From NCBI GenBank assembly GCA_019671135.1, contig JAHRHY010000023.1, forward strand, positions 620,001 to 684,000: a DNA stretch of 64,000 nucleotides. The letters are read 5' to 3'. A model generated the notes under the pieces. It saw only the letters and a list, made by a program, of their open reading frames with translations, ran no database searches and had not been told where the DNA came from. This document shows positions 1-64,000 of the stretch, piece after piece (the stretch's first letter is position 1; every line of letters starts with the position of its first letter). This DNA is from Linnemannia hyalina (taxonomy: Eukaryota; Mortierellomycota; Mortierellomycetes; Mortierellales; Mortierellaceae). The position numbers and the translations under genes were made by a program.

Positions 1-500
1 GAGATGAGAAGAGACAGAAAAATGGAAGCGAGAGAGAAGAATTGATGGAAAAGAAGGAAGATGAAAATCACAACAGAGACTACAAAGTCTAGCTGGCGGA
101 GCAGGCAAGAAACTGAAGGAGGATCGTGTGTGCAAAAGAGATTGCCTAGACACGCTGACCATACCCGCGCACTGTGCTACAGTGCCTCATTTTTTTTAAA
201 AAAAAATCTATGCTTGCTGAAAAATGACGCTATAGTTGTTGTTTTCTATGAACTCTGGCCTTCTTCCCTTCCTCCTCCCATTGAGTTCATGACACGAGAA
301 CTGATATGAAATTTCCTTTCTCCACATTCTTCTAAATTGAACCATAGACTTGGAGGAGATTCTTTAGCGTGAGGTTGGTCAGTTGTCTGGAGGAGAGTTG
401 CAAGTCCGATATGTAAGTCGAACCATCTAATTGTGATGTGCTCCGTGTTTTTTGTCGGGGATATTCATGCATGTCTTAGCCGCAGTATCAAAAAAAGCAC
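1..500. other. Left-edge intergenic sequence
   Basis: I see no coding region here. The first 120 bases are purine-rich and the rest has ordinary mixed composition. The open frames are short and lack codon structure or recognisable motifs. The only nearby coding-like signal is the WD40 relic that follows. Confidence 0.5.
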
Positions 501-519
501 CCTGACGCTAACCCTGACT

Positions 520-985
520 TCACCAAGTTGTAACCAGATCGCCACCGCACATGGAAACAAGAACATTCGACTGTGGATCGATGACAGTGGAGAGATTTGG
601 CAAGCCCTGAAGCATGACTCTGGAGAATTGATTACTTTGCGTTTTCATCCTGCGGCTGGTGGATCGCGACCTGCGGCAACAAGTTCGCTTGTGATCGGAG
701 TTTCGTGGCAGCGGATGGAGTTCAGGAGTGTAAATGTGAGTTGAAAATGACCGCAACGTCATGAGCATTACTTGGAGACCCAGCACCTTGGAGTTTGCTA
801 CCGGTTGCCAGTATGGTTTCCTTCGAGTGTGGAGAGTGCAGACCGGATCAAGTAACGTGTCGGTGCAGTTGGTTTGGAGCACAGGTTGACTTTATCTTTG
901 CCACAGGAAGAGCGATAGCCGGCGCAGGTGGCCTCAGCTACTCCAACCACCGATTACATTTGCAGCGCGGTGCTACAGGCGGATC
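520..985 (+). pseudogene. Decayed WD40-repeat fragment (NLR-like C-terminus relic)
   Basis: Three consecutive blocks read as WD40 or post-WD40 protein, each in a different frame. Bases 525-650 encode IATAHGNKNIRLW followed by an H-bearing linker and LRFHP. Bases 746-870 encode VMSITWRPSTLEFATG followed by LRVWRVQTG and QLVWSTG, ending in TGA. Bases about 930-985 encode GLSYSNHRLHLQRGA. The pattern (repeat ending in a W-R/D core, then a Gly-Leu-Ser...Asn-Arg...Gln-Arg-Gly-Ala tail) resembles the C-terminal end of the WD40-bearing NLR-like proteins expanded in Mortierellaceae; that comparison is from memory. Two frame changes, an internal stop and the lack of an upstream NACHT or NB-ARC region indicate a non-functional remnant. 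An unusually intron-split gene is the less likely alternative. Confidence 0.6.
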
Positions 986-999
986 TCCACGGGACATGA

Positions 1000-1485
1000 G
1001 GACACATGAAAGAATGAAAGAGAAGGAGCAGAAAGATATTTGTTTGCGAATAAAAGAAACAGTAGCGAATCATGATTTTCAGTTGGAACCAAGAATCTAA
1101 CAAGGGGCACGCTCGAGCCAACAAGTTGGTAAGTGATCAGTGCCTGAGACGAAACAAGGATTGGTGGCGCAAATCGTGTTGACAACTGATCAGCAATGCT
1201 CCTTGCTCGTCTAACTCACTCTCTTACTTGTTTTTTCACCTCTATGCAGATTGCACTTCAGAACATAAACGCCTTCAGAGGAAGTACATCAAAGAAGCAT
1301 TCTCGGTTTTGTTGTCTGTTGCGTTTTTATTAGTGTCATAAAAAAATGTTATAGATCTCGGTAATCCAGATAGAAAAAAAAGAAAAAAAAGAAAAAAAAG
1401 AAAAAAAACCATGCCTGTTGTTGTTGTTTCCTGTCGCGGAAAGATAAGGGTATGTGCCATCCCGCAGAGAATGATAATGCATTTT
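1000..1485. other. Intergenic, with A-rich minisatellite
   Basis: No gene is visible. Bases about 1373-1409 are an (A)8-G type tandem tract just downstream of the Hsp70-like gene, which is transcribed from the opposite strand. A 17-bp segment near 1155 (acaaggattggtggcgc) recurs near 17188. Confidence 0.5.
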
Positions 1486-3742
1486 TTAATATGTATCAAC
1501 AGCATCGAACTGAAGAATAGTGCTGTACACCTTGTCGCCAACAACCGCCTCGGCCTTGATCTCGTTCAGACCAAAGTTCATGTTGACCTTGACCTTGACC
1601 TGTTATTATGAAGTAGAAGTACAAAAGTGGAACAATTAATTAGCTGGTCCAATTTTCGTCGACAGAAAAAAAAATGTGAGACACGACATATCCCATGTAA
1701 GAAGTATTTCCAAGAGGGGTATATACCATGGAACCAAGACGGGAAGTGGACAAGTGGGGACAAGGGATGGGGATGTCGGCCAATTTGGAGACTCCTGCAT
1801 CGGTGGTATATCTTGGCGGCTCGTTGTCGGTGTCGGCGGCGTACAGGGCAATGTTGTAGTCCTCGGGCGCCTCCGAGTACTTTGTGAACGAGAACTCGCG
1901 CGAGATGCACTCGTCCACATTGAGCTTTTGGCCCTTCTTGACATAGGGCGAGAAGCGGTCGATACACCAGACTCCGTTGACCTCGAACTTGCGCTTGGCC
2001 AAGGGATCTTTGCCCTTTTCGAAAGGCTGGTCGGACGAAATACCGTAGCAGCGACGGGCAATACGCGACGTAACCACACGGGGGTTCAATCCGACACAGA
2101 CAGCGCCACGGACAACAGCCAACTCGGGACGAGGAGGGATCGAAATGAGGCCGACCTGGTTGCTGAACTGAGCTTTGACTCGGCTGTAGAGGTAGTTGGA
2201 CGAACCGAATCCTCCGACCAAGAAGATGGCAGCGCAGTCCTTGGCCTGGGTCAATTGTTCCTGAATCAACGAAAGCACATCCTTGACGACGGGCTCAAAG
2301 ACGTTTTCCTTCAATTCCGCAGCGGTCAAGACCAGGTAACCATCATCGATACCGACTGCCTCGGGATCCTCCAAGTCGTCAAAGCAGCGGTTGGCGGGGA
2401 GCTGCAAGAATTGATCCTCGAGTCCGTCGAACTGGGGCTTGATCACGTCGGCAAAGGTGTCGACAAGGTTGGGGATGATGTTGGCGGGGAAGTTGGCGGC
2501 GTGGTGTCCAAACTTTTCCTCGAGGAGTCTGCGCATGTGGCGGTCGAGGAAGACGGAGCCGCAGGAAGCACCGTGTCCCTTGGTGACCTCGGACAGACGA
2601 CGTCCGGCGCTGGTGACGGCGATTTCAAAAACGATGAGATCGACGGTTCCACCACCGGCATCGCAGATCATGAATCGGTCACCGTTGCCGAGATCAAACT
2701 GGTCGCACTTGCGCTCGCAGTAGAGGGCAGCGGCTTCGGGCTCGGAAATGAGCATGAGTCTGTCAGGATGATCGGTGTCCTTGATCAGGTTGGCCTTAAC
2801 GGCTGCCTGTCGCATGACGTTCTTGGCTCTGTCGGACCACATGGCAGGAACGGTCAGACAGTAGCGAAAGTGGTCGCGCTGAAAGTTTTTAGCGAACCCA
2901 CGCATGATCTCGCCGACGACGTATTCATGGAAGGCGTCGAGGTAGTGGGAGATGGCCTCGAGGACGGTGATGTCGACGTCGAGAGGGGCGGATTGCTGGT
3001 TCTCGTCGAGGTGGAGTTTATATTGGTAGAGGAGGGTGTGGTGTCTGGCGGTGGGCTTTAGTGTCTCCATCTTTGCACGCCAGCCCCATGCCACCAGCTT
3101 GTTCTCGGGGTCATCCTTCTTGTACAGGTTGAGCGTTGGTGTCTTTGGGTACTGGATATTCTGCTTCGGCCTATTTGTTGGAGCGATGGTTCATTAGCTA
3201 TTTGTCGTAGATAATGAAGAGTAGAAAAAGAGCCTTCCCTGTGGCAACCAATTGGCGCTTTATGTTCCATTGTTGAGTAGTGTGAGAAAAAGGAGTGTGC
3301 TGTGTAGTGTATGTCTGTTGTCTGTGTGGAGAGGGAGTGGAGGAGGCTTGTTGTTGTTTGTGTAGCGTAGGAGGAGGAAGAAGGAAGGGAGCACATGGAT
3401 GGATGATATACATACCAGCTGGTGATGTCGATGACCTCCTTGTCGTCCTGGGCGTAGGCGTATGCGCATCCCCTATTAATATGGAGGGAATAACAAGAAA
3501 GAAAAAAGAAGAGCAGGGGGAGGGGGAGGGGAGGAAAGAGGAAAGAGAATAGAAGAAAGGAGGACACAGCGTGAGTGAGCAGCACGTACCGCAACAACTG
3601 GTCGTATGACCTGTTTGCTGCTAATCAATGTTCATGCAACCAAGTGTGAAGCGTAGAAGGGATGAATAAGTTACGAGAAGGTGGTTCCAAAGTCGATGGC
3701 GACGACGATGGGATAATCCTTGGGGTTGAAGGTGGATTGCAT
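1486..3742 (-). CDS. HSPA12-type Hsp70-family ATPase
   Basis: This is an actin-fold ATPase of the atypical Hsp70 branch (HSPA12-like), probably cytosolic. Exons on the minus strand are 3675-3742, 3416-3472, 1727-3170 and 1486-1599, giving 560 residues, and all junctions keep frame. Visible nucleotide-binding motifs are AIDFGTTFSGCAYAY (about residues 16-30, spanning intron 1), LTVPAMW (about 147), ISEPEAAALYC (about 183), CDAGGGTVDL (about 211) and FLVGGFGSSNYL (about 360). The C-terminus ends in QFDAVDTY, without the EEVD tail of canonical cytosolic Hsp70, and has no clear substrate-binding helical lid, as is usual for HSPA12 relatives. Client and pathway cannot be read from sequence. The N-terminal ATG was chosen because it places the phosphate-1 motif at the start, as in the family. 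Related paralogues are numerous in Mucoromycota. Confidence 0.9.
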
Positions 3743-5411
3743 CTGAGAAAAGGAAGGGGGTGATCCGTTGGATCAAATGGGAAGAATGGAGTGGTGGAAA
3801 GGGTGAGTGAGTGTGGGAGTGTGAAGGAGTGTGAAGCGTGGCTTTGAGTGCCTACAGAGTTGAGTAAGGGGAAGGGAAGAAGGGATGGAAGGGAAGAGAG
3901 GCGATGGATGAAGATGAGATGAAAGGTGTGATGAAGGAGAAAGGAAAGGGAAGGGAAGTTGGGTAGTGTGGGTCGGAGAAGAAGAAGAAGAAGAAGAACA
4001 GAGAGAGAAGGCGGAAAATATTAATCTCTTTTGTATGTTCTAGATGGGGAAGCAAATTGCTTGGCCATGACCCATCGAACATTGACAAATAGGTAGGGGT
4101 GCATGGATATATACACATATTACACAGGTCACACTCGGACATGGCCACGGAACAGGGAACAACGATAGGCCATGGCACAGAGCATGGTGTGTGTTTGTTA
4201 GTTTAGAAGACTGAACATTGCCACGGTCTTAGTCCTTCTATGCCGTGTGCATAATCGCAACAGGATCTTTTATCACTCGCCATGTTGGTCAACAAGGGCT
4301 TCCTTCTCCCCATGTTCAACCACAGTCCAGGGAGAGGGCTGTTTTTGTCCTGTCAGCAGGCCAATTCTTTGTATCCTCACTCTCATCTCGTATGAAAGTG
4401 GCTGAAGGGAGAAGGTCAAAGCCGTTCTGTGCGCCCATCGATGTATGAATATTTGCTGCGTGGAATAATCGAACACGCTCGAACCATCCACGCCTATGAG
4501 GATGACAAACACTACTTCATACTTTTCGTTACCAAGGATACATGTACTTAATAGCACGCAACCGCACTGGCATTCCCAAGCACAGCCAATGACGACGAGT
4601 TGACAGTTGACACGGATCGACCTTGCTTTGCGAACACTTTTTCATCCATGTGCATGTCCATGGACCCCGCTTTCTTCCCTCTTTGTTCGCCTCTCACCTC
4701 CTCCCATGTTCCTTTTGTCGTCATTCGAATTCGAATGGCTAAAAATAACATTGTCGTTTCGGTGAACAAAATAGTCCATGTAACCGTCTTTTATGTGTAG
4801 TTGAGTGGTCCCAAGGGTAATAGCCTCAATCAGCACAGACAATCCATATACCCACACGCGTAAGAGTGGAAAGAAGGGTGTGTACCAATCCCCATCAATT
4901 TGCCCATTGGGTTCTTGTCTGTAGGTGTGACAAAGGAAAAAAAAGTAAGATAAAACGAGGCGCACCATTTGTGAGCATGAATGTATCTGTCTGCTTACCA
5001 TCTTCCTACTTGTTGCATACCCTGCCTGCGTGTGTGTGTGTGCGTGCTTTTCCTTCCACAGCCCAAGCTTCAAAAGCAAAAAAAAAAAAAAAAAAAAAAA
5101 AAAGTCCACAACCAACAACAACAATTGCTGTTTCCTTTTCCCTTTCCACCCCTTATTCCTGCCACCTTCCTCCTCTGTTCTTCCTTGACCAATCCAAATA
5201 TCCAAATTCAATCCCTGCCTTGGCTTATTTCACTCTTCTTCTCTTCTTCCTCCTTCTTTTCTACTCCTCTCCTCTCCTTCTCTCTTTCCCTCTTCCGCCT
5301 TCTTCACCTTCAACCCCACCTTCACCTTCAATTGCTCTCACACACCCTCTCAACAACCCTTACAGATACCCCTCAGCCCACTCTCTATCCATCACAGCCA
5401 AAACAACAAGA
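3743..5411. other. Divergent intergenic region with poly-A tract and CT-rich leader
   Basis: This region separates the minus-strand Hsp70-like gene from the plus-strand coiled-coil gene and so holds both promoters. Bases 3770-4015 are GA-rich. Bases 5078-5103 are an uninterrupted run of 26 A. Bases 5220-5340 are strongly CT-rich, typical of fungal 5' leaders just upstream of the ATG at 5412. No coding exon could be supported. Confidence 0.6.
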
Positions 5412-7320
5412 ATGAACCAGCCAAAGGGAGTAGCAGGACAAAAGTCGACCTACGTCTCGACCCCACCCTCTCCCGACACCCACACCCTCTCAAACCTCGA
5501 CAACTCAAACTTCTACTCCTCCCCTTACATTGAACCCAAACGAAAACACTCGACCATGCTCCCCTCCCCGCCAGTCATCCCCGTCCTCAAGGATCAGGCC
5601 ACAAGAGACTTTTTCCACCTCCCCTCAGACGACGACATGCCATATGCTTCAGGGATCAATCATTCAAGGACAGCACCTTCTCATCACCCGTCACCTACTA
5701 CCTCTTCTGCGGCTGGTTCTAATCAGCCAAAGGTTAATATCCTGATGTCTTCTCCGCCCGGTCCTCGCGCTTCTCTTCTTGCCCAGTTCCGAACTCTTGA
5801 TACCGAGGGTGAGTAATACTCTTTTTCAGGAAAAAAACAAAAAAATAAGTATTGGTTTCTGGCTTAGGTGTGGGTAATAGCAGTTGAAGCGTTGTACGTG
5901 TTTCGACATACGGTTGAAACATATGTGTGAAGAACAGTAAGCAGCGCTGTAGGATCCTGCGCCTTTGTCCTTCTTTGTCGTTTTCGTTCCTTTAAAAGAA
6001 GAACAAGCATATGTGCCTTTGGTTGGAGAAAACAAGCATGTTGGTTCCCGCCAGCCAGTGCGTGTGTGAGCAAGAAGGATAACTATAAACTCGTCTGTCG
6101 ACTCATTTGCCTTTGGCTGACCTTTTATCCTCCGTTCCCGCGCCTTCGTGATAAAAAAAACAGATAGGTACAGAGTGAATCCCGCGGATGTCCCTCCTAG
6201 ACCCACCTCGGCCAACGCAAACCTATCAGATAACGCACTCCGAGGACTCAAACGACTCTCAAACGAAGCCCTCGCAACAAACCGTGGAGGCTCACCTGTC
6301 TCTGCACCCATCGCCAACAGTACTAATGGAGGAGGAGGACACTCGGACAATAACAGCAACAACAGCAACGAAGAGGATCAGTTGCGGCTACTCTTCCAAA
6401 AGATCGACTCCCTCAACGAAAAGAACAACAAACTCGAATACAAACTTGCAGAGTCGGCCGAGCAGAGGCGGTATGCCGAACATGAACAGCGTCAGACGCG
6501 CCAGGCCTATGAACAACTCACCAAGGAGAAGCACGACCTCCAGGTCAAACTGGATGCACGGGAACGGGATTACCAAACAATGTCCAAGAATTATCTGGAG
6601 CACGTCCGCCTCATCCGCGCCACTGATGACGACCACTCGACCATCATCGACCGGCTCACACAGCTCAAGACGTTTATCGAACAAATGGTCCGCAAGGCCC
6701 AGGGCTCACGCTCCTGCAATCTCAACCGGACCGCCGCAATCGATTACCTAAAGTCTTATGGACTCCTCGAGACCTTCCCCATTGCCGAAAAGAACCTCGA
6801 GCCCTTCCACATCAACCTCTTTATGGAGTCCGTCGTCATGAATGTCCTCGTCTCACGGTTCTTTGACCAGCCCCTCTGCTGCGTCTTTGAATACAACAAG
6901 GGATTCGCACAGATTTATGACTGGATGAACAGCCGGAATCATTCCCAGGCTGTGCGATGGCGCCAACAACTCTGTCTCATGCTCACCCAGGATCCCGAGA
7001 TAAAGAGCCGACAGGAGAAGGAGGTGGCAATGACCGCCGATGCGTTGACGGAGCTGATCACAAAGGTCTACAATGGCTCGAGCGAGGGCCTCAAGATCCG
7101 CGACATCTGCAATAGAGCGTTCGACCTCTCAGTGGCGATGACGGGAATAGATTCGGTCATCAAGCCTTCTGTCCCGCCCCTCAACATGCCCTTCGACGAG
7201 GAGTACATGAAGTCGTCGCTCAAGAGTAACCCCCAGGGCAAGATCGCCCTTGTCATCTTTCCTGCATTCAAGGACCAGGAGGAGAACTTTAACATCGGCC
7301 CCAAAGTCTGGTGCTACTAG
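5412..7320 (+). CDS. Coiled-coil protein with conserved C-terminal region, function unknown
   Basis: Two exons (5412-5808 and 6164-7320) encode 517 residues; the phase-1 junction makes a GAT codon and restores frame. I do not recognise a named family. Residues 1-130 are Ser/Pro-rich and likely disordered, with several SP/TP sites (STPPSP, LPSPP, SSPPGP). Residues about 195-280 form a strongly charged coiled coil. After it comes a hydrophobic, Leu/Phe-rich C-terminal domain of about 220 residues, containing VSRFFDQPLCCVFEYNK and YDWMN, that looks globular and more conserved. The last residues are GPKVWCY. There are no membrane segments or signal peptide. The architecture (disordered N-terminus, coiled coil, helical C-terminus) suggests a scaffold or cytoskeletal regulator, but that is only inference. 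The frame is open upstream of 5412, but that part is CT-rich leader without an ATG. Confidence 0.85.
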
Positions 7321-7571
7321 GGTTTGAGGATCATCAGCATCAGGACGGTTGGAGGCCTCTCAGGAATTGTTATTATTTTCCTCTTGCAGCAACCAGCAGC
7401 CAGCAACCTCTCCTATACCCAACAATTCTCCTTCTCTTTATCATCCTGATTCGGCATTGAGGATCAACCCTTTTCCTGATGAGTCCTGTCACCTCCCTTT
7501 CCATGGGCGTGGCGGGCTGACGATTGTTTTTCGTCCTTTATTTCATCCAAAAAAAATATGCCGGACAGATG

Positions 7572-7577
7572 AATAAA
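7572..7577 (+). terminator. Poly(A) signal AATAAA
   Basis: A canonical AATAAA lies about 250 bases after the stop of the coiled-coil gene ending at 7320. Confidence 0.5.
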
Positions 7578-7599
7578 AACCAAGCATCCTTATTTTCAC

Positions 7600-10500
7600 A
7601 CGTCTGGCGTTCGTGAATCAACGTTTTGGAGTTGAAAGTACTGGCTTACTGGAGTGGCTGGTTGTCCCTCTCCTAACCCTCGATCATCTCCGCAGGTACC
7701 AGGCATGTTTTCAGGACTGAAAATAGCAAGGCTGGTTGGCTGGTTGGCTAATACTGTTTTGATGGTACCAATTGCGAGAGCAAGAAAGTAAAAAGGTCCG
7801 CCCGCTTCTTACCTCAGACAAGATTATGGATCTGGCATAATTGTGCAAAAGAAGGTGTGAGGAGTACTTGAAGGCGTTTACGTGTTAGATGGAAAAAAAA
7901 CAAAATTTCGACCCATGCTCTCGCTGTGAGTCGATGAAATTGTTGTAGTTGTTGTAGTTGTTGACAAGCAGCACAGTTAAGAGTGTATGTAAGATCAGGC
8001 TGGTAAAACGTACTGCATGAACGGGAGGCAGGGGAAAAAAGAAGGGGGGCGTGAAGGCGGTGGTGCTCAGCCCAGAATAAGCATAAACAACCTACAAGAG
8101 CAACAACCCCCATGAAACAAGGCACAGCACAAGTCCACGTAAGATCCAGGCACGCCCATTTAGAAATAGCAGGGACAAGCCTAGACTCTAGCTTGACTGG
8201 AATCTTACCTTCCTCGCCCTCTACACACGTTGTTTATCTTGCTGCAGGTGTGTTGTTATTGGTGTCACAGCAGCTTTCCTTTTTTTTTTTTTGTGAGTTC
8301 GACTTCGACTCCTCGGAGCAATTTTCTGATTCTTTGGACCAGAACGACATAAACATTGGAGAAACGATGGGAGGCGGGAGAGATGCTCATGCATGTATGG
8401 GTGGGAGGTGAGATGTAAAAGAAAAGCAATGGATGCATCACTTGAATACCGACTCACTTCCTCACTCTTCACCTTCCCCCACAAAACGCACATGCTTATA
8501 TGTCTCTGCTTCCATTAAACAAGAAACAACAAACAGCAAATGATCTATACATGTATGAGAGCATGGAAGCGAGGCAAAACAATAACAATAACAATAACAA
8601 ACAAAGACAACAACGGGAAGGAGTAAGAAACCGAGGAGGTGGAAGAAGTATAGACAGAGTACGGTGTGGGTAGTGTGATATGAAAGCGACGAGAGATAAG
8701 CATCGGTACGATGGATCTGGACTAGACTCGACGTCTTTTTTCTTGCTTTTACCCTGGTTCCTTTGTAAATAAGATGTCGTGTTTGTTGTATGAACTCTGC
8801 GTAGTGTGTGCCTTCATTATTAAGCACCTGGATGCCACGCTGCCTTTTCAATGCGTTCATACTGACCCGAGGAGATTTGTATTTCATTGTCAGACCAGGT
8901 TCAACTCATATACTTTTCTCGTGGTTGTGTACGCTATATACACGTAAATGGCGAAAGGGCATATCCCATCGTAGTCTGGGAGATAGCGGCAATAAAAAAT
9001 AGGGGTGAAGATAAATTTGAGTAGCAAGGGATGACAGTGCGAAAGGAAAGAGAAAAGGGATGAGTGTGGTTGAGTGTTTGTGTTCTTTCGACTCTTAACG
9101 ACAGGGCATTGTTCAGCGGAATGTTCTCCTTCGCAGGGGCAATCGGACCGAGAGTCTCACTTTTTACTCTAACATGACAAAGAGCTCAGTATGTGTGAAG
9201 GTGAGGGTAGTCGTGAGGTTGAACAGGTCCCAAATGTCACCTCACTGACCCCAAATTCTTCTATCCCCTCATCTCGTTTTTTCTGAGCATGAGTGAGTGG
9301 AAGAGGACGAGAGCGGATGTTTACTTCGCAAAGATCGCAAAACTGAAAAGAAAAAAATGAGCGCACAAAGACGAAACCGTAAAAAAATGTAAGAAGTGTG
9401 CTCAGGTTCTGGGCACGAAAACGAAAGTGGTGAACGAGAAGGAAAAAAGAGAAATCCAATGCCAGTGGCATGGACGACGGTTGAAACGACGAAATGAAGG
9501 ATAATGGGTCGCTTTAACAACACGAACGAACTCGAATTTGTTTTATCATCTGAACGGTCGCGGCCCGGTCGTCTTTTCTTCTCTTTGTTGTTCGTAACGG
9601 ACGCTGACTATGCCATTTGACTACGTGGAAGACAAGGACAAAGGGGCAGACAGGTGTGTACGTCTTTACAGGACTTATCACAAAAATGCCGCACCATTTC
9701 ATTCCCTCATCAGCGCGCCCGTGTATGCGTAGGAGTCGACAGGGGTGCGTCCGATAACTCCTCTGTAGAAAAACTAATTGTTTAGTTTGCAATTGACCAC
9801 AGCGAAGCTGACTACGACCATCCGTTTCGCCTCAATCCCTTCTTTGCCTGCGCCTCTGATTGACTCTTTTTTCTTTTTTCGTGCCTCGCCCTCGGCAGCG
9901 ACGGCGGCGGCTGTGGTGAATATTTTTCTTGTCTGGAGTTATTCCCATTCGCTCGATTAATTAAACCGCGGCACCCCTCGTTTTTTCTTTCAACTCCCCC
10001 TATACTTTCACCCTCGTTTTACCACCCCCTTCCTCAGTTCGGATCGGAGAGATGGACGAGAACAAGAGAAAAGGTGAACGAGCCCAAAGCCAAGAAAAGA
10101 GAAGGCTATACCTACTGTGATCTTTTTGAGCTCGAGTCAATTGTGTGTGCTCTCTCGACTTCCAGAAATGAGTGTCGTTAAGGCTCTCTCTCTCTCTCTC
10201 TCTCTCTCTTTTCCATTCTTTTTTTTGCCGCGAAAATAAGAACGAGAGAGGGAATCGTAAGCAAAAGAGCGAGAACATAATGATGATGGCTGTTGTTGTT
10301 TGAAGAGAGAAAGAGTGTATAAGTCAGGATCATAGCACGCATTGAGATTAGTGGCAAACCATGAAGCTGCTCATATTTTCATCATTTTAGCGACAGCGGA
10401 GAATTGAAAAAATATAATAAATGGTGCCAAAGGAAAGGCGATCAACGACCAGATGGGCGGGATGGTGGGGTTGAACGGTATCGCACTAATAGGATTTGGA

Positions 10501-10640
10501 AGAGAAGAAGGAGAAGAAGGTGGAAGGAAGAGTAGTAGACAAGAAGGAGATGGGTAGTGTATGTCTGTTTGTGGGTGTACAATTAGTTATATGGCCATCC
10601 ATTGATGTCTTTTTACTGTCATCGTTACCTCTTTTTCTTT

Positions 10641-10686
<46 letters not shown>

Positions 10687-11597
10687 CGACAGTCGACATG
10701 TCGATGCCAGTTTTGCTGTGGGCAGGCACTAGCTGTGGGTACACCGACACCAACAACTTTTCTCCCACTTGTTTATTTGTATGACACCATTTTGTTGTTT
10801 GGAGCAATGTTGTTTGGACATGTTTACACTGAGCTGATGCCTCTTTGCAGTAACCCTATGCCTCGCTCTTTTTTCTTTCTTTTCTGCGGCCTACTCGTTT
10901 CTCTTTCCCTCTTTCCCTCTTTCTCTCTTTTCTCCTTTGTTCATTGCCACCACTTTTAACTTTATCTCTTTCTTCATCTTTTCACCTCTTCTCTACTTCC
11001 TTCACTCTTCTCCGCTTCTTTCCTCTTTCTTCTCTTTCTTGATACCCCTGCTCTTGCCTTACTGCCCCATCCTTGCATTCAATTCCCACCCATCCTCTTG
11101 CTCGGCCCTCTTCTTCTCAACTTCCTCTCACGATCATCTTATTTCGCTCTTTCATTGCTGCACCGACCCCCCTTCTCACTCTCTCTCACGCACATACACG
11201 CAGCCTCCACCCCTTTAGACCATCGCTACCACCTTGGACCGTCTATAACAGACAGCGATCTATATTCTCCTCCTCCTTGCAGCATCATCAACACTCTAAA
11301 CCAACAAACCAGTTTCCTTTCTCAACCATCTAGGATAGGGGCATCATCAAACAATAGAACAAAACAGAGGCGAGACCTTTGTGCACATTCTCCCTCCTTC
11401 TTCCCCTCTCTCCCTATCCTCCGTACCTGCGCCGTCGAGGCTCTCTTCCTTCACTGCCTCTCCTTCCTTCCCTCCACTTACTGCTCCACCCCGGGTCCTT
11501 CTCTCTCCCCTCCACTTTGTTGGTGACAATTGATTGAGATCGACCTCTTGCAGCAACACCAGCAACAGTAACACCAACCACAACAACCACCGCAACC
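7600..11597. other. Gene-poor region with microsatellites
   Basis: About 4 kb with no coding exon I can support: open frames are short, lack domain motifs and are broken by homopolymer runs. It contains a (CT)n run at 10182-10209, a (TTG)n run at 10641-10686, and a CT-rich stretch from 10870 to 11530 that is probably the promoter and leader of the downstream gene. The TTG run produces artificial poly-Leu or poly-Asn frames, which should be ignored. Confidence 0.55.
10641..10686. repeat. (TTG)n microsatellite
   Basis: About 15 perfect TTG units lie in non-coding sequence. The tract is a likely length polymorphism. Confidence 0.9.
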
Positions 11598-11759
11598 ATG
11601 TCGAATATATTGACGCCGATTGTGGCCAGGTACAGCCTCTTCTTTACGCTGGCCATGTGTTCGTCCTCGAGCATCTCCCGGTCGAAACAGCCTACCCATC
11701 TGGTCCAGACACTCCTCATCGAGGCCCAACAGCGGTATCAGGATAAATCCACTGAAAAG
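11598..11759 (+). CDS. Candidate first exon of the large Asn/Gln-rich gene (54 codons)
   Basis: An ATG in good context (caaccATGtc) opens 54 codons, MSNILTPIVARYSLFF through QQRYQDKSTEK, ending in phase 0 at a donor aag/GTAAAC. The N-terminus is hydrophobic with basic residues following, which could be a signal anchor or a mitochondrial presequence. A matching phase-0 acceptor, cacag at 12317-12321, lies just inside the next long frame and would join KSTEK to LRALIRHLST with a 562-base intron. The alternative is that this short frame belongs to the untranslated leader and translation starts at 12307. The choice rests on splice consensus alone. Confidence 0.45.
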
Positions 11760-12306
11760 GTAAACAATTCTTTTATTCGACAAGAAAGAGCTGATTTTAC
11801 AAGAGCAGAATCGAACAACGTGAATGAAGCGTTGGTCCTTTTTACTTGCGATGGCTATGTGTGTCCGTAGCAGAGAGATGATGTCTAACCGTTGTTCTTA
11901 TTCTACTATTCAATTTTATATCATTACCCCTTCGACCCTTGGACCCACCTACTTATTCTCCCTCACACAACCTCAACCCTTTTTCATCAACCGTACTCCC
12001 TCCCTTCCCCTCCTTCCATCTCCTTGCTACCATAATCCTTTCTTATTTGCGCATGGATCGTCTGTTTGTCCCTGAATTACTCTAACCCTTGGACTTTTTC
12101 GACTCTTTCCTGTCAACTTTCTTGGACTTTTGTACTCATCCATCTACAACCACAACAACCTTTTATTCACACCATGGACAACAAACAAAACAAACTAACC
12201 AAACAACAAACGACTATGACAAAATGGTCAATTGGGGAATTACAACTATTATTATTATCTAATATGAACTGAACTACTTGGATACTGCTGCAACAATAAT
12301 AACAAA

Positions 12307-12592
12307 ATGGCTTGTACACAGTTGAGAGCACTTATCCGGCATCTTTCAACCACATCGACATCATCCTCGTCCTTATCTCAATCTGCAGTCTCCTCCTCCC
12401 AGCTCACTTCATCTTCTGGCGCTGGCTCCACAGAAATCTCATCTCCGTCCTCGTCCTCCTATATTCAACCAGCAGCAACAGCAGCAGCCCGCATTGAACC
12501 TCCTTCATCTTATTTGGAGGAGAAGGACATGCTGTCACTTCCACCCCTTCTAGAACAGCAATGGCAGGAAGGCTCTTTTCTTGCTGCAGCAC

Positions 12593-12644
<52 letters not shown>

Positions 12645-15600
12645 CCAATCATCTGAGCATCTCATCAATGACAGCAAAGGCAAAGGTGCGATGACAACTT
12701 TTGAGTTCGCTTTGGATCAGACGGAACAGGAAGGCAACCATCATCCTAACCACAACTGCAACCACAGCAGCAACCATAACGAGAGAAGCAGAAGCAGCAG
12801 CCCGCCTTGTTCGACTCCTTTGATTGGAGATGACGATGATGCAGCAGTGATGGCCACAGCGGCGTCTGCAGTTGCTGCAACTGTGAGCTCAGACCGCCCA
12901 AATCAACACAGACAACAACATACCTCGACTCTTCCTTCCCCTTTCTCTTCCCGCTCCCTCTCCGTTTCTTCTTCCTCCGCGGCCCAACATGGCCAACGCG
13001 CAAGACAACAACAACAATCAGGATCTAACAATAACCATAACAGCAATAAGGTGAACAAGTCATCCATCGCCGCCTTGTTGTCCGTCACCCTGACGATGAT
13101 CCTACTCAGTCTCCTTCAGAGCAAGAAGCGACACATCCGAAGGAAAAGCAGGAGCCCCAGAGGAACAACCTCTAAGCGCCATTCTAGAAGAGGAAGCAGA
13201 CAGCTACTCTTGACACAGCAACACCGAGAAGGATATAAAAGCACAGGCACCGACCATCTCACGCCTCGCTCCCACTCCCCCTCTTCTTCCTCGTACACCA
13301 ACAACAATAACAACAGCAACAACAACAGCAGCAGCAGCAACAACGTCAACTTCTTCCTTACCGACCATAACAATAATAACAGTAATATAAACATGGAAGG
13401 TACCTCCTCCGTTACCCCTGTGGGTAAGAGATCCTCCCTGCTGCTTACTCAATACCGCCCTACCTCATTCTTTGGGGGAGGGTATGGCGGTGAGCCCACC
13501 TCTGCTACATATCACAACAACCACCGCTCCTTCCCACTCTCGACACATGGCCACCACATCCTCTCCGATCCACACAACAACGGTAGCCTGCCCAACCTCC
13601 TTCCCTCTTCTCCTTCTTCCGACCCATCCTACCCTCCCATCATTTCACACTTTGACCCGACCACTCGGCTATTGCACCAGGGCAACATGTACAGCGGACG
13701 AGAGATCGGCTACAGTCTCAGCGACACCAACCTCCCCGACAAACGGTCGAAGCGAGATCTTGTTACCGACTGGTTGGATCAGCAGACTATTGTCGTCCCC
13801 TCTGACATGGTCGAGGCACCAGAGCACCTCTCCCTCGTCCAGGATGGTCCTGACAGTAACATTGCGAACGATAACGAGCCCTTGCAGCAGTTCCATCATC
13901 ACCATAATGCACACCATCACCAGCAGCAACAACAACAACAACAACAACAGATACAGCACCAGAGACAATCGTTCCCAGCACAATTGGACCCCAACCAACT
14001 CTATCATCAGCAGTCCATAAATAACACTGGTGCTCAGCGGGAGCCTCGCCAACAACAACAGGGCCAACAAGAACAAGAACAAGGACAAGAGCATTACCCC
14101 CGCGTCATCCAACGCACAAATGAGCTGTATCCGGGCTCACGCTCATCACTTTATCGGTCCCCCTCTGCGTCGCGGCACAGCATGGTGGCTCTAGACCAGC
14201 AGGAGCAGCAGCAACAAAGCTCATCACCCTCATTTTGGCGGGAGTCTCAATCGCATCTCCAATCTCAGCAACAGCAGCAGTTTTCTCCCCACCAATATCG
14301 TCCTCAATACCAACACTACCCCCAACAGCAACAGCAACACCCCCATCCAGCTCACTATGGTCACTACCAACAGCAATACGCCCAGACTGCTGCTTCTCCT
14401 ACTTATCGCCCTCCGTACGAGCCCGTTGGATATGAGGATCAGGACCAGCAGGACGCCAATCATCGTCGGTCGTTGTCGTTGAACAACTCAGGTGGTCGTC
14501 GAGTTGGTGGTAGATCTAGGCCACAGTCGCAAGTCTATCGCAAGGCGGCACCGGCGAGGTTTGAGAACTTGTCAATGGCAGAGCAGGCTCGTCAGGATCA
14601 TCAAATGAGGAGACAGCACTACCAGCAACACTACCATCAGCACCGTCAACAGCAGCACCAGCAACAACCTCAGCACCAACATCAGCATCAGCAGTACTAT
14701 CATGCCCCGGGATCTCGGCCACAGAGCATGTACTCAAACGGCTATGGCGCCGCTGCTTCTCCTCGTGCCTCGACTTCACATAGAGAGATGAACCAATTTG
14801 TGCCACCTCGTCACCACCAGGCACACCCTCGTCCTCATCTTCCTTCGATTGTGGTGCACCAGCATCAGCAACATCGTCATCCCTCGGATCTTCGCCACTC
14901 GATCGTGTCGTCTCCCAAGACCAGCAACGTGAGTCGGTCTGCCCATGATCTGGCCTGGGAGCGACACTGCTACTACCAACAACAGCAGATACAGGAGGAT
15001 GCCTTAGCGGAGCGCAAGCTGATCGAGCAGCAGCAACACGCGCAGCAGCAGAAGAGGCCGCAGCGACCATTGTCGTCGGTCGAGGGTGGACTTCAGGTGC
15101 CTCTGCTTCTGGGTTCATCGTCCCCGGTGGTCAGAACAAGTTCAATGAGTCGCGTCTCTTCCATCTCAACAACTGCAGTTACTGGCGGTAATGCTGCCTC
15201 TACAATCGGAAGGAGAACTGCTGTCGGGAAGGTGGCTCTTGGTTCGTCTGGTCTGTCGCGGTCTGTCTCGACTTCTGCGATTACGGATGCAAAAGCGAGA
15301 GCTGCCAAGAAGGACAAGTCGAGCCATCCCAACCTCAAGAAGAGCGGCAAGGAGTTTTCTACGACAGAGAGCGAGACAAAGTCGTCAGCCATGGATTGCA
15401 AATTCCTCCGCCTCTTCAGGAGTGACTCGAAGCTATCGGCGAAAAAGACGGTGTCAGCAAATACGGAGAGTCCATCCACATCAACGCAGGCTCAGATCGC
15501 TTCTTCCAAGGAACAGTCTACGGTTCCTGTTATTGTCACCATCCAGCCTCTCGATTCTATTACACCAGCTTTATCACCAGCAACGGCGACAACAGGACTG

Positions 15601-16788
15601 AATCGCAGGAGGACCCTGAAGGATCTTGCGCCTTCGATCCGATCCTTGGCCCGTCGATGCTCAAGTCGTTTCAGTAGCAACAACTCTTCCAGTCGTCCCA
15701 ACTCCTTTGCTGGAACCAGCAGTGACCCCATGATTCAGTTCGCGGAGGGGAAGGCTCTAGGAGGCGGCAACAACAGTCTCTTGATGACCACCAGCTACTT
15801 GCCCCTCAAGTTGTCGTTGACCTCCCTCCCACGCTCGTTGGTGCCTGGACCTGATGGCATTGTCGATCTTCAGCAGGCTGCTTCGCCATCATCGTCTTCT
15901 TCTTTGTCGGTGAAGTACTTCCCTCCAGCGTCTGCCAGCACCCCTTCCCTCTCCTTGTCGGACATGCTACCATCTCCTCCTCAAAAGGAACAGCAGGAGC
16001 AGCGTGTTCCTATCCATCGCAAGGTGACGCTCTTCCGATCAAAGACCTTGTCCCTGGCCAAATCTTCTCTCCGACTCACTTCACCCCCTCCTACTTCCCA
16101 CGCCGACGACACAATTGATACGACACCTTCCAACGGCATGACTGCTGCTGATGACCACGATGATGACTATAATAACAACAACAGGAACAGTTCTACACGG
16201 TCTAACTCTCTCCCATCTCGCCGTCGACGCCAACGCGACTCGTTGAGACTTGCCAACGGCCATGGACTCGACTTTGACACCTTCCTCCCACCTACTACTA
16301 CAGCCTCCAATGTCACTACGTCTACTTCCGCGGAAGATGAAGCCAGCGCTGTCGAGAAGTCCACCAACGATTTGGAGTCTGCCCTGCCTGGCGCCGGTCT
16401 TGGCCGGTCCACTGCTCCCCCTGTCCTTCCCGCCATCGTCACCACGGGAGGTCGCCTTGTGGACATGGAACAGCAACAGAAAGCGCGACGCCAGATTATT
16501 TCGTTGTTGGCCATGGGACGCAAGGGCCGCATCTCTGCGAAGACTGGTCACAGCATGAAGAGTGGTAGCAGCACAGCCTCGTCGCCTACGACTCCAACAA
16601 CTGCCAGTACCCTCGCTACGTCTTTGAGTCAGTTGTCGCCCCTTGCTCTTGAAGCCCAGGAAGATCTTTTTGTTAGCCCTGCTGCTGCTGAGGGGAAGAA
16701 GGGAGGCGAGGAGGACCCGTGTGAGAAGATCGCGTTTATGCTTGTCCCCAAGTCGCGGTATGAGTTCCAACCCCTTGTCGTTGCCTAA
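12307..16788 (+). CDS. Very large low-complexity Asn/Gln/Ser-rich protein, possibly membrane-anchored
   Basis: One uninterrupted frame of 1,493 codons, with ATG context acaaaATGgc. I recognise no catalytic domain. It has a run of about 17 Asn at residues 97-113, further Asn-rich blocks at about 335-365, and several Gln/His-rich segments between about 535 and 805. A single hydrophobic segment, IAALLSVTLTMILLSLL (about 253-270), is followed by a basic cluster KKRHIRRKSR and could be a transmembrane anchor. Residues about 1000-1480 are Ser/Thr-rich with many R-x-x-S sites. The extreme C-terminus (CEKIAFMLVPKSRYEFQP) is less biased and may be the conserved functional tail. The composition is prion-like and suggests a condensate or signalling scaffold; this is inference. 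If the exon at 11598-11759 is used, translation enters this frame at 12322. Confidence 0.8.
12592..12645. repeat. (AAC)n coding microsatellite
   Basis: Near-perfect AAC triplets encode the poly-Asn run of the large protein. Pure codon repetition suggests recent slippage expansion. Read on the other strand it gives a spurious poly-Cys frame. Confidence 0.9.
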
Positions 16789-17884
16789 AACACCTACTAC
16801 CCTCTCCTTTTTTTTTTTTACCCTTTCTAGAAAATGATAATTATTTAACTTAGTTTTTTTGTATTGTACCTAGTTTGCCCTTTCGATAGTTTTTCTATTT
16901 TGCTTTTTCTCTGTTATTCTTTCGCAGTCCTTTTTTTAATATCTCTTTGTATGATAGCTTCTTTTTTTTTGATATCCAATTACTTAATAACAAATAATAC
17001 ATGTTTTCGCATTTTAAAGTAAAAAGAAACGTAACGATGGCCTTTGTATTGGGATGCTCGGTGCATCTTATAAGTCAGAAATGAAAAAAAAATTCGCTTG
17101 AACAAAGAAAAGCAAGCAAATTGTTCCTGACGCACGAAGACGGAGAACACCTCAACCACCAGTAGACCACTTGACCAGTGAAACGAACAAGGATTGGTGG
17201 CGCGTCTCAATGGATCTTGCTGAAGACTTATGAAACTTGTTAAAGACTGTTTAGATGTTATGCTAAGCTCCTCTTTCTTCGCCTCTTTGAGAGTGTCTTT
17301 ATTTCCTAAAGAGCATGCTCATCAGCAAGCAATAGCAAGGGTCGAAGCGTCCTGGGACATATATACCCCCTCTCTCTCTTGGTGTGATATGGTGTGTTGG
17401 GCTGGCTCTGGTTGGGCGTGGAGTCTTCAAAACGCGTCGGGAGAGGCTTCCTTGCAGTTTCTTTGAAGCTAAGGATTTACCTCCTTCGTTGCATCGGCTG
17501 CTATGATCAATGGAACTTCCCTGAGCACCGTCAACAAACAGCTCCTCGTGCAACGTGGAGCCTCTGATGAAAATCTTTTTTTGTCGTTGCTACCTTTTTT
17601 GCAAAGCAAACAGACACCCCCAAGATTTTTATTGAAGGTACATGATGTGGGGAACACCCTGCTTTGTTTTCGTCCTTGCTGATGTCGTCCAATTATCCCC
17701 TGCCATGTTTCCTGAACAGAACAATACCGCAATGTTACGTGCTTCCAAATTTTTTTCCTGACTAGCCCCCCTCTTGGTTCCTTGATCTTGCCGCAAAACA
17801 ACACGAAGTTTCCCATTATGCACCATACCGAAAAGGAGAGTTGCTTCCATAAGTACAAAAAGGATGCTGTTGGTGTGTGATTTT
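16789..17884. other. Intergenic, nothing coding seen
   Basis: This contains the AT-rich 3' flank of the large gene (16800-17000), then mixed sequence. A 17-bp motif at about 17188-17204 matches one near 1155. No exon could be supported on either strand. Confidence 0.5.
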
Positions 17885-17890
17885 TTTATT
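17885..17890 (-). terminator. Poly(A) signal for the eS19 gene
   Basis: AATAAA on the minus strand, 17 bases beyond the stop codon of the ribosomal protein gene. Confidence 0.5.
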
Positions 17891-17906
17891 CCGAAAAAAT
17901 CATCGT

Positions 17907-18957
17907 TTAAGCACGAGCCTGGGCGACGGAGGCAGCAATACGGTCCAAATCACGCTGGCCGTCAACGGTGATCTTGCGTCCACTAACATATTTGAAGGTA
18001 AAAAAATAGGGAATAGGCGTTAGGAAAAAGACACGTATCTCCACAGTATCTAGCAATGGTTCGCACACAACATAAGCGAATAAAGAGAAAAAATATAAGG
18101 GTAAGGACACGTACCCGTTCTCGTCAGCCTCCAAGACGTTGATCTTCTCCAAGGCCTGGAGGACCTTGCGAGCAATGGAGCCGGAAGACTTGACGTGGTG
18201 GGAGGGGCGGGAACCGCGGTTGCAGGTGCCACCGTGAAGCTTCTTGAGGGCTCCAACACCAACGCCGCGGCGGAGGTAGATGTGACGGGCAACGCTGGCT
18301 ATTAGGGTTGGAAACAAGTTGAGAAGGTAGCGAGTTAGCTACTGTCGCCTCCTTTGTTTGTTTGTTTGTCCTGAAGAGTGTTCCTGCACAATTATGAGAA
18401 TTAGTGGCGTCTTCTGGGATCCTGTGCTTTTCGTGAATTGGCGTACGTTGCATCGTGCTGCTGCAGTGTTGTGCTAAGAACGATAGGTCGTCCATCTGGT
18501 GATGTTCCGCATTCAATGGCGTCGCTATGGCAGGCAGTTGGTTTGGCTTCGTCTTGAGGTTGACAGCGTGAAAAGTTCGGTTCCTGTGCATAATCCTGCA
18601 TAGTTTCCCCTTATGTCATAACAAAAATCTCCAGGATGGTGTTGGCGATGGCTGAAACTCCATAGTCGATGGTTTTGAGCTCTGCTGAGGCAGAGGGTAC
18701 CGAAAAAATGTCGATGGTGACGATTGACCATGTATGAATTGGCAAAAAAAAACCAAGATCGCAGGTTTGACATGCAGATTTGAAATGATGTCGGTATGGT
18801 CGATGATGGCGCCATCATGGTTCCTAGACCCTCCTTGATGGTTTCTGATGGGTTTATAGGTTTCCGATCGCCCGTTGTGACCTCATCGTCCTATACATCC
18901 TGTCAGCTTTCTGGTATTTTGTGGGAGTATCCTGTAAAAATATTATTACCGGCGCGA

Positions 18958-18995
<38 letters not shown>

Positions 18996-19323
18996 GCTGG
19001 TGCCGGTCTTGACAAGATCGACCCACTTGGGGATCTCGAGCTTGCCGGAACTATTTAGTTCATGAAGGTAACGGTTCCCGAGGATTTGATTAGAATTTGA
19101 TGTTGAATTCGTCTTGTAATCGTCGCTTTTTTTGAGTTTTCCCTTCACTCCTGTCTCAAGATCCGAGATCGATGCAAAAAAGATCAAAGGGTGTCGATCC
19201 TCGATCCTGATGCAGGGTTCCTCATGGATAAGAAAAAACTCACCGCTTGAGGTAAGCGGCGTAGGCACGGTTGAAGTCGTGAGCGTTGATGTCCTGCACG
19301 GTGACCGAGTAGAGGGCAGCCAT
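17907..19323 (-). CDS. rps19: 40S ribosomal protein S19 (eS19)
   Basis: A structural protein of the small ribosomal subunit, needed for 18S rRNA maturation and 40S assembly. Minus-strand exons are 19244-19323, 18950-19050, 18115-18298 and 17907-17982, giving 146 residues, the usual eS19 length. Family hallmarks are visible along the protein: [17 protein letters not shown] at the N-terminus, [38 protein letters not shown] across intron 2, [17 protein letters not shown], and the C-terminal [14 protein letters not shown]. All three introns keep frame. Intron 2 is 651 bases, long for this window's conserved genes; I looked for a hosted C/D snoRNA and found no convincing box C/box D pair. Confidence 0.97.
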
Positions 19324-22300
19324 TTTAACAAAGGTGTGAAAGGGTTGAACAAAAAACACACAACACCGCCATATATCTCTTTCAGCTCGCAGGCTGGTCG
19401 TGGCGTGGCGCAACACACTGTGTTAGTAGAAAAGTTGTTCTTAAGGGTGACATTGAAACGTAAACAAGTGCAGCACGTGCGATCAATTTGAGTGATCATA
19501 TAAAATGAAACATAGTTGGTCGATTGATTATATTCATTTTACAATGGTTGAACAGTTGCCACCAAATTGTTTCGAACAGTGGGTGATAGCTGTCTTTGTC
19601 TTGGCGGTCAGGAACCACTAATTTTTGATATGATAAAATAACTGATCGTGCGATCCTCATGAAGCATCGTAGCTGTTGCTCAACACGAGAGACAAGCACT
19701 CGTGCCTCGAATTCACGACCATCATGTCCACTTTGCTTGTTGGTTACTTTCTTCTTACTCTTTGAGCCGCGGCTCATATTTACCCGGCCAGAAAATGTGA
19801 CAAAAAAAAAAGCTCGTTCCATTCGTCTTCCACAAGGTTTGTATGCACCTAAATTTTTATTCCTTCTCTCATCTTCCTTTGTTAACCATCTGTGCGTGTT
19901 GTCACAAGCCAAACAATGAATCGTACAGCAGCGAACTAATAGAACCTTCATATGGCAAACACACGGACATCAAAGCACGAAGAAAGGAACCAAAAGAGCT
20001 GTTGGGCGACTGAAGAGGAGGCGGATTGGATTTCTGCAGGATCACTTGGTACATTTTATTCTCCACGCCGCAACGTGGAGGCAATTATTTGGGGAAAAGC
20101 CCTCCACCCTTGCTCTCCACAGGGGCGATAAGCAGGTGCAGCTGAAAGTGGAGGCGGGGCTCCAAAAGATGCTGGTCCAAACCCAGACAACCGATCTCTC
20201 CCCTTCGGAGACCCTCCATTACCGACTCGGTGCCATCGTTCTGTGGATGGCGCAACCCCGAAGGGGAAGAGGAGCCGATCTCGCCTCAGCTTGTCCGTCA
20301 TTACTCACTTTGCCTCGTGGGGGGATGCAGGGAACAGTACCGGCAAGTACCCGCGTTTTTTCGATCTCTAATAACAATTCCTCCATGTCACCAATCTTAT
20401 GTTTGGGGTTTCCTTCGTTTTGTCTGCGCCATGCCAAGGTTTGCTAGGCTTGTTTCTGACCAGCGCCCGTTTTTCTTTAAGCTTACTTCCATCATGCCTC
20501 TTTCTTGTTACTTCCCAGGCACATGAATGCTAATTTTTACCGGGATCGGCTCAACACGTTTAAAAAATGATACTAGCAAAAAAAACAACGGGAGATGGGC
20601 GAGAAGTAAAGAACAGGGACAGGAATGGGAGTGAGAGACGGCTAGGGGAGAAGCAGGAGGATCTTGGTAAAACATACTATACAGTCAACAAAAGAGAGAG
20701 ATCGTCCCCTATTTCGTTTCTTTCCTTCATGAACAAAGGGGAAGGGGAGGGAAAGTTGCAGCTAATAGACAGAAAGAGATGAACAAGCAGAAGTACTGAG
20801 TGCGCGCACCCCTTCTTTTTGATAAACCACTTTAAATCATCCGATGTGTGCCCTGTGTTCACCCCCCAAGTAAAATCCACAACCCCTTTCCCTGGCCCTT
20901 TACCTTCCGACATAAAGATTAGCCGAGCAAAAAAAACCGTATTGTGCCTTGACACAAACGCACACACTGACCTTATGCTTTCCTTTTTGTCTTCTTGATG
21001 CTTTGATGTCGTTCACGTTTTGTCATATAACGAAACGATGCGAAGCACGGCGATGGTCATCCTTGTCATATTTTCACTATCTCTTTATTCTTCTAACTAC
21101 CCCTGTATTCCTCGGAGGGTTGGCCTCGCATGATGGATACATGACTGATATGACTTTTTGGCCACGACGAAACTGCGGCTGTTTGTGTGTGGTTTTTCCA
21201 CCATTGCTCCCAAAGAGAATATTGCATGGTACTAAAAAAATGGCGTACATTTGAAGAAAAAGTTGATCGGATTGCATTGGCGCGGTTGGGATATGATGTG
21301 ACACACAACACCACAACAAAGAGGAAAGAAACGAAAAGTATTCGTCCATTGGGACTGAATATTTTTTTTTGGGTTGCTGTTTTGTTTGTTTTTGTGCGAG
21401 CTGGACATCTGGACAACAAATTTTTTTATTCTGCCTTCGTTTGTTTTCTATTTCGTCCAGAGAAGTCGCGCGGCACAACGTATTCCCATTAAATCACTTC
21501 CCAATCGTGAAAAAAATGAGATCCCCTACCATTATGAGCACGCAGGTCAGCACAAACAAAACACAAAACACACGAACATATTTTGCCCAAAGAACTCGCA
21601 CTAACAATCCAGCGTCATTGGCGAAGGAGAACAGAAGCTGCGCTGTCAGTGAGTCGTCCTTGCTTACTTGCTTGTTGAAGAGGGGACACGGCCTATTGTT
21701 CTACCCATCGCCATTTGTTGACTCAAATCGGATACCAAAAGGCAAACAAGCCTGCAAATCAGTCATCCAGGTACGGGCACTGTCACTTAACCTTCTCTGC
21801 CCTTCCGTCTTCTTTTCTTCGCCAGAGTCTTCTTTCTTTCTTTCTTCTTCACCTTTCTTTCTGCTTCTACCTTGAACGCCCTGATGGCCCTGAGATATAC
21901 TCCCTTCAGTAGCAATTCAGCCATCCCTTCCTCTCGATCACTCCGAGGTACTCTTTCGAGGAAGTATAGCCCAGCGGCGAGGGATGTATGTAAGAGTGAG
22001 TGAAATGAATAACCTTTTTTAGTCTTTTTTAAGGCCAAATAAGGTTGAAAGCAAGCTGAAGGCGAAATCAAAAGGGACAAAGGGACAAGGGACAAAAAAA
22101 AGTCTATTGATTGAAAGCAAGCTTCCTGGAGGGGTCGCCTGGACTTTTTTTTCTTCCTTCTCTGAGTTCATTATTCGACAGAACGGACGGGTACATTAGC
22201 GATTGCTTATGCTCCTTGGACCTAGTGGTCTTCTTCTTCTCCATCTCCCCTATTCTATTCAATTGACCCACCACCCACCCCCTTTCTCCCTCAACTCTCT

Positions 22301-22500
22301 TACTCCTTCTGACAAATGTTGACGGATATTCGTCTACCCGGCTGCATATGCCCTCCTTCCTTCTCTCCCTATTGAATAAAGTGTAAAAAAGTGTTTGTTC
22401 TTCAATTCAAACAACCTCCCCGCTGAGCCCTCGCCATAAACCATTTCACAAGATATTTCCGAGATGTCGCAGTTCCTCCTACCCGCCCACTTTGTTTTTT
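19324..22500. other. Gene-poor region
   Basis: About 3.2 kb between the eS19 start and the transporter promoter. No coding exon could be supported. The interval from about 20040 to 20310 is distinctly more GC-rich and full of short hairpins (reported separately). The rest is AT-rich with purine or pyrimidine runs. Bases 21820-21880 and 22560-22740 are CT-rich, the latter being the transporter leader. Confidence 0.5.
20061..20080. other. Perfect 7-bp stem hairpin
   Basis: CTCCACG-CCGCAA-CGTGGAG is a perfect short hairpin at the left end of a GC-rich island in otherwise AT-rich intergenic DNA. Its role is unknown and it could occur by chance. Confidence 0.5.
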
Positions 22501-22522
22501 TTACAACGTTGCCTCAAAAACA

Positions 22523-22528
22523 TATAAG
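22523..22528 (+). promoter_or_regulatory. TATA-like element of the MFS transporter gene
   Basis: TATAAG in the context acatataagg lies about 230 bases upstream of the start codon and is followed by a CT-rich tract up to the ATG, the common layout of promoters here. Tentative. Confidence 0.35.
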
Positions 22529-22753
22529 GCTACAGTTTTGAATCTTCTTTGTTCTTTCTCTTTTGCTCTTCACCGACTCTGTCCTTCACCCACGCTTCAT
22601 CCTCCTCCTCTCCTCTCCCCTTCTCTCACCCTTCTTTCCTTCAAGTGGTTATCTGTCTCATTAGTTGTTGAACTACAGAGTATCTCTACCCTTCCTTTAC
22701 CTCCTCCCTTCTCCCTCCTTACTCCCTCACCGATAATCATATCATACAACACA

Positions 22754-24750
22754 ATGACTGATAAACAAGAGTACGTTGAAGAGACCCTCGCTGGCTCGAT
22801 CAGCGATATCTCGGGGACTGTTGCCGAGAACCTCCACCAGAGTCTCGACCACGAGACCAAGGAGCAGGCTGCCCTCGATATCGAGATGGCCAAGGCCAGG
22901 AAGTCCACCCAGGAGCCTCCTTCGAGACGCTGGATCGTTCTTGCTACTGCCACCCTTGGTGCCCTCTTTGTCTCCCTCCAGGGCTCTGCCCTCATCGTCG
23001 CCCTTCCTGATTTGATGAAGAACCTCGACGTAAGTTTTGCCGACGGATTTGCGTGCTTTCATTTCTAATTCAAAACACTAACAGTTCATCCGTCTATTTC
23101 ATCCACACAGATCGATTTCGCCACCATTATTTGGGTTCTATTGACATACACCTTGGCCATTACTGCCGCAGTCCCCCTTTTGGGTTATGTTGGAGATGCT
23201 GGCTTCCGTGGTATTCGGTAGGTACCACAAGTTAACAACCATTTCGGCTGACTCTTCCGCGGAAGAATTGGCAAATTGTATTATGAGCACGTTGTCGTCC
23301 TTACCATTCCATCCATCCATGCACGCCTCCAAACCACAATCGATATAACGTTTTTAACCTTTTGTATTCTTTTATGCTTTGCTCATCGTCTCTTTACACG
23401 TGCAGCTGCCGCATGTTCAACATTGGCTTCTTGATCTTCACCTTGGGTTCCCTCCTCTGCGGCCTTTCTCAGGCAAAATACAACGGTTACGATATGTTGG
23501 CCTACCGTGTCATCCAGGGTCTCGGTGGTGCCCTCCTCTTCTCCAACTGTTTCGCCGTTGTGGCCGACAAGTTCTACGCCTACAACCAGGTCGGTCTTGC
23601 TAGTGGCATCATCAACATTGCTTTTGCTGCTGGAACCATTCTCGGACCCGTCATTGGAGGCGCTACGGTCAAGGCCAGCTGGAAGTGGGTCTTCTTCTTC
23701 AACTTGCCCTTTGGTGCCCTTGGAACCGTTGTCGGATTTATGTTCTGCCACGACACCATCTATCCCAACGTCCAGTACGCGTCCTTCAGGAAGATTGTCA
23801 AGACCTTTGATTACACCGGCTTCATTTCCTTGACCACAAGCATCGGTCTTCTCTTTGTCGTCGTCGTCTCGGCTCTCTTCCCTAACGGCAAGGTCTCTGA
23901 AAACAGCTCTTTGATCGGCATGGGTGTTGCCTTTGGTGTCCTCTTCATTGTGTTTATCGTCCAGGAGATGTTTGTCCGTGGTGGCAAGCGCTTCAACGCT
24001 CTCAAGGCTCCCTTCATGGACTTCCGTCTGTTTTCCAACCAGGTCTTCAACAACACTGTCGTCCTCGGTGGTCTTGCTGGAGGTGTTGCCCGTACCAACT
24101 TGACCTTCTCCTTCATCTTCTTCTTCCAGGGTCCCTATGGCAAGGACCCCCTCATGGCCGGTATCCTCTTGATTCCTTTCGGTCTTGGCATCATGTTGGC
24201 TGGTATGCCTTCGGGCAAGTTGGCAGATACTCTCGGCTTCCGTTACCTCTGCTTTGGCGGTCTTGCCTTGTCCTCGCTTGCCACCTTGATCATGCCCATT
24301 GTTATCAAGCCCGACACCAACACGTGGATCATCTCTCTCCTCTTGCTCATTAACGGTCTCGGTTGGGGTCTCTACTCCTCCCCAGCCGCCTCGATCTCGA
24401 TCCTTTGCATCTTGCCCCAGCAGCGTTCATCTTCGTCCTCGCTCCGTATCATGTTCACCATGGTCTCTCAGATGATTGCCATTGTCATCTGCTTCAAGGT
24501 CATTATCTCGGGTATGCCCCCAGAGGCTGTCCAGGAGCTGTTCATCAACGGTGGTGGTATTGACCCCATGTACTTGGACTCGTTCATGCACGGCTGGAAG
24601 ATTGTGTGCTGGATCACGTTTGCGATCACGCTTATCTGCACGATTGCTGCATTGTGGCTCCCTGTCCGCCCCGTCTTTGCCCATGAGGTAGAGGAGTCTG
24701 CCGTCTCGAGCGCTGTTGATGTCACCACTGCTGCCATCGAGTCCAAGTAA
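22754..24750 (+). CDS. MFS transporter, DHA2 (14-TM drug:H+ antiporter) type
   Basis: A plasma- or vacuolar-membrane proton antiporter of the major facilitator superfamily; the substrate is not deducible. Exons are 22754-23029, 23111-23217 and 23406-24750, giving 575 residues in frame. A charged cytosolic N-terminus of about 53 residues, rich in acidic and Ser/Thr residues, precedes the first membrane helix (WIVLATATLGALFVSLQGSA). Then follow DFATIIWVLLTYTLAITAAVP, a loop-2/3 motif with GDAGFRGIR, the helix-4 motif RVIQGLGGALLFSN, and the antiporter motif C region AGTILGPVIGG. About 14 hydrophobic helices in all fit DHA2 rather than 12-TM DHA1. The C-terminus is short and cytosolic. There are no resistance or metabolite cluster genes beside it, so context gives no substrate clue. 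Confidence 0.93.
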
Positions 24751-24893
24751 TACGGATGAGATTGCAACACCAAACGTATATACTTTAGCATTTAGACCAA
24801 AAAAAAAAACCAGCAGTTGTCCTTTTCAAGCAACTGTACCATACCATAATACTCAGCCCCATCTCCACTCCCCTCCAGCATTTCATTATAACA

Positions 24894-24899
24894 AATAAA
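24894..24899 (+). terminator. Poly(A) signal AATAAA
   Basis: AATAAA about 145 bases after the transporter stop codon, in a suitable position for 3'-end formation. Confidence 0.5.
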
Positions 24900-25237
24900 A
24901 ACATTTATGTAACCTGCAATGCAAGCGGTAGTTTACGGATAACTATGAACGCGTCCAGTTTCTTTCGTGAAGTCGCGTCGATGTGTTTCGCGTCAAAAAC
25001 ATCAGCCATCACTCATCAGTGGCTTTGATTTTGATATATATCAGCTTGTGTCATGTGAATGGTGGCCTTGGCCTCTGCCCCTTCAATGAATTCAGCTCCT
25101 TCCTTCCACATCGTGTCTATCTCCCCTCCTTCACGAGCACACATATACCTTCATACACAACGCAAGCTTGCAACGAACACACAACACTCACATTTCCGCC
25201 AAAAAAAACACACAATCAACAAACAAACATCACCAAC
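24900..25237. other. Short promoter and leader of the makorin-like gene
   Basis: Intergenic DNA between two tandem plus-strand genes. A TA-rich element (gatatatatc near 25033) could serve as a TATA box. The leader runs from there to the ATG at 25238. The frame is open further upstream but lacks coding character. Confidence 0.4.
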
Positions 25238-26950
25238 ATGAGCACCAGACCTTGTATGTTCTTCCTAGCAGGCACATGCAGGAACGGAACCGATTGCCGC
25301 TTCTACCACGAAGGCTTCTCTGGAATCCCACGCAACGTTCTCACCGGAGACTCAGGCATGTCGGTCTCAACAACTGCACAGCTTAATGGCACAACAACAA
25401 CGACATCAGCGCCAGCAGCAGTCGGTGGGCGAAGCAATTCCAGAACTTCCCCAACATCACCATTGTCCGCCTCTTCTTCAAGCGCGTCTGCAGCACAAAC
25501 ACCAACATCTTCGTCTTCCTCAGCATCATCATCAAACACGCGCCCGGCCTATGCTGCATCGCGACCTTGCAACTGGTACATGGCTGGGTACTGTCTCCGG
25601 GGAGACAACTGCTGGTTCTCGCACGATCGAGCTGTCATCGAAGGAAGATCTCGAGGCAACGGCGGCAGAGAGGATGGAATGACGACTAGCCCAGGAGAAG
25701 TGAACGGAGAACTCACCTCTTCAACTGCCGATGCGACGGCTGCAAGTGCGCGCAACAACAGTAATAGCGGCGAGGACGACAACGAGGACCACAAATGCGC
25801 CATCTGCCTTGAAGTCCCCTCGACCTTCGGACTCTTGGGTAATACATTACAACCTGCACTGTCAAGCCTTTTGCCCCTGTTCTCACATTATAATTCCGTA
25901 ATAGACACTAACAAACGAGTACTCTTTATCCAATCACTCCTCTTGTTATTTTTATTAGTGTCTTGCAATCACGCCTTCTGTTTAACATGCATCCGGACCT
26001 GGAGATCAAAGAACATCGAGCAGGACATCCGGTCGTCAGTGCAGGACCGAACATCAGTAACAAAGGCATGCCCCAACTGCAGAACCCAATCTCTCTTTAT
26101 CGTCCCCTCGTCTTACTTTCCCTCAACCCCCGAACAAAAGGAAGCCATCATTCAGAACTACAAGGTTGTCTCGGCAAGACGGACGTGCAAGTACTTCAAG
26201 GACTCTGGCGAACGTCATTGGTGTCCCTTTGGAGACGACTGCTTCTTTGCTCATCTTGACGCTCGAGGCGAGCCCTGCAAAGTCAACCTTCTATCGAACC
26301 CACGACTCAACCGACGACGCGATCGGTATGGCATTGGCGGTAGCAGGAGCCTGTTCCACCGTAGAGGATTTGAGGGCTTCGGTGGATACAGCGATAATTA
26401 TGGCAACGAACGATATCGTTCGGCTGCGAGACAGCGTGTGCATCGGGAAATGATAGAGGATCTGGCTTTTATCCAAATGTCGACCTCTAATGTGACTCAC
26501 AACCATCTGGAACAGATTCAAGGACTGCTGGCGCGGCTCGCTCGACTCGGTGTGGACGACTTGAACTTTAATCCTCACGACCACACCCATGTTCGCGCAA
26601 TCACGGAGGCTTTCGAGGAGTATGTACCTAGCGACTTGCTCGAAGTTGACCCGGAGAGTTACTATGACGAAGACGATGACGACAATGATTACGTGGACGA
26701 AGACGACTTTGAGGACGAGGATGTGGATGAAGACGATGACGACGAAGATGTCGATTCAGAGACGACGCTTGAACGGGACGAGCGCGAGGCCTACGAGGAG
26801 TTTGGCGACGATTTGTACTTTCAAACATATTTCCTGTCGCCGTCGACGACAGCTCCTCGATCTAACACGGCTGTTGCGAGCGACCCCATGTCTGATTATG
26901 ACATTGATGCCTACCACGACAGCGTCTGGGCCGAGTACGATGACTATTAA
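25238..26950 (+). CDS. Makorin-type RING E3 ubiquitin ligase with three CCCH zinc fingers
   Basis: Makorins are RNA-binding ubiquitin ligases. Exons 25238-25838 and 25959-26950 give 530 residues. CCCH finger 1 has C6, C14, C20, H24; finger 2 has C111, C119, C125, H129. They are separated by a Ser/Thr-rich linker. The C3HC4 RING starts at KCAICLEVPSTFGLL (C187, C190), continues across the intron as C203-N-H205 and C208/C211, and closes with C238-P-N-C241. Finger 3 has C277, C289, C295, H299, as in makorins where a CCCH follows the RING. The tail is long, with a very acidic Asp/Glu block (about 465-510) not typical of animal makorins. The intron splits the RING between its second and third ligands. 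The start was chosen because the first finger begins four residues in. Confidence 0.93.
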   Translation: MSTRPCMFFLAGTCRNGTDCRFYHEGFSGIPRNVLTGDSGMSVSTTAQLNGTTTTTSAPAAVGGRSNSRTSPTSPLSASSSSASAAQTPTSSSSSASSSNTRPAYAASRPCNWYMAGYCLRGDNCWFSHDRAVIEGRSRGNGGREDGMTTSPGEVNGELTSSTADATAASARNNSNSGEDDNEDHKCAICLEVPSTFGLLGNTLQPALSSLLPLFSHYNSVIDTNKRVLFIQSLLLLFLLVSCNHAFCLTCIRTWRSKNIEQDIRSSVQDRTSVTKACPNCRTQSLFIVPSSYFPSTPEQKEAIIQNYKVVSARRTCKYFKDSGERHWCPFGDDCFFAHLDARGEPCKVNLLSNPRLNRRRDRYGIGGSRSLFHRRGFEGFGGYSDNYGNERYRSAARQRVHREMIEDLAFIQMSTSNVTHNHLEQIQGLLARLARLGVDDLNFNPHDHTHVRAITEAFEEYVPSDLLEVDPESYYDEDDDDNDYVDEDDFEDEDVDEDDDDEDVDSETTLERDEREAYEEFGDDLYFQTYFLSPSTTAPRSNTAVASDPMSDYDIDAYHDSVWAEYDDY

Positions 26951-27055
26951 TAAGACCCTGTGGTTCTTTTGGCTGACGTTGAGGCCGACCTTTGCTTCTT
27001 TGCAACTTTTTTGCTTCCTTGCGCTCTTGTACACACCTCTTTCCTCTTCATCTCC

Positions 27056-27061
27056 AATAAA
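27056..27061 (+). terminator. Poly(A) signal AATAAA
   Basis: AATAAA about 105 bases after the makorin-like stop. The 318-bp region to the convergent epimerase gene holds no gene. Confidence 0.55.
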
Positions 27062-27268
27062 GCAACTTGTCACCAATTGAACTACGTATACATGTAATCA
27101 ATGCCTCGCGTGTTGCTCTCTTGTTAACATTGAAATTGGATCCGTCATTCTTCACAGCCTACGAAGTGTCAATGACATTATATGTATAAGATATTTACTG
27201 TCTCCTGCCCACTGTGCTAGCAAGCAGGAGAAAAAAAAAGGAACCAAAGAAACGCTCAAGAGACATTT

Positions 27269-28315
27269 TTACTTCTTGGCCAAGAGCTCCTGTTCGGTGT
27301 TGACGATTGTCCTGAAGCTCTCGATAGTACCGGTAATATCGTCCGCCTTGAAGATCGAAGTTCCTGCAACAATAACATTAGCACCAGCCTTGGCAGCCGC
27401 ATCAATGTTCTCGGCGGCAATTCCACCATCGACCTCGATATCCAGATCGGGGTACTTGGCACGGAGCTCCTTGACCTTGGGCATGCACTCTGCCATAAAC
27501 CTCTGTCCTCCGAAACCAGGCTCGACAGTCATGACAAGACACATATCCATCTTGTGGCCCAGGTCCATCACCGTAGAGATAGGGGTCTTGGGCTTGACGG
27601 CAACGCCAGCCTTCATGCCAGCGGCATGGATCTGGTCGATGAGGGCCGAGGCGTCCTGGGTGGCCTCGATGTGGAAGCAGTAGAGGGATGCGCCGGCCTT
27701 GGCAAAGTCATCGACCCATTTCTCGGGGTGGGAGACCATCATGTGGCAGTCAAGGAAGGCGTCCAGGTGCTTTGTCAGGCAGGAGATGACGGGGGCTCCG
27801 ATCGTGATGTTGGGGACAAAGTGGCTATTTTGGTTCGGTTGGTAGGAATAGGAAGATAGGATTTTGTTGAGATGTTGGGCGTCTTGTTGGTTGTGAAATG
27901 GGGCTGATAGCGCTCTCATCTCATAGATACGCCGCTCCTCTCTTGTCGTGGAACAGGTGTGAAAAAAACAAGTTTTTTTCTCGTGTTGGTAATGTCCGAG
28001 TGGATCCATGTCTCCCATGTTCATGCCATTCACTTCCTGTTACCAACGACTCCCGATGTATGTCCCTATGCTTCTTACCCGTCCATCACATCTATTCATG
28101 TTCAAGGAAGTAAATCACGAATTAGAACTATAACTTCACACTGGCTTTGAACGTAAACGCGACAAGACGAAGAGAGATCAATGAACCAAGAAAGTCCTTG
28201 AAAGCATACCCATGTGAAGCCAGTCGGCGCCGTGGGAGACCATGCGTTTGCACTCTGCAGCGAGGATGCCAAAGTCTCCGGAGAGCAACGAGGGCGAGAT
28301 CTTGGCGATGGGCAT
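27269..28315 (-). CDS. RPE1: Ribulose-phosphate 3-epimerase
   Basis: Interconverts D-ribulose 5-phosphate and D-xylulose 5-phosphate in the pentose phosphate pathway; cytosolic TIM barrel. Minus-strand exons are 28210-28315, 28079-28091 (only 13 bases) and 27269-27824, giving 224 residues, the family length. Motifs in order: ISPSLLSGDF (about 6-15), the metal site HMDVMDGHFVP (H34, D36), HMMVSHPEKW (about 70), MTVEPGFGGQRF and the phosphate-binding EVDGGI. The microexon supplies the middle of the DVMDG active-site signature. Without it the enzyme loses the catalytic Asp and the frame, so the two flanking exons cannot be joined directly. The gene converges with the makorin-like gene; there is no operon-like relation. 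Confidence 0.95.
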
Positions 28316-28737
28316 CTTGTATTGTTGGGGGTATGTAAGGAAAGTGGGTGAAGAGGAAGGAGAATAAAAAAAAGATGGGTGGCAGGGCGTGGAGGTTGTC
28401 AAATATCAACTGCTACTTTTGATTTCGACGTCACAGGCAACGGGGCATTGAGTCAGTTGGATATGCGACCATGCAGCCAACTAGAAATGTTTATTGATGC
28501 AAAGGCTCTTGATCGCAAGTTGTCCGCGTCCACTACGAGAGAAACTGAAAAGAAAAGAATTCGAAAGAAAGAAAAACAAAAAAGCAAAAGAAGATTGAGG
28601 AAGGAAAGAAGGTGCCGGAAGAGTAAGCAAAACGCAAGAGCTGCAGCCGTGTGTAGTAGAAGTTGTTGTCGTACCCAGCAAATGAGAGTGGGCAGACACA
28701 TCGGTACTATGGCTGGAAGAGACCCACTGAGAGGGAC
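28316..28737. other. Promoter region of the epimerase gene
   Basis: A 422-bp gap between the epimerase start and the F-box gene stop, both on the minus strand. Purine-rich around 28530-28620. It must hold the epimerase promoter and the F-box gene 3' end. No other gene is seen. Confidence 0.5.
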
Positions 28738-30663
28738 TCACGAATGTGCTAGACCAGTAGCAGTCAGCTCCAGCTTGGCCTTCCTAGGCTGCTTGGTTAA
28801 CCACACGAATGGCTTATTCGGCTTGTCACCCTTCAGAAAGAATCCAGCGACGCGCAAGTTGGGCCAGTTCCCATTCATCCATCTGGCCTCTGGAAAGCCT
28901 ACCGTGACCTTGCACTCAGGAGTCGTCAAGCAGACAGAACCTCGCAGCTCCTCCAAGAAGGTCAGTCCACCTAGCAGCGAGAGGTAGCCGGGCCTTCCTG
29001 TGTCAGTGTTCTCCAGATTCAGGAGCGCAGGGAATGAGTCGCGGCCGAGATTCCATTTTCTTGAGCTCAGTCTCGGAGGAGGGCCCGTCGCCACACACAC
29101 TCGTAGGTCAAGCACCCTCAACTCCTTTAGAGCTCCAATTTGTTGATAGAGTCGTTCCAAAAGTCCGAGGTGCTTCGCCTCAGTGTCCGTGAGATGAACA
29201 GGGGGCGATCTTTTGTAGAACGGTATTCCAACCGGCGGAGCCACATGAGAGGGATAACCTGGCAACACCGGAATCGCAACACCAAGCAGAAGGCGACGGA
29301 TCTTGGTACACGCCCATGGCCTGATAGCGACGGCGTCGATGAGATCAATACAAGATTCAATATAGTCTTCGGTGGGGAGAACGTCGAACTCTTCGAGACT
29401 ACCGCATTCGGTAAGAATCAGGGCAATGTGGCGACTCGGTTGGTTGTCGAAGCAGTTGCTAAGACGGATGACGCGGAGAGATTCCGCGTGCTTCTGGAGA
29501 CCCATCCTTGCAACCGGCAGAAAGGACTCGTTGAGCGACAGCGCATCAAGAACCAACTCCTCGATCTGGTTGTCGTTCTGCATGATCGACATGAGCCTGA
29601 AGGGGACATTGCTGTCTACGGGGCTTGAGGTCGCGTCATACATAAGTCTCTTCAGGCTCGGGCAACCGGTCATGATGACGCTTGCCAGATCAAAGCCTCC
29701 CATCCCGGAGCGAAAACCTGAGAGCTGCAAAGAATCGACATTGGGACAGCCCTCGAGGATTTGCCAGAGGTCGGTGGTGGTGGTGGACTCATCGTTGGGG
29801 TCTCGATGTATGTCGAGCCGCGTGAGGTCATCGAAGCGACCTGGGAGGATCTTTTTCGCGACTGTCATCATCACTCCTGCATCATCATGGTCGTCGTCCC
29901 AGGAGCGCTGATAATGATCAAAGTCGTCCTCGTGACCAGGGGACCTGAAATAGACTCGATACACTTCGAACTCACGGATGGAGGGTGGGCACACCGCCAA
30001 AAGATTCGACCATTCTCGCAGCCATCTCTTCGAGACCTTTGAGCTCCAGATGAGGATCGAGACATACAACGAGCGCAGTTCCGACAACTTCCCAATAGTT
30101 CGCTGCCATTCCAGAAAGTCTATACCGGAAATGATGGGGAGTCCCTCGACGTCAAGCTCCTGGAGCGACGGGCTTGCGTCAATGATTCGGAAAAGCCTAC
30201 GAAGTCTGCCTCGGGGGTCGTTTGGGGTGGGCGGGAGTGGGAAGGGATCTGGATTGCCGTCAAGGGTGCGGCCCCGGAGACAGACTTCCAGTCGGGTGAG
30301 ACTGGTCATTTGCACAGACAAGGCTTGCAGGAGCGGCGAGTAGCCTCGAGAAAGAGTACGAGCAGGAGGGTAGAAGACAAAGAGGGCGTTGAAAAGGTAA
30401 GGAAGCTCCTTGCGACCGAAAGTAAGGGAGTGGACCGAGGAAATGTTTTTCATCAACGCACCCTTGGCTTTGGGTGTCAGGAGCAGGTTGGTGCGTCCGG
30501 GGTGGAAAGTGAGGTCCAGGTGATGGTAGAGGACTGGTTCGCAGATAGCCTTGACGTAGCGACAGGTTAGCATGAGTCGAGCAAGTTCTTGGGGTCCAAG
30601 AAAGTCGACCAGAGCAGTTAAGAGCTCTGGGATCCGGATGAAGCGGCTCAGAGCAGCCGACAT
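28738..30663 (-). CDS. F-box / leucine-rich-repeat-like protein
   Basis: A single exon of 641 codons. The N-terminus matches an F-box in spacing and hydrophobic pattern (residues about 8-50: IRIPELLTALVDFLGPQELA, then LTCRYVKAICEPVLYHHLDL), predicting binding to Skp1 in an SCF ubiquitin ligase. The rest is a series of irregular Leu-rich segments of roughly 25-40 residues, such as LTRLEVCLRG, LQELDVEGLPII, LTRLDIHRD, VDSLQLSGFRSGMGG and LKRLM, consistent with degenerate leucine-rich repeats as substrate receptor. Mortierellaceae carry many such intronless F-box genes; that is general knowledge, not shown here. The substrate is unknown. Near the C-terminus WPNLRVAGFFLKGDKP looks like a last repeat. 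Confidence 0.85.
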   Translation of the reverse strand: MSAALSRFIRIPELLTALVDFLGPQELARLMLTCRYVKAICEPVLYHHLDLTFHPGRTNLLLTPKAKGALMKNISSVHSLTFGRKELPYLFNALFVFYPPARTLSRGYSPLLQALSVQMTSLTRLEVCLRGRTLDGNPDPFPLPPTPNDPRGRLRRLFRIIDASPSLQELDVEGLPIISGIDFLEWQRTIGKLSELRSLYVSILIWSSKVSKRWLREWSNLLAVCPPSIREFEVYRVYFRSPGHEDDFDHYQRSWDDDHDDAGVMMTVAKKILPGRFDDLTRLDIHRDPNDESTTTTDLWQILEGCPNVDSLQLSGFRSGMGGFDLASVIMTGCPSLKRLMYDATSSPVDSNVPFRLMSIMQNDNQIEELVLDALSLNESFLPVARMGLQKHAESLRVIRLSNCFDNQPSRHIALILTECGSLEEFDVLPTEDYIESCIDLIDAVAIRPWACTKIRRLLLGVAIPVLPGYPSHVAPPVGIPFYKRSPPVHLTDTEAKHLGLLERLYQQIGALKELRVLDLRVCVATGPPPRLSSRKWNLGRDSFPALLNLENTDTGRPGYLSLLGGLTFLEELRGSVCLTTPECKVTVGFPEARWMNGNWPNLRVAGFFLKGDKPNKPFVWLTKQPRKAKLELTATGLAHS

Positions 30664-33182
30664 TGTGGGTTGACGTCTGCCAAGGATGAGTGCTAAAGAC
30701 AGAAGAGAGAAGAAGGGGTGAATGTAAACAAGGGGTGGAGAGTGTCTTTTTTTATGTGAGTGATGAAATTGGTGGCAACAAATGATTTCTAGGCGAGGTC
30801 ATGTGCCTTGAAAATTGATAGTTGAGGGCGCCTTGTTGCACTCGTAGCGCAAGCCAACATGGTTTCATGAAAGAGTGAAAGAGAGGTGTTTTCACACGCT
30901 GGAGACACGCCTACAGATATTATTATCATGTATGAGCGATACGGCAAAAGCACATGGATCCTTCTATCTCGGAAGCAACGAAGGCGCCGTTTCGGTTAGT
31001 ATATCTCTTTCTGACCGTGTCTTTCTCTCTGCATAGATACTAAAGCAAAGGTATGCGCGCGATTTTACACTTTAGGAAATGCAAACCAGCAGGGTGGCAG
31101 GGTGAGAGGATGTGTACCACCAAGAGGTATCTATGCAGCTCACACTCTGTCTCTGTCCATCTCTTTCCTCGTTTTGGCATGCTATCACCTTTGCTGTTGT
31201 TACCCTCTTTTTTTCATTGTTTGTTTTTTACCAGAGCATGCATCCATGAGGCATGGTTGCTGAGCTGCGCTGGGCTTGTGGCACCCTCGATTGGTCTGAT
31301 TGTGTATCTAAAAAAGGATGCCCTTCCTTTTACCCATTCCCCTGCTTGGCTTGGATGTATGACGCCTTGCACTTGCGCACTTGCTTGATCTGGTAAAAAA
31401 ATATCCAAACCTGCTCACCGAGGATCCGTTTCGATGCCAGGCTACTTCTGTATCCATGTATCCTTACGATGCTCAATGCGGGATGCAACACCAACAACCT
31501 CCTCACTCCTGGCCTCTTCCTCTCATCCCAGTTCCACCCCGTGGGATTTTCTGTTGCTTGCCCCACCATCTTTTCCCCATCTATCCACCCCTTTGCTATC
31601 CTCCTCCCTGTGTTATCCTCATTGACGTTTACCATAAATGATGCATAACATACCAGTCAGCTGAACTCAATCGTGCCATAGAATCGTGTTGTCAGCAGTG
31701 GCATCCTGGCATTGACGTCGTTGTTTTGTTGCTTTTCCTCTAAACAATATTCTTCTCACCCTTCGCGCTATCCTCCTTCATTGACGTATATCACCGTAAT
31801 GCCCGTCTCTCCGTTGTAAAACATCCAAGTGGATTTCATCTCCCTGCTTCTTAATTTGTTTCCTCCCCTTTCTTTGCAGTTTAGACGCACGTATTGTTTT
31901 ATCCGTTGTGCCTACCTACTTGGCCATCTTTGGCGCCGTCTTTTTGAGCTCTTTTCTGCAAGTCCAAGAAGGTTGCCTCCATCTTGTTTTTTTGTTTGTA
32001 TTTGTCAATTGCGAGCGCATCTGTCGTACATTCCATCTTACAAACCATAGACCCAGGTCAAAAGAACAAGACCACGTTTGCAATCCGACATGATGGATCA
32101 TCAATTGCCCTTTTTTTCTTCCCCTTTCTTTTTACACACCCTATTGTTGTTGTCGTTGTGTTTTTAGTGCCATCTACAGAGTGAATATCCCCGGTCCCTT
32201 GTGCTCAGAAGAAAGGAAATGTGTCAATCCCAATTGTTTTACTGGTCCTGAACCTTTTTAGAATACACACACATCCATGCAAGGTCGAAATTAATGAGGA
32301 AAGTGCTCTTAACCCTTTTGCGTTGTTATTATTTTGATTGCCAATGCACTCAAGGAGTGGGTGGGTCTTGTCTCTCTGTGTCTCTGTGTCATTCAACCAC
32401 CAACCACCAACCAACCACCAACCAACCAACCAAATAACCCCTGTGTACCCTCCCGCCATTCAAGCGTAGTCTATTTCACCATTCTATTTTGCATTCCTGC
32501 GGGAAAAAAAAATAAAAATGGGGTAGGGCGGGCCCTAGTTCTTTTGCCTTTACTTTCGGTGTTACAGTACCCATGCTCGCTGTGCACACGCCCTTTTTGA
32601 ACAAGCACAATAATCAAAAGAAGAGGGAAACAAAGCAGGCGGGAAAAGCGAGGGAGGTTGCGATCGCAAACATACACCGACACACAAACACAAATAACAA
32701 CCATCGACGCTAGCAACGATGAAATATATTCAACAAGCAGAAAACACACACACAACAGCAAAAAGCGCCGATTCATGCAGTCCATATGTAGACCATGCAA
32801 GGCAATGCGTCCCCGCCCGGGCTTGTACACTCGACTGCCAACGGTTTTATTCCATGCTGGGGGGGCAGGGAGAGTGGGTGAGTGGAGGGTGAGACGAGGG
32901 CTGTTGGTACCTCTTTATTTTGTTAGTCGAGGAAGGGAGGAGGGAAGAAGGCTCGTGTGGTGCAGGCACGATTTTTACTCTTACACCCACTTCCAATGAT
33001 CTTTGCCATTGCTCACTATTTTCTTTCTTGCAATGGGCTAGTTACGTTTAAAAATAATCCTCCTTGCACCCATGTATGTTATGTAGCCCTTTCGAGTATT
33101 AATATTCCTTTGTATGCATCCCTCCTTGACACCTTCTTTCACTCCTTCTTTCTCTTCTTTCCTCTCCGTTCTCATACTCTCA

Positions 33183-33254
<72 letters not shown>

Positions 33255-33766
33255 CTCCTTCTCCTTCTCCCTCTCCTCCTCTTTCTTTACTTCTCCCTCT
33301 CAATTACTCCTCTTTGCTCACATTTACACTCCTTTACCCTTCTTCCCTTCCTGTTTCCCTGATGGACGCTTCTGTTCACCTACTCCTGCTTAGAACCGCC
33401 ACTCTTACTGCCGAATAGTCCATATCCCCATCTTTCCTCACAAAGCTGACCAACAACCACCCTCGTTTTTTTCATATTCGCTCTTCTTCTCTCTCTTTCC
33501 TCCTCGTCCTCCCTTCTATCCCATATTTCCATCATCATTGTGTTCAACGTTCCCTTTTGGCTCTTGAACTTTTTTTTTTAATCCAGCAGCAGACAGTCTG
33601 TTCTTCACGTACCTTTACGATCACTCTTCCCCCTTCCTCCTCTCTCTCGACTGTCTCTGCGTTGCCTTCTCTTTGTGTTTCTGTACATTATCTTGTGTCA
33701 GTCTCCTCTTACCTACCCTACAACTCCATTGACACACCTTGTACATAGTATATACCACCTCCATCA
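30664..33766. other. Gene-poor region ending in a CT-rich promoter
   Basis: About 3.1 kb with no exon I can support. It has a (CT)n microsatellite at about 33187-33251 and a broad CT-rich zone from 33110 to 33690, probably the promoter and leader of the next gene. Bases 32395-32435 are a short CCAACCAAC-type tract. Confidence 0.55.
33187..33251. repeat. (CT)n microsatellite
   Basis: Over 30 uninterrupted CT units about 500 bases upstream of a start codon, within a pyrimidine-rich leader. Confidence 0.95.
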
Positions 33767-36700
33767 ATGATGGCTACTTCTTCTATCAAAGTCCCCATGC
33801 GGACACGCTCTTCCAGCGCAGTGTCGCCAACCTCTCCGACCTTGGTCAGCGTAAAGTCGTTTTCCCAGAGAGTAGTAGCAGTGGGAGGCGCATCCAAGAC
33901 ACTGCCATCAATAGCGACAACCTTATCAGCAGCCAACAGCACCTATAATCAACCACCAATTCAGGCACAAGTACCTCAATCTCATTCCCAGGGACAAGGA
34001 CAGCAGGGGCAGAGTAGTACAGCAGTTTCCAACAAACCAAAACCTCGTCGTCCCTCCTTACCTATCCTCCCCGCCTCACAGACACAACCCTCCTCCCAAA
34101 AGTCCTCCTCCCTTCTCGCCTCCCAACTCCAACCGACAAAGGACATTCAGTCATTACGCACCCCAAGAAGTCTCCCCAGACTAAATGGAGTCGCTGCTGC
34201 TGCTGCTGCAGACAGGAATGACTCCAACTTGCCTCCATCCCACATTGGTCGACCTACTCCCGCACTGCCCTCACCACGGTGCTACACTTCTGCGTCGTCC
34301 TCACCACGGCTGGGCTCGTCGTCGGCAAGTCGTTTTGGGGATGGTCGCCCGGCGTCTGCCTTGTCTCACACCAATAACAACTCCAGTACCAGCAGTAATA
34401 CGCCGTCGCTCATTGCGAAACCAGTGTTACGAACTCAAAAATCGACAACCATCAAACCGCCATCCATCGTGACTAAGCCCAACTCGCCAGGCAGTAGCAA
34501 CAACGGAACCTACACGTCAATGAGCAATGCGAGCAATACCAGCAATAGCACCGGAGTCAGCAGCAGTGGCAGTAGCAGTGGCAGCGCCTCGGCAAGGAGC
34601 TTTTCGTTACCACCTATTGCTCCTTCACCCAACACTGCATCTGTTCAGACTCCTTTCTCAATCACCTCCCTTCCAGGATCGTCACAGGTCATCGGGAGCA
34701 ACAGTATACCCACTCTCACCTCTCTGACTGCAGCGACAGCAGCGGTTGCGGCAGCAGCAGCAACATTATCTGGATCGTCATCAACATCAACAACAGGTCG
34801 ATCCAAAAACCGACTGAACGCGGGAATTGACTCTGCATGTTACATGGCACGATCATCCAGTGGAGAATCACTTGCATCGTCCTCTGCATCATCCTCTCCA
34901 GTCTTGACTCCTGTAACAACCTCCACCCCAACTATGACATCCATTGCAGTAGCTACGGGCATAGGAACGGCAACCCTCTTGCCTTCTTCTGCAGCCACCA
35001 ACCCATCCCGGAAATCCATCTCTAGACGACCCTCTACTGCCGATCTGACCCCTGCCTCCTCGCCATCTGATTCATTTGTATCACCATCAAAATCGGCTAC
35101 TACAAAACGTGCAGGAACTAGAGCAACCTCGCCGCTCTCCAACACGGATATTACAAACAAGGAATTGATTACAGAATCCACCTCACAACAACAACCAGCA
35201 GCATCAGTAACAACAACAATGACGACAGTCATCAGGTGCACCTGTCCCCCACCACTCGAATTCCCCGAGAACGTCAAGCAGGAAATGAGGCGAGAAGAGG
35301 AGGAGCACCGCCAACGTGAATGTGGACTCTATCAGAAGGTATTACTATTTCGATAGGTTGCATACATAATTTCGTGCCGAAAAATGTGTGTGACCACAGG
35401 TTAATGACAAGGGCAAGAAGGCAGCGGAAAATCATGCTAATAGGAGAATGAATGTTTTGTTTGTACATGATGTCACTCAATAGATAATCGAGCTGCAGAT
35501 TGAGAATGCCAACTTGCAAGGGGAGAAGGAAACACTCCACAGGGTGCTTTCCCGGCGGGACAAGATGCTCCTCGAGGTTCAAATGCAACTGCAAGCGTAA
35601 GCACAAGCCAGATTAATTTACTCGGCGAATTTCAATATGTATCCTACACACACAAACACCCTTGTCCCTCCCTCTGTCCGATCACATCCCAACCTAACTA
35701 ACATTTTATATTTTACGCCGTAATTTACTTTCCCGTCTAATAGAATGGAGTTTGTATGTCGCGAGAACGAGATCAAGGTCGACATCGACATGTGCCCAGA
35801 CGAAGCGATCGAGAATTGGTCCTTCAAAGAATCAGACGAGGTCTACCAACGCATCCTCCTCACCACCCAGGATTTGCTCCGCACTGGCTCAAAATCCCTC
35901 GAAGAGAACATGGTCATGCCCCGATCAAGCTCACAATACCAACGCCCTACGCGTACCACCTCCTTCCCTTCCTCGACATCTTCCACGACACGTTCGTCCT
36001 TGGGTAGTAATGTCCCTATCAACTCTGCGTTGTTCGAGAACGGAGTCGCTCCTCGGAGGAATGTTGTTGCAGGATTGAGCGAGGGAGTGCAGCCCTTAAC
36101 TGTTCCAGATCAGGAAGTCGACCCATTGCTGTTCAAGGAGACGTCTCGTCCAGGCACTTTGAAACTTGACTTGCAGACACTCTTGCGCTCTGAACAAGAG
36201 TTCAACAGCAACAAGTCCTGGAGCACCGTTAACCAAGGAAATCTGGTCGAGGTCGACGCCAGTATTGAACGCGGCGGGAGGAGGGCCATTGATTGCGGAG
36301 AGGACCGCTCGAGCTTTTTTCGGGCCACCATTGGCAGCAACAACAACAACTACGTCGACAGTGCTGTCGACGATGAGAGCGATGACGATGAGGACGATAC
36401 CGAGGGCGAAGAATCCGAGTTTGAGGAACTAGGCGAAGACATGATCAAGTTTGTCGACCTGCAGTCTTCCGTCGTTCCCCGCCGAGACTCTAGAGCATCT
36501 TCCTTCTCGATGTTGATGCCTCCCGGCGGGAGCCATTCTGCAGCAACGACACCCGATTTGTCGTCGGCCGTTCTGATGAAGAACATGTGGAGCGCCAACG
36601 GATCTGCCCGACGAAGCGCCAGCACCACGCCTCTCCACCACCCAGCCTTTCAGCAAGTGTCTCAGCAGCAGCAACATCACCACCATCAGCACCAGCACCA

Positions 36701-37358
36701 CCAGCATTATTCTCAGTCCCACTGCAATTCGGCCAACCGAAGCAGTGGCGGGAGCACTCATTCCAGCAGCAGCGGTGGCAGTCTCTTGGATGACTACTTT
36801 AGCCGACCTCAAGAGCAGCACCAGTTGCAGCAAAGTGCCCCCGTTGGACTCGGACTTGGATTGTCTGGACTTGGCCGATCCCCCGAACAACCCTCAACTG
36901 AACGATTCCTTTCAGCACCACCCCGTGATGCTCCACCACCACCACCACCTTCGAGACCTCTCCCACCATTCCCCATGTCCCATTCCCGGTCGGGCTCCCC
37001 ACGCGCCCACCCCTTATCTAACTCCCCCCGCGGCCACGACAGCTCCCCCACTTTCCCTTCCGCCCCTTCTTCCCATTACCAACTCAACCACCACCTCAAC
37101 AACAGTAACAATAACAACAATGCAATCCGCCCACCACCATCGACACCCCTCCCCCCACTCCCCTCCCGACCCCGATACTCGTACCGAGAACACACTAAGA
37201 GCCAGCTCCTCCAGGCCAAAGTTCCTACGCACAGACGGACTTGCAGCCACGGGTTTGCGATTGAGAATGTGAGCCAGTTCTTGAAACGCCGGACGTATGG
37301 CAAGACCTTGACCCGCGATACCATGCACCGTGGCCTTCGACGACGCGACTCTGTCTGA
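33767..37358 (+). CDS. Large disordered protein with one conserved coiled-coil module, function unknown
   Basis: Exons 33767-35338, 35484-35596 and 35744-37358 give 1,099 residues, in frame throughout. I do not recognise the family. Residues 1-490 are Ser/Thr/Pro/Ala-rich and disordered. A compact charged module follows (about 495-600): EFPENVKQEMRREEEEHRQR, the whole of exon 2 (IIELQIENANLQGEKETL..., heptad-like) and EFVCRENEIKVDIDMCP then WSFKESDEVYQRILLTTQDL. The rest is low complexity: an acidic patch (about 765-790), His/Gln-rich and Pro-rich stretches including APPRDAPPPPPPSRPLPPF, a possible SH3 or profilin ligand. The C-terminus is basic (FLKRRTYGKTLTRDTMHRG). Length, coiled coil and proline tract would fit a polarity or cytoskeleton scaffold; this is inference. 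The short coiled-coil core is the part worth searching. Confidence 0.85.
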
Positions 37359-37379
37359 TTGTGTTCCCCCAATACATTG

Positions 37380-37385
37380 AATAAA
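37380..37385 (+). terminator. Poly(A) signal AATAAA
   Basis: AATAAA 21 bases after the stop codon of the preceding gene. A near-palindrome centred near 37495 follows. Confidence 0.45.
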
Positions 37386-37750
37386 ATATCAAAAAGAATA
37401 ATTCCTGGTGAAATATGTGCTGGAAGTGAGAACGAAAATGAAAACGGGGATCTCGATCAGATAAAATGGCGATGACTCCTTTTAAAGGCTACCCGAGATC
37501 CCGGATAGCCTCTCAAGAAGTCGCAAAGGGGTGAGGTAACCTGAAACATGATCAGTGGGTACGTGGCGCCCGATCGATTAAAAAAATTGTGCGCGTACAG
37601 TAGGGCTTTCAGTCACGTGCATTGATAGCGAGAAAGGAAATAAAAGAGCGAGAATTGGCGCACCCCATTTCATCTCTTTTTTTCCATCCACACTCACATT
37701 CACCCACAAACCTTTACCCATCACTCCCACACACACACGCAACTATAACA
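37386..37750. other. Intergenic region, promoter of the small Cys-rich gene
   Basis: About 365 bp. It contains the near-palindrome aggcta...tagcct and a TA-rich element (ggaaataaaagagc near 37638) roughly 110 bp before the ATG. No gene is seen. Confidence 0.45.
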
Positions 37751-38504
37751 ATGTGCTTCGCCGTTAAATGCAACCAGTGCGGAAAGACGGTATGTAAGCA
37801 TGCCACACTCATGGAGCCGACCACAGAAACCTCTCTTTCATTACCGCTGCGCACCACTCTTGGATATCTCTTTGGTATCTAACCCATTCAAATCTTTCTC
37901 CCTCTTCTCGAATAGACCTGGAAGGGTTGTGGCATGGTACCGTAGAAAACACAACAAGCACAAAAAGTCAATTGCAATTCGAGAGTGTTTTGTCATCTTT
38001 GTTAGGAAGTCGTCCTTACTAATGTTTGTATCTCACGCTTTTTCATCCCTTCTCGTATCTCCTCCACAACGACATGTCACTTCCGGAAAACAGCACGTTG
38101 AGCAAGGTAAAGAATGAATGTTAACATTGTTGTCATTGTATGACCCTGTTAATTGCACAGTCAAGAGACCGATCACATCATCTGACGCTACGTTCTTTTT
38201 CTTCTCATACCTTCCACCAAAAACAGTTATGAAGGATGTTCCCAAGAGCCAGCAGTGCGAATGCCCCCGCGAAGGTTCATCTTGCATCATTTCCAACCGC
38301 CCCGTCGCTCATGATAAATCCTTTGCCCCCGAAAACACCCACAACATGTGCTGATGACCTGTTTCTTTCTTTTTTCTCTTCCTTTTGTTTACTATTTCCA
38401 CCACACTTAATGCTTGTTGTTTGTTACTCTACCCGGGATGAATGAAAAAAGGAGCGGCACCAGCATCCCAGGTTGTCAACCAGGCCGAGGGAGGTGGACA
38501 TTAA
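37751..38504 (+). CDS. Small Cys-rich protein (57 aa) in five short exons
   Basis: Exons 37751-37789, 37916-37936, 38094-38106, 38228-38275 and 38452-38504 (39, 21, 13, 48 and 53 bases) join in frame to 57 residues. The protein runs MCFAVKCNQCGKT, TWKGCGM, HVEQV, MKDVPKSQQCECPRE and GAAPASQVVNQAEGGGH. The Cys arrangement C-x4-C-x2-C...C...C-x-C suggests a metal-binding knuckle. I recall similar small uncharacterised fungal proteins of the form CxxCGKTTWxGCG...HV...C.CPR, so this looks like a real conserved family without assigned role. The last donor (GTTCAT) is weak. If it is not used, exon 4 runs on to a TGA at 38352-38354, giving the ending NTHNMC. No signal peptide, so probably cytosolic or nuclear. 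Confidence 0.75.
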
Positions 38505-40927
38505 TAGCAGTTCATCCAGAACAACATGACTTGTAGCTCAGAGCGAGCGATGAACAAGACGATGCTCCTGTTTACCATACATAACAACAAACCTTCGCCC
38601 TTTTCTTTTCTATTTCTACTTCTCCTCGGATACTTTTACCAACTTTCCACACAGGTTGACATCCAGACTCCTCTCCTAAAGGATCTTGTGTCCAACGTAT
38701 GTTTTTCTTTTTTTCCCGCAAATCCGCAAATAAAGAACCATATGACTTTTTTGTGCAACTCTAATTAGCGTCATCAATGCTCATACATGCTATCCCTTTG
38801 TTATGTTGTGGAATGGGAAAGTGAAGAGGCGCTGTTACTACTAATACAATAGACGACGGACGACGTATGAACGAAGGATTAGCATAGCTTTCTCCGACTC
38901 TCAAAGTTCATAGGACAAACAAGCGGGCTGAGGTTGAGGTTGGCGTCGGTGAAACAAAGAATGGTCCTGTATGGGCGAAATAGAATGATATCGACTCGAA
39001 GCAGATATGTCCAAGCGGTCGGAGACAACTCCGACGCGTGTCCAACCCAAATCGTAGCACCTTCATCAATATAAAAGAGGACGTAGTCTGGCCCCTCTAG
39101 GTCTTTTGGCCCTACGTTGCTCCCAAGGTATCAGCAATAACAAGGACGACGAAGGACACACGGATGAAAATAAGGCACTAATCCTACGCCTGCTCTTGTC
39201 TCCTTATTTATTTCTTCAATTTTTTTAACCTGCCCAAGGTCATTCCCTTGACTCCGTTTCTCACCACTTCAATCCGTTATACCTCAGTTTGCCAAGTGCC
39301 ATGATCCTACGGCTAGCAATTAAGCTATACACACTTGCCGTGAGCACGTTAACAGAACGAATATATCTTGCGCCTGAGTGGAGGCATCTGAGGGACTGAC
39401 TCTTTGTTATATGTGTCAAACACGACACTCATTTGCCACGCCTTCTCTTTCTCCTTCCCCTCGCCTTACGTTCCTGGCTTCCCCTCGCTTATCTTCCTGG
39501 CTTCCCCTTGTACCTATACAACATATGTATTTTCCATTCCCGACATATGCCAAATGCCGCAGGAACGCCTTTGCATATGATCGTGTGCTTGGTACTCAGC
39601 AGTGGAGTACATTGGGTTTGTTACGTTGCCCGCTTCGCCAGGAGGCTGTATTTACTTTCTCTTCGTCTCTCTCTCCTTTCCCTTCAGATACACGCAACCT
39701 CCCCCACAAACAAAAAACAAAGCGGGATTCTTCGCTAAGCTAACTTGATCAAAGCAAAGTTGAGCTACCATTGACAATAACGCGTCGTTCTGTTGCTGCC
39801 TCCTTGCAACTAATCAAGCAACTTTAGTGCTAGTCGCTCTACGGCCAGTTGGTCTTTTTGCCAAGGTCCTTCCTTCCTTCTTTTTATCAGGACATGGAAA
39901 GGTACTAAACGCACTTGTTGGTTATTGGGGTTCTCTGGTAGCCCATTACGATGAAGAAAAGGCTCAGTATAGTCACTATTAAATGATGACAGAACGCATA
40001 TGTTGCGACTCCTAAGCATTGATTGTTCATCGTCCAATTCGCCGCTCCTTTTTTTTTTTTTTCGTAGTTTCAATGTTGCCTTTGCTCACTTCAGACAAAT
40101 AGAAAATGGAAGGGAAGAAAAAGGAGGGACGAGGAGACCAATGGGTTCAGTCTCTCAGAATGGTTCATTCAGCAGCTTCTTTCCTCATCGTGCTCGTAAG
40201 CCCAATGGCCATGACCTTGGTTCAATTTCTATTGCTTCTCCTGTTTTCACCTACCCCTTTCCTTGCCTTCTTGCTCCTTTTTTCTTCTAACCAAGAACCA
40301 AAATGAGCTTTGCTTACACACCCAATATTTTTTGTCCCTTCTCCCCTTCTGTCCCTACTATCCCAACGGAGGCACGACATCCATATAGGCACACCGGCAA
40401 GAAGGTACGAAGAAGCTCCTTTTAGTTTATTATCATATCCTGGCTCTTTCACTTGTATTGTGTTTTGCTACATATCCCCACAGCCCATCCCATCTCTTGT
40501 TTATTTTGCACGGTGACTATCACTTCGTGATGTGCGTTGTGTTTTGTTTTACCTGCATGCAGTTCAATACTGAGAGTGAGGCAGGCCCTTGCAGAGGAAA
40601 AAAGTCAACTTTGTTTCCACCTCGCTTTGTCTCTCACATCTCTCCGAGTTTTTGTTTTAGTAGGCTCTGCATCTGGTTACCATAGCGTCCACGGCACCAC
40701 CCCTTCCTTTTCTGTAATTGGTAGTCCCCTTCTTCTTGGCTTGCCTCTACTCGGCTCAGTCTTTTTTTTTGTTCTCCCCTTCTCGTTCTTTACTCTCGCT
40801 CTTGCTCACAGTCGTACTGTTCTTCATACTCCTAGCACACCTCTCGTATCATGGTTCTACTCAGAGGTACTAGTAAACATAAGGCTAGGAAAGTGTAGAT
40901 CAACTAATTTCCTTAAGCAACAAGAGC
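38505..40927. other. Gene-poor region
   Basis: About 2.4 kb without a supportable gene. At 38657-38698 there is an isolated exon-like piece flanked by splice-like CAG and GTATGT (see findings). Bases 40700-40860 are CT-rich. Bases about 39003-39050 look superficially tRNA-like but lack a T-arm. Confidence 0.5.
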
Positions 40928-40934
40928 TATAAAA
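40928..40934 (+). promoter_or_regulatory. TATA box of the repeat precursor gene
   Basis: A canonical TATAAAA lies 137 bases upstream of the ATG at 41065, followed by a CT- then CA-rich leader. It is the clearest TATA box in the window, in keeping with a strongly expressed or regulated secreted product. Confidence 0.65.
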
Positions 40935-41064
40935 CCACCGCAAGAAAGCACCACTTCCCATTTCCTTTTTTTCTTCATCCTCATAGTCATCTTCTTCTTC
41001 ACTCCTCAACAACCCTCCACACCACTACAACCCAATCCAAACCCATCAAAAACTTCCATCAACA

Positions 41065-42417
41065 ATGAAGCTGTTCACCGCTGTCGCTTTGACGCTTTCC
41101 ATCTTTGCCGTCTCAACCACGGCTGCCCCCATTGCGTCGCCCGATGGTCTCGGTGATCTCCTTGGAGGTTTCGGAAACATCGTCCCCTTCGGTGACTTGA
41201 CAGGGGCCAACGCTGCTGACACCGAGTCCCTCGCCTCCCCTTCCCTCTCCAACCCTTCCGTTGAATCCACTACTGATGCTGCCAACCCCGCCGCTTTGGC
41301 CCGTCGCGGTCTCGGTGGTCTCCTTGGAGGTCTCGGAAACGCCCTTCCCCTCGGTGGTTCGAGAGGGGCCAACGCTGCTGATACTGAGTCTCTCGCCTCT
41401 CCTTCCCTCTCCAACCCTTCTGTTGAATCCACTACTGACGCTGCCAACCCCGCCGCTTTGGCCCGTCGCGGTCTCGGTGATCTCCTTGGAGGTTTCGGAA
41501 ACATCGTCCCCTTCGGTGACTTGACAGGGGCCAACGCTGCTGACACCGAGTCCCTTGCCTCTCCCTCCCTCTCCAACCCTTCTGTTGAATCCACTACTGA
41601 CGCTGCCAACCCCGCCGCTTTGGCCCGTCGCGGTCTCGGTGATCTCCTTGGAGGTCTCGGAAACGCCCTTCCCCTCGGTGGTTCGAGAGGGGCCAACGCT
41701 GCTGATACTGAGTCCCTCGCCTCCCCTTCCCTCTCCAACCCTTCCGTCGAATCCACTACTGATGCTGCCAACCCCGCCGCTTTGACCCGTCGCGGTCTCA
41801 TCCCCGTCGACATCAACGCGATCGTCGACGTGTTGGTCAAGGTCAACACCGAAGTAATCGTCAAGGCCATCACAGAACTCAAGGTCAACGTCTGCGCCGA
41901 CATCCGCTCCAAGCTCCACCTCGTCGCCCAGGGCGTCCTCACTACCGACACCGACGTCGTCATCCCCAAGATCTCCGCCAAGGTTGATTCCGAAACCCGC
42001 GTCATCGTCAACACAAAGGTCGACCTTGACACCAAGGCCATCGTCCTCTCAAACATTGGCGAGCACGCCCGTCATGTCATCCACAAGCACTGCCCCCACG
42101 AGGACGCCATCTGTATCTCCAAGGCTGCAGGCGATATTGTTGCCGATGTTGAGGCCCTTGTCAAGTTGGATATTGACCGTCTGTTCATTGCATTGAAGAC
42201 CAACTTGATGATCCATGTCCGTGCCAAGCTCCAAGTCTTGATCCGCGAGTTGGGTCTGAACTTGATTGTTGAGCAAATCCATCTCCAAGGTTTTGTTGAT
42301 GCCGTCGCCGATGTGGATGTCCACCTCAACCTCTGCGCCCACGTTATCGTCAAGGGTCTTCATGTCACCGTCGTTGCCACGGCCGTCGCCGCCATAAAGT
42401 CTCTTCTTGGGTTGTAA
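41065..42417 (+). CDS. Secreted repeat precursor with Arg-Arg (Kex2-type) processing sites
   Basis: A single exon of 450 codons. A signal peptide (MKLFTAVALTLSIFAVSTTA, cleavage near residue 20) directs it to secretion. Residues 28-243 are four 54-residue tandem repeats, each starting GLG(D/G)LLGG and ending AAL(A/T)RR. Types alternate A-B-A-B: A has GFGNIVPFGDLTGAN, B has GLGNALPLGGSRGAN. Every boundary is dibasic RR, the cut site of the Golgi protease Kex2, so the expected products are four peptides of about 52 residues after Arg trimming plus a C-terminal protein of about 207 residues. That last part is rich in Val, Ile, Asp and Lys in amphipathic stretches (VDVLVKVNTEVIVKAI) and has Cys in VNVCADI, HKHCPHEDAICI and NLCAHVIV. 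Its family is unknown to me. Analogous Kex2-processed repeat proteins exist in other fungi; activity here is unknown. Confidence 0.85.
   Translation: MKLFTAVALTLSIFAVSTTAAPIASPDGLGDLLGGFGNIVPFGDLTGANAADTESLASPSLSNPSVESTTDAANPAALARRGLGGLLGGLGNALPLGGSRGANAADTESLASPSLSNPSVESTTDAANPAALARRGLGDLLGGFGNIVPFGDLTGANAADTESLASPSLSNPSVESTTDAANPAALARRGLGDLLGGLGNALPLGGSRGANAADTESLASPSLSNPSVESTTDAANPAALTRRGLIPVDINAIVDVLVKVNTEVIVKAITELKVNVCADIRSKLHLVAQGVLTTDTDVVIPKISAKVDSETRVIVNTKVDLDTKAIVLSNIGEHARHVIHKHCPHEDAICISKAAGDIVADVEALVKLDIDRLFIALKTNLMIHVRAKLQVLIRELGLNLIVEQIHLQGFVDAVADVDVHLNLCAHVIVKGLHVTVVATAVAAIKSLLGL
41146..41793 (+). repeat. Four tandem 162-bp coding repeats, A-B-A-B order
   Basis: Unit starts at 41146, 41308, 41470 and 41632, exactly 162 bp apart. 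Units 1 and 3 encode identical peptides and differ only at silent sites; units 2 and 4 differ at two residues. The order implies duplication of a 324-bp A-B pair. Confidence 0.97.
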
Positions 42418-42832
42418 ATAACTCTTCTTTACTTTGTGAGTAGAGAAAGTCTTCTTTCATCCCCTTCCTTCTCACTGCATCTTCTCCCTCACCGTCCATG
42501 AGCATACCATTTCGTCTTATTTCACGCAGCATAGACTTCATTTTTCATGCTTTCCATCATCCATCATGGATTTCTCAACCATATTCCTTACCAATCTAGC
42601 AAATATCTAGCATCAACTAATTGACCACTTTATTATTTACAGCCTCTAATAAAGAGGACCTGTGCTGGTTCCTTTTGATCCATACATGCATACATACCCC
42701 ATGGTTGTGACACGTAAAAGAAAAGAAAAAACTATTATATTTTATGTACAAGTTTGTATTTTCTTGGTGGCAAGTGGTTACAGAAGAAAACAAAGGACTA
42801 GGAGAACGGGACCCAAAAAAAAAAAAAAAAGA
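42418..42832. other. Convergent 3' flanks
   Basis: A 415-bp gap between the repeat precursor gene and the minus-strand WD40 gene. AATAAA at 42648-42653 could serve the plus-strand gene. The run of A at 42815-42830 abuts the WD40 gene stop. No gene is seen. Confidence 0.5.
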
Positions 42833-45800
42833 TTACCAACCCTTCTTGAGATTGAATGGAAGTTGGCCAACAGACTTTTTCCGACTCGACTCTACCCACT
42901 TGTCATCCTCGTCTTGTAGTGCTCTGCTCAGATCCTTTGTCGTCCACCTATTCATCAACAATAGACAAAAAAAAAAAAAAAAACATCGTTCGGTTAGTGG
43001 TCTATGAAATGCAACGATGTTACTCCAATACTACAAAAGCACAGGCGCAGCCAACTTACAGGATGATATGGTTGTCGTCACTACAGGTAGCCATAAGTCC
43101 CGGCAGGTGAGCGTGCATATCCGTCCAACCACAGTGCTTCGAATGCTCCTCCCGGGTCATAATCACCTCGCCCGTCTCCAAATCCCAGAAATGAACCATT
43201 CCATTCTCAGAGCCAGCCGCAACAATCTCGTTATGAGGTCCACAGAACGAGGGGCGAATCACGAATCTGCCATTGAGGTATGTATCTGCCTCCAACGCTC
43301 GTAAGAAGGTCAGCGTCTTAAAGTTGTAGACCAGCACCTGTGCTACTCTGCAGACTTCCTCTGCGCCCTATTGTCATATGAGAGAATATGCAAGTGTCGA
43401 TAATTAGTACGACCGAATGTAATAACAAAAAGCGCAAAACACCACCCCCCCAAATCGAATCGTGGACTAGAAAAAAACGTACGCGCATGGCGATGGCAAG
43501 GTACTGTCCATCTCGCGAAAGAGTCATTGCCGAGGGAGCGGTGACCATCCGATCCAAAAATCTATTTCTTGCATGCAAGTTAGTATACTGATTTGAGATG
43601 TACGATTGTTGTAGCATAGACAGGTATCCTCCTATGTGCACACAATTAAAGCAAAGAGCGTACCTGCACTCGCCAGTCTCGAGGTCGATGACCCGAATCT
43701 TGTTCTGGCTATCAGCAACGATCGCCGTGTTCTGTCCTCGTGCCATGATCATAGCCTCCACAATCACATTCGACTCCTTGCCAACCACCTCCGAGTCGAT
43801 TTCCATTTCCCGGATGATCTCGCCCTTCAAGTTCTATTTAAATCAAGCACAGAAACTAGCAATGTCAGAAACACGGATTTCGCGAACAAGATATTGATAT
43901 ATAAGTCCATACGTAACAAGAGGAATACTTACCCAGATATATATCTCTCCATTAGAGGGCGCAGAGACAAAGTGTTGGGAGTCGTCCATCCAGCCCACAG
44001 CATGCGCATGGATATCTCTGGTTCCGTTATGGTGTTTACGCGTCAAGATAGTTTCGCCCGTTGCGACGTCGATGACGCTCATCTCCGGGGTATATGTTGG
44101 TGTGATGGGGTCGAAGCCCAGGTTGACAAGTAAGTGTTTGCTGTCGGGTGACCAGTGCGCATGTGTGATCGACCGTCCGTATCGGACCGTCTTCCAGACC
44201 GTAGGCTCCAATGACTATTGTGGGGTTGCAAGTGAGACAGATAGTGTGGTTAATACTTGTTATTTCTCGGTAGGAAAAACAGACTTTGGCAGTGCAAGGA
44301 GAATAAGAAAGAAAAGGGCAAAAGGGCCGATGTGAACTTTTTTTTTCGTGTCTACTGGATGTAGATGAAGGAACCCCATTTCCATGATAAAAGTGAGCAT
44401 TGGTATCTTTCCCTCTCAAAGCAGGACGACCGACAACTGCTCCTTTTTTCTTTGCCTTGTACCACTTTCTTTTACATTTTTTTTCGACCCTGCACAAACT
44501 CACTTCCTCTTATCGATCTTCATATATGCATCTTCTTCCTTCCTTGTGTTTGTACACCAGGAATGGGAAAGGCGCCCAGATTCCATTTTAGATTTTTCTA
44601 AAACTGACGAAATCTCCTTGTTTTTTGTTTGTTTTGTTTGTTTTTGTAGTGTTTTTCCCACACTCGGGATAGACGAAGACCAGTCCAAGTCTGTGCAAGA
44701 AACGGTGAACGAAACAGGAACAGAGAGGGAAAAAAAAACTCAAGTAACAACAACCGACAAAAAGTCGAGAAGCGAATCCCCCACAGACACAAACTTCATC
44801 GATTACGCATGCGCCGGCAAAACGATGTATGGTTTCCTACCTCCGGAAGTGAGAAGAAAAATCGAAAAAGGCGATCGAGTGGTTCCCTCCTCACATTCGC
44901 TTCCATTTCCTCTCCTTCTTGCACTGTTTTTTGCCCTGCAGTGTCTTTCCTTTGCTTAAACCCTTGTTGTCCCAGACGACCACACCCCCTCCCAAAGCAT
45001 AATATTCAAGCGCCGCCGCCGAAGTTTGGTCCGCAGTCTTTGCATCACTGTTGGTCTGTGGTTAGTTCCATCATTCGTTTGCTGCCTCGTCGTTACCCTG
45101 CAACCCTTCTCGCTCTCTCCCTTGTTCTTTTTGATTTCAAACCTTTTGATCTTTTTTAGATCCATTTTTCTTCTCTTCTTGTGCCTTCGAATGAACCACC
45201 AAAAGGGACGTGTTCACCAAACACAAAAGTACATAAAACATGATTCTTCTCTTTGCGTCAGCAAGCAGCAGAAGAACAAACGAGAGCATTGAGGAACACA
45301 CAAAACACAAGTTTGTGAACAGTGTCATCCGGTGTTGTGTCATGTGTATAACAAATAGGGTGCTCTCTTTTTTTTTTTCTCAGGGTACAAAGAAGAAAGA
45401 AGACATCCAATCTGTCGAATAAGAACAGCACCCGTCAATTTTTGCATGACGCGGTGGTGGTGTCTGGTGTGTGATAAGAAAGGCGAGGAATGAAGAGGGT
45501 TTGAGGAACTTTGCTGTCGTTCGATGGTGTTGATGGTGTTTGTTTCCCTTTCTTCAAGTCAGCCTCTTATCCTGTACCACCAGAACAGCAATAGGAGTAG
45601 GGAGCGTGTGTTTCTTTGAGCTCACAGGGGTGCAAAAAGAGGGAAGAGAGAGAGGGGAGGAAAGGGAGAAGGAGCTGAAGGAATGAATGAATAGCAAACA
45701 AAATAAAACTATAAACCATTAAGATGAGGAATTCATCCATTGGTGTCCACCCCTGGTTTGTTTGTTTCTTGTAGCTCTTATGGTTCCTTTTGTTGACAGA

Positions 45801-46830
45801 AAAAAAAGGGCGTTCTCTCGATTGTCTTCCCTTATCCACTTTACTTTTGTACACCTCATTGTTTGTTTTTGTGTTTGTATGATAAAAAAAACGATCCAAG
45901 AGAATAAAAACGTACCAGGACATCCTGCCAGATGATAACGGACTGGTCTAGTCCAGAGGAGGCCATCCACTTGCCATCGGGCGAGAACTCAACAAACCAA
46001 CACTCATCAAGATGGTAGCTTAACCGAAGTCTGACCTCGGACGGGATAAACTCCTTCAAGGCCGCGAGGCGGTTGGTATCGAATGCCATCTGAAGACTAT
46101 TCCTGTTCTTATTTATTGACGTTGTTGGTGACGATGCATGAATGGATTGGGCTGCATAAAGTGCAGTAGGGGAGGCAAGCTTGTCGTCTGTGGTTCCTGA
46201 ACTGCAGATGCTGTTGCTTCGCACACTGGAGCAGTATGTGCACGAGGGCATGGAGGATGAGAACATGCCCATATCCTGTTCAATGGTCGCCGTTCCTGTT
46301 GTCGTTCTATGTGAGACAGCGATCGAATCTTGTGTTTGTTGTTGTGACGAAGAAAGACATTCGTCGCTTTCGGGTACAGTATTGAAGAAGGGGTTATGAC
46401 CAGAAGAAGAAGGTTCGCTCAAGGCTGGCGAGAGAGGAGAAAGGAACGCCTGTGAGACCCGTCTACTGTGGCTCCCATAGCTGGTGAACGATCCCGAACC
46501 TAGACTGGATAAGCTGGTGATACTCAATGGTCGACCAGAGCTGGTGGTGTGGTTGCTGTAGTAGTAGTTATCAGAGTTGTTGGTGTAGTATTTACATTGG
46601 GGGAGATGGGGGTTGTGGTGGTTGTCGTTAGAGGCGAGGGAAGATTGGCCGAGGAGTTCGGCGAGTGCTCGGTCAAGGTCCCGGTCGTCCTCGGTCTGGG
46701 TGTGATGGGGATCGGATAAGGCGAGCGAGTTTGGGTTGATCTTTGGGTATCTGGGAGATCTGGGTGCACTGTTTCCCGAGGCTGACGACGACGACAGTTT
46801 GCGAGGAGGAGGGGGTAGCGAAGGGGACAT
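42833..46830 (-). CDS. WD40-repeat protein, distantly WDR26/Gid7-like
   Basis: Minus-strand exons are 45916-46830, 43933-44214, 43664-43833, 43483-43561, 43060-43367 and 42833-42947, giving 622 residues; all junctions keep frame. Residues 1-255 are disordered and Ser/Asn/His-rich. Then comes LAALKEFIPSEVRLRLSYHL leading into WD repeats: DECWFVEFSPDGKWMASSGL with VIIW, SITHAHWSPDSKHLLVN, HAVGWMDDSQHFVSAPSNGE with IYIW, a blade with NTAIVADSQNKIRVIDLETG, PSAMTLSRDGQYLAIAMR, and a last blade with FCGPHNEIVAAGSENGMVHF and CSDDNHIILW. A beta-propeller binding platform is certain. The link to the GID/CTLH ligase subunit WDR26/Gid7 rests on the pre-propeller and first blade and is uncertain, since no LisH/CTLH was seen. 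Intron 1 is 1,701 bases, exceptional for a fungus. The tail has conspicuous Lys, KKSVGQLPFNLKKGW. Confidence 0.87.
44215..45915 (-). other. 1.7-kb first intron of the WD40 gene
   Basis: Donor ctg/GTACGT, acceptor AATAG/tca. The intron contains a plus-strand open frame (44384-44959) whose middle part has charged, coding-like sequence but no recognised domain. There is no transposon signature such as terminal inverted repeats or target-site duplication that I can see. Confidence 0.65.
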
Positions 46831-49626
46831 TTTGTGTTGTTTCTGCTGTTGTTGTTGTTGTCGTGTGTTGTGTTATTGGATATAGGAAAGGGTGTTGGTT
46901 ACGTTCAAAGGAGGAAGAGAAGTGAGAGTCGTGTGAGTGAGTTGTTGAGGTGTGGTTGAGTTTTGAGTTGAAGAGAAGAGAAGTGATGAGAAAGTAGTGT
47001 GAGAAAGTGAATGAGTGAAGAAGGGCGGATGAGTCAAAAAAGAGACAAGAGGAGAGTGTGCGCGTCGTCTTTTATGTAAAGAATCGAGAGAGATAAGAAG
47101 GAAAGGAAAAAAGAAACAAAGAAGTAGACATCCCAGGAAGATCCCTTCCTCCACCTTTAGTCACAAGACCAACCTGTCCGATCGCCACAACATGTACCTT
47201 TCCTCAAGGCGTCCAATTCTTCCCTCCCTCGGAGACGGACTGTAAAGCTGTTGCTTGCTTTGCTCTTAGCATAGGTCATATGGCTTCTCTTGTTATTCAT
47301 ACTCCATCCCCACATTGGATCTACTCGTTTCCTCATGATTATTATGCACTCAGCAGACTGACGCCTTTCGACCGCGCATGTGTGCTTGTGATATGAACAT
47401 GAACATGAACCTGGTGGGATGGATTCCCCGGTCCTTTGGTCTCCTTCTGACCATGTCCACTTTAAAAGTTTAAATGACAATTGTTCTCTTCTTCTTCCAT
47501 TCTGGTCTACTTCCATCCAGCTCATGAGACCTTCCCTTTTTCTTCTATACAAAGTGAGTCAAGCGACAGTGCTTTCGATACCCCTTCGATTTTACCTTCT
47601 TCAATACTCTCCCCATGGTAACTTTCTTTCCCTTTCCTCCCTTGCGAGTCCCAGCAAATGGGCACCGCCCCCCCGATCAAATGACCCGGTTCCAGTACAG
47701 TTTTATAGTTCCTTTTTGGAAACATCCGCCTTCAGCCGTGCGGCCTCTGCACCCGTGCCCTCGTTAGTGATCATATCAAAAAAAATAATCGAAGATCAGT
47801 CGTCCCGACTGTTGATCACAAAAAGCGAGACAAACAAAGTCATAACCGATGGTTGGGATCAGAGATGATGGTCGGTGATGATTATTTGTGGATGATGTGG
47901 ATGGGCGTGCAAGTGATACGGATATCATATGTGCGTGTGCATTGACAATGGATACAGGGGGGAGGGGCTCACTCTTATCCATCGTCAATCCTACTTATCT
48001 CTCGTGTACTGTTTTCATGCGCCATCATGTTCTTTCTTTATCTCTCATGGGTCCAATCCATCCCGCCATTTTCATGCCCCTCTTTCACAATCTACTCGTC
48101 TGTCATCTCATATTCAATCCATCTCATGTCACAAACCCAAACCATGGATGGGTAACAAACAGGAACGGGTGATGACGGCATTAGCCGGTCTTGTCGTTCC
48201 GTTTCTGAGCTGTTTTTTCTTGTTTCCAAAGTAGATATAAGCAAAAAAAAAAAAAGCACTATGACGATGATGAGGAGCTCTTGGGTGCTTTAGAAAATTG
48301 GACCACCTCGCCACTCTCTGGCTCTGGCCGACAAAAAAGGTATTCAAACTTCAGGAGAAATAGATACCTGGAACCGGGACCTATGACAAGACGCCACCCT
48401 TTGTCGTAGAAAGCGTATTGGGCGGAGCAGCAGAATACTCAATTGCATAAACAATGTTTCTGCCACCCCCCTCTTCTCATTCCTTCATATTTTACCGCCT
48501 TTCCAAGTGTGGTGTTTGACGATGGTCCAAGCACCCGGGGAAGAGAATGCCACAAGATGACCATTGGGCTGCATAGAGACATGGGGCGGGAGGGAGGGCA
48601 TATGAGAAATGTTTTTTTTTGATTGTCCAATACATATTGGACAAGTAAAAAGGGTTCATTTCTGTACGACATTACCTTTTCCTTCTTTCCTCTTTGTCGC
48701 TTTCTTCGTAGTTCTTTGCAAGGGGTCAATTCGTTCAGGGTCCATCTACTTTGTCGTCTCACCATCTCCATCTATCCTTCCATATCGCAAGCAAACTTTC
48801 CCCGCGGACCTAGACTTGTCAGAGTAAATCCATCAAGATACATATTTGGAGAGAGGTCTGGTGCTTTGTTCAATGTGCAACACACCATGATCGAAATGGT
48901 GAGCGATGGACGTGTTGGAATAACACCATCCGATCGATCTCCATCAAGAACCCAGACTGGTGAGTGCTGTACACAATGACAACTACCGCAGTTCAGCCCC
49001 ACCATAGCCCAGTTGACATTTTTTTTTTTTTTTTTTTTTTTTTGCATGAATGATATTATCATCATACGACCACAACCCAAAACCAAAGAGCCAAGCAAAA
49101 GAAAATGAAAAAGAACAAAAGAGGTCATCCCTCCATTTTTAGGAGCCCGGCCCCATTGCTGACCCTTCATCTAATCTTGGAGACAAAGGCATGACGACTG
49201 TATTGAGGAAAAAAAGTATTCTCCGCTGCATATGATTGATACATACTCAGTCGATTCGTATGAACCGATCTGACAAAGACTTTCTGGTGCAGTGTCTGTG
49301 TGACCCACACTGCACTTACTCACCGTCTTTGTTTTTTTTTTTTTTTTTAGATCCCGGTCTCCACAATGCCACCCCTTCCACCCCTTCCACCACTACAAAA
49401 CTCCAAAATACGGCCTGGCCTCCTCGGAATACCCATGCATGACACCGTTCAATTGCCGACAGTACACAACATTACACTTTTGTCGATCACTCCATACACC
49501 ACCACCACCACCACCACAACTCCTCGGACAGTACATCTCTACAATGCAAAGAACGATGTCGCTTTTAATGAAAGAAAACAAATCATAAACAAAACATAAA
49601 CGAAAAAGAATAAACTAGTTCGTTAT
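46831..49626. other. Gene-poor region
   Basis: About 2.8 kb. The first 300 bases are the GA-rich (minus-strand CT-rich) leader of the WD40 gene. A run of about 25 T lies at 49019-49043. No exon with support on either strand. Confidence 0.5.
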
Positions 49627-52600
49627 CTAAACGGGGTCAACGACGGTATGATAGCGCGTCTCGTCATATCCTGGTGGCGTATCCAATGATCCCGTTCCAG
49701 CCCTTGACCGTGTCGTCGTTGTCGTCATGGGTCTAGACCTTGGATCAGAGTTCTGGCGCTCTCGTGTATCGTAACGCTGGCGATACGCTCTGAACAACGC
49801 ATCCTCCTCCTCATCTGCCGCAATTGCCACAGGTCCGCCCATATCCATCGCCGTGTATGTAGTGTTTGTCACGACAGCAGCAGACTCGTCCCGGACATAA
49901 TCAGGCGGGCTGTCCAGTATCGTCGCTCCAACAGTAACCCCAGGATAGGGTGAGTTCAACGAGATCGAAGACGAAGCCGATGACGAATGAGCGGGCGATC
50001 CTAGCGATCCTGTCCTCCTATGCAGCTGGCTATGTGGTGTTGATTGCTGGTGCTGGAAATATGACGGGAGTTCCTCGGTATCCAACAGCAGCTCCTGAGA
50101 ATGGTATCCTCCATGTGAGCTCCCCTCAGATGAATATGCGTCCATGTTGCCTTCCACATGGTGCCGATGCATCACCAACCGCCCACTCGACAACGTCGTC
50201 GTAGCTCCAGGTGAGGACGAAAGTACTCCTGCCCCTGCACCAGAACCATCGACAATACTGCTCTCGCCTGCTATTGATCCTGACCCACCGGCAAGACTCT
50301 CGCCAATACTCCGGTAGTGTGCCTGCAACTCCACCGAAAAGATCCGACACCGCTCCGAGAACAACTTTTCTATACACTGGTTCTTCTTCTTCTTGAGCAG
50401 CCGACTCTTCTTGTGCAGGACCTCCAGTGTATGTGAGAGTGAGTTGTAGGCATCCTTGAATTTCGCCGTGTAGATGATCAACTCGTTCGAGGTGTCGTTC
50501 GCAGTGTCCATCTTGATATCTGACAACATTCCAATGTCTTCCAGAGTCGGGACCAGTCCTCGCGCCGTCACCATATGTGCATCCGCCACCTTTGTATACG
50601 ATGGTGGTTCTAGTTTCCATATTGAATGAGATTCAAAGAGATAAGGTCAGAAAGATATCCAACAGTAAAAAAAAGTATGTGCCGTGAACACACAAACCAA
50701 TGCTTAAGACAAAAGATTAACAGATAAGACGTACTGGGGCCAGAGAAGAAGGGGACGAGCTTCTTCAGAGGTTTAGAAGCATCCTTGGGGTTGGTCGCAA
50801 TCTGCTTCTCGATCGAGTCATTCCAGATATCCACGTAGCGTCGGATCTCCTTGAACTCGTTCTTTGCTGCCCTGTGCCTCTCGAAGTCCGCCTTCACCTA
50901 TATCATATTGGAAAAATTGAGTTAGCTGAGTGCTCCGCATATGAAAACTTTGTCCTGTCCTGCAAGTAAGTTGAGCTGTTGCTTGTGATTCTGTAAAGAG
51001 TTGTGATGGTGCCGTTGTGAGCAGTGCTGTATGAGTGTGTTTGTACCTTGGTAATATCGGCGGTGAACTGCTCCAGTTCCCGTTCCAAGGCATCCTCGCT
51101 TGGGTGCTCTATTATCACACAAACACAAGTAACACACAGGTTAGTTTGTTTCCACGACCTCCATTTGTTATTCGTTCTTCAAAGTTCTTTCCAACTTCAC
51201 TCGCGTCGCAATGATAGAAACAAAATGAAGAAGAACTCCTACCGGGAGTGGATCCGGAAAAGATCTGCGTGATGATTGGGTGAAGGCGAGGGTCAAGAAA
51301 GTCGACCAGGTATGAGCAAGGTGAGTGGGTTAGCAGGGACACAGGGAGAAATACAACATAAACGGAAACAAATGAGAGCACCCTCTCTTCTGTCAACGCC
51401 TTGCTGGTACAGCTGCGCGACAATGGTTCGAGTCGTGTGAACTAATCGACACCAACAACCACCACTTCGCGTGAGTAGATTATTACCTCTTCGAGGAGTG
51501 TCTGGAGCTCGCCTCTGCTTTCAAAGTACTGTGCGACCTGTCGGGTAAGACCAATATGCTAAGAGAGGTTGATTGTAAACAATTGTATAGGGGTTAGTGC
51601 CATGACATGATTCAAATGGGCCAAAGGGCTGCTGATACAATAATGAGAGAGAATGAAGGGGCATGAGGTGGGGTGAGGCGTGTGCGTGAGGCCCTTTTTT
51701 CCGCGCTAAAAAAAGGACAGCGAGCGCAGGGATCGATAGTGTCGTCGATTTTCATTCATTCCTTCCTCCAGGTAAATGTAAACGGATAAGGATATGTCCC
51801 CGAAGATGACTTCTTCAGTCCAAAGAGAACAAGTTCACCCCTCTTCCGGCAAAACGGAGTGCCCGTTTGTACCGATGCAATTACATCTCTCTCATTTACA
51901 ACAAGAAAACAACGCATAAGTAACACCATCTCTATCTGTTTCCCTGAAGTGCCCGCTAATGACAAGACGAGAAGAGGAAGAACGAGATGCCATTTGCCCA
52001 TCGAATAAGAAGCACATTTCCAATGTAGAGTCGAGGGGTTGGCATCCGATTGGCTGCTCTTTTTTTCTTTCTCTCTCCCTCCCCCTCATTTTCCATTGCC
52101 GACTTCCTCGCTACAGTGCAGCACATCATCCCTCCCCTTTGGTTTTGCACTCCCGCCCCCCGATTGGTAAGGCTGTCATGTGCAGGGAAACACAAATCTC
52201 AGTTTCAATCGGTCGATCGTGTCCTCCGCAACGATAAAGGAAAAACGCGCCATCGGTCCTTCTTTACTCATCCCCCATGAACCCTGGGTATTCGTGTCCA
52301 GGGGAGTGAAGGGAGGGGAAGAGAAGAAGAAAGAGGAAGAGCGGCCAACGACTGTCGTTGTTGTTTTGGTGTCGCTTTGTTGTGGGTGTGTTTGTTGCTG
52401 CAGGAATTGTTGTTGATGAGTGGAGAGAGAGAGAGTGGGATATTGAGGCAGGATAATAATGGCGTGTGCTCATTCTCGCCTCGTGTGAACATCGAGCATG
52501 GACCCCTTGCCTGCTCCACTCAGTGACCCTCCAATCCTCATACCCCACCTCTTCCGAACAGAGAGGCAGAGAAATGTAAATTGGTAATCTCCTTCATGTG

Positions 52601-54623
52601 GGGTTGCTTGGTTGTTTCCTCTCCTCCTAATCATCCAGTATCCCGCGCAATGTGTGCATTGTTTCGTACGCATGCGCACAACACAATCTCCAAACAAAAA
52701 GAGGAAAAAAGGGAGAGGGCAGAGCCACTATCATGAAAAAGATCACAACACGATCGAAGAAGAGGAAGACTAAGGAGAACAAACAATCTCTAATCCTCTA
52801 TTTTCTATGCATCTCTCTTTCCTCGTTATGTCTCTTTATCTTTAGCCGTTCTTCGTGCAATCTCTCCTAAATTTATTTTCCCCCGTAGCCATCCCATCCA
52901 TTCGAGGCAGATTAAACAACTAAAGCTCAGCGCCATGGCAAGGCATGTCATGATCTGACATGACCTGGCATGGCACACAATACCACATCGGGGCAAGACA
53001 CCCAAGGATCGGAATAATCAAAAGAGATAGAAAAGAAAAAGAGGTGGTCCAATAAACAAGAACAAGCAAAGAAACAAAAACTTTGCAATCTTATCAAAAT
53101 CGGCATCTCGTCTTCTTGTGTTTTCTATAACCCCATTCTTCTTGTCGACTCTTCTTCTTCCATCCATCGGATAAATATCTTGTTGTTTTGTTCTTTGTAC
53201 CTGAACGATCGCAGCTGTATGTGTTTCCAGTTGCCCTTTTCTTCTTGACATTTTTACCATCTCCTTCCCTTCCCACTCCCTCATGCCAATGCGCATCTCT
53301 GATGGGGACAGATGAAATAAACCGATTAAACGTGCCAAGAATCAACTGAAGAAAAACTCTCCGCGGAAATCACTCAGTCGAAAAAAAAAGAGAAAGATCG
53401 ACGGCGGAGGATTGTAATAGATTATAGTATATGGTGCTTACCAAGATCTTGGCGGCAAGCAATTGGCCGTTGAGAGCTTCAAGGGCCTCCTTGGTGGCCT
53501 GGTGCTGGGCAGCGACGATACCAGCTTCTGATGGATGGTCACCCTCGGACGATGACGACGACACGGACGCATGGTTGTGAAGACTGACATGGCTACCCTG
53601 CCCTGACGTCTGTGGTCTCTTTGAGATTGATTTACTGTCAACAAAGAAAACAAGAGTAATTATAGAAAGAGAGAGGAATTAGAAAGGGGATACGTGAGTG
53701 TGGCAGGAGATTGGGCATTGGGCACTGGGCATGCAACGGGCAAGCATGGCCCGATGGGAAAAAACAACCAACTGGTACAAAAAAAAAAAAAAAAAAGTGA
53801 GAGAGTGCGTGATATCATCTTGACTGAATAAGTCTGAACCTTTCGTCCCCTTCTCTCGACTTCGACCTCATAAACAATTAACAGTCAATTGGCACGATGA
53901 TGTTGTTTGCGATCGCCTGCAGCAGCATCGTGCCATCCCTGAACAACTGAACAAAAAAGGAATGGATAGGAACAGATACAAAAGGAAGCAACAGTAAACA
54001 AAAGGTGGGTGTCCATCTGACAACCAGGAGCCATCTTCCCTCAATCTCCATCTATCTATCCTTGCCCTGAATACTCTTCGCCGAAGAGTATTCGGTCAGT
54101 CAGTCCTCTCGCTCACTCGCTCTCTTCTTTTATCAATCTAGTCATGCACTGAATACTCTTCGTGCCTCCCAAATGCAGATTCAATCAATCAATCCTCCCT
54201 TCCTTACAGCTTGTCCTGACAGGCCTGGAGGTGGGCAGTTTTCTTCTTAATATCAGACTCAATTCGCTCGATCGTCAGGTTGTGTCTGTCGAGCTGTGTC
54301 TTTAAAGGGCTGAAGTGCGCAATGTTTTGTGTCAACGCAGTGAATCGATGTTCTGCTGCTCGGATGCGATCCGAACACGAGAGCACTGTTGTCGTTGTAA
54401 TATTTGTCGTATGCATTGTTGAGTGTGAATGGGTGTGTTCAAGGGTTCTTGGTGTCCCTAGTGTAGGTGCTGAGGCGGCAGTAGTAGTGGTTTGAGTGGA
54501 AGAGGTTGCGAGGTTGGTCGAGGTGTTTGAACGTGAGGTTGAGGAAGGGGAGACGGGTGTTGAGGAGAGTTGGTGGTGGAGGTGTGAAGTTGGTGTTGCC
54601 AGCGAAGTTGTTTGCGTCGTCAT
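49627..54623 (-). CDS. Coiled-coil protein with multiple PPxY motifs, candidate ubiquitin-ligase adaptor
   Basis: Seven minus-strand exons: 54208-54623, 53442-53634, 51487-51558, 51243-51264 (22 bases), 51047-51108, 50735-50897 and 49627-50609. They total 636 residues in frame. Residues 1-75 are Ser/Thr-rich and disordered; 80-135 and 180-305 are long charged helices (RIRAAEHRFTALTQNI, QATKEALEALNGQLLAAKIL, LERELEQFTADITK, VDIWNDSIEKQI). The 22-base exon supplies IFSGSTP and joins LQTLLEE to EHPSEDALEREL. The region after it contains ARGLVPTLEDIGMLSDI and more helices (LSHTLEVLHKKSRLLKKKK). The C-terminal 200 residues are disordered. WW-domain ligands are PPSY (311-314), PPDY (544-547), PPGY (621-624) and a near variant LPSY (490-493). 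Several PPxY motifs are typical of adaptors of Nedd4/Rsp5-type ligases, so that role is proposed, not shown. Introns 1 and 2 are long (573 and 1,883 bases). Confidence 0.8.
51559..53441 (-). other. 1.9-kb intron of the PPxY gene
   Basis: The donor ttg/GTAAGC and acceptor TTAG/cat join in phase 0. I found no further exon inside, though a missed small exon is possible given the 22-base exon nearby. It contains a strong hairpin at 52932-52974. Confidence 0.6.
54069..54093. repeat. 25-bp perfect palindrome (12-bp arms)
   Basis: GAATACTCTTCG, one C, then CGAAGAGTATTC. A further copy of the left arm lies at 54151-54162. Located in intron 1 of the PPxY gene. Confidence 0.9.
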
Positions 54624-55595
54624 TTTCCTTCTTTTCTGTTTTTAAGTGAAGGAAAGAGAGAGAGAGAGAGGAAAGGGATGAAGCAAGAAGAGTGTGTGAG
54701 AGGGCGGGAAAGAGTAAAGGAAGAGTGTGATGATAAACAGAAAGAGAGAGGAAGAGGAAGAAAGAAGGAAGTGAAGAAGGTGCAAAGGTATGAAGGAGAC
54801 GAGAAGAGAAAGTAGAAGGAAGTAAGGGACAGGAAAGAACAAAAAAAGAAGAGCAATTGAACGGCGGAGTGTCAGGCAGAGAGGGCAACTTTGACAGACA
54901 CACGGTAAGTTCAAGAAAAAGGGCACACACGCGAGTTGATTGAGTGCGGAGAAGGAAGAGAGGGAAGGAAGGAAGGAAGGAAGGAATGAGTGAGTGAAAG
55001 AATGAATGAATGCGATGACGGAGGGTGTTGCTGTTGTTGTTGTTGGAGGGTGTGATGAGAGTGAAGGAAAAGAAGAAAAAGGAGATAGTGGAGGAGAAAA
55101 GGAACAGAAACAACAGACAGGGGCAAAAGAGATAAAGGTCCGATTACGACTTGACTCCACTCCAGCATCGTTTGCCCCGGTCGTGCTTCCTCATTGGCCC
55201 GCCCGAGTCGAATCGAAAAGAGGGTGCAGTGAGTGAGTGTTGTATGGGTAGAATTAGGAGAGGTAGAGGGCATGAAATGCTATAGAACAGCCAGCCAACA
55301 AAGACATCCAAACAGGCCAAAGGGCCTTTTTTTTTTTTTTTTTTTTTTTTTTTGCCAAGCTTGGCAGCGCATTATTCGATGGTAATAATTACATCCATTA
55401 GTCAAACGCACTCACCCATGGATGCACGCCTACGAGGAGTAAAACCCCCATCGACTCGCAATGAGACAACCATTCATGTTCTATGAAAAAATGTGGATAC
55501 TCAGTAGAGATACACGAAAATATGCTGAACGAAAAAAACGGCGTCTTTTAATGGTTAAAAAAAAACTATGTATATGAAAACCTTCGATTATTTTT
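54624..55595. other. Promoter/leader of the PPxY gene and T27 run
   Basis: GA-rich on the plus strand (so CT-rich on the transcribed sense strand) from 54640 to 55130, including a (GGAA)n stretch near 54965. A run of 27 T lies at 55327-55353. The right part is the 3' flank of the succinyl-CoA ligase gene. No gene is seen. Confidence 0.55.
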
Positions 55596-58512
55596 TTAAA
55601 CAAGGCCTGCCTTCTCCATGGCGGCGCGCATAAGAACTCCCAGCTTGGCAGGCGACTGCGAGACAATAACTCCGGCACCCTCCAGGGCTTTGATCTTGTC
55701 ATCTGCGCCTCCCTTGCCTCCAGCAATAATAGCTCCAGCATGGCCCATACGGCGGCCAGGAGGGGCCGTACGGCCTGCAATAAACGACACAACAGGCTTG
55801 GGTTGCTCACGCGTCAAGTTGTACTGCTTCAAAAACTCGGCCGCCTCCTCCTCTGCACTGCCTCCAATCTCTCCAATCATAATAATACCCTCCGTGTTGG
55901 GGTCGTCCAAGAACAGCGTCAAGCAGTCGATAAAGTTGGTTCCGTTGAAGGGATCGCCACCAATACCAATGCAAAGAGACTGACCAAGGCCGACCTGGGT
56001 CGTCTGGTTCACAGCCTCATATGTAAGCGTGCCCGATCGCGACACGATACCTATTAGTCCGATGGATAATAATAATAATATGCTCATTCGTTAAGAGGTA
56101 GTCCAATGGTCGTCACAATGTATGCCTTGTTTTAAAGACTTTACACGGAACACGTTCTAGAGTCCATTAGTTTCATGGCTCCCCATGGCGCCTGGTGTAT
56201 CCTCACTTGAAGGCCACATAAAATACATACCGATCTTTCCAACCTTGTGAATGTGGCCGGGCATAATGCCGATCTTGCAGGCATTGGGCGCAATAATACC
56301 GGGGCAGTTGGGTCCAATCAAGCGAGTCTTATCCTGAGTCTTCATAGCACGGACAACCTACATTGCAAGAGCCATCATCGTTTTGAACGCAAAATATGAA
56401 AACGCGTGAGTGACATCTATCGACTTGCACATAGAAAAAAAAACTACGCAAGAAACGACATGAGTACGTACGCGAACCATGTCCTGCTGAGGAATTCCCT
56501 CAGTGATGGCAACAACCAAGGGGATCTCGGCCTCAATGGCATCCAAGATAGCACCAGCAGCCATGGGAGGGGGGACATAGATGACCGTGGCATCGGGTTT
56601 GACCTCACGGGCAGCATCAGCGATGGTGTTGAAGACGGGGAGACCCAAGTGGGTTTGACCACCCTTCTTAGGAGAGACACCTCCGACCATGTTGGTGCCG
56701 TACTCAATCGCCTGCTTTGAGTGGAAAGTACCCTATTTGTCATTGAACGTGCATGTTAAGGTGTGGTAACCATCTGTGAGTTCAACTGAAGAGAGGATCG
56801 TCCATGCGATAGCCGGCTGCTCCGTTTATGTTTTGTCCGCGATCCGGTGCACAAACTAACACAATAGTTGCCGATGGTCATATCATGTCTTTTCCATGCT
56901 GCTGCTGTGATTTGCTGTCGGGCCTGTTGTTCCCGTCATCTGTCACCATATGAAATTTTCGGGCACTCAAATTGGTGTAGGGCAGAGGGAGGGGAGGGCA
57001 AAGAGAGAGAGAGACAGAAAACCGACGGGCGAGCAAGCGGGAGCGATTTAACAACGTGGTGGGACACCATGGCTCTCACACGTCCATTCTTCTTTTTTTT
57101 TGGGGGATAACGGAAGAAAGAGAGACTGTGGGAAGTCCAATTCCTTGTCCAATACTCGATAGAGTATGCTTATTGAATATAATTGTGGTGTACAGTTGAC
57201 CGTAACATCCTGTCCTTGTGTCCTGATGCTCCATGGTTGTCCAGCAACGCTTTCTCTCGCCGTGCTTGACGACTTCAATAGATTCGAGTGTCCCTTATCT
57301 AAATGTGTTGATATATCGTCTCTCCTTCGGCATTTGTCCTCATGCTTCCATGCCTCTTTTTTCTCCTCTCTTCACTCAAACTAGCATGCTGATGTCGAGC
57401 TGTCTTTTGTCCTCCTTGTTTTCCTTCCTGCGCTCTGTATTTTTTTTGGTGCTCATCCGTCACAGATCCAATAAGGCCATGGAGCAGTTCATACTCTCTA
57501 TTTCTTTGCTCATTCTTTATCCTATGTGCCTGCTAGCTTACCTGCTTGCCGGTGAATCCCTGGCAGACGACCTTGGTGTTCTTGTTGATCAACATGTTCT
57601 TGATGGTTTTGTCGTAGCCAGTACCCTTAGGGATAGTGCTGAACATGCGCTGAGCGACTATTTTGTTTTATTTGAATACAAGCACAAAACCATTCATCCA
57701 AACATGCAAAAAGGAGACAGAGCACCAGGTTAGTTTGACGCTCGGGGACAAGAAAAAAAACAGCAGAAAAGACAAAGAACGGTTCACGCGGGCGGGTTGG
57801 TGGCCGAAGAGTAACTCTTTTCATGAGCGTGGGTAAAGTCACGAAGCAACTGAGTGGTTCGAGAGAAGTAAGGGAGAAAAAGGGGGGGGTGGGGTTCGAG
57901 AAAAGGAAAAAAAAAGGCTTGCGACAGAAGGTAACAGTTTTTCGTCGCTGGATCTGTATGTCATGGAGATAGAAAAAAGCAACCCGGAAGCATTTCCTTT
58001 CAGACAGAGTGATTGATGGGTGAGCAAAGGAAAAAGTCTTGGGGTAAAAAAAAACCAGCGAAGAGGGAAGACGGGATCTCAAAGGCAATATAATTATCCT
58101 TGGACGTGTTGTTGGAACGAGAGTGATACGTCGTGAGTGATATTCCCTTGCCTGCCAGGAACGAGTTCGTGGTTTGTGTTTCCTTCAGACGACGAAGGAA
58201 TTGACATTGGTGTTGCTGTATTGTTATTTGTGTGTTTGAGTCGACGAAGAAGTAGCCCGAGAGGGGTAATGTAGTTTACCCCAGACTCGTTGGTTGTTTG
58301 GGTGTGAAGACAAGTGAGTGCGGGGATCTTTCTTCCAAAGGGAACGAACGAGCCACGTCGAGATGACACCCGACCTTGGTGTTCTCTTCCTGCGGTTTCC
58401 TGGTTGTTGTTGTTGTTGTCGTTGATGTTGTTGCCGTGTGTCCCGTGTGTATAACAAACAACAACAAAAAGAAAGCAGACTTGCCTTTGGTGGCTCTGAA
58501 TGAGGCGTGCAT
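55596..58512 (-). CDS. LSC1: Succinyl-CoA ligase alpha subunit, mitochondrial
   Basis: Catalyses, with the beta subunit, the TCA-cycle step succinyl-CoA + NDP + Pi = succinate + NTP + CoA in the mitochondrial matrix. Minus-strand exons are 58485-58512, 57542-57657, 56472-56732, 56231-56357 and 55596-56050, giving 328 residues, close to yeast Lsc1 (329 from memory). The basic, Ser/Arg-bearing N-terminus [19 protein letters not shown] suits a presequence. Domain motifs: [37 protein letters not shown] (CoA-binding fold), [52 protein letters not shown] and the phosphohistidine loop [10 protein letters not shown] (His about 281). The 28-base first exon and its 827-base intron are inferred; the intron would use a GC-AG donor (G/GCAAGT). 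The gene shares a divergent promoter with the SDHAF4-type gene. Confidence 0.93.
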
Positions 58513-58750
58513 GGTTGTTGGTTGAGGGAGTTGAGTGGAGAGAAGAGAATAAAGTGATTGTGAGAAGAAAGAGAAAAAAAGGCAAAGACGTTCTCCCGCC
58601 GTGAGGAAAGTAAAATGATTTTTTACGTACACGGTTCACTTTCCACTTCGTCAGAAATTGTACCTGAAGCTGAAGCTGAAGGAAGCGCCACCCTCGGGTT
58701 AATCCTCTTTCTCTTATTTCCTTCTTTCCCAACTGCGATTCACTCCTCTT

Positions 58751-58788
<38 letters not shown>

Positions 58789-58805
58789 ATACCCAAACAA
58801 CAACA
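58513..58805. promoter_or_regulatory. Divergent promoter between succinyl-CoA ligase alpha and SDHAF4 genes
   Basis: 293 bases separate the two start codons. It is pyrimidine-rich on each sense strand near its own ATG, with a (CT)n run at 58759-58783. No canonical TATA box was seen. Both products act around succinate in the mitochondrion, so shared control is plausible. Confidence 0.55.
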
Positions 58806-59147
58806 ATGTCTGCACTCATCCCAACAGTCTCACTCAGGAACACACTCCCATTCATCTTTTCCCTCGCTGCAGCAACTACTATCACAACAAGAGCTTACTC
58901 AACGGGCCTCCGCCCTCGTGGTCCAGGACCCATCCCCCTCGAGTCAGCCAAGGACCAGGCAGAGTTTGAACAGCTCGTCAAGAACGCCGCCTCCACACCC
59001 GCCACTAGCCATCCCGACGCACAGACCCCCGTCCCTGATGAGTTCCAAGGCGACACAAACCCCACCACCGGTGAAGTCGGAGGTCCCAAGCGTGAACCCG
59101 TCCGCTTTGGCGACTGGTCCTTCAAAGGTCGTGTCACCGATTTTTAA
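58806..59147 (+). CDS. SDH8: Succinate dehydrogenase assembly factor 4 (SDHAF4/Sdh8, DUF1674)
   Basis: A mitochondrial matrix chaperone that binds the flavinated catalytic subunit of succinate dehydrogenase (complex II) before it joins the iron-sulfur subunit. A single exon of 113 codons with context caacaATGtc. The N-terminus (residues about 1-35, with R11, R30 and many Ser/Thr/Ala) fits a presequence ending near RAYSTGLRPRG. The DUF1674 signature is at the C-terminus: GEVGGPKREPVRFGDWSFKG then RVTDF, the usual family ending. The middle (about 40-85) is variable. Length and C-terminal motif placement match the family. Its divergent neighbour is the succinyl-CoA ligase alpha gene. Confidence 0.93.
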   Translation: MSALIPTVSLRNTLPFIFSLAAATTITTRAYSTGLRPRGPGPIPLESAKDQAEFEQLVKNAASTPATSHPDAQTPVPDEFQGDTNPTTGEVGGPKREPVRFGDWSFKGRVTDF

Positions 59148-59601
59148 CTCTACCGATCAACAATATTTTGTAAATACACCCCAGTGTTAATGTCTCTTTT
59201 CATATAACTTTTCATATCACTTTTCATATCATGTCAATGGTACGTTTTATTCGGAATGATGAAGAGGTAGCAAGGGTGATTTTAATATGAAAATATGAGA
59301 TTGTGTGGTTATAACTACAAGCAAGTATACAAAAAAGGTGATAAGCAATAAGAATGGTACATGGGTGGAGGGATAATACTAATAGCAAATAGCAAATAAT
59401 AGTGTGTAGAAGAACAAAAGTAAATGAAACAGAAAACTGAATAGACAAAGGAAAACAACAGTAAAGTGAAAAGATGAGAAAAGAAAGAAAAAGAAAAAGA
59501 AAAGAAAAGAAACGAAAAGAAAAGAAAAGAAAAGAAAAGAAAGAGGAGAAAAGGAGTGAGTACTTAAAAAAAGAAAAAAAGAAAAAAAGAAAAAAAATCG
59601 A
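59148..59601. other. Convergent 3' flank, A/G-rich
   Basis: 454 bp between two converging genes. Bases 59415-59600 consist almost entirely of AAAAG/AAAGA-type purine repeats. No gene is seen. Confidence 0.6.
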
Positions 59602-61713
59602 TTAGGAGGATGAGTATCCAGAGCTGAAGCTGCCGGTGTCCACTGAAAGTTGAGGAGTTGAAGGCTCGCTGGCGCTGTTTTGACAGATCGACAGCTGTAG
59701 AAGTCTCCGCGATCTCTCTTCAGCATCAAGGTTCCCCATCAATTGGAACTTGTCGAAACGCCTATGAAGGCATCTCAAGCTGCGCTCACCCTTGTGGAGC
59801 CAGTAAACGCCAACCGTCAGCTCGCGTTTTTTCTCACCCCAGCATAGTCCATCAAACACCTCGCACTTGTGAAGACTGGCGAAATCGCCCTGCTCAGCTA
59901 CATCTACATCACAGTCATAGACTGCTGTGACAGGGCGTTTTGTCGGACAATTGCAGGGTCCCAATTCGGCGACCTTCTCTTGAAAAAGCTCCTCCGCCGT
60001 GAGCGTCACTTCTTCATCAAACTCCTCCAGGACATCCAACTTTTCTTCAGGTTCATGCTCCTCCTCGCTTCCGTAAAGACTGCTTCCACTGCCTCCAGTT
60101 GCGATCACGATGTTGTGTCGCGCGTCTTTACCCTCGCTCTGAAAACGCGGTCGCTCCTCCTGCTCCTTTTCGGGAGCATTCCGGCGTCCGAGAATAGCCG
60201 CATAAATGGCCTGAATCTCATCGGGTTGAGCTGGGCGAGTAACAACTGTCGATGTCGATGTCGATGTTGAGGCGCGTCCCTTCTTCTTGTCCTCAGGTAC
60301 CTAACAACAATTAGAGGAAAATTAATTTCTGGAAAACTATTTCATGCACGAACTCCAGTATTTCATGCAGGCTTATGCAACAACCAAAGTATCTGGTCCT
60401 TACAGAGCTGACCTGTGCCGGCCGCGATTGTGCTTGTGCTGATGATGCCGATGACGATGCAGATACAGACGTAGATGCCGATGTTGATGCGCGACTGAAG
60501 GCGGGGCCAATGGAAAAGTTGGGCTGGGCGGGTACTGTCAATTTGTGCGACTCGGGCACTTCCAATCGCATCGGCCAGAGAGTCGTGCGTCCAAAAGTTG
60601 TCGTCGGGCTGGGGACTTCCAGCAGGTCTGCTGGGATAGGGTATTTGATGCCTCGGCTATAGGTCGTAGAAAGGGCTCTAGGTTAGTATAACGGTTAATT
60701 GTAAAGGTATCTTTCTACCATTCTATCAAGCAAAAATGTTGATGCAAGTCAAACGTAACGAGCCATACCCAACGATGCCGAGTTTGTGTCTGGAGGCGAT
60801 GCGTTGACGCTCTCGTTCTTGCGCGATAAGCCAGTCCTTCTCTGGGTCGGGTATATGTTCGAATGGGTTGATGGAGCTCTCCTGACTGTACATAGGCGAG
60901 GCGTCCTCATTGTCGCTGCTGTCGTACAATGCCGTGTACATTGTATCGTCTTGTCCGACATGGTGGTCGCTGTCGTCTTCGTCGGTGTAATCACCGTCCT
61001 CCTGGGTGCTCGCTGGTTGGTGTTGGTGTTGGACCATGGTAGCTGATTCGGCGATGTAACCTCGATGGATTATGTGTTGATGAGAAAGGTCGCGGTAGTC
61101 ATAGTCGCTGTGCTCCGAATTCTGCGAAAAGGGCGAATGTGGTATGGGTGAGGTTGCTGGAGGTGTTCGAGGGCTGTCATGTTGCTCATGTCCGACGTGA
61201 CTGTCGTGATGTTGTTCATCAGACTCGGCTCTTGACTCGTCTTCATGCCTAGAGGGGTTAACATACCGAAAGGTCAGCAACACATAGCTGTATGTCCATT
61301 AAATGCGCTCGTGTGTTATTAAATGCGCTCGTGTGTTTGAAAAATGGTTTGCATGTTTGATACATACTGTTCGTATTGGTCCTCCTCGTAGTAGTCGTCG
61401 TCTTCCTGCTCTTGTGCCTGTGCTTGTGCGTTGTAGTCTCTTCCATCGTCAGGCCAGAGACAGCGAGGCTTTGTGTTGATAAGCTCTTCTTCGTCACTGA
61501 TGAGTTGCATCAAGCAAGAGTGAGACAGCGAGAGAGAGGACACGGTGATGTGCCCGTTAGTCAGTGAGGTGACCATCTTTTATTTGATAGACACGCAAAG
61601 AATCAGGAAAACAAGAAAAACACGCACGCGTATTATTCTTACCTGGCGTATTCTCTCTCGACTTCGACCTGCTTGCCTCGGAAGATGAAGGAGAACGTCC
61701 GTGTTGTAGGCAT
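59602..61713 (-). CDS. Uncharacterised acidic protein with a Cys-containing C-terminal domain
   Basis: Minus-strand exons are 61643-61713, 61368-61496, 60769-61248, 60404-60656 and 59602-60300, giving 543 residues in frame. I do not recognise the family. The N-terminus MPTTRTFSFIFRGKQVEVER looks like a short beta-rich element. Residues 24-220 are acidic and low complexity (ESDEQHHDSHVGHEQHDS, DYTDEDDSDHHVGQDD). A conserved-looking linker INPFEHIPDPEKDWLIAQER precedes RASRHKLGIVG-type basic sequence, a Ser/Ala-rich run, and DEIQAIYAAILGRRNAP. The C-terminal 160 residues appear folded: EELFQEKVAELGPCNCPTKR, CDVDVAEQGDFASLHKCEVF and LTVGVYWLHKGERSLRCLH, with five or more Cys that might bind metal. 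The exon-4 donor could instead be CAG/GTCAGC, three codons shorter; both keep frame. No signal peptide or membrane segment. Confidence 0.75.
61298..61337. repeat. Perfect 20-bp tandem duplication
   Basis: Two adjacent copies of attaaatgcgctcgtgtgtt lie in intron 2 of the uncharacterised acidic protein gene. They look like a recent slippage or repair duplication. Confidence 0.95.
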
Positions 61714-62326
61714 GGTGCTTAATGGTGCGTGTGTATAAGCTTAGTCCATGAGTTGGGATGGAATAAAAGTAGGAATAAAAGAATGATGTTTGTTATTTTT
61801 GTGTTTGTTTGCTTGAAAAGTAAGAGCGAGTGGAGGGGCGTGTCCAAAAGAAGTAGGGCGCATTTCAATTGAATCTCCCCTCCCCTCGCCCCTCATTTTT
61901 TTCCAGTTGCATATCAGAAGAGATAAATAATCGCAGATGCTGTCTTTGTAACACGCATAAAGCGAAAACATTGTCCTAATTTTTTTTTCTTTTTCCTTCA
62001 ACCACGCACAATGAAGTCCTTTGCAAGCCATTGAGCTCTCCAACGGTCGCGCTTCGGCAGCAGCCCGCGGTTTAGCTACCGCTTTTCGTGAAGATAAATG
62101 CAATACTCGTGCAAGACAGACCCGCAATGTTCGAGTGTACCATACAAATGTCGGCGAGAACTCAAACCATATCGTCTCGTCCGTCGCTGGCCACTCGCTT
62201 GCCATATCTCTTTTATTCTTTTATTGACTACTACTATTCAACTATTCACAACCGCAAATGAGATTCAGCAAGGAAGCTGCATCTAGATCTTGCTGGGTTC
62301 AAAAAAAACAACAACAAGCTGGGAGT
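61714..62326. other. Intergenic region
   Basis: 613 bp holding the promoter of the acidic protein gene and the 3' end of the IF1-like gene. Bases about 62040-62080 contain a short GC-rich segment with small inverted repeats. No exon could be supported. Confidence 0.5.
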
Positions 62327-62559
62327 TTACTTGTTAGCCTTGGCGGCTGCAGCCTTCTCGGCCTCCTCTCTCTGCTTCTTGGCAGCGGCGGCCTTCTCTG
62401 CCTCCTATTGTGTTTAGAGAATGGAGTCAGTCCTCTGTGTTCTGCATTCAAGTGAAGGAGATGATGTTGATCGAATGAGGTGTATGGTTTATTTACCCTT
62501 TGGCGGATGTAAGCGTCCTCGGCAGCCTTTTCGCGGTTTCCAAGGGGGTTTGTATTCAT
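62327..62559 (-). CDS. IF1-like mitochondrial ATPase inhibitor, very short (46 aa)
   Basis: Minus-strand exons 62497-62559 and 62327-62404 join in phase 0. The sequence MNTNPLGNREKAAEDAYIRQ, then R and EAEKAAAAKKQREEAEKAA, ending KANK, is a single Ala/Glu/Lys-rich amphipathic helix. The block NREKAAEDAYIRQREAEK aligns by eye with the inhibitory core of the IATP family (F...RE.A.ED.Y..QRE.EK), which blocks ATP hydrolysis by the F1 motor. Odd points: it is shorter than usual for IF1 proteins, lacks an obvious presequence and has no His-rich regulatory part. It may be a minimal inhibitor, a stabilising-factor relative, or an unrelated helical peptide. It is too short for the family call to be certain. 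Confidence 0.65.
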
Positions 62560-63777
62560 GATGGTGCTGTGGTGTTGTCGGGTGGGAACGTGTGTGTGTT
62601 TGGGGAATAAACAGGAGGCTGTTGGCAAGCCTGGGCCGCGCTTTTATTTCGTTTTGCGAGAAATTTACTTTGTCAAGCAGCTGGTATGATGACGTTATGA
62701 GCTTTGCCGATGATGATGACCCCTTTTGATGGGAGAAAAGGTATTGGAGTGAATACTTTATTCTTCCATTTGTTTCTAGAGACAGAGGCTGAGCCAACGG
62801 TCCAACAGTCCAAGAGTCCAACTCTGTCTGATCGAAGTTAACTCGACTCGATAATGCCTGGGCTGCGAGGCATGCGCTTCCGGGTACTCATGAGGCCATA
62901 TGCAGCAGGGGAAGTTTGTGTAGACAAGGGATGGTGTTTGTATTATGATGGTGACGATCAAAGGAAGAGCAGAAAAGAGGAACAGAGGTGCAGGTGGATG
63001 CAATACCAAGGCCACAAAGTACTGATGATGATCGTCCTTGTCGAGCAGATCAACACATGGGCCTGAAACTTTATTTTATCATATTTGCGCTGTGTCAAGC
63101 TTCTTGTTAAACCCAAGTTGCTTCTGGTTAGACCATCATTCACAAAAGACGAGAACCGTCCCGTCAATGTTGACAGGCATCTGTCCGTTGTGATGTGCCG
63201 AGGTCAATTCACCAGTGGTATGGCTACAACACTGCAGTGTCAGTTGTGTGCCACCAATATCTGATCCATCGATCTATCGAGTGAGATTGAAGGGAAGCCA
63301 ATAATGATTCTTCTTAACTTGTAGTTATGAGGCGACTAATATTAGTCTCAGTCTCTTTGGATACTTCTTTTTATTCTATTTCTTCTTTGAAAGGCTTTTC
63401 CCTTTTCTCTTTCCTCCCCTCTTTTTGTCTCTCCTCTCGCCTCTCCTTGTCTTCTCACACTTTACCTTCCTTCCTTCCTTCCTTCCTTCCTTCCTTCCTT
63501 CCTTCCTTCCCTCTCTCTCATTCCTCTCTCATTCTTCTCTTCTCTTCTCTTCCCCTCGACTCATTTCCTCTCCCTCTCTCTCATTCCTTCTCACTCCCCC
63601 CTCAGCCGTTCCTCCTTCCTACCTCGAGCCTTGGTGCTCTCTCCACACTGCTCAAAAACCCTGCCTTTATATTTTATTTTTTCCCTTCACACTTTTCCAC
63701 GCCTGCTCTCGTTTTTCGTTTCTGTTAACCGTGCTCCTTCTTGGCCCTTTTCTCATACCGACTACCCCCAGCCAAGA
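62560..63777. other. Divergent intergenic region with (CTTC)n tract
   Basis: About 1.2 kb between the IF1-like gene and the BAR gene. It has a (CTTC)n microsatellite at about 63466-63510 within a CT-rich leader (63390-63650) ahead of the ATG at 63778. No gene is seen. Confidence 0.55.
63466..63510. repeat. (CTTC)n microsatellite
   Basis: About 11 tetranucleotide units in the pyrimidine-rich leader of the BAR-domain gene. Confidence 0.9.
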
Positions 63778-64000
63778 ATGATTAAAAACATTGGCAAGTT
63801 CAAGCAGGTACGACACACACATAGAACAACAACAACAGCAACAACAAAAAACTTTCTCATTTGCTGGAGCATGAACCCAACTAAGGATATTTTATTCATC
63901 ACGACAAATAGTGGACAGGCGAAAAGATTGGCAAGGCTCAAAAGACTCGGATGGACGAGGACTTTAATGGACTCCAAACCGAGACCGAGGCCCAGCGAGT
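63778..64000 (+). CDS. BAR-domain protein, N-terminal part (runs off the right edge)
   Basis: Exon 1 is 63778-63807 (MIKNIGKFKQ) and exon 2 starts at 63912 (WTGEKIGKAQKTRMDEDFNG...) and continues past the window; the phase-0 join keeps frame. The pattern K-x-G-K-(F/L)-K-Q-W-x-G-E-K-x-G-x-A followed by a D-E-D-F and LQTETEAQR segment is characteristic of the start of fungal endophilin-like BAR proteins, which bind and curve membranes in endocytosis and vesicle traffic. The first basic amphipathic stretch would be the membrane-inserting helix. Only about 39 residues are visible, so the subfamily and any C-terminal domain cannot be judged. Confidence 0.75.
   Translation, partial: MIKNIGKFKQVRHTHRTTTTATTKNFLICWSMNPTKDILFITTNSGQAKRLARLKRLGWTRTLMDSKPRPRPSE

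What the first reader, a model, noticed from the sequence alone, without database searches (positions are those of the whole stretch)
41065..42417. Secreted precursor with four alternating Gly/Leu-rich peptides cut at Arg-Arg
The sequence shows a signal peptide, four exact 54-residue units in A-B-A-B order, each ending in RR, and a 207-residue C-terminal part. Kex2 cuts after dibasic pairs, so this gene could release two peptide types, A (GFGNIVPF core) and B (GLGNALPL core), in equal amounts. The heads GLGDLLGG are short, Gly/Leu-rich and hydrophobic, while the shared tail is Ser/Asn/Pro-rich. Units of one type are nearly identical in protein but differ at silent sites, suggesting selection on the peptide. 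Possible roles include surface-active, antimicrobial or signalling peptides. I know of no described family in Mortierellomycota with this layout.
Basis: partly seen in the sequence, partly recalled or inferred. Interest (0 to 1): 0.75.

Follow-up and report, generated by a model that had tools for sequence, protein, structure and literature searches.

The report
Secreted proprotein with multiplied propeptide array
A soil fungus carries a gene for a presumably secreted protein whose short leader-side piece has been copied four times, so that it could release four small peptides plus a conserved helical protein; close relatives carry one to five copies.

Summary
In detail: ORF 41065-42417 (450 aa) has a hydrophobic N-terminus, four 54-aa units in A-B-A-B order, each ending in RR, and 207 further residues. 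The interpretation needs turning round. The gene belongs to a family of 99 proteins found here; all named members are from Mortierellales genera (recalled). Its constant part is the C-terminal domain, a predicted four-helix bundle (pLDDT 85.6) without a Pfam family or convincing PDB match. A [KR]R pair lies just before this domain in 63 of 87 testable members, Leu-Glu/Asp-x-Arg in 20. Outside P0001-P0014 the pro-segment is too short for two units. In the Linnemannia group it has been multiplied: 1 to 5 copies, differing between records of L. elongata and of L. gamsii. So this looks like a pro-domain-processed protein whose pro-segment grew into a KEP-like array. The peptides are acidic (-6, -3), against a cationic antimicrobial. 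Kexin-type genes exist. Cleavage, secretion and function are untested. KEPs are a described class; growth of one from an ordinary propeptide is the part worth testing.

The parts
40928..40933 (+). TATAAA, possible TATA box 137 nt before the ATG
   Evidence: pattern found by script; inference only
41065..41127 (+). presumed signal peptide (aa 1-21)
   Evidence: hydropathy peak around aa 8-12; similar N-termini in relatives; no SignalP run
41128..41145 (+). short spacer PIASPD (aa 22-27) before unit 1
41146..41307 (+). unit 1, type A (aa 28-81), RR at 41302-41307
41308..41469 (+). unit 2, type B (aa 82-135), RR at 41464-41469
41470..41631 (+). unit 3, type A (aa 136-189), RR at 41626-41631
41632..41793 (+). 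unit 4, type B (aa 190-243), RR at 41788-41793; a cut here would free the C-terminal domain
41794..42414 (+). conserved C-terminal domain, 207 aa, predicted four-helix bundle with two strands and four Cys
   Evidence: AlphaFold2 model pLDDT 85.6, pTM 0.80; family
42415..42417 (+). stop codon
42648..42653 (+). AATAAA, possible polyadenylation signal
   Evidence: inference only

Best explanation
This is a secreted pro-protein of a Mortierellomycota family. Shown from sequence: a hydrophobic leader, a pro-segment ending in a Kex2-type site, and a conserved ~205-aa domain predicted helical; in this species the pro-segment stands in four tandem copies with a 324-nt A-B period. Inferred: the leader directs the protein to the ER; a kexin cuts after each RR in the Golgi, a Kex1-type carboxypeptidase trims the RR, and the cell exports a 207-aa four-helix protein with two disulphides together with four acidic, flexible peptides of ~52 aa (the first a little longer). 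The domain is the main product. The Gly/Leu-rich head with its PLG-type core works as a pro-region that keeps the domain soluble or inactive until the cut. Copy number drifts by unequal crossing-over, and any role of the freed peptides is secondary.
For: A Kex2-type site just before the domain: [KR]R in 63 of 87 testable members, L-E/D-x-R in 20, KK in 2, neither in 2; 12 of 99 not testable. Seven single-unit near orthologues and un-repeated paralogues, one of them on contig C1 of the same genome. In the 73 testable members outside P0001-P0014 leader plus pro-segment is at most about 76 aa, too short for two units (anchor positions). The array carriers in the tree lie inside a starred 11-row clade (99/98) beside single-unit outgroups (midpoint root). 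Copy number 1 to 5, differing within L. elongata (1 and 2) and L. gamsii (1 and at least 2). Domain modelled with confidence; in a single-unit relative residues 1-80 have pLDDT 31-41, read as flexible. Identity among 7 single-unit orthologues: domain 0.86, head 0.80, tail 0.59. Two kexin-type genes. No dibasic pair inside the 207-aa domain.
Against: No cleavage, secretion or expression data. The head is nearly as conserved as the domain, which could also mean that the peptide is a product. The model of the single-unit proprotein gives no ordered pro-segment, so a chaperone or lid role has no support from it. The absence of dibasics in the domain is not significant (shuffles give none in 17.5%), and some distant relatives have dibasics inside the domain. 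Disulphide pairing is guessed from topology. Within the array the tail, not the head, is the constrained part.
Confidence: 0.5

Rival explanations
1. Peptide precursor in the first reader's sense: the freed A and B peptides are the main products, for example surface-active peptides on hyphae as Rep1-derived peptides are in Ustilago maydis, and the C-terminal domain is a carrier.
For: Meets the repeat counts of the KEP rules. A core of two hydrophobic residues, Pro, Leu/Phe/Val and Gly is kept in every full unit listed. The 22-aa head is hydrophobic on average (GRAVY 0.55 and 0.40). Tail variation in the array is 9 silent to 1 non-silent column (P about 1e-4 under neutrality).
Against: Relatives keep the domain with one unit, or with a short pro-segment lacking the head (P0033 and P0035-P0048). 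A and B heads differ by 9 non-silent to 2 silent columns, no sign of constraint to two fixed peptides. Net charge -6 and -3. Tail length varies between species, and P0011 lacks most of the tail.
Confidence: 0.22
2. Selectively neutral amplification: unequal crossing-over and gene conversion expand and shrink the pro-segment, and the extra peptides are by-products without a role.
For: Copy number varies between records of one species; P0003 carries a 15-aa stub unit and P0049 a small internal duplication. Silent tail columns show all four combinations across the units (e.g. unit columns 75 and 93), the mark of recombination or recurrent change. Each unit of P0001 is most like another unit of P0001.
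Against: No double-length unit, so no lost RR, in P0001-P0004; tail constrained within the array. Some units resemble those of another species more than their neighbours (P0003 unit 2 and P0002 unit 4, 0.89), so not all copies are recent.
Confidence: 0.18
3. The RR sites are not cut and the array is an extended, flexible, possibly glycosylated Ser/Thr/Pro-rich stalk that holds the helical domain away from the wall.
For: Tails rich in Ser, Thr, Pro and Asn; the pro-region of a single-unit relative is modelled without order. Length-variable linkers are common (general knowledge).
Against: A Kex2-type site is kept just before the domain across much of the family, often with Leu at P4, which PMC8528282 gives as preferred; kexin-type genes present. 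No wall-anchoring motif was looked for.
Confidence: 0.1

Closest known systems
Kex2-processed repeat proteins, KEPs (Le Marquer et al. 2019, PMC6339444; Umemura 2020, PMC7329392)
   Same: Leader, four similar units separated by RR, repeats about half of the protein, unit under 100 aa
   Different: A conserved 207-aa domain follows the array; relatives of the same family have a single unit, so the array looks like a later addition to a domain protein
Kex2-processed pro-domain (K2PP) proteins, reviewed for plant-pathogen effectors in PMC8528282
   Same: N-terminal pro-segment ending in a Kex2 motif, here with Leu at P4, then the mature domain
   Different: The pro-segment is in four tandem copies; no link to plant infection known or tested
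Rep1 of Ustilago maydis (as described in PMC8528282 section 3)
   Same: A repeat protein cut by Kex2 into several peptides would be the same plan
   Different: Here acidic ~52-aa units and a conserved C-terminal domain; no sequence comparison with Rep1 was made
HsbA, hydrophobic surface binding protein (PF12296; its nature recalled, not fetched)
   Same: One family member, P0083, bears a UniRef name beginning 'Hydrophobic surface bind'
   Different: No member scanned matches PF12296

Membership tests
KEP | signal peptide, no membrane helix | tested here: inconclusive
   Hydrophobic N-terminus by hydropathy and conservation; SignalP and TMHMM not available. A C-terminal 19-aa stretch averages 1.74 on the Kyte-Doolittle scale, so a membrane call is not excluded
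KEP | at least four fragments on cutting at KR/RR and at least three similar fragments (PMC6339444); at least three repeats of 8 to 100 aa between Kex2 sites (PMC7329392) | tested here: met
   Four RR, five fragments, four units of 54 aa, A against B 85% identical. The surveys' own programs (FIMO step, seed scoring) were not run
KEP | repeats at least 15% of protein length | tested here: met
   216 of 450 aa, from coordinates
KEP | peptides actually released | not testable with these tools
   needs mass spectrometry
K2PP protein | pro-segment with Kex2 motif before a mature domain | tested here: met
   domain model
K2PP protein | cut by Kex2, effector role in a plant | not testable with these tools
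   no experiment
dikaritin/ustiloxin-type RiPP | Tyr in the core peptide | tested here: not met
   no Tyr in any of the four units (sequences)
dikaritin/ustiloxin-type RiPP | UstYa/DUF3328 gene nearby | tested here: inconclusive
   0 matches in the genome, but no control genome rang; none at E 0.001 among 10 neighbouring ORFs scanned
alpha-type pheromone precursor | STE13 XA/XP dipeptides after the Kex2 site, core 9-24 aa | tested here: not met
   each RR is followed by GL; units 54 aa
HsbA PF12296 | match to the Pfam model | tested here: not met
   not among the matches of P0001 (E up to 10), of the 19 members of A1 (E up to 1) or of 10 distant members (E up to 10); genome search 0 at E 1 (whose controls rang in two genomes, none over the cut-off)

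The most novel reading that the evidence does not exclude
The locus catches a multi-peptide precursor being born: the cut-off pro-segment of an ordinary secreted protein was tandemly multiplied in the Linnemannia group, the copies split into two head types, and the freed peptides have taken on a role of their own apart from the domain. Because one-, two-, three-, four- and five-copy states exist side by side, each step could be tested.
Probability: 0.28. Interest if true: 0.65.

Novelty: new variant of a known kind. Interest (0 to 1): 0.42.

Why it matters
How Kex2-processed repeat proteins arise is open: the origin section of one survey and the Discussion of the other do not describe growth from a propeptide. 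A family in which a pro-segment goes from one copy to five among close relatives, on a constant domain, gives a direct case. It also points to a family of probable secreted helical proteins without a Pfam model in Mortierellomycota, common soil fungi (general knowledge).

Full report
What is there. The window lies at G000:C16:620001-684000 of a 51.5 Mb, 50-contig genome. Family member P0033, named KI688_005011 of Linnemannia hyalina, sits on a contig of 1,313,050 bases, the length of G000:C10, and its sequence is that of the C10 paralogue, so the genome is very likely L. hyalina (taxonomy; a 51.6 Mbp genome of strain SCG-10 is announced in PMC8444964, seen only as a search listing). The ORF 41065-42417 codes for 450 aa in one open frame. 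It has a hydrophobic leader, six residues, four 54-aa units and 207 further residues. The units repeat every 162 nt, and more strictly every 324 nt. Dibasic pairs occur only at the four unit ends. A 648-nt perfect-phase array in one open frame is not a chance match.

Units in detail. A units (1 and 3) are identical in protein; B units (2 and 4) differ at 2 of 54 residues. In the 22-residue head, 9 variable columns are non-silent and 2 silent; in the 32-residue tail, 1 is non-silent and 9 are silent (columns; Fisher P 0.0019). The tail pattern is unlikely under neutrality (P 0.0001 to 0.0003 for kappa 1 to 6); the head pattern is not (P about 0.3). Silent tail columns do not follow the A/B split throughout: columns 75 and 78 do, columns 93, 114 and 132 pair unit 1 with 4 and unit 2 with 3, as recombination or gene conversion between units would leave. 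The counts are few and the copies not independent.

Relatives. A search with the whole protein gave 22 relatives, a profile search 45 proteins including P0001, and a wider profile 63; together P0001-P0099. Each search scored only about 8,000 candidates, so absence elsewhere is not shown. Among near orthologues the number of full units is 4 (P0001), 5 (P0002, M. hygrophila), 3 plus a 15-aa stub (P0003), 2 (P0004, and P0007 whose model lacks the leader; both L. elongata) and 1 (P0005, P0006, P0008, P0010, P0011, P0013, P0014). P0009, P0012 and P0049 are incomplete; P0009 and P0049 are L. gamsii, and P0049 shows at least two units. L. elongata thus has one- and two-unit records, and L. gamsii one and at least two; that these are different strains is read from their locus tags. 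Draft assemblies and gene models can lose repeats, so low counts in some are less sure; P0006 lies on a 2.7 Mb contig. In M. hygrophila units 2-5 also alternate in the head core (NAVPLG, NVVPVG). Its Ala type resembles the B head of L. hyalina, so a shared origin of the alternation is not excluded, but the pair is not the same and P0003 does not show it.

Where the constant part lies. In the 73 testable members outside P0001-P0014 leader plus pro-segment is at most about 76 residues, from the anchor positions, so two 54-aa units do not fit. A [KR]R pair stands 82-113 residues before the CP...C anchor in 63 of 87 testable members; 20 have Leu-Glu/Asp-x-Arg, 2 KK, 2 neither; 2 partial records, 3 without an anchor and 7 with too short an N-terminus were set aside, of 99. 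One of the two 'neither', P0023, has KKR a little further on and a gap in its domain model. PMC8528282 (sections 3, 4 and 6 read) gives Leu or another aliphatic residue at P4 and a variable P2 as accepted Kex2 features; P4 in this family is often Leu but also Phe, Met and others. Seven single-unit orthologues share 0.86 identity in the domain, 0.80 in the head and 0.59 in the tail; over 14 wider members 0.65, 0.47 and 0.27, with 5 of 19 alignment rows left out. Gaps were not counted as differences (gap fractions 0.22-0.35 in head and tail). A PL core recurs in many pro-segments, but P0033 and P0035-P0048 have a shorter pro-segment without it. A tree of 23 domains, midpoint-rooted, puts the array carriers among its rows in an 11-row clade (99/98) that also holds single-unit members; the rows just outside it are single-unit or, for P0025, partial. 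Only 6 of 20 inner branches are starred. The simplest history is one pro-segment first, multiplied later. The same genome holds six other places matching the domain, and the A-B unit matches only this array.

The domain. The Pfam scans gave nothing better than E 0.0003, and no match over its cut-off where cut-offs were shown; no PDB chain matches the profile at E 10. AlphaFold2 on 24 sequences gives helices 7-36, 58-99, 105-158 and 174-204 and strands 37-45 and 162-170, pLDDT 85.6, pTM 0.80 for the best of five models (the others 70.9-83.2). Cys 100 and 107 are invariant and 34 and 181 nearly so in 24 sequences; by topology 100-107 would close the turn between helices 2 and 3, and 34-181 would tie helix 1 to helix 4, which is inference. 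Fold searches gave nothing beyond common helical arrangements. In the single-unit proprotein the pro-region has pLDDT 31-41.

Machinery. Two neighbouring loci on contig C47 carry Peptidase_S8 and P_proprotein domains, the kexin layout. UstYa was not found, but the control was silent.

How it most likely works. Entry to the ER by the leader, kexin cutting after each RR, and trimming are inferred from motifs and from the general biology in PMC8528282 and PMC9769878 (of the latter, passages only). I take the domain as the main product because it is the part kept across the family, and the unit as its multiplied pro-segment. PMC8528282 section 6 says that pro-domain roles in fungal effectors are unknown and predicts a chaperone role for some; my model gives no contact to support that here. 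The peptides may still matter: their heads are well kept, hydrophobic, and exported if cut. That reading stays at about one in four.

Comparison. By the repeat counts of the two KEP surveys (method sections read) it is a KEP; by architecture it is also a pro-domain-processed protein. The overlap, with the array grown from the pro-segment, is what I did not find described. Searches: and 43 for the genome; (Mortierellomycota, Kex2, peptide) found 0 papers, while one search listed three papers holding both 'mortierella' and 'kex2', not opened. The library is open-licence only and lacks most subscription journals. The supplements of the surveys could not be read, so whether this protein or a relative is in their tables is unknown. 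Of PMC6339444 I read sections 6, 18, 19 and 24 and passages; of PMC7329392 sections 9 and 13 and passages.

Mended: the statement about literature searches, the wording of the conserved head core, P4 residues, what the low pLDDT means, and several counts' scope.

Noticed in passing
L008 and L009 (G000:C47, about 1481719-1486611): Two kexin-type genes (Peptidase_S8 plus P_proprotein) lie about 4.7 kb apart, while PMC8528282 section 4 speaks of a single Kex2 copy in numerous fungi. A tandem kexin pair may deserve a look.
   Followed up: partly
window 41125-41142 and relatives: Right after the presumed leader cut stand X-Pro and X-Ala dipeptides (AP, IA, SP), and similar AP/SP runs in relatives; these could be dipeptidyl-peptidase trimming sites on the first unit only.
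   Followed up: no
P0002 (Mortierella hygrophila), units 2-5: A second alternating array with head cores NAVPLG and NVVPVG, suggesting dimer-wise growth there too.
   Followed up: partly
L005, L006, L007 (contigs C6 and C33): Distant paralogues of the domain; L005 and L006 have an upstream frame with a leader and seem to carry an intron, the first exon of L007 was not identified. The two on C6 lie about 4 kb apart on one strand.
   Followed up: partly
window 41046-42071 and 41113-42048, minus strand: Long antisense open frames (341 and 311 aa, stop to stop) run across the array; probably a by-product of composition.
   Followed up: no
window 41835-41888: A weak 24-nt tandem repeat (2.2 copies, 73% matches) inside the stretch coding for helix 1 of the domain.
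   Followed up: no
P0034 and P0023: Gene models in Mortierella sp. 14UC and AD094 with gaps in the domain, possibly mis-predicted or decaying copies.
   Followed up: no
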